From: Clostridia bacterium
Lineage (GTDB): Bacteria; Bacillota; Clostridia; Oscillospirales; Acutalibacteraceae
Direction: 5' to 3'
Assembly: GCA_017435665.1 (NCBI GenBank)
Contig: JAFSEP010000002.1
Span: 1-36,210, forward strand
Length of the DNA stretch: 36,210 bases
The notes below the pieces were generated by a model, which saw nothing but the letters and a program-made list of their open reading frames with translations, was not told the origin of the DNA and did no database searches. The translations under genes and the position numbers were made by a program. Positions 1 to 36,210 of the stretch are shown one piece after another; positions within the stretch are counted from its first letter, which is position 1; every line of letters starts with the position of its first letter.

Positions 1-40
1 AGTCGAAGCCGTAGCCCACCTTACCTGATGAAACGATAGC

Positions 41-1743
<1,703 letters not shown>

Positions 1744-1778
1744 AATATATACCTCCAAAATTAATTGCTTTGTTTGTT

Positions 1779-1805
1779 TTAGCACTCTTGTTGTTCAAGT
1801 GCTAA
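1779..1805 (-). promoter_or_regulatory. CIRCE operator (HrcA binding site)
   Basis: The inverted repeat reads TTAGCACTC, nine bases, AAGTGCTAA, matching the CIRCE consensus TTAGCACTC-N9-GAGTGCTAA with one mismatch. It lies between the -10 box and the groES ribosome binding site, where HrcA represses groESL in Firmicutes. hrcA itself is not in the window. Confidence 0.95.
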
Positions 1806-1810
1806 TTACT

Positions 1811-1838
1811 ATTATAGACCATTTTACAAAAAAATCAA
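1811..1838 (-). promoter_or_regulatory. Sigma-A-type promoter of groES-groEL
   Basis: On the minus strand, TTGATT (1833-1838) and TATAAT (1811-1816) are separated by 16 bp, directly upstream of the CIRCE element. The placement agrees with HrcA blocking initiation or early elongation. Confidence 0.8.
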
Positions 1839-1921
1839 GAGTTTTAAACAAAAATAATAATTTAAATGAAACTTATATAATATTTTCATCTGCAAAGGTA
1901 ATGATAATTCAGGGTGAAAAT

Positions 1922-3523
1922 ATGTATAAAAGAACTGTTTGCTTGTTTACGGCTTTGTGCCTGACCTTCTCATTTGTCATATACAGAATTATATCTCTGA
2001 ACTATTCCGATTATTCCACGGCTGACGGCGGTAATGCCACACGCACACTTACCGTCGGCTCAAGCAGAGGTATTATTTATGATGTGAATATGAAAAAGCT
2101 GGTCAATGATACAGAAAAGAAAATCGCTGTTGCTCTGCCCGGTGCAGACTCGATTGCCGCAATCGAAAAAATGACTGACGAGGAAAATGCCGATAATATT
2201 ATTTCCACTCTTTCCGACGGCTTTCCGTGTATGTTTGAAACGGAGACAAGCTCAGACTGCGAGGAAATAGAGGTATTTGACGTACCCGTGAGATACAGCG
2301 ATAATCAGCCTGCCTCAAATATAATAGGCTATCTTGACAATGAGGGTAAGGGTGCCTTCGGAATAGAAAAGGCCTTTGACAGTATTCTCAGCGATGCTCA
2401 GGGTGAGCTTTCCGTAACGGTTACCGTTGATGCCAACGGTAAAATGCTGGGCGGTATCTCTCCCGTTATCAATAACAATAATTTCTCCTCGCCTGAGGGT
2501 GTTGTGCTGACTATCGATAAGGATATTCAGCTTGTTGCGGAAAAAGCAATGCAGAAAATCGGAAGCGGCGGCTGTGTTGTGCTTGACTGCTCCGACGGCA
2601 GGATTTCCGCTATGGTCAGCACCCCTGCTCTTAATCCGGATAACCTTGCCGAAAGTCTTACGGACATAAACAAGCCCTTTGTAAACAAAGCACTGAGTGC
2701 ATACAGCGTAGGCTCGGTTTTCAAGCCTATACTTACCGCCTATGCACTTGAAAACAATATGAATATTGAGGAGTTTGAGTGCAAGGGCTCAATCAGGGTA
2801 AGCGATACGGTTTTCGGTTGCATTAACAGAAATCCTCACGGAAAAATCGGTCTTGCCGAAAGCCTTCAGGTGTCCTGTAACAGCTTTTATATCAATCTGA
2901 CTAAGGATATCGATCCGGAAAGGCTCAGCTCCTTCTGTTCAAATTTCTCCTTTGGCACGGGAATTACTCTGGCTGACGGTATTTACGCCGCTGACGGTTA
3001 TCTGCCTGATGCCAAGGAGCTTGAAAACAGCGGAAGCAGAGCAAATTTTTCCTTCGGTCAGGGAAAGCTGACAGCCACTCCCCTGCAAATGGCTGCGGCA
3101 TACAACGCACTTGTCAACGGCGGGTATTACAAATATCCTTATCTTATTGCGGGGACTGTTGACGCTGAGGGCAAGCTGACACAGACAAAAAGAAAGCCCC
3201 ACAGTAAAATTCTCAGCGAAAGCACAAGCAGAAAAATGCGTCAGCTTCTTGAATCTGTTGTGACCGAGGGTAACGCTTATTACGGTGAAGCCCTGAGCTG
3301 TACCTGCGGAGGAAAAACGGGAACGGCGCAAAGCGGCAGCTATAACTATAATCACGAGGAAATCCTGCGCACCTGGTTTGTGGGCTTCTTTCCTGCAAGC
3401 GACCCCTTATACGTGGTTGCCGTGGTCAACGAAAACGGTGTCAGCGGCGGCAAGGACTGCGGCCCCGTTTTCAGCAGTATTGCCGACGGAGTAATGGAGC
3501 TTCTCATTGACAGAGCAAACTGA
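1922..3523 (+). CDS. Class B penicillin-binding protein (peptidoglycan D,D-transpeptidase)
   Basis: This is a single-pass membrane transpeptidase that cross-links peptidoglycan outside the membrane. An N-terminal hydrophobic anchor (about residues 5-25) is followed by a short dimerisation region and a penicillin-binding domain with all three motifs: SVFK at 265-268, SCN at 318-320 and KTGT at 465-468. At 533 residues it is shorter than typical PBP2/FtsI/SpoVD proteins and has no PASTA domains. The start is ATG at 1922 (MYKRTVCLF) behind an AGGGTG site. The open frame extends to 1679, but that part would run antisense through CIRCE and groES and has no membrane-protein character. The gene is divergent from groES and not in an obvious operon. 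The exact paralogue (FtsI, PBP2/MrdA or SpoVD type) cannot be fixed from sequence alone. Confidence 0.9.
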   Translation: MYKRTVCLFTALCLTFSFVIYRIISLNYSDYSTADGGNATRTLTVGSSRGIIYDVNMKKLVNDTEKKIAVALPGADSIAAIEKMTDEENADNIISTLSDGFPCMFETETSSDCEEIEVFDVPVRYSDNQPASNIIGYLDNEGKGAFGIEKAFDSILSDAQGELSVTVTVDANGKMLGGISPVINNNNFSSPEGVVLTIDKDIQLVAEKAMQKIGSGGCVVLDCSDGRISAMVSTPALNPDNLAESLTDINKPFVNKALSAYSVGSVFKPILTAYALENNMNIEEFECKGSIRVSDTVFGCINRNPHGKIGLAESLQVSCNSFYINLTKDIDPERLSSFCSNFSFGTGITLADGIYAADGYLPDAKELENSGSRANFSFGQGKLTATPLQMAAAYNALVNGGYYKYPYLIAGTVDAEGKLTQTKRKPHSKILSESTSRKMRQLLESVVTEGNAYYGEALSCTCGGKTGTAQSGSYNYNHEEILRTWFVGFFPASDPLYVVAVVNENGVSGGKDCGPVFSSIADGVMELLIDRAN

Positions 3524-3529
3524 GCTTAC

Positions 3530-3581
3530 GCAGTTTTATTCGCCATAATGCAAGTTTTATTGCTTCGCAGTTGTATTGTGC
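3530..3581. repeat. Three imperfect copies of a GCA-TTTTATT-GC short repeat
   Basis: Three related units follow the penicillin-binding protein gene: GCAGTTTTATTCGC (3530-3543), GCAAGTTTTATTGC (3550-3563) and GCAGTTGTATTGTGC (3567-3581). No open frame or known element explains them. They sit just before the shared terminator. Confidence 0.5.
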
Positions 3582-3596
3582 TATGCACAAACAAAA

Positions 3597-3638
3597 AGAG
3601 GTAACACGGTTCAAATATCCGTATTACCTCTCATTTTT
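3597..3638. terminator. Bidirectional terminator between convergent genes
   Basis: A 13-bp stem (3597-3609 with 3619-3631, one mismatch) encloses a 9-base loop. It is followed by CATTTTT on the plus strand and by CTTTTTGTTTG on the minus strand. It separates the penicillin-binding protein gene from the facing metallophosphoesterase. Confidence 0.8.
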
Positions 3639-3655
3639 CAGCAAACGCCTGACTT

Positions 3656-4873
3656 TTATACAAGACCTCCGATTAACTCCATTACTTTGGGAGCAACCTC
3701 ATAAGCGATATAGCGTGTTACCTTGATGAAAAGCTGACCTAACCATCTTGCAAAAACAGATGCTCTTGCCTCGTCAGCGGTGATTTCACCGTAGCTGAGA
3801 ATTTCCGAGCCCTCCCTGAGTGCCATAGCACCCACAAGGATGATTTCGGTTTTATAGTTATGAACGTCGTTTTCGTTAATTGTGATAAGACGTGTGCCCC
3901 AGCTTGAGGTGTCGGCGTAGGAATTGAAGGTGCAGGAGGGCGTGTTTATCATCTCAATGCCGTCCTTTTCGATAACGTAATCATTTACGTGGTCGTGGCC
4001 GAAGAGCACCGCCTCAACGTCACCTGCTTCTGCCATAGCGTCAAACTGACCGTAATTATAATAGCCTGAACCGGGATGCTCGAGCATAAGACCTTCCTTG
4101 ATTTTCCAGAACTCGGGAAGATAAGTATATGTTATGCCGTCCTTATCCTGACCGAGCAAGCCGAGAGGTATGGGGCTTTCAACGAAAAGAACCTCGTTTG
4201 CTTCCTGAGGTGCAATGTGCTGGAAAGCCATTGCGGGAACAGGCTCACCGCCGTTCTGCTCCCTGAGGGAAGCAGAAACACCCTTGTACCAGTCTATCTG
4301 GTCGGGATTTACACAGTCATAGCCCAGCTCCTCACCCTTTTCGTCATAGACGTACATATTTGAGTCGAACATATAGATGTTATAGGCAATCCTTGTTCTG
4401 TCTGAGCTGAGAACGGTAAGATTGTGAGTTCCAACACCCGTGAGAGACTCATCGGCATCGTATGCGAGACAGTATTCGCCGCCGTAAAGCTTATAAAAGA
4501 CAAACTGCTCCTCACGGCTCATATTATTTTCAGCATCGTGGTTGCCGAAAACAAGAGTGAAATATGTTTGTGCTTCAACAAAGATTTCACAGATTTCCTT
4601 AATGGCAAGCTCCTTATCCTCCTCGGAAGCAATTGTATTGTCACCGCCGAGCACAACAAGATCGGGCTTATATACGTTCAAGGTTTCTCTTAAATACTGA
4701 GCACAGCTCTTGCTTACGGGATAACCGTCCTGAATGTCGCAGACGTGAAGAATTGTGAATTCACCGTTTTCATCAAAAGCAAGCTGATGTGTCTGTCCGG
4801 CAGCAAAGGCCGTCTGCACAAGGCTGAGCATAAGAACAAGAGAAAGAACAATAACCGCAATTTTCTTTTTCAT
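3656..4873 (-). CDS. Secreted calcineurin-like metallophosphoesterase
   Basis: This is a predicted exported metal-dependent phosphoesterase of 405 residues. A signal peptide (MKKKIAVIVLSLVLMLSLVQTAFA) leads into the metallophosphoesterase motifs in order: HVCDIQD (about 43-49, the D-x-H-type motif with Gln in place of His), VVLGGDN (GD motif), VFGNHDAEN (GNHD) and LFGHDHVND (GHxH-like). The start is ATG at 4873 with AAGGGG nine bases upstream; an in-frame start at 4903 would add ten residues ahead of the signal peptide and lies in the upstream terminator. The gene follows cdaR on the same strand but a terminator lies between them, so it is probably a separate unit. The substrate is unknown. 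It resembles the purple-acid-phosphatase/Icc side of the superfamily. Confidence 0.87.
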   Translation of the reverse strand: MKKKIAVIVLSLVLMLSLVQTAFAAGQTHQLAFDENGEFTILHVCDIQDGYPVSKSCAQYLRETLNVYKPDLVVLGGDNTIASEEDKELAIKEICEIFVEAQTYFTLVFGNHDAENNMSREEQFVFYKLYGGEYCLAYDADESLTGVGTHNLTVLSSDRTRIAYNIYMFDSNMYVYDEKGEELGYDCVNPDQIDWYKGVSASLREQNGGEPVPAMAFQHIAPQEANEVLFVESPIPLGLLGQDKDGITYTYLPEFWKIKEGLMLEHPGSGYYNYGQFDAMAEAGDVEAVLFGHDHVNDYVIEKDGIEMINTPSCTFNSYADTSSWGTRLITINENDVHNYKTEIILVGAMALREGSEILSYGEITADEARASVFARWLGQLFIKVTRYIAYEVAPKVMELIGGLV

Positions 4874-4887
4874 TTTCAAAATCCCCT

Positions 4888-4927
4888 TAAAATAATACTG
4901 CAACAGTATTTTAACATCTGTTGCAGT
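4888..4927 (-). terminator. Terminator after cdaA-cdaR
   Basis: A perfect 10-bp stem, ACTGCAACAG (4897-4906) with CTGTTGCAGT (4918-4927), is followed on the minus strand by ATTATTTTAA. It lies a few bases after the cdaR stop. Confidence 0.8.
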
Positions 4928-4935
4928 ACATTTTG

Positions 4936-6198
4936 TTAATTTCTTGTTACGTTTACTTTAACTGTATATTTTCCGTATACCCAGCAGGTATCGTTATTCT
5001 GAATATAAATATCGGCGGTATATTCCTTTGTTCCCACCTGAAGGGAGGTAAGGTCAACCTTTGCAAAAAGCTGAGTTTCTTCATCAAGAGCTGCAATATC
5101 CGCTGCAGGACCGACGATTCTGACATTCTTTATGCTCTTGCTGACAAGAGTTGCCGTATATTCATCCCCCGTATTCAGCAATGTGATGTTTTCACCCGGC
5201 ACCTTCAGCTTCTTCATATCCATAGGATAGCAGTTGACAGCCACCTGAACCTGAGTCACGTCATCAAGGATTTTAACCTCATCAATATCGCTCAGAGAGA
5301 AGGTAAACTTGTTGTTTTCGTTTTTCAGAGTATTAAAATCAACAGTTCCGATAATAAGGCTGTCCATTCCGTCAAGCACGCTGCGGGCAGCGGAAACCTT
5401 TACCTTTTCGGGATAAATATTCACCTCAGGCATATTCTCGGCGTAATGCTCGGGCATGTTGACGTATCTTACGCTGATTGCCTTTTCCTCAATCTTTGCA
5501 ACGGGAACCGTTACGGTAAAATTATCCATATCATCAAGGATTTCAATATATCTTGCGTTCTTTCCGCTTGCGGTAACCGCTGAAATTTCAGCCTTATATG
5601 CAGTTGTTTCCGTTATTTTATCCCCTATCTCAACCTCGGCTATAACCTTTTCGATTTTATTGACCTCACTTGCAGGGCCCGAAACGTTAACCGTGCTGTA
5701 TGAGGCGATTGCAGGCTCGTGAACGTAGCCCTCAGGTACGATATCGTCGGTGCTGAGCTTAACCTGAAGGGGCACCTTTGATGTTTTCAGGGTATCAAAA
5801 TAAACTGTAACATTCTTTTGTGAGAGACCTGTTACAACAACGTCGGGATTATTGTTTACCGAAGCGTTTATGTTAAGGGTCTGACTTCCTGCCGAATCAA
5901 CATAGTTGCTCTTTACAACAACAGTAAGGTCCTCCTCGGAAAACGCACCGGGTGAAATAAGATACTTTCTTCCCTTAACGGTAACGTCAACCCTTGTGTC
6001 GTCAAAGCCGAAAGCCTGATAATCGGAGTCCTCGTTCTGCTCAAGAACAACCTTGACATCCTCTATAACCCTGGTTTCTTCAGGGCTGACGGTCATCGTG
6101 ACTGCCCCCCAGATGACGATTGAAACAATAATTGAAAAAACAAGAACAAACTTGTTATTCATAAAAATGCCGTGAAGCGTTATTTTTTTATCTGTCAT
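4936..6198 (-). CDS. cdaR: CdaR-type YbbR-domain regulator of the diadenylate cyclase
   Basis: CdaR is a membrane-anchored extracytoplasmic partner that modulates CdaA. After a short cytoplasmic start there is one transmembrane helix (about residues 13-35, MNNKFVLVFSIIVSIVIWG), then a series of YbbR repeats, each with a V-x-V-x-G strand pattern (for example VDVTVKGRKYLI, STVNVSGPASEV and KNVRIVGPAADI). The length of 420 residues is normal. The start overlaps the end of cdaA by 11 bases, indicating translational coupling. In most Firmicutes glmM follows; here the next gene on this strand is a metallophosphoesterase behind a terminator, so glmM is not at this locus. Confidence 0.9.
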   Translation of the reverse strand: MTDKKITLHGIFMNNKFVLVFSIIVSIVIWGAVTMTVSPEETRVIEDVKVVLEQNEDSDYQAFGFDDTRVDVTVKGRKYLISPGAFSEEDLTVVVKSNYVDSAGSQTLNINASVNNNPDVVVTGLSQKNVTVYFDTLKTSKVPLQVKLSTDDIVPEGYVHEPAIASYSTVNVSGPASEVNKIEKVIAEVEIGDKITETTAYKAEISAVTASGKNARYIEILDDMDNFTVTVPVAKIEEKAISVRYVNMPEHYAENMPEVNIYPEKVKVSAARSVLDGMDSLIIGTVDFNTLKNENNKFTFSLSDIDEVKILDDVTQVQVAVNCYPMDMKKLKVPGENITLLNTGDEYTATLVSKSIKNVRIVGPAADIAALDEETQLFAKVDLTSLQVGTKEYTADIYIQNNDTCWVYGKYTVKVNVTRN

Positions 6199-7036
6199 TC
6201 TTCTTACCTCCGAAATACTTTTTAATCAGAGGTGCATCGTTCTGCTCCTTGACGAAATAATTGGTAAGAAGCTCACGAAGCTCACCGGGAGATATGTTTC
6301 TCTTGAGCATTCCGTGACTTGCAAGAGAGATTGCACCGGTTTCCTCACTGACAACAACCACAACGGCATCGCCCTGCTCGCTCATACCCACGGCGGCACG
6401 GTGTCTTGTGCCCAGCTCGCTTGAAAGTGAGCTTTGTGTAAGAGGAAGAATACAGCCGGCAGATACGATACGGTTATCGCTTATGACTATGGCACCGTCG
6501 TGAAGCGGAGCCTTGGGATAGAAAATATTACCAATCATTTCCTCACTGACAACAGCATCAATTCTGCTGCCCGTGTTTATTATCTCACCGAGAATGGAGT
6601 CTCTTTCAAGAACAATGAGAGCACCCACCTTTTTATCGCTGAGCTCTGAGCAGGCACGGCATACGGTGGTGATGGTCTGTGACATTTTCTCTGATTTTCT
6701 GACATCCTTGTTAATGCTGAGCTTTCTTCTTCCCACGCTTTCAAGAATGTGTCTGATTTCGGGATGGAACAAAACAAGAACCACAAGAACCACATCGTCA
6801 AATATACGGCTCATAAAATAGGTGCTTGCCTGCATATTCAACGCACTTATGACAAGATAAATCAAAAGAAGCAGCACTATACCCTTGACAAGCTGAAAAG
6901 AACGTGTCTGTCTGAGAAACTTTATTGCATTGTAAACAATAAAGGCAACAAGGCAGATGTCAAGGAAATCAAAAACAGTAAAGGCCGAAATCAGGCTGAC
7001 GATATTCTCGAATACGCCTGAGAAAAATTCCTGCAT
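6188..7036 (-). CDS. cdaA: Diadenylate cyclase CdaA
   Basis: This membrane enzyme condenses two ATP into cyclic di-AMP, the second messenger for potassium, osmotic and cell-wall homeostasis. Three hydrophobic helices (about 23-36, 52-68 and 82-90) precede the DAC domain. Its catalytic DGA (residues 180-182, in LHDGAIVI) and RHR (211-213, in GTRHRAAVG) motifs are both intact. The length of 282 residues is typical. The start is ATG at 7036 behind GGGGAGGG. It lies 51 bp after the cysteine desulfurase with no obvious hairpin between, so it may be co-transcribed with the DUF3343/desulfurase pair. Confidence 0.96.
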   Translation of the reverse strand: MQEFFSGVFENIVSLISAFTVFDFLDICLVAFIVYNAIKFLRQTRSFQLVKGIVLLLLIYLVISALNMQASTYFMSRIFDDVVLVVLVLFHPEIRHILESVGRRKLSINKDVRKSEKMSQTITTVCRACSELSDKKVGALIVLERDSILGEIINTGSRIDAVVSEEMIGNIFYPKAPLHDGAIVISDNRIVSAGCILPLTQSSLSSELGTRHRAAVGMSEQGDAVVVVVSEETGAISLASHGMLKRNISPGELRELLTNYFVKEQNDAPLIKKYFGGKKNDR

Positions 7037-7087
7037 CTTTGTATTCCCTCCCCTGAATAGTTATATATAATTATAATAACATATATT

Positions 7088-8224
7088 TCAGGCTTTTTCA
7101 ATTTTATTGATACAATTTATAAATTTTTTTACATCATTTTTCGTATTGAACACACCCAAGCTGACACGGACTGCTCCCTGCTCAGAGGTTTTTCGGTATT
7201 TATGGGCCTGAAAAGCACAATGATAGCCTGCTCTTACGCAGATTCCGTGTCTGTCAAGCCTTTCGGCGACCTCCTCGCTGTGAAGGCCTTTGCAGTTAAA
7301 GGCAATAAGAGGAACCGTGCGCAGGCTGTCTGCAGAGGAAAGAAGGCTCACGCCCTTAATATTCCGGAGGTAAGAATAAAGCTCACGGCAAAGCTGTGCT
7401 TCATAATTGTGGATTTGCTTTATTTCTCTGCCCTCAACAAAATCAATTCCTGCTCCTATGCTCATAATCCCCGGAAGGTTCAGAGTACCCGATTCAAGTC
7501 TGTCAGGATAGATATCGGGCTGATCGGGATTCAATGACTCGCTACCCGTTCCTCCGAAAATCAGCGGTCTCATACTGCATCTCTCGGATAATATAAGCAA
7601 GCCTGTACCCATTGCACCGTAAAGTCCCTTATGACCGGGAATGCACAGGGCGTCAATATTCATTTTCTTGATATCAATCGGAAGAACCCCTGCACTCTGA
7701 GCGCCGTCAACTATGAATTTCAGCCCGTAGCCCTTGGCAAGCATACCGATTTTTTCAACGGGCAGTACCGAGCCGAAAACATTTGAGGCGTGAGTGCAGA
7801 CAATCACCGACGTATTTTTTCTGATTTTTTCCTCAAAGGAGGCTAATGTTCTCTCATCATCACCCTCATATACCTGAGCCGTATCGTAGGTTATAACCCC
7901 GTCCTTCTGCAGTCTGTGAAGCACCCTCATAACGCTGTTATGCTCAAGGGATGAGGTAATCACGTGGTCGCCCTGACGGACAAGACCGTTTATGGCTGTG
8001 TTGAGGCTCTGGGTACAGTTCTGAGTAAAAATTACTCTGTCCGGACTTGCGCCGAAGAATTCAGCCGCCTTTTTCCTGACGGCAAAAACCTCCTCAGATG
8101 CTCTGCGGGACATAAGGTGACCGCTTCTGCCCGGATTTGCACTCAGCCGCATACCCCTGAGAACTGCCTGCGTTACGCACTCAGGCTTAGGAAAGGTTGT
8201 GGCGGCATTATCCAGATAAACCAT
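7088..8224 (-). CDS. Cysteine desulfurase family protein (class V aminotransferase fold)
   Basis: This is a PLP enzyme expected to release sulfur (or selenium) from cysteine (or selenocysteine) as an enzyme-bound persulfide. It starts MVYLDNAATTFPKP, has His95 in SSLEHNS, the PLP-binding Lys199 in PGHKGLYG and a candidate active-site Cys336 in AGYHCA. At 378 residues it fits the compact EGG-type desulfurase subgroup found in Clostridia rather than classical IscS. The start codon overlaps the stop of the upstream DUF3343 gene by one base. No iscU or sufU scaffold gene is adjacent, so Fe-S assembly is not the obvious role; sulfur or selenium transfer to its neighbour is a reasonable inference. 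Confidence 0.9.
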   Translation of the reverse strand: MVYLDNAATTFPKPECVTQAVLRGMRLSANPGRSGHLMSRRASEEVFAVRKKAAEFFGASPDRVIFTQNCTQSLNTAINGLVRQGDHVITSSLEHNSVMRVLHRLQKDGVITYDTAQVYEGDDERTLASFEEKIRKNTSVIVCTHASNVFGSVLPVEKIGMLAKGYGLKFIVDGAQSAGVLPIDIKKMNIDALCIPGHKGLYGAMGTGLLILSERCSMRPLIFGGTGSESLNPDQPDIYPDRLESGTLNLPGIMSIGAGIDFVEGREIKQIHNYEAQLCRELYSYLRNIKGVSLLSSADSLRTVPLIAFNCKGLHSEEVAERLDRHGICVRAGYHCAFQAHKYRKTSEQGAVRVSLGVFNTKNDVKKFINCINKIEKA

Positions 8225-8454
8225 CAGCCCTCCCCCTTTTCATAGCCCATATTCTTTATCCTGTTAAGGCTGACCACGGAATAAGCCTTCTCAATAACGG
8301 CTCTGTCAACGTAGAGAGCATAGTTACAGCCTTGCTTTCTTGCAGGATTTGTGTTTCTCCCCATAACGCTGCGTATACCCTGCCGTAAAAGTGCTTCCCG
8401 AGCCAGCTGAGCGTGAGTTACGGAGGAGAATTTTATATATGCTTTTGTATACAT
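8224..8454 (-). CDS. DUF3343-type small protein, putative Se/S carrier
   Basis: This is a 76-residue soluble protein of the DUF3343 type, a family associated with desulfurases and selenium metabolism. The only cysteine, Cys43 in RKQGCNYALYV, lies in the conserved core and could accept a persulfide or selenide; this is an inference. The start is taken as ATG at 8454, which has AGGGG at proper spacing; an in-frame GTG at 8463 is the alternative and would bury that site in the coding region. The gene overlaps the desulfurase by one base, so the two are almost certainly made together. Confidence 0.8.
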   Translation of the reverse strand: MYTKAYIKFSSVTHAQLAREALLRQGIRSVMGRNTNPARKQGCNYALYVDRAVIEKAYSVVSLNRIKNMGYEKGEG

Positions 8455-8514
8455 TGTAAACACCCCTGAATTTTATTTAATCAATATATTCTATGCAGGG
8501 GAATTAAAGGGAGA

Positions 8515-8547
8515 AACAAAAAATATCGGGCATCCTGAGATACCCGA
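8515..8547 (-). terminator. Terminator of the adenylation/condensation/carrier operon
   Basis: The stem 8526-8534 with 8539-8547 (nine pairs, one wobble on the minus strand) has a four-base loop and is followed on the minus strand by TATTTTTTGTTT. It ends the transcript shortly after the carrier-protein gene. Confidence 0.8.
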
Positions 8548-8560
8548 CATCAACAATATT

Positions 8561-8782
8561 TTATTTTGAAGCTATGTGTTCAGCCATTTCGCCGACGGTT
8601 TTATATCTGATAAAATCGGCAGCCTCAAGCTCGACGCCCGTTTCATTCTTGATTTCAGTCATAAGACAGACCGTGTCAAAGGAACTCAGGCCGAGATCAG
8701 ACTTAAAATTGTCTTCACTCTTGATTTCGTCAACTTCCACGTAGTTTTCAAGGATTTCAATAAGCTTTTCGATTGTAAACAT
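8561..8782 (-). CDS. Stand-alone acyl/peptidyl carrier protein
   Basis: This is a 73-residue acidic carrier protein. It has the four-helix pattern and the phosphopantetheine attachment motif DLGLSSFDTV; Ser34 aligns with the Ser of the classical D-S-L. The C-terminal helix is TVGEMAEHIASK. It is the third gene of an operon with a condensation-domain protein and an adenylating enzyme, so it most likely carries the acyl or aminoacyl group those enzymes make and use rather than serving general fatty acid synthesis. Its start overlaps the 3' end of the condensation gene by 97 bases. No phosphopantetheinyl transferase gene is nearby. Confidence 0.88.
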   Translation of the reverse strand: MFTIEKLIEILENYVEVDEIKSEDNFKSDLGLSSFDTVCLMTEIKNETGVELEAADFIRYKTVGEMAEHIASK

Positions 8783-10230
8783 TGAGGTTTTCCGTTCCTT
8801 TCCGCATCTGTCAATGCAATTTTTTCAAGAATTTCTCCCACAGTTATATCGGGATTTTCCGCACCGAGAATAAGCGCTTTCTCAATCTTTGAATAAAGAA
8901 CTCTAAGGTCATATTCAGCCTCAGGTTCCTGTCTGTATTCAAATATAAAATCGAGACCTCCGTCGTTTGTCCTATGAAGAACAGTTACGTAAAGAGGTAT
9001 CATTATAGCTCCGTTGTTATACCAGATGCTTCTTAAAGATTTCTCCATCTCTTCATCAATGCAGGTAATCTTTACGGGAGGCTGATATGAAAGTCCGAAG
9101 CTGTCATATGTAGAGTCAAACTTTGCTTCCTTGGGCATTGACTTATGTCTTTCCTTAAGTGTTTCAAGGAAGGAAAGCCTTGAGTGAGCATACATTTCCC
9201 CCTGCACCTGAGAAATCTTTTCTACACCCCGGCAGAAGGTTTCTTCGGGAGCGATAATGCTTCTCATGGGCAGGAAGTTTATACGAAGTCCGCCTGATTT
9301 CTTTTCCGCAATAGTGCCTCTGCGGTTGATAATCATCTTGAAGGAAACATCCTGCTGATTATCGTTGAAACATGAAAGACCCGTTCTGACGCCCATTGAA
9401 ATTGCCGCGAATACGGACAGATTTCTATCCTCGCACATTTCAAAAAGCTTTTTGCTTTCCTCTGCACCCATATGGAATTTCATCATATTTGCATCGGGAA
9501 GCCCTGAGTGAATGTCTGCATAACGCTGACCCGGCTTTTCCTTCTGCTGCTCCTTGAGTCTGCTTTCAAGCATAAAGTCGGTGAAAATCGGCTCTGTTGC
9601 CTTTGCAAGAGAGTCAAACCAATACTGCTTGTCTGCTTCCTTTTCTTCCGATTCTTCATAGGCAAGGTCCTTCTCAAGAGTGGGAATATAGGGTCTCATA
9701 GGCTTGGGATACGGTGTACCCTTTGTCTTATGAAGATATATCTCCATAACGTCATTGAGAAACACCTTCAGGGAATAGGCGTCCATTGCAAGATGCTGAA
9801 TTCTCATAAATATACCCGTATATCCGTCTGCGAAGTCAACCAGGATTATTCTGTGCAGCTTGCAGTTATACATAGGAATATTTACTCTTGAGAAAGCAAG
9901 GAGCTTATCGTAAGCCTCATCAACAGTCATTCTTCTGTAATCCCAATATTCAACCTTTATGCCGCTGTCTTCAACAACGTATTGATGAAGCTGAAGCTTT
10001 TTGCCCATTATGAAGCGAAGGCGCATTGTGTCGCAACGGGAAATTGCTTCGTATATTGCTTCCTTCATAACAGCCTTATCCATTTCGCCCTTCCAGTAAA
10101 GACCCATTCCGATATTGTTTACCGGATAGCCTGCGCCGTATTTCAGGGACATAAGATACATCATCTGCTGTGAGCTGGTTATGGGGTATGCCTCAACCTT
10201 TTTTCCGTCAGGTAATATAAATTCCTGCAT
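8686..10230 (-). CDS. Condensation-domain (CoA-dependent acyltransferase superfamily) protein
   Basis: This is a 514-residue free-standing condensation-type acyltransferase. The active-site motif reads QHLAMDA (145-151), keeping the catalytic His146 and the structural Asp150 of the HHxxxDG signature; the first His is Gln and the Gly is Ala. An INRRG segment near residue 300 and an RINFLPMR segment near 320 are typical of the second half of the fold. The family forms amide or ester bonds between carrier-bound acyl groups and an amine or alcohol acceptor. The ATG at 10230 has an AAAGGAAG site. The last ~32 codons run through the carrier-protein gene in another frame, so the natural C-terminus may be shorter or the two genes may once have been fused. 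The donor and acceptor cannot be read from sequence. Confidence 0.85.
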   Translation of the reverse strand: MQEFILPDGKKVEAYPITSSQQMMYLMSLKYGAGYPVNNIGMGLYWKGEMDKAVMKEAIYEAISRCDTMRLRFIMGKKLQLHQYVVEDSGIKVEYWDYRRMTVDEAYDKLLAFSRVNIPMYNCKLHRIILVDFADGYTGIFMRIQHLAMDAYSLKVFLNDVMEIYLHKTKGTPYPKPMRPYIPTLEKDLAYEESEEKEADKQYWFDSLAKATEPIFTDFMLESRLKEQQKEKPGQRYADIHSGLPDANMMKFHMGAEESKKLFEMCEDRNLSVFAAISMGVRTGLSCFNDNQQDVSFKMIINRRGTIAEKKSGGLRINFLPMRSIIAPEETFCRGVEKISQVQGEMYAHSRLSFLETLKERHKSMPKEAKFDSTYDSFGLSYQPPVKITCIDEEMEKSLRSIWYNNGAIMIPLYVTVLHRTNDGGLDFIFEYRQEPEAEYDLRVLYSKIEKALILGAENPDITVGEILEKIALTDAERNGKPQCLQSKSLLKSLKTTWKLTKSRVKTILSLISA

Positions 10231-10269
10231 TCAATCACTTCCTTTTGTTAAAATGGCAATAGTAAACAC

Positions 10270-11823
10270 TCAAAAATAAAACGCTGTTCTTTTTATCTTA
10301 CCCGTTGAGGTTCTCTCAAAGGGCTTATTTCTTATTCTGAAGGAGCTTATCTGTCTGTCGGAATTAAGGGAAATATTGACTCTGTCCACGATTTTTGAAA
10401 TCTCACCTTCAACATCATCAATCCCCATAGACTGAGCAAGAAGCTCATCGGGATATATTTCCGCAATAATACTGTCCTTTTCTGCAAAAACAACTATTTC
10501 CTTAACTATACCGTCATCAACAAAGCAGTTTTCGATTTCCTCGGGAGAGATATTTTCTCCGTTTGAAAGAATAATAAGATTCTTCTTTCTGCCCACAAGA
10601 TAAATGTGGTCACCGTCAAGATAGCCAAGGTCCCCTGTGTGAAGGAAGCCGTCCTCGGTAAAGGCTTCGGCTGTTCTTTCGGGCTTCTTATAGTAACCGA
10701 GCATAACCGAGGGACCCTTAACCTGAATTTCACCGTCAACGGTTCTCACCCGGTCAATACCGAGAAGCTTTCCGTTTGAATACTTGCACACCTCCGAGAA
10801 ATCCGAGGTGGAAATTCTGGGACTGCATTCGCTCATACCGTAGCCCTGTCTTGCAGTTATGCCGTATTTTTCAAATTCATCTATGAGTGCACCGCTTAAA
10901 AATGCACTTCCCGCAATCATTCTTCTGAAGTTTTTGCCCACAACAAGCTCTGCCGCTTCTCTCTTTGAAAGCTCAGGATGTCTTCTTTCTGCAATCTTTA
11001 TCCTTGTGAGCATTGACTTGCAGATTGAGGGAACAATTCTCATAATTGTAGGCTCAAATCTGAGTATATTGGTATAAAGGTCGGCAAGTGCTCCGTTAAG
11101 GCAGAGGGTACCGCCGTCATAAAGGGTTTTCAGCACGTCGCAGGCATAGCAGAAAACGTGATGCATAGGAAGGATTGAGAAGCTCACGTCATCATCATCC
11201 ATATTATAAGCATCATATGATGAGTTTGCCGCAAGATTGCGGTTTGAGAGCATAACGCCCTTTCTCTCCCCCGTTGTTCCCGAAGTATAAATAATCAGCG
11301 AGCATTCATCGGGCTTCTCCTTTATATCGGAAAGTCCGGCAAATTTCGTATCAGAGGAATATTCCTCATAAATCTGCTCAAACCATTGCCAGTTACCGAG
11401 AGATACAACCTGACTTATACCGTCAATTCTGTCGCTGATTTCTCCTGCTCTGTGACAAAGCTCCTCCTCACAGAATACCATTTCAATGTCAGCGTCAGTG
11501 AAAAGCTCAACACCCTCCTCAACGCTGATATCGGGCGAAAATGGCACAACCACATTTCCGCTGAATATCATACCCGTAAGGCAGACTATATATTCATAGC
11601 TTGTCTTTCCGATAAAGGCAATGTGCATTCTGTCACGCTTTACCGAACGGATATATCGGCTGACTGCAAGGCAGTCCTCATAAAATCTTTTATAGCTTTT
11701 AACGCAGATTTCACCCTCACGGATAAATCTGCAGAAATCTTTGTCACCATAGGTATCGGCGGCAAAGGCAGCAAGCTGCTTCACCGTTTCAATCTGTTTA
11801 TCCAAAGATATAACACTCCCCAT
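10270..11823 (-). CDS. Adenylate-forming acyl/aminoacyl ligase (AMP-binding)
   Basis: This is an ANL-superfamily enzyme of 517 residues that activates a carboxylic acid as its adenylate and transfers it to a thiol, here probably the phosphopantetheine of the neighbouring carrier protein. Visible motifs are the P-loop YTSGTTGERKG (179-189), ILPMHHVF, YGMSECSPR, the hinge segment HTGDLGYLDGD with GRKKNLIILSNGENISPEEIE, and the C-terminal STGKIKR with catalytic Lys509. The ILPMHHVF and YGMSE segments look more like fatty-acyl ligases than amino-acid adenylation domains, so a fatty or aryl acid is my favoured substrate; this is an inference. It is the first gene of the operon, with its own promoter at about 11.93 kb. 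Confidence 0.87.
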   Translation of the reverse strand: MGSVISLDKQIETVKQLAAFAADTYGDKDFCRFIREGEICVKSYKRFYEDCLAVSRYIRSVKRDRMHIAFIGKTSYEYIVCLTGMIFSGNVVVPFSPDISVEEGVELFTDADIEMVFCEEELCHRAGEISDRIDGISQVVSLGNWQWFEQIYEEYSSDTKFAGLSDIKEKPDECSLIIYTSGTTGERKGVMLSNRNLAANSSYDAYNMDDDDVSFSILPMHHVFCYACDVLKTLYDGGTLCLNGALADLYTNILRFEPTIMRIVPSICKSMLTRIKIAERRHPELSKREAAELVVGKNFRRMIAGSAFLSGALIDEFEKYGITARQGYGMSECSPRISTSDFSEVCKYSNGKLLGIDRVRTVDGEIQVKGPSVMLGYYKKPERTAEAFTEDGFLHTGDLGYLDGDHIYLVGRKKNLIILSNGENISPEEIENCFVDDGIVKEIVVFAEKDSIIAEIYPDELLAQSMGIDDVEGEISKIVDRVNISLNSDRQISSFRIRNKPFERTSTGKIKRTAFYF

Positions 11824-11915
11824 TCTTTAATAACCAAATATAATTATACATCTTAATATATTTTAATTCTTGTAGCTTTGTGAACAAATTGTAACAAATG
11901 TAAATTCAAACATAC

Positions 11916-11944
11916 ATTATATGCAAAACGTCTGTTTATAACAA
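11916..11944 (-). promoter_or_regulatory. Promoter of the adenylation/condensation/carrier operon
   Basis: On the minus strand, TTGTTA (11939-11944) and TATAAT (11916-11921) are 17 bp apart, about 95 bp upstream of the ligase start. The -35 box abuts the T-run of the ispF terminator. Confidence 0.6.
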
Positions 11945-11987
11945 AAAAACGTCCCATTGTGTCAATCAATAAGACAAACACAATGGG
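11942..11987 (-). terminator. Terminator at the end of ispF, stem partly inside the coding region
   Basis: A perfect 10-bp stem, CCCATTGTGT (11953-11962) with ACACAATGGG (11978-11987), is followed on the minus strand by ACGTTTTTTTG. The upstream arm is coding sequence for the last IspF residues and the stop codon lies in the hairpin. It ends the alaS-to-ispF gene run. Confidence 0.85.
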
Positions 11988-12429
11988 CAGCAATTCCAAG
12001 CTTTTCCCCTGTGAAGCCTAAGCCTTCCTCGGTTGTTGCCTTTACGCTTACACAGCTCACATCAATATCGCAGGCAGAAGCAATATTTTCCCTCATCTGA
12101 GGAATATGAGGCTTCATTTTAGGTGCCTGAGCAAGAATTGTTGCATCAATATTTATAATTTTGTAGCCATTTTCCCTGATTGTGTCTACAACTTTTTTCA
12201 ACAGAACAAGACTGTCTGCACCCTTATACTGAGGGTCGTTATCAGGAAAAAGACAGCCTATATCCCCAAGAGCCGCCGCACCGAGAAGTGCATCTGAGAC
12301 AGCGTGAAGAAGCACATCTGCATCCGAGTGGCCGAGAAGCCCCTTTTCGTGTTCAATTTTCACTCCGCCCATTATCAGGTCTCTGCCTTCGCAAAGCCTG
12401 TGGACGTCATAGCCGTGACCTATTCTCAT
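11962..12429 (-). CDS. ispF: 2-C-methyl-D-erythritol 2,4-cyclodiphosphate synthase
   Basis: IspF is the MEP-pathway enzyme that cyclises CDP-methylerythritol 2-phosphate, releasing CMP, on the route to isoprenoids. The 155-residue protein shows the metal ligands Asp8 and His10 in GYDVHRL, the [20 protein letters not shown] block (third ligand His42) and the C-terminal [20 protein letters not shown]. Full length. The start overlaps the end of rnmV by four bases (12426-12429), so it is translationally coupled in the alaS-led run, and a terminator follows directly. Confidence 0.97.
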
Positions 12430-13052
12430 TTTTCTTCCTCCTTTAAGCCTGAAATGCCGCTATCTTCAAAGCATTTTTCAACGCTTGAGATAAAATCTTC
12501 ATATGTCATAAAGGTGTTAAGCAGTTTAACGAGGGATGACGTGGAAAGCCTGACGGGCAAATCGAGAAACCGCAGCAGCTTTTCCTTTCTCTGCTTGCAG
12601 TCGGGCGTACCTGAAAGACCGTATTCGTAAAGGTCTACGTTTGTGATTTCACGTCTTTGTGTATCCTCTCTGCTTTCGTAAAGGACCCCTGCCCTTTCAA
12701 GAGCCTCGGTGATGACCTGAACGGAAACACCCTCAACACCCAGCTTACCTTCCTTTGAATATTCGGTTTTTCTCTTTTCCTTGCCGAAAATATCGGGAAT
12801 ATAGGCGTGGTAAATTTTATCGTTCGGTATGCTTCCACCGAGAAATGACCTGATTTTAAAGCCGGCAGAGTCGCTGTCGGTCATAATCAGTATTCCCTTT
12901 TCATCGGCAAGACGGCGGATAAGCCTCTGCTTTTCCTTATCCTTGAAAATTGAAAAGCCGTTTGTTTCAATAATAAGTCCGTCAATAATTGAGGACAGCT
13001 TGATTTTGTCATATCTGCCCTCAACGATAACTGCCTGATTTATTTTAATCAT
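12426..13052 (-). CDS. rnmV: Ribonuclease M5 (5S rRNA maturation)
   Basis: RNase M5 is the Toprim-domain endonuclease that matures 5S rRNA in low-GC Gram-positives. The N-terminal [13 protein letters not shown] (catalytic Glu in VEGRYDK) and the MTDSDSAG motif near residue 60 define the Toprim core; the C-terminal half is the less conserved rRNA/protein-binding part. I take ATG at 13052 (MIKINQ), giving 208 residues; an in-frame GTG at 13058 would add two residues. It sits directly behind holA with three bases or fewer between, so coupling is likely. Confidence 0.9.
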
Positions 13053-13054
13053 AT

Positions 13055-14089
13055 TCACACTCTGACAAGCTTTACCATTACCTGTTCAATGATAAGCCTT
13101 GTTTTGCTTTCTTCAAAATTAAGCTTGAGCTTTTCGTCAGCCTGAGCAAGAATTTCAAGACATTCCCTGAGCTGATTTATGCTCAGCTTTGAGGCATCTC
13201 TTGCTGCATTTGTCAGTCGGAACTCCTTGTTTCTGTAATTGAAAAATTCTGCAAGAGCCGTTGCCGTTCCGCCGTTTGTGAGAGAAACCTTAGCTCTGTA
13301 CATATCCACGTATGCGCTGATGAGAGTGCCCATTATCAGCGTGGGCTCCGTCTTTCTGAAATAAAGAACGTCAAGATGCTCGTATGCCTTATCGAGATTT
13401 CCCGAAAGAAGAGCCTTTGAAAGCATAAAGGTAGTGGCCTCGGCGCTCTTTATTGCAACAGCATCAATATGCTTACGGGTAATCTGTGTTTTATCCGCAA
13501 AGAAGCAGACCTTATCAAGCTCGTTGAGAAGAACGTTCATATCATCCCCCACAACGGAAATCAGGTATTTTGCATCGTCAGGTGACAGAGTACATTCACG
13601 CTTGGTTGCACCGTTTACGAGGATTTTCACAAGGTCGGCTGTGGTTTTCTTTGAGAAGTTCACACAGCATCCGTGCTTGTCAAAAAGAGAAAGCACGGGT
13701 GCCCACTTTCTGTCCTTGCCGTCAACCTCAACTGTATCCTGCCAGAAAATCAGGATTGCTGAGGGCGACATATCGCTGACCAGAGCCTTCAGCTTATTGC
13801 TTTCGGTTTCATCCAGCTTGTTAAGGGGCATATCGTGAACCACAACCACCGTGTAATCATCCATCATAGGCAATGCTTCGCAGCACTCGGCAATTATGTC
13901 GAGTGTTGCGTCTTTACCTTCGATATTATGCAGGTTGAACGAGCTGAAGGAAGGGTTCACCGTTTTATCGGTAATACGGCTTACGTAAAGCTGCTTGAGA
14001 TAGCTTTCCTCTCCGTAAAAGAGATAAAGGTTACTGAATGCCTTGCTCCTGATTTGTGCCTTCAGTCCGTTTTCGTCAATTTTTGCCAT
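13055..14089 (-). CDS. holA: DNA polymerase III delta subunit
   Basis: The delta subunit opens the beta sliding clamp as part of the clamp loader. The 344-residue protein has the characteristic N-terminal NLYLFYGEESYLKQLY motif, an AAA+-like fold without a functional Walker A, the central region CTLSPDDAKYLISVVGDD and the helical C-terminal collar domain ending LIIEQVMVKLVRV. The start codon shares one base with the stop codon of the upstream phosphoribosyltransferase gene (TAATG), giving translational coupling. Confidence 0.93.
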   Translation of the reverse strand: MAKIDENGLKAQIRSKAFSNLYLFYGEESYLKQLYVSRITDKTVNPSFSSFNLHNIEGKDATLDIIAECCEALPMMDDYTVVVVHDMPLNKLDETESNKLKALVSDMSPSAILIFWQDTVEVDGKDRKWAPVLSLFDKHGCCVNFSKKTTADLVKILVNGATKRECTLSPDDAKYLISVVGDDMNVLLNELDKVCFFADKTQITRKHIDAVAIKSAEATTFMLSKALLSGNLDKAYEHLDVLYFRKTEPTLIMGTLISAYVDMYRAKVSLTNGGTATALAEFFNYRNKEFRLTNAARDASKLSINQLRECLEILAQADEKLKLNFEESKTRLIIEQVMVKLVRV

Positions 14090-14625
14090 TACTTGAAGAA
14101 TAAGGGAAGCTTTTCAAGGAAGATGATATCATCACGGTCTGCTGCATCGCCTTCTGCAAGGATAGCTGCCTGAGCCACAACGTTTGCATCGAACTTTTCG
14201 AGCAGAGCCTTAACAGCAAGAAGCGACTCACCCGTACTGATAACGTCATCAATAATAAGAACCCTCTTACCTCTCATCTTTTCGCCCTCAAGACCGTCAA
14301 GGAACAAGGTCTGCACCTTAGCTGTGGTGATAGACTTAACCTCAACGGAAACGGGCTCCTTCATATAGAGCTTTGCACCCTTGCGGCAGACAAAATACTG
14401 CTTGCCGCTTTGTCTTGACATTTCGTATGCGAGGGGTATGCTCTTTGCTTCGGGTGTTACGATATAGTCAAATTCGGGGCACTTTTTGAGAAGTGCTTCT
14501 GCTGATTTTACCGTAAGCTCCACATCACCGAAAATGATGAATGCGGCTATATCGAGCTTATCGTTTACGGGGCAAATTGCCAAATCTCTTTCCAATCCTG
14601 CAACATTTAATCTGTAAGTTTCCAT
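14089..14625 (-). CDS. Type I phosphoribosyltransferase, adenine phosphoribosyltransferase-like
   Basis: This is a 178-residue PRPP-dependent transferase. The PRPP-binding signature VLIIDDVISTGESLLA (about 126-141) and the upstream segment DYIVTPEAKSIPLAYEMSRQ resemble adenine phosphoribosyltransferase, which salvages adenine to AMP. The flexible-loop region KGAKLYMKEPVSVEVKSIT is also Apt-like. Canonical Apt proteins are of similar length, but some core residues differ, so I keep the call general. It lies between the HIT protein and holA in the alaS-led gene run. Confidence 0.8.
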   Translation of the reverse strand: METYRLNVAGLERDLAICPVNDKLDIAAFIIFGDVELTVKSAEALLKKCPEFDYIVTPEAKSIPLAYEMSRQSGKQYFVCRKGAKLYMKEPVSVEVKSITTAKVQTLFLDGLEGEKMRGKRVLIIDDVISTGESLLAVKALLEKFDANVVAQAAILAEGDAADRDDIIFLEKLPLFFK

Positions 14626-14646
14626 TTTACTTTCTTCCTTTCTTTA

Positions 14647-14985
14647 TCAGCCTGCAGGCCAAGTGAACTGTCTTCCGCCCATAAGGTGGAAATGAAGGTG
14701 CTTTACGGTCTGACCGCCTTCATCACCGCAGTTGTTTACGATTCTGTAACCGTTTGAAAGACCCTTTTCCTTTGCGATTTTTGCAGCAACAGCAAAAATA
14801 TGACCTACAACAGCACAGTTTTCCTCGTTAACCTCATCACAGGAAGCAATATGCTCCTTGGGAATAATGAGAACGTGAACGGGTGCCTGAGGTGAAAGGT
14901 CGTTGAAAGCAACAACTGTGTCGTCCTCATAAACCTTTGCTGAGGGAATTTCACCGTTTACGATTTTACAAAAAATACAATCCAT
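14647..14985 (-). CDS. HIT-family nucleotide-binding protein (Hint-type)
   Basis: This is a 112-residue histidine-triad protein, a nucleoside phosphoramidase or nucleotide hydrolase of the Hint branch. It starts MDCIFCKIVNGEIPSAKVYED with the Cys pair of zinc-binding Hints. It carries PVHVLIIPKEHI and the catalytic triad in TVKHLHFHLMGGR. The start is ATG at 14985 with AAAGGAG; an in-frame upstream ATG at 15078 would translate the membrane-protein gene out of frame and is rejected. It begins two bases after the upstream gene ends. Confidence 0.93.
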   Translation of the reverse strand: MDCIFCKIVNGEIPSAKVYEDDTVVAFNDLSPQAPVHVLIIPKEHIASCDEVNEENCAVVGHIFAVAAKIAKEKGLSNGYRIVNNCGDEGGQTVKHLHFHLMGGRQFTWPAG

Positions 14986-14987
14986 GA

Positions 14988-15614
14988 TTATTTCTCCTTT
15001 TTTCTTTTTATCTTTTTTACAACAAGGACAGTGCCGATAACCAGAATGAAAATGCCTGTCCATATAAATTCGCTCCACTCTTCAACGTAAAACAGATACG
15101 TTGCATCAAAGCTGTTCATAATTTCATCCACATAGCTGCTATAGCTTTCATCGTGAACGTAAAATGTCATATAGTAATACTCTTTACCTGCGTATGATTC
15201 ACCGTCGTTGAATATATACAGGTGTAAGTTAACGGATTTTCCGTCATATCTGACCTCTATATTATCATCAACAAATTTGTGCCCGTTGATGACCGTATCA
15301 ACGGCACCATTCCTTGTAGCCTCATAGTCCGTTTCCCATCTGATGTCGTGACAAATGAATGAGCCTTCTTTATCTGTGGGATGAATGGCAACTGTAATGT
15401 TTTCTCTCCAGAGACAGAACTCAAACCCGTAATCCTCTGTGTGCCAATAGTCAAGATAGCCGTTCTCCCCTGCCCACTCAGTGTCCTGAATGAGAACATC
15501 GGGAATGCTGAATTTCACCTGACCGTTTGTATATTCTCCTGCCGCCGAAACGGGTAACAGCAGGACAGAAAACAGTATTATTACCGTCAGAAATACTGAA
15601 ACAGTTTTTTTCAT
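14988..15614 (-). CDS. Membrane-anchored extracellular protein of unknown function (DYWHTEDYG family, copy A)
   Basis: I do not recognise a named family. The 208-residue protein has a signal peptide (about 1-25, ending PVSAAG), an extracellular domain of about 150 residues rich in Tyr, Asp and Glu, one transmembrane helix (about 178-200, FIWTGIFILVIGTVLVV) and a basic tail, KKIKRKKEK. Residues 44-65 contain DTEWA, GYLDYWHTEDYG. The same motif, signal/anchor layout and length recur in the gene at 35008-35646, so the two are paralogues. The start is taken as ATG at 15614; GTG codons just after the alaS stop are alternatives. It sits inside the T-box-led housekeeping run between alaS and the HIT gene, which is odd for a surface protein. 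Confidence 0.8.
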   Translation of the reverse strand: MKKTVSVFLTVIILFSVLLLPVSAAGEYTNGQVKFSIPDVLIQDTEWAGENGYLDYWHTEDYGFEFCLWRENITVAIHPTDKEGSFICHDIRWETDYEATRNGAVDTVINGHKFVDDNIEVRYDGKSVNLHLYIFNDGESYAGKEYYYMTFYVHDESYSSYVDEIMNSFDATYLFYVEEWSEFIWTGIFILVIGTVLVVKKIKRKKEK

Positions 15615-15626
15615 AGCATTCACCAC

Positions 15627-18263
15627 TTATTTAAGCATTGACTTTACTATCTCAACAGCCTGCTCAACTGCTGAGGGCAGCTTTTCGATTTCCTTTGCAC
15701 CTGCCATTGCGCTGTCGGGCTTGCCGCCGCCTGAGCCCCCTGCAAGCTTTGCAGTTTCTCTTGCAATATTTCCTGCGTGTGCGCCCTTTGCAACTGCATC
15801 CTTACCGCAGACAACGCAGATATTACCTGAGCCCTTAGCCTTCTGCACGCCTGCAATAACGCCGATATAATCGTCGCCCTTGCTCTTGAACATATCGCAC
15901 ATCTTACGAAGCTCATCGGGTGTTGTGTCGTCAATGAAGGCTGTCACTATCTTCACACCGTCAACCTCTGTTGCATTGTCGAGAAGCGACTGTGTCTTTA
16001 TATTTGCAATAACTGCGCTGAGCTTTTCGATTTCCTTATCCTTGCTTCTCAGCTCATTTGCAACAGCCGTTGCCTTGTTTTCAAGGTCAGCCGGATTTGC
16101 AACCTTGAGAGTTGCGGCAACGTTTCTGATAACCGAAATGTTTTTATTGATATATTCAAGCACATTTGCGCCTGTAATACCCTCAATTCTTCTTACGCCA
16201 GCTGCAACTGAGGACTCGGAAATAATCTTGAACAGACCGATTTCACCTGTTGAATCAACGTGTGTACCGCCGCAGAGCTCTGTGGAGAACTCTCCTGCCT
16301 TAACAACTCTTACAACGTCACCGTATTTTTCTCCGAAGAGAGCCATAGCACCCATTTTCTTTGCTTCCTCAATGGGCATTTCCATCTTGTCAACCTTAAC
16401 GGCTGAAAGGATTTCTCTGTTTACAAGCTCTTCAACCTGTTTAAGCTCATCACCGGTAAGGGCTGAGAAATGAGTAAAGTCAAAGCGTACTACGTTTGAG
16501 TCAACAAGCTGACCTGCTTGCTCAACGTGACTGCCGAGCACCTGACGCAGAGCTGCCTGAAGAAGATGTGCAGAGGTATGGTTTCTCATAGTAGCCCTTC
16601 TGGTTTCTTCATCATAAGAAGCAACAGCCTTATCTCCTACCTTCACGCCGTCAACGGTAAGTGTTCCGTGATGAAGGATAACACCTTCGGGAGTCTTTGT
16701 GGTCTTTGCAACCTCGAAAACAGCCCCGCCTATTGTGATAATACCCTTGTCGCCTACCTGACCGCCGCCTTCGGCATAGAAGGAGCTTCTGTCAAGAACA
16801 ACGATTGCATCCTCGCCGCAGCCTACGCAGTCCTTTCTCTCACCCTCAGAAACAAGTGCAAGAACGGTTGCTTCAACGTTATTCTCCGTATATCCGAGGA
16901 ATTCCGTTGCGGCAATATCCTTAAAGGATACGCCTGAACTTCTCCAGTCTGTATCGGCGGCATCTCTCTTGGCATTCTTTGCCTTGAGTCTTGCTTCCTC
17001 AACCAGCTTTCTGAAGCCTTCTTCGTCAACTGTCATATTCTTTTCTTCTGCAATTTCCTTTGTAAGGTCAATGGGGAAGCCGTAGGTATCCTGAAGCTTG
17101 AAGGCATCCTCGCCCGAAAGCACGTTGCTCTGAGTTTTAGCCATCATCTCGTTAAGGAGACCGAGACCTGAGTCAATAGTCTTATAGAAGCTTTCTTCCT
17201 CCATTGAAATAACGTTCTTTATATAATCCTTCTTTTCAACAAGTGCGGGATATGCGTTTGCATTTTCGGCAATAACCGTATCGCATACTTCTGCAAGGAA
17301 GGGTCTGTCAATGCCGATAAGTCTGCCGTGTCTTGCGGCTCTGCGGAGAAGTCGGCGAAGAACATAGCCTCTGCCGCTGTTTGAGGGCATAACACCGTCA
17401 CCGACCATAAAGGTTGTGCTTCTGATGTGGTCGGTAATAACTCGCAGGGAGATATCCTTCTTTTCGTCATCGTGATAATTGATGCCTGCAATTTCAATAA
17501 TGTGCTTCATTATGTTGCGCACCGTGTCAACCTCGAAAAGATTGTCAACATCCTGCATAACGCAGGCAAGTCTTTCAAGACCCATACCTGTATCAATATT
17601 GGGGTGTGCAAGTCTTGTATAGTTATTGTTACCGTCGTTTTCAAACTGAGTGAAAACAAGGTTCCATACCTCGATAAATCTGTCACACTCACAGCCTACC
17701 TTACAATCGGGACTGCCGCAGCCCTTTGAGGGGCCTCTGTCAAAGTAAATCTCAGAGCAGGGTCCGCAGGGACCTGCACCGTGCTCCCAGAAGTTATCCT
17801 CCTTGCCGAAGCGAACCATATGTGACGGGTCAACACCCACCTCTTTTGTCCAGATATCGTAAGCCTCGTCATCCTCAAGATAAACGCTGACGTAAAGCAA
17901 TTCCTCGGGAATTTCGAGAACCTTTGTAAAGAATTCCCAAGCCCATGCCGTTGCCTCACGCTTGAAGTAATCACCGAAGGAGAAGTTACCGAGCATTTCA
18001 AAATATGTGCCGTGACGGGCAGTTTTGCCTACGTTTTCAATGTCCGGTGTACGGATACATTTCTGACAGGTTGTAACCCTCTTTGCAGGAGGTGTTACCT
18101 CACCTGTAAAATATTTTTTCATCGGTGTCATACCTGCGTTTATAAGCAGAATACTCTTGTCACCCTGAGGAACAAGAGAGAAGCTGGGTAAGCGCAGATG
18201 CTCCTTGCTCTCGAAGAACTCGAGATACTTTTCACGAATTTCGTTAAGACCTGTCCACTGCAT
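15627..18263 (-). CDS. alaS: Alanyl-tRNA synthetase
   Basis: AlaS charges tRNA-Ala and edits mischarged Ser/Gly. It opens MQWTGLNEIREKYLEFFESK with the class II catalytic core (RHGTYFEMLGNFSFGDYFK, and DTGMGLERLACVMQ). The editing domain holds HTSAHLLQAAL and the zinc/editing motif CGGTHVDSTGEIG, and the C-Ala domain ends the protein. With ATG at 18263 it has 878 residues, normal for the family. That start has AAAGGA eight bases upstream; starts at 18269 and 18284 are too close to or upstream of that site. A Cys-rich insertion near residue 190 (DRGPSKGCGSPDCKVGCECDR) is usual for AlaS. It is first in a run that reaches ispF and is preceded by a T-box leader. Confidence 0.98.
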   Translation of the reverse strand: MQWTGLNEIREKYLEFFESKEHLRLPSFSLVPQGDKSILLINAGMTPMKKYFTGEVTPPAKRVTTCQKCIRTPDIENVGKTARHGTYFEMLGNFSFGDYFKREATAWAWEFFTKVLEIPEELLYVSVYLEDDEAYDIWTKEVGVDPSHMVRFGKEDNFWEHGAGPCGPCSEIYFDRGPSKGCGSPDCKVGCECDRFIEVWNLVFTQFENDGNNNYTRLAHPNIDTGMGLERLACVMQDVDNLFEVDTVRNIMKHIIEIAGINYHDDEKKDISLRVITDHIRSTTFMVGDGVMPSNSGRGYVLRRLLRRAARHGRLIGIDRPFLAEVCDTVIAENANAYPALVEKKDYIKNVISMEEESFYKTIDSGLGLLNEMMAKTQSNVLSGEDAFKLQDTYGFPIDLTKEIAEEKNMTVDEEGFRKLVEEARLKAKNAKRDAADTDWRSSGVSFKDIAATEFLGYTENNVEATVLALVSEGERKDCVGCGEDAIVVLDRSSFYAEGGGQVGDKGIITIGGAVFEVAKTTKTPEGVILHHGTLTVDGVKVGDKAVASYDEETRRATMRNHTSAHLLQAALRQVLGSHVEQAGQLVDSNVVRFDFTHFSALTGDELKQVEELVNREILSAVKVDKMEMPIEEAKKMGAMALFGEKYGDVVRVVKAGEFSTELCGGTHVDSTGEIGLFKIISESSVAAGVRRIEGITGANVLEYINKNISVIRNVAATLKVANPADLENKATAVANELRSKDKEIEKLSAVIANIKTQSLLDNATEVDGVKIVTAFIDDTTPDELRKMCDMFKSKGDDYIGVIAGVQKAKGSGNICVVCGKDAVAKGAHAGNIARETAKLAGGSGGGKPDSAMAGAKEIEKLPSAVEQAVEIVKSMLK

Positions 18264-18517
18264 AATCATTTTCCTTTCAAACAAAAATAGATGCTTCTAC
18301 ACAATCGCATGGGACGAATTTCTCCGTGGTACCACCCAAATTGTGCAAACGCACCTCTTGATTTTCTTTATCGCAGAATTACGCCGTCCTTTCGGACAGT
18401 TGCTCGGGAGCAGCATAAGGGAGCCTTTCATTGCAAAGCATTTCAGCCGATGTGCCTTGCTCTCTTTTATGGGGATTTCCGTTAATTCTCCGTCAAAGCA
18501 TTGAATATTAAGCTAAC
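18264..18517 (-). promoter_or_regulatory. T-box leader (tRNA-Ala-sensing riboswitch) of alaS
   Basis: The minus-strand leader contains the T-box core GGGTGGTACCACGG (18324-18337), which pairs with the acceptor end of uncharged tRNA. Upstream are an AGAGAGC segment and a GGCTGAAATGC segment that resemble the conserved AG bulge and distal loop of stem I. A GCTGCT run near 18410 could hold the alanine specifier codon; I could not fold the RNA to confirm this. Competing pairs (CACAAT with ATTGTG, then TTGGG with CCC) precede TCTATTTTTGTTT, the likely terminator. Alanine specificity rests mainly on the downstream gene. Confidence 0.88.
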
Positions 18518-18523
18518 AGTTTT

Positions 18524-18552
18524 ATTTTACTCTCTTTTATATAGGTTGTCAA
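18524..18552 (-). promoter_or_regulatory. Promoter of the alaS T-box transcript
   Basis: On the minus strand a perfect TTGACA (18547-18552) is followed after 17 bp by TAAAAT (18524-18529), placing the transcript start near 18517. Confidence 0.85.
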
Positions 18553-18658
18553 TAGTAATTTCCTTCTGTAAGGCAATTATTCCCCTTGACTTTTCCACAT
18601 TTCCCTTTGTTTTTTCCTGTGTTTTCTGCGCTTGCGCTCTATCTTAGTTATTGATGTA

Positions 18659-18701
18659 TAAGTATTTTATATTTAAGTATTTTATTATCTAAGTATTTTA
18701 T
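18659..18701. repeat. AT-rich tandem repeat, three TAAGTATTTTAT units
   Basis: TAAGTATTTTAT occurs at 18659-18670, 18674-18685 and 18690-18701, a period of about 16 bp. The stretch is almost pure A/T and lies beside a 15-bp repeat and DnaA-box-like sites. Confidence 0.85.
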
Positions 18702-18705
18702 TGTG

Positions 18706-18765
18706 TCCGATTTCCCGTCATCGGAAATCCCGTCGTCGGAAATCCCGTCATCGGAAAATCGGTCA
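18706..18765. repeat. 15-bp tandem repeat, TCGGAAATCCCGTCA type
   Basis: Units run at 18706-18720 (TCCGATTTCCCGTCA), 18721-18735 (TCGGAAATCCCGTCG), 18736-18750 (TCGGAAATCCCGTCA) and a degenerate fourth from 18751. CCGATTTCC at the start and GGAAAATCGG at the end can pair imperfectly. The period is a multiple of three and gives a short Ser/Glu/Ile-Pro frame, but no ribosome site or longer gene supports translation. Confidence 0.85.
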
Positions 18766-18824
18766 ACGGCTTACATCCGTTCATACACTTTTGCTATAAG
18801 TTTTCCTATGGGTTTTGCTATAAG

Positions 18825-18895
18825 TTATTCACAAAAGGGAAGAATTTTCCACATAGCTTATAAACGGGTTTTCCACAGGTTACAAGTTATCCACA
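18825..18895 (+). other. Cluster of DnaA-box-like nonamers
   Basis: Four nonamers face the same way: TTATTCACA (18825-18833), TTTTCCACA (18845-18853), TTTTCCACA (18869-18877) and TTATCCACA (18887-18895). The first and last match the DnaA-box consensus TTATNCACA; the middle two differ by one base. A fifth TTTTCCACA is at 18591-18599. Two direct copies of TTTTGCTATAAGTT (18789-18802, 18813-18826) lead into the cluster. The last box lies in the 3' end of the acetyltransferase gene. No dnaA, dnaN or rpmH gene is in the window, so an origin is not implied; a DnaA-binding regulatory or titration site is possible. Confidence 0.55.
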
Positions 18896-19446
18896 AACGG
18901 CTTCAACGGGTCGGGATTTTCCCTGTGCTCATTTATGATTTTCTCCATGCAGGCTGAGTTATACCATCTGCCGAATTTGTATCCACACTTATGAAGCTCG
19001 CCCACAAGACGGAAGCCCATTGCCTTATGGAAGTTCACGCTGTTTCGTGTGAGGTATTCATCATCCTCCTCAGGACAGGAAACACGGGCAATCATATTTG
19101 TGATACCCATTTCCCTGAGAGCGTCTTCAAGGGTGTTATAGAGAATTTTACCTATCCCCTGTCCACGCAAATCCTTGCGGACATAGACCGAGGTTTCAAC
19201 GCTGTAACAATAAGCTGCTCTGCCCACAAACGCTCCCGCATAGGCATAGCCCACGGGTACACCGTCAATTTCCGCAACGAAATAGGGATACTTTTTCAAC
19301 GTATTCTCTATCCTTCCCCTGAATTCATCAAGGGAAGGCACATCAATCTCAAATGTGATTGCGGTATTCAGCACATAGTAAGAATAGATTTCAAGGAGCC
19401 TTTCCGCATCCTCGGGGCGGGCAGCTCTTATTTTCAGATTATCCAT
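18880..19446 (-). CDS. GNAT N-acetyltransferase, phosphinothricin acetyltransferase-like
   Basis: This is a 188-residue acetyl-CoA-dependent acetyltransferase. The N-terminal IRAARPEDAERLLEIYSYYV, ETSVYVRKDLRGQGIGKILY (acetyl-CoA pyrophosphate loop RGQGIG) and NFHKAMGFRLVGELHKCGYKFGRW are typical of the Pat/Bar-like branch, whose members acetylate small amines such as amino-acid analogues. The start is taken at ATG 19446, which has GAGGA upstream; an ATG at 19458 overlaps the uvrA stop. It is the last gene of the uvrB-uvrA run. Its substrate is unknown, and the Pat resemblance does not prove herbicide or methionine-analogue activity. Confidence 0.88.
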   Translation of the reverse strand: MDNLKIRAARPEDAERLLEIYSYYVLNTAITFEIDVPSLDEFRGRIENTLKKYPYFVAEIDGVPVGYAYAGAFVGRAAYCYSVETSVYVRKDLRGQGIGKILYNTLEDALREMGITNMIARVSCPEEDDEYLTRNSVNFHKAMGFRLVGELHKCGYKFGRWYNSACMEKIINEHRENPDPLKPFVDNL

Positions 19447-19454
19447 TTTCTTCC

Positions 19455-22286
19455 TCATTTCAGCAGCCTTTTAAGATACTGACCGGTGTATGATTCCTTT
19501 ATTTCTGCCACCTCCTCGGGTGTACCCTCAGCGACGATAAAGCCGCCCTTGTCACCGCCCTCGGGGCCTAAGTCAATAATATGGTCGGCAGTCTTGATAA
19601 CATCAAGATTATGCTCAATAACAACTATGCTGTTTCCTGCATCAACGAGCTTCTGCAAAACATTTATCAGCCTGTGTACGTCTGCTGTGTGCAGACCTGT
19701 TGTGGGTTCATCAAGGACATAGATCGTTCTGCCTGTTGACCTCTTTGAAAGCTCTGTTGAGAGCTTCACACGCTGAGCCTCACCACCTGAAAGAGTGGTT
19801 GCAGGCTGACCGATTTTAACATAGCCCAGACCTACCTCATAGAGGGTTTTCAGCTTTTTATGGATTTTAGGTATGGCGCTGAAGAAGTTCATACCCTCCT
19901 CAACGGTCATTTCAAGCACGTCGTAAATTGATTTACCCTTATACTTTACGCTGAGGGTTTCGCTGTTATATCTTGCTCCTCCGCACACCTCGCAGGGCAC
20001 GTAAACATCGGCAAGGAAGTGCATTTTGATTTTCAGAATACCGTCACCCTGACAGGCCTCGCATCTGCCACCCTTCACGTTGAAGGAAAATCTGCCTGCA
20101 GTATAGCCCTTCATCTTGGCATCCTGAGTTGAAGCAAAGAGGGCACGGATATCGTCAAACACACCCGTATATGTGGCAGGGTTTGAACGGGGCGTTCTGC
20201 CTATGGGAGACTGGTCAATATTGATAACCTTATCAAGATGCTCAAGGCCCAGCATTTCATCAAAATTGCCCGACACCTTTCTTGAACGGTTCAGCTTGTT
20301 TGAAAGCTCCTTAAAGAGAATTTCATTCACAAGCGAAGACTTGCCTGAGCCCGAAACACCTGTTACACAAACAAACTTTCCGAGAGGAATTTTCACGTTG
20401 ATATTTTTAAGGTTGTTCTGCTTTGCCCCGGTTATTTCAAGGAATTTGCCGTTACCCTCACGTCTTTTTTCGGGTACGGGAATCTGCTTTCTTCCGCTGA
20501 GATACTGTCCCGTGACGGATTTTTCGCAGTTTTTGATATCTTCTACGCTGCCTGCACAGACAATTTCGCCGCCGTGGATACCTGCACCGGGGCCGATATC
20601 GACGATATAGTCAGCGGCATACATTGTGTCCTCATCGTGCTCAACAACAATAAGTGTGTTGCCGATATCCCTGAGATGCTTCAATGTTTCAAGAAGCCTT
20701 GCGTTATCCTTCTGATGCAGACCGATGCTGGGCTCGTCGAGAATATAAAGAACGCCCATAAGGGATGAGCCTATCTGCGTTGCAAGACGTATTCTCTGAC
20801 TTTCACCTCCCGAAAGAGTGCCTGATGAACGGGAAAGTGAAAGATAGTTAAGACCGACGCTGTTAAGGAAATTCAGCCTTTCCTTGATTTCCTTGATAAT
20901 GGGCTTGGCAATTATCCTTTCAGTCGGAGTGAGCTTATCCTCAAGAGATGAAACAAAGTCATATTCCTCAGCTATGGACATACGGCAGACCTCGTCTATA
21001 TTCTTTCCGCCGACGGTTACGCTGAGAGCCTCCTTATTGAGCCTTGCACCGTGACAGTCGTGACATTCATTGACAACCATAAGGGATTCAAGCTCTGCCT
21101 TTGAAATTTCGCTTGTTGTTTCCTTATAGCGTCTGTCAAGGTTATTTATGATACCCTCAAAGGCAGTTTCATAGATTCCGCCGCCGAAGGAGGTAAGTCT
21201 CTTCATCTTCATCTTTTCACCCTTTGTGCCGTAAAGAATAGCATCAATGGCTTCATCGGGCAGGTCGCCCATAGGTGTATCAAGAGAGAAGCCGTATTTA
21301 TCGGCAAGTCCCTGATAATACATATTTGCAATAGTGCCGCCGTCGGTTTTTTGCCAGCCGAAAGCCTTGATTGCCCCCTGATTTATGGAAAGACGCCAAT
21401 CGGGAATAATAAGCTGAGGGCTGAATTCCATATATACACCAAGACCCGAACAGGTCTTGCAGGCACCGAAGGGGTTATTGAAGGAGAAAAGCCGAGGTGA
21501 AATCTCACCGATGCTCACACCGTGGTCGGGACAGGAATAGTTCTGTGAATAGAGCTGTTCTTCGCCTCCGATAACATCAACGCTGACAAGGCCTTCAGCC
21601 AGCTTCAATGCAGTTTCAACGGAGTCAACCACTCTTGATCGTATTTCATCCTTCATTACAAGACGGTCAACAATAACCTCAATATTGTGCTTTTTATTCT
21701 TATCAAGCTTAATTTGCTCACTTAAATCATAGATGCTTCCGTCAACACGGACACGGACAAAGCCTGATTTCTTGATATCTGCAAGCTCCTTGACGTATTC
21801 GCCCTTTCTGCCTCTTACAACGGGGGCAAGAATCTGCAGCTTTGTGCCTGCTTCAAGGGTCATTATGCGGTTTACGATATCGTCAACGGTCTGTCTTTTT
21901 ATCTCTCTGCCGCAGACGGGACAGTGAGGTATTCCTGCACGGGCATAAAGCAGACGGAAATAGTCATAGATTTCCGTAATAGTACCAACGGTTGAACGGG
22001 GGTTCTTTGAGGTTGTTTTCTGGTCAATGGATATGGCGGGAGAAATGCCCTCAATGCTGTCAAGGTCAGGCTTTTCCATCTGACCTAAAAACTGACGGGC
22101 ATAGGATGACAGAGATTCAACATATCTTCTCTGTCCCTCGGCATATATGGTATCAAAGGCAAGTGAGGATTTTCCCGAGCCTGAAAGTCCCGTGAAAACC
22201 ACAAACTTATCCCTTGGTATTTTAAGGTCGATATTTTTAAGGTTGTGCTCTCTTGCACCCCTTACGATAATTTCTTTCTGTGACAT
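19455..22286 (-). CDS. uvrA: Excinuclease ABC subunit A
   Basis: UvrA is the damage-recognition ATPase of nucleotide excision repair; it loads UvrB on lesions. The 943-residue protein has two ABC modules with Walker [15 protein letters not shown] (from residue 33) and [17 protein letters not shown] signatures [14 protein letters not shown] and [14 protein letters not shown], and zinc-binding CPVC and [13 protein letters not shown] segments. Full length and normal. ATG at 22286 has AAGAAGG upstream. It follows uvrB by 42 bp, a gap filled by a palindrome-bounded repeat, and precedes an acetyltransferase gene in the same run. Confidence 0.98.
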
Positions 22287-22300
22287 AGCTTACCTTCTTT

Positions 22301-22337
22301 TTAAGGTGGCGAGTATAATCCGAGACCGTCACCTTAA
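22301..22337. repeat. Palindrome-bounded short repeat in the uvrB-uvrA junction
   Basis: TTAAGGTG (22301-22308) and CACCTTAA (22330-22337) flank a 21-base interior. The 22 bases at 22302-22323 are identical to 36070-36091, in the same orientation. The uvrB stop codon lies in the right arm. It could serve as a weak intercistronic hairpin, but there is no U-run after it toward uvrA. Confidence 0.75.
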
Positions 22338-24281
22338 TTTTTCTATTCTGTCTCTCAGGTATGCCGCATACTCAAACTCAAGCAGCTTTGCGGCAGCCTT
22401 CATTTCCTTTGTGAGCTTCACAATAAGCTCTTCTCTTTCCTTCTTTGAAAGGTTCTTTTCGTCCTTCTGCACGTCCTCGTGAGTGGAAATTTCAAGGATA
22501 TCGTAAACATCCTTCCTGATTGTCTGAGGAACAATTCCGTTTTCCTCGTTATACCTCATCTGTATCTGACGGCGGCGGTAGGTTTCATTTATGGCTCTTT
22601 CCATAGAGGGAGTGACCTCATCGGCATACATAATAACCTGACCCTCAGCGTTTCGTGCGGCACGTCCGATTGTCTGCACAAGGGATGTTTCCGAGCGCAA
22701 AAAGCCCTCCTTATCCGCATCAAGAATTGCCACAAGGGAAACCTCGGGGATATCAAGACCCTCACGCAGAAGGTTGATGCCCACAAGCACGTCAAATTTG
22801 CCCAGACGAAGATCACGGATAATCTCCATTCTTTCCATTGTGTCAATATCATAATGCATATATCTGACCTTGATATCAAGGTTTTCCATATAGGCGGTAA
22901 GGTCCTCTGCCATCTTCTTTGTCAGAGTGGTGACAAGCACTCTTTCCCCCTTCCCGGCACGGACATTTATCTCTGAAACAAGGTCGTCTATCTGCCCCTG
23001 TGTGGGCTTGACTATAACCTCGGGGTCAAGAAGTCCCGTGGGTCTGATAACCTGTTCAACTATATTTGCGCTTTTTTCCTTTTCAAAGGGACCGGGTGTT
23101 GCGCTGACAAAGACCTTCTGATGCACCTTGTCATAAAACTCATCAAACTGCAGAGGTCTGTTATCATAGGCAGAGGGCAGTCTGAAGCCGAATTCAATAA
23201 GGTTGTCCTTTCTCGCCTTGTCCCCTGCAAACATAGCTCTGACCTGAGGGAGAGTTACGTGGGATTCATCAACGAAAAGCACAAAGTCATCGGGGAAATA
23301 GTCAATAAGCGTAAAGGGAGGCTCTCCTGCCCTTCTGCCCGACATTATCCTTGAATAGTTTTCTATTCCCTTGCAGAAGCCCGTTTCCCTGAGCATTTCC
23401 ATATCGTATATTGTTCTCTGCTTTATTCTTTCTGCCTCCAGAAGCTTACCCTGAGAAATGAATTCGTTGTATCTTTCTTCCATTTCGGTTTTGATTTCCT
23501 CAATGGCTCTCTCCATTTTATCGGGAGCTACAACGTAATGGGAAGCAGGATAGATTGCAACGTGTGAAAGTGTACCCTTTACGTCACCCGTAAGAGCGTT
23601 GATTTCGCATATACGGTCAACCTCGTCACCGAAGAATTCAACACGGATAGCGTTATCGTTTGAATAAACGGGGAAGATTTCAACGGTGTCACCCCTGACC
23701 CTGAACTTATTTCTTGTGAAATTTATATCGTTTCTGTCATACTGGATTTCGACCAGCTTTTCAATCAGCTCTTCACGGCTTTTCTCCATACCCTGTCTGA
23801 GAGAAATAACCATACTTCTGTAATCAATGGGGTCGCCCAGAGAATAGATGCAGGACACACTTGCCACGATGATGACGTCTCTGCGCTCGGAAAGAGCCGA
23901 GGTTGCAGAGTGACGGAGCTTATCGATTTCATCGTTTATGGCAGAGTCCTTCTCTATATAAGTATCTGTATGGGGAATATATGCTTCGGGCTGATAGTAA
24001 TCGTAGTAGGAAACAAAATACTCCACAGCATTTTCGGGGAAGAACTCCTTGAACTCGGAGCAAAGCTGAGCCGCAAGGGTTTTATTGTGAGCGAGAACAA
24101 GTGTGGGACGGTTGAGACGGGCAATTACGTTTGCCATAGTGAAGGTTTTACCTGAGCCGGTGACACCGAGAAGTGTCTGCTCCTGATATCCCTTTTCAAT
24201 GCCTTCAACAAGGCTGTCGATAGCCTGAGGCTGATCCCCTGTGGGGTTGAATTTTGAGTGTAAGATGAATTTATCCAACAC
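22329..24281 (-). CDS. uvrB: Excinuclease ABC subunit B
   Basis: UvrB is the helicase-like subunit that verifies damage and recruits UvrC. The 650-residue protein has Walker [15 protein letters not shown] (about 39-52), the beta-hairpin region [23 protein letters not shown], the DESH box ([13 protein letters not shown]), helicase motif [14 protein letters not shown] and a C-terminal UVR domain ending [17 protein letters not shown]. The start is a GTG at 24281 with AAAGGAG seven bases upstream. It follows the 61-residue gene by 37 bp under an SOS-like promoter. Confidence 0.98.
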
Positions 24282-24318
24282 GGTCTCGCTCCTTTCTGTT
24301 TGTAATAAATTTGTTTAA

Positions 24319-24504
24319 TCAGTCTTCATCATCTGCAAACATCAGATATTCCCAAGCCCTGCCTGCAAGACGTCGGCGTGTTTCCGTTTCCTTTTCTGTG
24401 GGGATTTCGCTTTCTTTTCCTGCAATACCGTCAACAAGGTGATTGATAAGCTTGTCGGTTTCAGAAAATCCTGGAGCTTTTTCTTTATCATTAACAAGTT
24501 CCAT
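24319..24504 (-). CDS. Small protein of unknown function leading the uvrB-uvrA operon
   Basis: This is a 61-residue acidic soluble protein that I cannot assign to a family. It has no signal peptide, membrane segment or cysteine. The middle is charged and polar, and the C-terminus RRRLAGRAWEYLMFADDED combines a basic helix with an acidic end. The ATG at 24504 has a very strong GGGGG site six to seven bases upstream. The gene sits between an SOS-like promoter and uvrB. That position makes it a probable DNA-damage-induced gene; any role in repair is an inference. Confidence 0.75.
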   Translation of the reverse strand: MELVNDKEKAPGFSETDKLINHLVDGIAGKESEIPTEKETETRRRLAGRAWEYLMFADDED

Positions 24505-24530
24505 TTAAATTCCCCCTTTTTATCCGCTAC

Positions 24531-24559
24531 ATTATACACCAAATAATTTTAAATGTAAA
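24531..24559 (-). promoter_or_regulatory. Promoter of the small gene-uvrB-uvrA operon
   Basis: On the minus strand, TTTACA (24554-24559) and TATAAT (24531-24536) are 17 bp apart, followed by the GGGGG ribosome site of the 61-residue gene. Confidence 0.8.
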
Positions 24560-24566
24560 TAGTTAT

Positions 24567-24580
24567 CGAACATTTGTTTT
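24567..24580 (+). promoter_or_regulatory. Candidate LexA (SOS) box upstream of the uvr operon
   Basis: CGAACATTTGTTTT fits the Gram-positive LexA consensus CGAACRNRYGTTYC at 12 of 14 positions. It lies eight bases upstream of the -35 box of a uvrB-uvrA operon, the classic SOS target. Confidence 0.6.
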
Positions 24581-24610
24581 ACTGTTTTGTCGTTTTGAAA
24601 GCCCCTTCCA

Positions 24611-24703
24611 CCGCAAGCGGCCCCCCTTCCCCTGAAGGTGCAGGCATACGGCTCCCTCCCTGAGGGAGCTGGCAAAATCGGATTGCGATTTTGACTGAGG
24701 GAG
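24611..24703. repeat. REP-like array of hairpins
   Basis: Consecutive perfect inverted repeats occur: CCGC/GCGG (24611-24620), GCTCCCTC/GAGGGAGC (24651-24658 with 24662-24669) and CAAAATCG/CGATTTTG (24673-24680 with 24686-24693). A final GAGGGAG (24697-24703) can re-pair with CTCCCTC. From memory, similar 'ctccctc...ctgagggag' palindromes are scattered in gut Clostridia intergenic regions. It carries no open frame. Confidence 0.7.
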
Positions 24704-24751
24704 TAAATTCTGCATTCTGCAAAGTTCCTTCTCAGATTTTCATTAAACCTC

Positions 24752-24781
24752 TTGACACAAGGATATATATTGTGATAAAAT
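24752..24781 (+). promoter_or_regulatory. Promoter of the lysine riboswitch-dapA transcript
   Basis: A perfect TTGACA (24752-24757) is followed 18 bp later by TAAAAT (24776-24781), just ahead of the aptamer. Confidence 0.8.
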
Positions 24782-24789
24782 TATCAAAA

Positions 24790-24952
24790 ATTGATAGAGG
24801 CGCATCTTATCATCAGTATTTGCCGCATAAAAGCTTACCGAAAGCGTGGCAGTGAAAGGGATGGATGCCGAGGATAAGACGTGGTGAATCTTAGTCCGGC
24901 TGCCGGAAATAAGATTCCGGTTGCTGTCGCAGAAATGCGGAGAGCTATCATA
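24790..24952 (+). ncRNA. Lysine riboswitch (L-box) aptamer
   Basis: The outer P1 helix pairs GATAG (24793-24797) with CTATC (24945-24949). Between them are the L-box landmarks in order: AGAGGCGC, AGTA, GTGAAAGGGA, ATGCCGAGG, GTGAATCTTAGTCC with its returning strand, GGCTGCCGG, GGTTGCTGTCGCA and ATGCGGAGAGCTATC. It precedes dapA and lysA, whose products make lysine, which is the expected context for feedback by lysine. Confidence 0.93.
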
Positions 24953-25007
24953 CAAAATTTATAACACACAATATCTTTATATTTATACTGTGCTGTAATT
25001 TTTGGAT

Positions 25008-25037
25008 GATGGTCGCTTTGCGGTGACTATCTTTTTT
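25008..25037 (+). terminator. Expression-platform terminator of the lysine riboswitch
   Basis: The stem GATGGTCGC (25008-25016) with GTGACTATC (25023-25031), two wobbles, is followed by TTTTTT. It lies between the aptamer and the dapA ribosome site, so lysine binding would be expected to favour it. Confidence 0.8.
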
Positions 25038-25071
25038 AATTGTATATCAAAAATGCAAGGAGACTACTGAC

Positions 25072-25959
25072 ATGAAAAACACTATTTTCAAGGGCGTTGC
25101 AACAGCTATCGTCACTCCCTTCAAGGGCGAAGAAATCGATTACGAGAGCTTTGCAAGATTAATCGAATGGCAGATTGAACAGGGCGTTGATGCTATTGTT
25201 GCCGCAGGTACTACCGGTGAAGGCTCAACTCTTACCGATGAAGAGCACAGAGACGTTATCAAGTTCTGCGTTGATCAGGTAAAGGGCAGAGTTCCCGTTA
25301 TTGCAGGTACAGGCTCAAACAATACCTCATACGCTATCGACCTTACAAAATTCGCCTGTGAAGCAGGTGCTGATGCAATGCTTGTTGTTACCCCCTATTA
25401 TAATAAGGCTACACAGAAGGGTCTTATCGCTTCATTCACAGCTATTGCCGATGCTTCAACAAAGCCCTGTATTCTTTATAATGTGCCCAGCCGTACAGGC
25501 TGTAACCTCTTACCTGCAACTGTTGCAGAGCTTGCAAAGCATCCGAACATCGTTGCTATCAAGGAAGCAAGCGGTAACATTTCACAGATTGCTCAGGTTG
25601 CTGCTCTCTGCGGTGACAGCATCGATATTTATTCAGGTAACGATGACCAGATTATTCCTATTCTCTCTCTCGGCGGCAAGGGCGTTATCTCTGTTCTTTC
25701 AAATGTTATGCCCAAGGAGACTGCAGATATGTGCAAGCTCTATTTCGAAGGAAAGACAAGCGAAGCTGCAAAGCTTCAGCTGAAGTATCTTTCACTCGTT
25801 GATGCTCTGTTCTGCGAGGTTAACCCCATTCCCGTCAAGGCAGGTCTTGCTGCTATGGGCTATTGCGAAAACTCGCTCAGATTACCGCTTACATCAATGG
25901 AGCCTCAGAACGAAGAAAAGCTCCTCGGTCTTATGAGACAGAACGGTATTGAAATCTGA
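25072..25959 (+). CDS. dapA: 4-hydroxy-tetrahydrodipicolinate synthase
   Basis: DapA condenses pyruvate with aspartate semialdehyde, the first committed step of the diaminopimelate/lysine pathway. The 295-residue TIM-barrel protein has AAGTTGEGSTL (Thr47-Thr48), Tyr136 in ILYNVPSRTGCN and the Schiff-base Lys164 in VAIKEASGN. Full length. ATG at 25072 has AAGGAG. It is controlled by the lysine riboswitch and followed 83 bp later by lysA, with two short hairpins in the gap. Confidence 0.97.
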   Translation: MKNTIFKGVATAIVTPFKGEEIDYESFARLIEWQIEQGVDAIVAAGTTGEGSTLTDEEHRDVIKFCVDQVKGRVPVIAGTGSNNTSYAIDLTKFACEAGADAMLVVTPYYNKATQKGLIASFTAIADASTKPCILYNVPSRTGCNLLPATVAELAKHPNIVAIKEASGNISQIAQVAALCGDSIDIYSGNDDQIIPILSLGGKGVISVLSNVMPKETADMCKLYFEGKTSEAAKLQLKYLSLVDALFCEVNPIPVKAGLAAMGYCENSLRLPLTSMEPQNEEKLLGLMRQNGIEI

Positions 25960-25965
25960 CCCTCA

Positions 25966-26010
25966 GTCAGCATTTAGGCTGACAGCTCCCCTTTCAGGGA
26001 GAGTCTTTTT
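25966..26010 (+). repeat. Two hairpins between dapA and lysA
   Basis: GTCAGC/GCTGAC (25966-25971 with 25978-25983) and CTCCC/GGGAG (25986-25990 with 25997-26001) follow one another, the second with TCTTTTT after it. The CTCAGTCAG and CTCCC/GGGAG words recall the hairpin array at 24.65 kb. The second hairpin may partly terminate before lysA. Confidence 0.55.
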
Positions 26011-26042
26011 CCATAAAACACCCCAGCAAAGGAACGAAAAAA

Positions 26043-27365
26043 ATGAGTCACACAGATAACATTGACTTCTTATGCGGTAATGTTTCCGCCGATGAAAACG
26101 GACATCTGTTGTTTGCAGGTCAGGATACGGCTGCACTTGCAAGGGAATACGGCACTCCCCTTTATCTTATGGATGAGGAGAGAATCAGGGAACGCTGCAG
26201 AACCTATATAAAAGGACTGAAAGATGCCTTCGGTGACAAGGGACAGGCTCTTTTTGCTTCAAAGGCGGCATCCTTCAAGCGTATTTATGAAATTATGCGT
26301 GAGGAAGGAATGGGCATTGATGTTGTATCATCGGGTGAAATCTGCACGGCTCTGAAGGCAGGCTTCCCCCTCAGTAAGGCATACTTCCACTCAAACAACA
26401 AAACCGATGCAGATATAGCCTACGCCATAAAAAACGGTATAGGACACTTTGTTGTTGATAACCGTGAGGAGCTTTATGCTATTGATAAGGAAGCCGAAAA
26501 TCAGGGAATCCGTCAGAGGATTATGCTGAGAATAACTCCCGGCATTGACCCCCACACCTTTGCAGAGGTTGCAACGGGTAAGGTTGATTCAAAATTCGGC
26601 TCTGCCATTGAAACGGGTCAGGCTGAGGAAATGGTGAAAATTGCCCTGAGCCTTGAGAATATCACCCTTTCGGGCTTTCATTGCCACGTAGGCTCTCAGG
26701 TGTTCGACTCCGATGTTTTCCTCAGAGCCGCAGACGTTATGCTTGACTTCATTGCAGATATAAAGGAAAAATTCGGCTTCTCACCCGAAAAGCTCGACCT
26801 TGGCGGCGGCTACGGTGTACGCTATAAGGCTGAGGACCCCCACATTGATATATACGATAACATTCTGCAGGTGGGTGCTTTCGTTAAGGAAAAGGTTGCA
26901 AAGCTGGGCATTGATATGCCTGAGATTTCCCTTGAGCCGGGCAGAAGCATTGTTGCCGATGCAGGTATGACTCTTTACACGGTAGGTACCGTAAAGAAAA
27001 TCCCCGAATTCATTAACTATGTCTCCGTTGACGGCGGTATGACGGACAATGTCCGTTTTGCTATGTACGGTGCACCCTACACCCTTTTCGCCGCAGAAAA
27101 GCTTAACGAAAAGGCCGATATGGAGTGCAGCGTTGTGGGAAGATGCTGTGAAAGCGGTGACATAATTCAGGAAAATGTTATGATGCCCGAAAGCATCTGC
27201 AGAGGAGATATTTTAGCTTGTCTGACAACAGGTGCTTACAACTATTCAATGGCTTCAAACTATAACAAAATCCCCCGTCCCCCCATTGTAATGCTCAACG
27301 AAGGCAAAAGCTACGTTGCAGTAAGAAGGGAGACAATCGAGGATTTAACAATGTATGATGTATAA
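26043..27365 (+). CDS. lysA: Diaminopimelate decarboxylase
   Basis: LysA decarboxylates meso-diaminopimelate to L-lysine, the last step of the pathway. This fold-type III PLP enzyme of 440 residues has the PLP-binding Lys74 in ALFASKAASFK, SSGEICTALKAGF, the FHCHVGSQ motif, LDLGGGYGVRY, the phosphate-binding EPGRSIVADAG and the CCESGDI active-site Cys segment from the partner subunit. Full length. ATG at 26043 has AAAGGA upstream. It is likely co-transcribed with dapA from the lysine-controlled promoter, and a strong terminator follows. Confidence 0.97.
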   Translation: MSHTDNIDFLCGNVSADENGHLLFAGQDTAALAREYGTPLYLMDEERIRERCRTYIKGLKDAFGDKGQALFASKAASFKRIYEIMREEGMGIDVVSSGEICTALKAGFPLSKAYFHSNNKTDADIAYAIKNGIGHFVVDNREELYAIDKEAENQGIRQRIMLRITPGIDPHTFAEVATGKVDSKFGSAIETGQAEEMVKIALSLENITLSGFHCHVGSQVFDSDVFLRAADVMLDFIADIKEKFGFSPEKLDLGGGYGVRYKAEDPHIDIYDNILQVGAFVKEKVAKLGIDMPEISLEPGRSIVADAGMTLYTVGTVKKIPEFINYVSVDGGMTDNVRFAMYGAPYTLFAAEKLNEKADMECSVVGRCCESGDIIQENVMMPESICRGDILACLTTGAYNYSMASNYNKIPRPPIVMLNEGKSYVAVRRETIEDLTMYDV

Positions 27366-27373
27366 AAGAAGAA

Positions 27374-27406
27374 ATCGGATGTTCGTCTGAACATCCGATA
27401 TTTTTT
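27374..27406 (+). terminator. Terminator after lysA
   Basis: A perfect 11-bp stem, ATCGGATGTTC (27374-27384) with GAACATCCGAT (27389-27399), has a GTCT loop and is followed by ATTTTTTA. Confidence 0.92.
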
Positions 27407-27410
27407 ATGC

Positions 27411-29492
27411 TTATTTCACCCGACAGCTCTTTGCACTTGAATAAACAGAATATACCTTCTTCTTGCTGACGGTTTTATACGCCTTGACCTTGAAGTAATA
27501 CTTCTTTCCGTCGGTAAGCTTTCTTACGGTGAGCTTTGTGCTGCTCTTGCCTGAGGTTGAGCCGACCTTTGAGTAGGTTCCGTTCTTTGAGGTGCTCATA
27601 TAGACGTTATAGCCCGAAGCTCTTGTTACCTGCTTCCAGGAAACGGTTGCCGTATTGTTGCCTGCAGTTACGGTTACGGAAGGCGTCTTGGGTCTTGTTG
27701 TAACCTTGAGAACCTCGCTGTAATTACCGTAGGTTTTGCCGTGCTCTGTTTCAACGTATGCTCTTACGGCATAATAATAGGTTGTTGCAGAGCTTTTGTC
27801 CTTAACCGTATATGAAGTACCCTTCAGGTCTTTTATTTTCTTATAGGTCTTTTTTGAGGGAGAATACTGATAAACCGCATATCCCGTTGCGCCCGACATC
27901 TTATTCCACGAAAGAGTGACTGAGCTTGATGAATTTTTTGTCATTTCAAGCCCCTGAGTTTTTCTGGGAGCTATGGCGAAGTTCACGGTTTCACTACCGC
28001 TGTAATCTCCTCTGAGCTTCACCTGAACCTGATAAATACCCGGCTCTGTTCTCTTTGACTGAAGATATTTCACCGTGTAATCGGTATTCTTTTTAAGTGT
28101 TTTGCCCTTGCTGTCCTTCACCGTTACGGTGGGAGTACGGGTTGATTTTGAGCTGTATTTATAGCCTGTTTCAGAAAGGGTAACCGAGGCTACCTTTGAA
28201 ATAACGGAATCGGTTTCCTCATATCCGCAGACGGAGCACCTTTTGATTTTTGCTCCGTTCTTATCCGTTGTTGCGGCAAGGGTGATTTTATTAAAGCTGT
28301 GACCCTTTGCAGCAACCGTAAGCTGAGGAATAAGCACAGCTTCACAAACCGAGCAATGAGCACCCGAGGTTTTGCCCTCGTTAATACAGTCGGGGGCTTC
28401 GGCGGCATCATAAACAACCGTGTGTCTGCCCGTTGCGGGAATTACGGTCTGCGGTACAACTATTCTGTTGCAGACCTCACAGTAAATACCGTCTGTAAGA
28501 CCTCCCGTCACACAGCTTACGGAGGTGCCGTGGGAAACGGCAAGACAATGCCTGCCTTCGTTTTCGTTATATCTGTTAATAAGGGTCTGAAGCCCTGTCA
28601 TATCGGGTGCAGATGCAAAAATTCTGTCAAAATTTGTATCCTTGTCGCCGTTATAATGAGCCTTGATGAAATTATCAAAATAAAAAAATTTGTTTATATC
28701 CCTGTCATTGCAGAAGCTGTAATCGGCAAAAAGTGCGGAACGGTTTGTCAGGGCTGTATAAACCGTCAGAGCAGATATATAACCCGAAAGCGGATTAGGA
28801 TGCTTATCGTCACCCTCCTTGCTGCCGCCCACATAGCCGTTGCCGTTATCATAGCCCACGTTATCCTTTATGAAGCTGCACCTGTCATATTTCATAAGCG
28901 AAAAGGGAACATTCACCGCACCTGTGTAAACGTCATATACGATTTTTCCCCAATCGGCAATTCTTACTCCTGCATCCCTCAGCGCCCGTACACCTGCAAG
29001 AGAGCCCTCAAGCTCCTTTTCATACATAATCGGGTGACACATAAACGCTGACTCCTCAGCATTGGGAAACAGATCAATTATCTGCATACAGTCTGAAAAA
29101 AGGTCAGGGTTATCCTGAGTTGACTCAGACATAACGATGAAATCAACGCTGTTACATATATCAGGCTCAAGTCCCATAAGATGGTTTTCATATATGTATT
29201 CAAGGGTTCTGCCGGGGAAGGTATAGTCCAGTACGGTTGCATCCTCGTTACCGGAAGCGATAATCTGATGAAGATAACCGTAATCCCTCTCCTTTTCATC
29301 GCCGCTGATTACACAGTTTCCGTAATAGACCATTGAATTGCCTATAACCATAACCGTTTTTCCGTCAAGGGAAATAATCTCATCGGTTACTGTATAGCTT
29401 TCATCAACAGATAATGCCGATGCATAAAGCTCCGGCACAAAAGCCGAAAGCAGAGCAACAAGGGCAAATACAAACGCCGCAAATCTTTTCAT
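27411..29492 (-). CDS. Secreted SGNH-hydrolase-like protein with CxxC repeats and two Fn3 domains
   Basis: This is a large exported protein of 693 residues. A signal peptide (about 1-25) precedes an SGNH/DUF4886-like hydrolase domain (about 45-270) with the nucleophile motif VMVIGNSM (Ser53), FIVMSESTQDNP and DDKHPNPLSGYIS (Asp228 and His231 as the candidate D-x-x-H dyad). Next come Cys-rich repeats with CEVC, CSVC and CSVCG pairs (about 310-420), a beta-sandwich stretch (about 425-505) and two fibronectin type III domains (about 510-595 and 605-690). The first domain suggests a carbohydrate esterase; the rest suggests adhesion or wall or glycan binding. The start is ATG at 29492 with AGGTG upstream. 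No sortase motif or anchor is visible. Confidence 0.8.
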   Translation of the reverse strand: MKRFAAFVFALVALLSAFVPELYASALSVDESYTVTDEIISLDGKTVMVIGNSMVYYGNCVISGDEKERDYGYLHQIIASGNEDATVLDYTFPGRTLEYIYENHLMGLEPDICNSVDFIVMSESTQDNPDLFSDCMQIIDLFPNAEESAFMCHPIMYEKELEGSLAGVRALRDAGVRIADWGKIVYDVYTGAVNVPFSLMKYDRCSFIKDNVGYDNGNGYVGGSKEGDDKHPNPLSGYISALTVYTALTNRSALFADYSFCNDRDINKFFYFDNFIKAHYNGDKDTNFDRIFASAPDMTGLQTLINRYNENEGRHCLAVSHGTSVSCVTGGLTDGIYCEVCNRIVVPQTVIPATGRHTVVYDAAEAPDCINEGKTSGAHCSVCEAVLIPQLTVAAKGHSFNKITLAATTDKNGAKIKRCSVCGYEETDSVISKVASVTLSETGYKYSSKSTRTPTVTVKDSKGKTLKKNTDYTVKYLQSKRTEPGIYQVQVKLRGDYSGSETVNFAIAPRKTQGLEMTKNSSSSVTLSWNKMSGATGYAVYQYSPSKKTYKKIKDLKGTSYTVKDKSSATTYYYAVRAYVETEHGKTYGNYSEVLKVTTRPKTPSVTVTAGNNTATVSWKQVTRASGYNVYMSTSKNGTYSKVGSTSGKSSTKLTVRKLTDGKKYYFKVKAYKTVSKKKVYSVYSSAKSCRVK

Positions 29493-29545
29493 TCCGAACA
29501 CCTGAGGCAGTTTTAAAGCCGCCTACATTTTCCTCTCCTAAAAAG

Positions 29546-29563
29546 CTGATATATTTATATCAG
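29546..29563. promoter_or_regulatory. Palindrome in the divergent intergenic region
   Basis: CTGATATA (29546-29553), TT, TATATCAG (29556-29563) is a perfect 8-bp inverted repeat between the divergent SGNH and GNAT genes. It could be an operator, but no regulator gene is nearby. Confidence 0.45.
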
Positions 29564-29619
29564 TCAATTATTGCAACAATGTGAATAAGTGCTGTATATT
29601 TTGTATATTTAGTCAGTGA

Positions 29620-29648
29620 TTGACTATCAGGGTGATTTGGTGTATAAT
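29620..29648 (+). promoter_or_regulatory. Promoter of the GNAT acetyltransferase gene
   Basis: TTGACT (29620-29625) and TATAAT (29643-29648) are separated by 17 bp, ending 29 bp before the start codon. Confidence 0.85.
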
Positions 29649-29677
29649 GTGTCCGTTCTTTTTGGAGGGTGTATAAT

Positions 29678-30280
29678 ATGAAAGCAGATAAAAAATTAAG
29701 CAACAAGACAGTTAAATACTTTGCAAAAATGGCTGCTGAAAGCTACGTAAACGACCCTGTTCACGTATATGCAACCAAAAACGAAAACCTGAGAAAGAGG
29801 TTTCTTTATCACTTTCTGCTAGAAAGACTTGCAACCTCAAACCGTCAGGACGACCTGATTTACGTGGACGAGGAGAACAGAGGCATCTGTATTTTCAGAC
29901 GGGCACACAACGATTACACCGTTTTCGATTTTCTTCTTTGCCCCCATTGGGTTTTCCTTTATATTTATGCGGTTTCGACAATAAAGACCCTCAAGTTTTT
30001 CAGCCATCTGAAGCCGAAAAAGATATTCACAAAGGACACCTATCTCATCTCCCCTGTTTTCGTTGACAAGGCTCATCAGGGTAAGGGTATTGCCACAAGG
30101 CTTATAAACGAGGGCATTGAGGAGCTTACGGCAAAGGGATATAAAATCGGACTGGAAACACAAAATCCCGACAATGTCCCCTTCTATGAAAGGCTTGGCT
30201 TCAGAACAATAGAGCATATCTATTGCAAGGGCGAAGGGGTGCATAACTACTATATGCTGTATGATGAAAACAGCAGATAA
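29678..30280 (+). CDS. GNAT-family N-acetyltransferase
   Basis: This is a 200-residue acetyltransferase. The acetyl-CoA-binding motif is in PVFVDKAHQGKGIATRLINEG (Q/R-x-x-G-x-G/A as HQGKGIA), followed by GYKIGLETQNPDNVPFYERLGF, a typical GNAT C-terminal block. The N-terminal half (AKMAAESYVNDP, NLRKRFLYHFLLERL) resembles uncharacterised GNATs of gut Firmicutes, and a hydrophobic stretch (about 85-110) may be part of the core rather than a membrane helix. ATG at 29678 has GGAGGG; an upstream GTG at 29669 overlaps that site. It has its own promoter and terminator, so it is monocistronic. Confidence 0.85.
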   Translation: MKADKKLSNKTVKYFAKMAAESYVNDPVHVYATKNENLRKRFLYHFLLERLATSNRQDDLIYVDEENRGICIFRRAHNDYTVFDFLLCPHWVFLYIYAVSTIKTLKFFSHLKPKKIFTKDTYLISPVFVDKAHQGKGIATRLINEGIEELTAKGYKIGLETQNPDNVPFYERLGFRTIEHIYCKGEGVHNYYMLYDENSR

Positions 30281-30284
30281 TATC

Positions 30285-30318
30285 AAAGACTATCTTCAGT
30301 TGAGAAGATAGTCTTTTT
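30285..30318 (+). terminator. Terminator after the GNAT gene
   Basis: A 13-bp stem, AAAGACTATCTTC (30285-30297) with GAAGATAGTCTTT (30304-30316), with a 6-base loop, ends in T-rich sequence. It may act in both directions, serving also the end of xpt. Confidence 0.9.
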
Positions 30319-30336
30319 AAATTCAGTTATTATATT

Positions 30337-30918
30337 TTACTGCTCTCTGAAGGTGATGTTGCCTGTTTCGGCATCCATGGCATCAATAATTGCAAGGGAC
30401 TCAACGTGATAGCCCATATTTCTGATAACACGTCCGCCTATCTGGAAGCCCTTTTCAATAACAATTCCGCAGCCCTCGACTATTGCTCCTGCCGAATCTG
30501 CGATTGAAATAAGACCCTGAAGAGCACAGCCGTTTGCAAGGAAATCGTCAATAATGAGAATATGCTCACCCTCGTGGAGAAACTTTCTTGAAACAATTAC
30601 CTGATTTTTATTCTTATGTGTAAAGGACTCAACCTCTGCCACAAACATATCTCCGTCAATATTGATTGACTTTGACTTCTTTGCAAAAACAAGGGGTACA
30701 CCGAATTCCTTTGCAACGAAAGCTGCAATACCTATTCCCGAAGCCTCAATTGTGACAACCTTATCAACCTGCTTATGACCGAAGCGGCGCTTGAATTCAC
30801 GTCCGATTTCCTCCATAAGTGAAATATCCATCTGATGATTGAGAAAGCTGTCAACCTTTAATACGTTACCTGATTTTACTACACCGTCTTTAACGATTCT
30901 TTCCTCTAAAAAGTTCAT
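30337..30918 (-). CDS. xpt: Xanthine phosphoribosyltransferase
   Basis: Xpt salvages xanthine to XMP. The 193-residue protein starts MNFLEERIVKDGVVKSGNVLKVDSFLNHQMD, the conserved Xpt N-terminus. It has VVTIEASGIGIA, the PRPP-binding segment ILIIDDFLANGCALQGL and EKGFQIGGR near the end. Full length. It follows the FAD-dependent dehydrogenase gene by 20 bp and probably shares its promoter. A purine riboswitch, common before xpt, is not seen. Confidence 0.96.
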   Translation of the reverse strand: MNFLEERIVKDGVVKSGNVLKVDSFLNHQMDISLMEEIGREFKRRFGHKQVDKVVTIEASGIGIAAFVAKEFGVPLVFAKKSKSINIDGDMFVAEVESFTHKNKNQVIVSRKFLHEGEHILIIDDFLANGCALQGLISIADSAGAIVEGCGIVIEKGFQIGGRVIRNMGYHVESLAIIDAMDAETGNITFREQ

Positions 30919-30938
30919 TTTGCTTGTCCTCCCCTTGA

Positions 30939-32303
30939 TTATTCCGTAATATTTCTTGCCACGTGAACACCGCTTGCGGATGCGTGGGATAATGAATGAG
31001 TGATACCGCTTCCGTCACCGATTATATATAAGCCCGGGAAGCAGGTCTCAAGGCGGCTGTCAACCTTGACCTCCATATTATAGAACTTGACCTCAACACC
31101 GTAAAGCAGAGTATCGTCATTTGCCGTACCCGGTGCAACCTTATCAAGGGCATAAATCATTTCAATAACACCGTCAAGTATTCTCTTTGGCAGAACCAGA
31201 CTCAGATCGCCCGGTGTGGCGTTAAGAGTGGGCGTGATGAAGGCATCGGTCATACGTCCCGGTGTGGAGCGTCTGCCACGGATAAGATCACCGAAGCGCT
31301 GAACGATAACTCCTCCTCCCAGCATATTACTCAGACGGGCAATGGATTCGCCGTAGCCGTTTGAGTCTCTGAAGGGCTCTGAGAATTCCTTGGAAACAAG
31401 CAGGGCAAAGTTTGTATTTTCCGTCTGCTTTGCAGGGTCTTCATAGCTGTGACCGTTTACGGTAATAATACCGTTTGTATTTTCGTTGACAACTGCACCC
31501 TTGGGATTCATACAGAAGGTACGCACCTTGTCACCGTACTGCTTGGTACGGTAAACGATCTTGCTTTCATAAAGCTCGTCCGTAAGATGTGCAAACACGC
31601 TTGCGGGAAGCTCTACACGGACGCCGATATCTACCCTGTTTGACCTTGTAGGAATATCAAGGTCTCTGCAGACCTTCTCCATCCACTTGCTGCCGCTTCT
31701 GCCGACGGAAACAATGCAGTTTTTGCAGGTATAAGCAGTCTCATCGCATACCACAGAATAACCGCCGGGAATAATCTTTATATTTCTGACGGGGGTATCG
31801 AAGAAGAATTCAACCTTATCCTTGAGATACTCGTAGATGTTTTCAAGAACAACATAGTTGATATCAGTACCCAGATGTCTTACCGAAGCGTCAAGCAAAT
31901 GCAGATCATTCTGTATGCAAAGAGTCTTGAAACGGCTTCCTGAGGTTGTATAAAGCTTCGTGCCCTCTCCGCCGAACTTCAGGTTGATTTCGTCAACATA
32001 GTGCATAAGGTCAAGAGCTTCCTTCTTACCCACGTATTCATAAAGCACACCGCCGAAATCGTTTGTGATATTATACTTACCGTCTGAAAAAGCACCGGCA
32101 CCTCCGAAACCACTCATTATAGAACAGCTCTTGCAGCCGATACAGGTTTTCACCTTAACACCGTCTATGGGACAATGACGCTTACTCAGGGCGTGACCGC
32201 TTTCAAAGACAGCCACCTTCATATGAGGCTTATGCTGCATAAGCTCATAGGCGGCAAAAATACCGCCGGGACCTGCGCCGATAATAATCACATCATAATT
32301 CAT
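30939..32303 (-). CDS. FAD-dependent dehydrogenase (uncharacterised, Rossmann flavoprotein)
   Basis: This is a 454-residue flavoprotein. The N-terminal VIIIGAGPGGIFAAYEL is the FAD-binding GxGxxG fold. A Cys cluster, KTCIGCKSCS (about 54-63), precedes SGFGGAGAFSDGKYN. The second nucleotide-binding half has IVSVGRSGSKW, and the protein ends with LYIIGDGSGITHSLSHASASGVHVA. This is the layout of the COG2509-type dehydrogenases; their substrate is unknown. The close Cys residues could hold a metal or act in redox. ATG at 32303 has GGAGG eight bases upstream. It leads a two-gene unit with xpt. Confidence 0.87.
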   Translation of the reverse strand: MNYDVIIIGAGPGGIFAAYELMQHKPHMKVAVFESGHALSKRHCPIDGVKVKTCIGCKSCSIMSGFGGAGAFSDGKYNITNDFGGVLYEYVGKKEALDLMHYVDEINLKFGGEGTKLYTTSGSRFKTLCIQNDLHLLDASVRHLGTDINYVVLENIYEYLKDKVEFFFDTPVRNIKIIPGGYSVVCDETAYTCKNCIVSVGRSGSKWMEKVCRDLDIPTRSNRVDIGVRVELPASVFAHLTDELYESKIVYRTKQYGDKVRTFCMNPKGAVVNENTNGIITVNGHSYEDPAKQTENTNFALLVSKEFSEPFRDSNGYGESIARLSNMLGGGVIVQRFGDLIRGRRSTPGRMTDAFITPTLNATPGDLSLVLPKRILDGVIEMIYALDKVAPGTANDDTLLYGVEVKFYNMEVKVDSRLETCFPGLYIIGDGSGITHSLSHASASGVHVARNITE

Positions 32304-32353
32304 CAAAATTTCCTCCGATAACAGCAGGCCTTCCCTGCCTGATATATAAAATT

Positions 32354-32382
32354 ATATTATCACATATTTGCTGAAAAGTAAA
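32354..32382 (-). promoter_or_regulatory. Promoter of the FAD dehydrogenase-xpt unit
   Basis: On the minus strand, TTTACT (32377-32382) and TAATAT (32354-32359) are 17 bp apart, about 50 bp upstream of the start codon. Confidence 0.6.
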
Positions 32383-32417
32383 TCTCATAAACGACTTTTT
32401 TCTTTTAAAATCAGCAC

Positions 32418-32446
32418 TTGTATTCAGCCTGCATAAATGCTATAAT
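32418..32446 (+). promoter_or_regulatory. Promoter of the beta-propeller glycosidase-like gene
   Basis: TTGTAT (32418-32423) and TATAAT (32441-32446) are 17 bp apart, 18 bp before the start codon. Confidence 0.7.
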
Positions 32447-32464
32447 TCTACAGAGGTGACCTTT

Positions 32465-33421
32465 ATGCAGAATTTAACCTTTAATGATATCAATAACGCA
32501 CAATTCAGACTTTACGAGGGCAATCCCATTATCCGTAATCCTTTCAACAGCTTTGTGGTAGCTGACCCTAGTATGCTGACCCCCGATGAGTCCCACAACG
32601 GAAAATGGCAGTTATTCTGCCACACATTTTTCGGTGTATACAGATATGAAAGCGAAAACGGCATCGACTTTGTACCCAAGGGCAAAATCGTAAGCAAGGC
32701 TATGCGCCCCGATATCAACTATATTGACGGAAGATATTATCTTTTTTACGAAAGAACAAAGTCTCCCGTCTATAACGCTCTTTGCTCCCTTGGCTTGAAG
32801 TGGAAATCGGAAATATATGTAACCGAGTCCGATGACCTTGAAAGCTGGACTCAGCCCAGGCTTGCTCTTGGTAAAACAAGGGATTACGAGGAGGACGAGA
32901 GGGCAAGAGCTTTATCAAACCCCTTCCTTATCAGCACAGACAAAGGCTACCGTCTTTATTATTCCTGCGGTCAGACCTTTATCAAGGATTGCGGCTTCTG
33001 TGAGCCCAGACATATCAGCTTTGCTGAAAGCGAAAGCATTGCAGAGGGCTATATTGCCAGAGAAAAGCCCATAATCAGTCCCGATAAAAATAAAGAATAC
33101 CTTAATCTCTGCTCAGGCTGTATCAAGGTATACAAGCTTTCCGACTGCTACATAGGTCTGCAGAACGGTATATTTGAGAAGGACGGAATAAGCCATTCTG
33201 CCATTATGCTTCTTCGCTCCGATGACGGTGAAAGCTTTGAATTTGTAAGACCCTTCCTTATTCCGCAGATGTGCGGGGACAATAACTGGATGGCGCAATA
33301 TGTTTACGCCTGCAACCTTACATATTATAAGGGAAAGCTCCGGCTTTACTTCAACGCAAGAGACACCTCAAGCACCCTCACGGGCAGAGAGTGCATCGGG
33401 ATTTATGAAGCGGAAGTGTAA
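32465..33421 (+). CDS. Five-bladed beta-propeller glycosidase-like protein (GH43/GH130 type)
   Basis: This is a 318-residue cytosolic protein with no signal peptide. The sequence repeats the propeller-blade pattern of GH43/GH32/GH130 enzymes: FNSFVVADPSML (candidate catalytic Asp), KWQLFCHTFFGVYRYESENG, DINYIDGRYYLFYER, SEIYVTESDDLESWTQPR, NPFLISTDKGYRLYYS and LTYYKGKLRLYFNARD. The family hydrolyses or phosphorolyses plant or host glycans; which linkage is unclear, and catalysis itself is not proven. ATG at 32465 has AGAGGTGA; a GTG at 32456 overlaps that site. It has its own promoter and stands alone, with no transporter or other glycan gene beside it. Confidence 0.72.
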   Translation: MQNLTFNDINNAQFRLYEGNPIIRNPFNSFVVADPSMLTPDESHNGKWQLFCHTFFGVYRYESENGIDFVPKGKIVSKAMRPDINYIDGRYYLFYERTKSPVYNALCSLGLKWKSEIYVTESDDLESWTQPRLALGKTRDYEEDERARALSNPFLISTDKGYRLYYSCGQTFIKDCGFCEPRHISFAESESIAEGYIAREKPIISPDKNKEYLNLCSGCIKVYKLSDCYIGLQNGIFEKDGISHSAIMLLRSDDGESFEFVRPFLIPQMCGDNNWMAQYVYACNLTYYKGKLRLYFNARDTSSTLTGRECIGIYEAEV

Positions 33422-33459
33422 GAAAAACAGCCACTTTTATCTAAGGATAAAGGTGGCTG
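33422..33459 (-). terminator. Terminator of the second metallophosphoesterase, shared by convergent genes
   Basis: A 14-bp stem (33428-33441 with 33446-33459, one wobble) with loop TAAG is followed on the minus strand by TTTTTCTT. The plus-strand side is A/T-rich, so it may also end the glycosidase-like gene. Confidence 0.82.
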
Positions 33460-33470
33460 ATATTATTTTA

Positions 33471-34514
33471 TCAGGCTTCAATTTTTTCAAAGCTGTACAT
33501 CTTCTGTGTATCGGTCTGATTTGTATCAATGACGGTCAGGGTACAGCTCGGAACTGACCCGGGCATACGCATTGCACTGTATCCGCTGACACTGCTGAGC
33601 TGATAGTATCTGCCCTTATAAAAGCTGCACAGATTATTGCTGTGAATGTGACCTGTTGAAATCAAGGAAATATATTCATTACCCTTTGTCATATCGTCAA
33701 ACAGAACGTTTTTCGGGATTTCATCAAAGGGAAACAGCTCTTCCCTCGGCATACCGTCATAGTCTTCACCGTTTTCGTAAGCCGCTTTGAATGCAGGTGT
33801 TGCCATATGAAAAAATATGCTTGTCTTGACCCTTCTTTCCTCAATTCCGTCAAGAAGCCAATTAATCTGACTTTCCTTTATGTAATCGTATTTGCCGATA
33901 GCCTTGACAGTTCTTGCGCCCGAGTCCATTATTGCAATAGTATGCACAAGCTCTCCGTTATGCATTACGTCGGCAAAAAACTGCATATCTCCGTCAACAC
34001 CCTTTTCGTTACCGCAGACAAAGTTTTCATACTGCATCATAAAAGCAATAACATCTTCATTTTCACCGTCGATTTCGCTGTCATTGTTTCCCGGTGCAAA
34101 AGTCCAGGGGGTATTGTAGCTTTCGATAAGCTGAGCCAGCAAATCTATGGCTGTGTATTTATCATAGCTTAATTTAAGATTAAAGCCGTCAACAATATCA
34201 CCGTCAAGAACAATGAAGTCGCAGGGCGTTTTATCAAGGATAACCTTCAGGTCATCAAGTGTCTTTTTATCGCTGCTGCAAGTGCCGTCAAAGAAATGGG
34301 TATCGTTAATCTTGAGCACTCTCAGCAGGCCCTTTTCGTCGGTATTGATAACCACCTGCTTCTGCTCATAAATCTCCCCGTAGCTATGCTGTGCTTCGGG
34401 TGCTGCGGCAAACATTCTGTAACCGACATATCCGCCGAACACAAGAACAGCAGTAAGAATAACTGCCACAAGGGATATCAGAAATTTTTTGTGTTTTATT
34501 ATGTATTTTTTCAC
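33471..34514 (-). CDS. Membrane-anchored calcineurin-like metallophosphoesterase
   Basis: This is a 347-residue predicted extracytoplasmic phosphoesterase. A basic start (MKKYIIKHKK) and one transmembrane helix (about 11-33) lead to the metal-binding motifs LKINDTHFFDG (D-x-H), FIVLDGDIVDG (GD), FAPGNNDSEIDGE (GNxD, Asn in place of His) and ISTGHIHSNN (GHxH). The start is a GTG at 34514 with GGAGGGG; an overlapping ATG there is out of frame and hits a stop at once. It differs from the one at 3.7-4.9 kb in anchoring and length, and they are only distantly similar. It has its own promoter and terminator. Confidence 0.87.
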   Translation of the reverse strand: MKKYIIKHKKFLISLVAVILTAVLVFGGYVGYRMFAAAPEAQHSYGEIYEQKQVVINTDEKGLLRVLKINDTHFFDGTCSSDKKTLDDLKVILDKTPCDFIVLDGDIVDGFNLKLSYDKYTAIDLLAQLIESYNTPWTFAPGNNDSEIDGENEDVIAFMMQYENFVCGNEKGVDGDMQFFADVMHNGELVHTIAIMDSGARTVKAIGKYDYIKESQINWLLDGIEERRVKTSIFFHMATPAFKAAYENGEDYDGMPREELFPFDEIPKNVLFDDMTKGNEYISLISTGHIHSNNLCSFYKGRYYQLSSVSGYSAMRMPGSVPSCTLTVIDTNQTDTQKMYSFEKIEA

Positions 34515-34551
34515 ATTGTTCCCCTCCTGAATCGTATATACTTATGGGTGT

Positions 34552-34579
34552 ATTATAGCATAATTATCAGATGTTGCAA
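34552..34579 (-). promoter_or_regulatory. Promoter of the second metallophosphoesterase
   Basis: On the minus strand, TTGCAA (34574-34579) and TATAAT (34552-34557) are 16 bp apart. Confidence 0.7.
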
Positions 34580-34638
34580 AGGGGGAACGGATTAAATCAT
34601 TTCTTTTTAAACATTTCTCGCCTTAATCAAAAAAACAC

Positions 34639-34667
34639 TTGACTTTTGTCAGCTCATCATATATAAT
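34639..34667 (+). promoter_or_regulatory. Promoter of tRNA-Pro
   Basis: TTGACT (34639-34644) and TATAAT (34662-34667) are 17 bp apart and end 13 bp before the tRNA. Confidence 0.88.
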
Positions 34668-34680
34668 GAATCAGTCCTAT

Positions 34681-34757
34681 CGGGGTGTGGCGAAGCTTGG
34701 TATCGCGCTTGGTTCGGGACCAAGAGGCCTCGGGTTCGAATCCCGACACTCCGACCA
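34681..34757 (+). tRNA. tRNA-Pro (anticodon CGG), CCA encoded
   Basis: All arms fold: acceptor CGGGGTG with CACTCCG (one G-U), D stem GCGA with TCGC, anticodon stem CTTGG with CCAAG around loop TTCGGGA, and T stem TCGGG with CCCGA around TTCGAAT. The discriminator A is followed by CCA in the DNA. The loop gives anticodon CGG, reading the Pro codon CCG. Confidence 0.97.
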
Positions 34758-34761
34758 AACG

Positions 34762-34795
34762 AAAATCCGTTCACGAAAGTGGGCGGATTTTTGTT
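34762..34795 (+). terminator. Terminator after tRNA-Pro
   Basis: AAAATCCG (34762-34769) pairs with CGGATTTT (34784-34791), with an inner CAC-GAAA-GTG tetraloop hairpin, and T-rich sequence follows. Confidence 0.88.
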
Positions 34796-34810
34796 TGTAT
34801 TATTCATTTT

Positions 34811-34946
34811 TCAATATTCATCATTCATTATTCATTACTGCAGAACGGATTTTCAAATGAATAATGAATATTGAAGTCGCTTCGCTGATGAATAATGAAT
34901 AATAGTGTGCCTTCAGCACAACGAAGCTGCCCTTCGGGCAAACGGA
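34811..34946. repeat. AT-rich inverted repeats plus small GC hairpins between tRNA-Pro and a surface-protein gene
   Basis: TCAATATTCAT with CATTATTCATT (34811-34835) is roughly the inverse of 34856-34874 (AATGAATAATGAATATTGA), and a third GATGAATAATGAATAAT copy starts at 34887. Two small perfect hairpins follow: TGTGC/GCACA (34906-34920) and TGCCC/GGGCA (34928-34940). The word AACGGATT is present on both sides (34844-34851 and 34941-34948). No gene is visible here. The layout suggests a decayed miniature repeat element. Confidence 0.6.
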
Positions 34947-34975
34947 TTGACTTTTTACTTATTATGTGATATGCT
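34947..34975 (+). promoter_or_regulatory. Promoter of the second DYWHTEDYG-family gene
   Basis: TTGACT (34947-34952) and TATGCT (34970-34975) are 17 bp apart. The -35 box starts right at the edge of the upstream repeat element. Confidence 0.65.
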
Positions 34976-35007
34976 ATCGGAAAAGAAAAAAAGAGGAGAA
35001 TAAAAAT

Positions 35008-35646
35008 ATGAAAAAAGCTATTGTAGCCATTGTTACAGTTGTTGTTATGCTGTGCAGTCTGACGGTATCTGTAAGTGCTGCCGTAGAGCAGTATAACAAC
35101 AAAGGCTTTCAGATTTATCCGAATGATGATTTCATTAAGGATACCGAGTGGGCTGAAAAATACGGATATGTAGATTACTGGCATACTGAAGATTACGGGA
35201 TTGAAATGATACTTATTGATACTGAATTTCCCGAAAGCGAATTTATGGACAAGCATCCTGATGAACCACATTATCAATGTCATATTTTACATGACGATGT
35301 TTATGGTTATGCATCAGATATTATTTCTGAGGAAACAATTGAAATAAACGGCAATATCGGCGTGAAAAGGATGTATGAAAAAAAGGTAAAACATTCTGAA
35401 GAGGATGAATGGGAAAGCTTCAGTGCCGTCAAATATGTTTTTGAAAAGGAAGACAAGTATTACGAAGTGTGCTTTTATATTCATAATGAAACACTTTATG
35501 GCTTTTATCCTGATATGATTATGGAAGAATTCAATATTAGTCGATATACCGCCATGTATGATTTTTTATATACAGGTATGAAATTCTTGCCATATATTGT
35601 TATTGCAGCAGTTTGTGTATTTTTGATAAAAAGAAAATTAAGATGA
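35008..35646 (+). CDS. Membrane-anchored extracellular protein of unknown function (DYWHTEDYG family, copy B)
   Basis: No named family is recognised. The 212-residue protein has a signal peptide (about 1-25, ending VSVSAA), an acidic extracellular domain, one transmembrane helix (about 188-206, FLPYIVIAAVCVFLI) and a short basic tail, KRKLR. Residues 45-66 read DTEWA then GYVDYWHTEDYG, nearly identical to copy A at 14988-15614. Other shared points are a YxxCFYIHNET / YYMTFYVHDES strand and a Y-D-x-I-M-x-x-F segment before the membrane helix. ATG at 35008 has AGAGGAG. Its codons look more A/T-rich than those of copy A. It lies between repeats in the tRNA-Pro region with its own promoter and terminator. 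Confidence 0.82.
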   Translation: MKKAIVAIVTVVVMLCSLTVSVSAAVEQYNNKGFQIYPNDDFIKDTEWAEKYGYVDYWHTEDYGIEMILIDTEFPESEFMDKHPDEPHYQCHILHDDVYGYASDIISEETIEINGNIGVKRMYEKKVKHSEEDEWESFSAVKYVFEKEDKYYEVCFYIHNETLYGFYPDMIMEEFNISRYTAMYDFLYTGMKFLPYIVIAAVCVFLIKRKLR

Positions 35647-35714
35647 TAAGTGGGTACAATCAATTCGATAAAGTTCAATTTTTTTAGGTTGTTGCTAAAT
35701 TGAGCTGTAAACAT

Positions 35715-35752
35715 AAAAAACACAGGTCTGCCAAACAGACCTGTGTTTTTTT
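35715..35752. terminator. Strong terminator after copy B
   Basis: A perfect 10-bp stem, CACAGGTCTG (35721-35730) with CAGACCTGTG (35736-35745), is flanked by A6 upstream and T7 downstream, so it can work on both strands. Confidence 0.92.
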
Positions 35753-35754
35753 AT

Positions 35755-35791
35755 GGCTCTTTGTCAATAGTTGGGATAAAGAGCCGTTTTT
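35755..35791. repeat. Second hairpin, GGCTCTTT/AAAGAGCC, possible repeat or IS-end remnant
   Basis: GGCTCTTT (35755-35762) pairs with AAAGAGCC (35778-35785) around a 15-base loop, and GTTTTT follows. Standing three bases after another strong terminator, it looks redundant as a terminator. It may be the joined ends of a lost mobile element; I cannot confirm that. Confidence 0.5.
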
Positions 35792-35833
35792 GCTATACGA
35801 TACAGTCGTCACATTTATGTGGCGGATTTCAGG

Positions 35834-36067
35834 TTATATATCCATCTGTTTCAGTTGCTCTAATTGGTCTCGTCTGCCGTAAATTACTGCAATTATATGC
35901 ACTTACTTTAATTCATCATTTATCCAGAAGTAAACAATGAAGTTTTTCACAGGCATTTTATGTATGCCGTGACTTTTCCACGGCTCTTCATCCATAAGTG
36001 CCACTCTTTTCGGCATTGCTTCAAGAGAAAATATGCTCTTTTGAAGCTCATCAAGCAGTTTTTCAGC
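35834..36067 (-). pseudogene. RelE/ParE-type toxin gene remnant
   Basis: The minus-strand frame from 36067 reads AEKLLDELQKSIFSLEAMP, then KRVALMDEEPWKSHGIHKMP, VKNFIVYFWINDELK, an in-frame TAA at 35903-35905, then VHIIAVIYGRRDQLEQLKQMDI and a stop at 35834-35836. These are the central and C-terminal parts of a RelE/ParE superfamily ribonuclease/gyrase-poison toxin, where VKNFIVYFW and AVIYGRRDQ are diagnostic. Two lesions are visible. The N-terminal third is lost at the edge of a repeat element (36070), and a nonsense codon splits the rest. No antitoxin gene is seen. The gene is not functional as read. Confidence 0.78.
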
Positions 36068-36069
36068 TG

Positions 36070-36210
36070 TAAGGTGGCGAGTATAATCCGAACCCGTTTT
36101 TTGCGGGGCGTATTTCCGCCATCTCTTCGTTAAAATACTCGTAAATCCGGCAGGATTTACTGCGTTTTGTGCCTTGATATGCCAAAAATCCGATCCGCAA
36201 AAAATCTTAC
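36070..36210. repeat. Edge of an interspersed palindromic repeat element, running off the window
   Basis: The first 22 bases (36070-36091) are identical to 22302-22323 in the uvrB-uvrA junction. Inside are nested inverted repeats: GTAAATCC/GGATTTAC (36141-36148 with 36153-36160) and TTTTTTGCGG/CCGCAAAAAA (36097-36106 with 36195-36204). No real gene is seen in it. The repeat meets the toxin remnant exactly where that gene is truncated. Confidence 0.65.

Follow-up and report, generated by a model that had tools for sequence, protein, structure and literature searches.

A probable FAA-type trio of ligase, condensation enzyme and carrier with a probably dual-coded gene overlap in a Clostridia bacterium

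Fatty-acid-amide (FAA) systems of gut Clostridia are reportedly the subject of Chang et al. 2021 (Nat Microbiol 6:792-805). They consist of a free-standing ligase, a carrier and a condensation enzyme made as three proteins, and OaaA/OaaACP/OaaC of Coprococcus eutactus is the FAA system for oleoyl aminovaleric acid (PMC13142362). Their condensation enzymes carry a (D/H)HxxxDS-type motif in which the second residue is His in >99%, the Asp is conserved and the last residue is S (42%), A (36%) or G (17%) (PMC13142362). Among overlapping genes, a 2008 survey accepted 0/715 co-directional overlaps of at least 60 nt; the longest that it accepted was holD/rimI of Enterobacteria, with 32-56 nt (PMC2478687).

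Here we describe a trio of genes encoding an ANL ligase (A), a condensation enzyme (C) and a carrier protein (ACP), located in a window of 36,210 nucleotides, the whole stretch of DNA analysed. The trio shares with OaaA/OaaACP/OaaC three free-standing proteins, a homologous C, the conserved His and Asp and the lack of a thioesterase. It is set apart by a 97-nt overlap between the C and ACP genes, by the motif of its C (QHLAMDA vs DHRLMDS in OaaC) and by a C-terminal tail that is absent from the 465-residue OaaC chain. The author of a sequence-only reading of this DNA knew of no described system having exactly this set; the idea that there is none is not supported, as FAA systems of gut Clostridia have the same three parts and C is homologous to OaaC. 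The three-part system thus appears to be of a kind already described, and the putatively dual-coded overlap to be the new part. Our main reading, to which we give a probability of roughly 0.7, is that the trio encodes an FAA-type pathway and that the tail of C is selected as a protein; this is a joint claim, in which the comparison with a proven FAA system is made through C only.

Layout and family of the trio

The three ORFs proposed in the sequence-only reading were all found intact at the positions and on the strand that it gave (Table 1). They encode three separate proteins at one locus, each with one Pfam function (AMP-binding for A, Condensation for C and PP-binding for ACP) scoring above the family cut-off. 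The description as a minimal free-standing ligase/condensation/carrier operon is supported. The catalytic residues were also present as claimed: H146 and D150 of C were invariant in 53 aligned sequences, S181, G182, T184, G185, K188, G189 and K509 of A were invariant in 42, and ACP displayed its Ser34. Single-chain models had a pLDDT of 90.0 and a pTM of 0.87 for C, and of 88.0 and 0.79 for A. The terminator was located as a hairpin 3' of ACP. The promoter claim held in part: the site is present, but promoter-like sites were no commoner in the region than in shuffles (6 found vs 8.8 expected). Rfam gave no match at the trio locus, the two matches in the window being a lysine riboswitch and a tRNA.

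Table 1 Features of the trio locus (positions within the window)
Feature	Position	Strand	Support
A, free-standing ANL ligase, 517 aa	10270..11823	-	PF00501 169.3 bits; PF23562 35.5 bits
C, free-standing condensation enzyme, 514 aa, motif QHLAMDA (H146, D150)	8686..10230	-	PF00668 108.7 bits
ACP, 73-aa carrier protein, phosphopantetheine site Ser34 in DLGLSSFD	8561..8782	-	PF00550 44.1 bits
Putative dual-coded overlap, 97 nt including C stop; C end and ACP start in different frames	8686..8782	-	
Cationic tail of C, residues 489-513, single predicted helix	8692..8766	-	AlphaFold2
Promoter-like site, TTGTTA-N17-TATAAT	11916..11944	-	10/12 consensus matches
Terminator-like hairpin 3' of ACP, 13 pairs then T run	8522..8551	-	

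Pfam scanning of the neighbouring genes detected no PPTase, transporter or thioesterase, in line with the sequence-only reading, but a PPTase is encoded elsewhere in the genome. This one PPTase gene (PF01648) sits on another contig, adjoining another A/C/ACP set, so its absence from the locus is uninformative. A transporter beside the trio was considered and rejected: the large ORFs that lie upstream of A in some relatives encoded type II topoisomerase subunits (L027, L028) or ATP synthase (L030), and the trio therefore sits among differing housekeeping genes across genomes. Two other sets in the same genome, on contigs 56 and 15 of G000, are also made of free-standing A, C and ACP. Their C proteins are 26% and 23% identical to that of the trio, with motifs SHMIMDF and SHIVTDA; the gene orders are A-C-ACP and C-A-ACP, respectively, the PPTase gene adjoins the contig 15 set, and neither set has a long C/ACP overlap.

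Comparison of C with solved structures using phmmer returned OaaC (PDB 12KH) as the best match (E 4.2e-71, residues 14-470, 243 bits vs 50 for the next), with 32% identity over the alignment (146/452 residues). With a profile of C relatives, OaaC scored 411 bits and the next chain, from an NRPS, 98.6. In a tree built by a quick method, in which long branches were flagged, the outgroup had just three rows and starter C domains were left out, FAA-type rows including OaaC were split from the three NRPS condensation domains with an SH-aLRT of 100. On these sequence comparisons, C groups with FAA condensation enzymes rather than with NRPS condensation domains. A canonical modular NRPS was rejected, as each protein has one function and the motif is QHLAMDA vs HHxxxDG. 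The trio being a fragment of a larger synthetase was rejected as well: no fusion was found in any relative examined, and C was a separate ORF in 33/33 loci of its clade. The trio was conserved as a unit in this clade, with an A-like match upstream of C in 29/33 loci and ACP in 32/33, and relatives likewise have A, C and ACP as free-standing proteins.

Synonymous constraint in the C/ACP overlap

The C/ACP overlap is the most unusual feature of the trio and was absent from the sequence-only reading. Long overlaps were found in 32/33 loci of one clade and in 0/25 non-clade relatives with a located ACP, ATG starts being taken and L075 (no ACP) and L104 (contig end) being left out of the counts. 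The tree requires no more than one origin (support 100). Each of the 32 loci provides ACP with an ATG of its own, and the C stop is held at almost one place by different codons (TGA, TAA, TAG); in L073, a stop shortens the overlap to 46 nt.

Analysis of 14 tree-independent pairs showed 20/350 synonymous ACP codon differences in the overlap vs 153/416 in the rest of the gene (p = 3e-27), with fewer synonymous changes in the overlap for every pair and p < 0.05 for 11 pairs taken individually. Across 25 loci, the identity of synonymous ACP codons was 0.90 in the overlap (5701/6329) and 0.49 after it (3473/7080), and this step coincided with the C stop codon. The same test on nine overlap-free carriers revealed no step (203/433 = 0.47 vs 372/795 = 0.47, or 0.469 and 0.468), and three overlap-free control pairs gave 24/54 and 31/80 (p 0.80). 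For third positions of ACP codons, which are second positions of C, the rate of difference was 0.119 within the overlap but 0.599 beyond it (14 thinned loci). Third-position changes of C within the overlap were synonymous no more often than expected (27/41 vs 27.0), so that this test gives no support. Given this freezing of synonymous ACP codons within the overlap and the lack of a step in overlap-free carriers, the tail of C is probably selected as a protein; both frames of the overlap appear to be under purifying selection.

Similarly to holD and rimI, the C and ACP genes are co-directional neighbours with a stretch of DNA that codes in two frames, and the overlap is conserved among relatives. 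Unlike holD/rimI, the overlap reaches 97 nt, it joins an enzyme to the carrier that serves it, and selection on the second frame was measured by synonymous freezing.

Possible roles of the tail and alternative readings

AlphaFold2 predicted the tail as a helix (H489-513, block pLDDT 53-73) following a low-confidence linker at about 481-488. The last 33 residues of C have a net charge of +7, and ACP has a net charge of -10. A search for similar tails elsewhere in the genome returned none except a chance-level match (E 0.65). Our preferred role for the tail, proposed tentatively, is docking of the carrier. The full chain of events, in which the acidic start of the carrier gene was frame-shifted into the cationic tail of the partner enzyme and this tail docks that very carrier, is possible, though on the doubtful side.

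The tail could instead be a membrane anchor, bringing C to a lipid surface with acyl chains and lipophilic products. A predicted helix of 25 residues, rich in positive charge towards the end of C and containing Leu, Ile, Val and one Trp, would suit this role. However, its helical moment was not unusual (0.41 vs a mean of 0.33 and sd of 0.10 in shuffles), which led us to reject an amphipathic tail, and the GAA/GAC codons of the acidic carrier become Lys-rich codons in the shifted frame, making the charge of the tail a by-product of the overlap. We regard an anchor as rather unlikely.

An N-acyl conjugate, one of the options named in the sequence-only reading, remains the best guess for the product, and an N-acyl amine is likely. 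A compound other than a fatty amide, such as an ester, an amino acid bearing an acyl group or an amine of the cell surface that has been modified, is an unlikely product, even if the subfamily is just 32% identical to OaaC. The His, Asp and Ala of QHLAMDA match the FAA pattern but the first residue does not, being Q instead of D or H; it is Q or H in clade members. Against another kind of product, non-clade relatives nearer OaaC carry DHxxxDS or DHxxxDA, and both the three-part layout and the tree group are as for OaaC.

An RNA signal lowers synonymous change as well as dual coding does, and the overlap could be conserved for ribosome binding, translational coupling or an RNA-binding protein, with the tail of C as a passenger. 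Some constraint is also seen in the C codons just upstream of the ACP start (413/562 = 0.73), as expected of a ribosome-binding site. The constraint nevertheless spans the entire overlap and stops at the C stop, whose near-constant place is kept by different codons, and same-family carriers that lack the overlap are unconstrained at their starts. Structure was supported neither by single-sequence folds, which did not surpass those of shuffles (z 1.09, -0.19, -1.04, 0.57 and 0.43), nor by the consensus fold of the overlap (-5.04 kcal/mol, 1/26 pairs changed on both sides). We therefore judge a purely RNA-based explanation improbable, although a conserved RNA signal that has no structure may still act there.

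That C lost its stop by accident and that conservation of the ACP protein keeps the second frame open is already disfavoured and has very little probability left. ACP partly dictates where the C stop lies, since this stop coincides with the codons for the conserved Leu/Met-Ser of the carrier motif. L075 has lost both A and ACP; its tail frame is still open but the tail has drifted, with 57% identity to L069 and L070 vs 85-87% for the body; the tail changed more than the body, and the tail alone is therefore not strongly held there. ACP conservation cannot, however, hold synonymous sites as observed in the pairs above. Resampling of synonymous codons (14 thinned loci) gave an open C frame in 15-41% of the trials for a locus, and an open frame with an unchanged stop in 1.7-12.8%; the products over loci, 5e-9 and 4e-20, are overstated because the loci share ancestry. 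A ribosomal frameshift yielding a C-ACP fusion is scarcely credible: a -1 shift in the 97-nt overlap would enter the ACP frame, but inspection of the C frame by eye revealed no canonical slippery heptamer, and ACP retains its own ATG. Moreover, the constraint reaches the C stop, yet only a shift close to the ACP start would preserve carrier helix 1 in a useful fusion.

Proposed pathway and its meaning

We infer the substrates, the loading, the amide product and any role of the tail as follows. A would turn a fatty acid into acyl-AMP and load it at Ser34 of holo-ACP, primed by the PPTase encoded elsewhere in the genome. C would then move the acyl group from ACP onto a small free amine, and the resulting N-acyl amine would be released without a thioesterase. 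The C of this clade probably gained its cationic helix once, when the old stop was read through into the ACP gene in the other frame, both frames having been kept ever since. The tail might keep the acidic carrier close to the active site of C, or favour a C-ACP complex over an OaaC-like C dimer; OaaC forms a homodimer that is released by holo-ACP.

If the tail docks its own carrier, tail and carrier are encoded by one shared stretch of 97 bases and neither can change without the other, and partner choice would be locked among several carrier/condensation pairs of one cell. As a co-directional dual-coding overlap, it would also exceed in length every one that the 2008 survey accepted (PMC2478687). 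The overlap is a rare testable case of bacterial dual coding, with natural controls in near relatives without the overlap and in relatives that lost A, or A and ACP, and could show whether shared DNA keeps an enzyme and its carrier matched. All 34 genomes searched from a hindgut genus (34/34) encoded at least one such condensation gene, and the trio would extend a host-signalling lipid pathway of human gut Clostridia to this genus.

Trio composition and a described three-protein relative

The free-standing ANL ligase (A), condensation enzyme (C) and carrier protein (ACP) are encoded in this order on the minus strand, downstream of ispF/RNase M5/holA-type genes and upstream of genes for a cysteine desulfurase and a diadenylate cyclase. 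The family assignments and active-site residues proposed for the trio by the sequence-only reading were confirmed. The shared promoter and terminator of the sequence-only reading correspond to a promoter-like site and a hairpin resembling a terminator, one on either side of the trio; the hairpin is notable, but promoter-like matches were no commoner than in shuffles. The cysteine desulfurase, of the EF2568 type, adjoins a 79-aa protein that weakly resembles PF11823, a family of putative Se/S carriers (24.1 bits, cut-off 25). Elsewhere in the window, a lysine riboswitch (84.2 bits) precedes genes for a dihydrodipicolinate synthase and an Orn/DAP/Arg decarboxylase.

Positions of the trio and of other window features
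Feature	Position	Strand	Length
A	10270-11823	minus	517 aa
C	8686-10230	minus	514 aa
ACP	8561-8782	minus	73 aa
Cysteine desulfurase and adjoining 79-aa protein	7088-8463	minus	
Lysine riboswitch	24787-24955	plus	
Dihydrodipicolinate synthase gene	25072-25959		
Orn/DAP/Arg decarboxylase gene	26043-27365		

The best solved relative of C was 12kh (E 4.2e-71, 243 bits; next chain 50 bits), identified in the data-availability section of PMC13142362 as OaaC, from the fatty-acid amide (FAA) system of Coprococcus eutactus. A profile built from 53 relatives of C scored OaaC at 411 bits versus 98.6 for bacitracin synthase, and C and OaaC are identical at 146 of 452 aligned residues. According to PMC13142362, oleic acid is joined to aminovaleric acid by three separate, free-standing proteins, OaaA, OaaACP and OaaC, whose discovery it credits to Chang et al. 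2021. The earlier statement that no described system has this set therefore fails. The C motif QHLAMDA retains the conserved His and Asp of FAA enzymes; its last residue, Ala, is that of 36% of FAA enzymes according to the same preprint, whereas its first is Q and the preprint gives D or H. Judged by sequence, the chemistry of the trio is that of an ordinary member of an already described kind.

C-like proteins were present in 34/34 genomes of the window's genus and in none of 25 searched genomes from other genera; among 391 genomes drawn from across the class, 20, the window's own included, matched the C profile with an E-value of 1e-30 or lower. Named relatives (54 loci) are for the most part metagenome-assembled Clostridia and Oscillospiraceae, and many of them come from the hindgut of ruminants and deer. 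The window's genome holds two additional A/C/ACP sets, on contigs 56 and 15. PPTase family PF01648 has a single match in this genome (98.9% complete), adjoining the contig 15 set (34320-38670; L022:4321-8671), and no separate AcpS-like match was found in the genome. Relatives without the long overlap described below often carry an extra AMP-ligase of ~550 aa beside the trio (25-33% identical to the window's A), either upstream of A (loci L085, L086, L087 and L091) or downstream of ACP (L093-L096, L098, L099 and L103).

Extent and origin of the C/ACP overlap

In the window, the C stop codon sits 97 nt into the ACP gene, in a different frame. The two genes overlap in 32 of the 33 loci of one clade (the window, L051-L081 and L083), by 97 nt (n = 25), 91 (n = 2), 100 (n = 2), 88 (n = 2) or 46 nt (n = 1). 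In the one remaining locus, L075, both A and ACP have been lost, and the C tail is still an open frame. Outside the clade, where ACP was located by script at 16 of 22 loci in one set and at 9 loci in another, the longest overlap was 17 nt assuming ATG starts (L084; 68 nt if its ACP began at GTG). One origin suffices for the long overlap on a tree built by a quick method with SH-aLRT support only (32 rows, support 100). Five overlapping loci (L072-L074, L076 and L077) differ at the end of the tail and in the motif ahead of the carrier Ser, which reads DLEMSS instead of DLGLSS/DLGMSS.

By the account given in a 2008 survey of 338 genomes, none of 715 co-directional overlaps of at least 60 nt was judged real, and the longest taken as real, holD/rimI, reached up to 56 nt (PMC2478687), compared with 97 nt here. 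The commonest overlaps by far are reported as 4-nt and 1-nt (PMC10666635). No earlier report of this overlap was found in one library searched for overlapping genes together with acyl carriers and condensation enzymes, where the single paper matched was unrelated. The gene overlap is unusual and well supported.

Probable selection on the second frame

Synonymous ACP codon identity was higher inside the overlap than after it (1100/1222 vs 585/1282 in a first set of 11 overlapping genomes; 5701/6329 vs 3473/7080 in 25 named loci with an LTKSR tail), with a weaker step in the seven other overlapping loci pooled (304/400 vs 381/572). In controls lacking the overlap, the start region and the rest of ACP gave 180/357 vs 253/527 (seven genomes) and 203/433 vs 372/795 (nine carriers). 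Thinning to 14 loci left 1770/1901 vs 918/1990, and third ACP positions differed at 0.119 in the overlap vs 0.599 outside. Along ACP, synonymous identity was 0.80-1.00 until the C stop and 0.38-0.58 beyond, leaving out the last short bin. Across 14 pairs picked with non-overlapping tree paths, synonymous differences were 20/350 in the overlap vs 153/416 after (pooled p 3.1e-27), in the same direction in 14/14 pairs and with p < 0.05 in 11. Third ACP positions are second C positions, so the synonymous freezing is the pattern expected if the C protein is under selection.

Alternatively, an RNA signal, not a selected C tail, could underlie the conservation of the overlap. Folding analyses of the overlap gave no support for RNA structure; an unstructured signal is compatible with these results. 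L075 is evidence against strong selection on the tail in its own right: compared with L069 and L070, its C body is 85-87% identical and its tail 57%. The tail could work with ACP, its constraint being lost together with ACP, or the ACP frame could have held it in place. L068, L069, L070 and L075 form a small subclade that appears to have lost A; in L075 ACP is gone as well, and C stands alone, still with its tail. Since L068-L070 keep C and ACP with no adjacent A (only 1 kb upstream is available in L070), A may have been lost first and ACP second.

Possible role of the C tail

In an AlphaFold2 model of C (53 sequences, mean pLDDT 90.0), residues 489-513 were predicted as a single helix (block pLDDT 53-73) preceded by a low-confidence linker. 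The last 33 residues of the window's C carry a net charge of +7, and ACP of -10. We prefer carrier docking as the putative role of the tail because of these opposite charges and because one stretch of DNA encodes parts of both; a role at the membrane is almost as probable. OaaC is reported to form a dimer in which the carrier site stays blocked before holo-ACP is bound (PMC13142362), and a tail favouring the C-ACP complex would accordingly have a clear use. The interest of the trio rests on the overlap.
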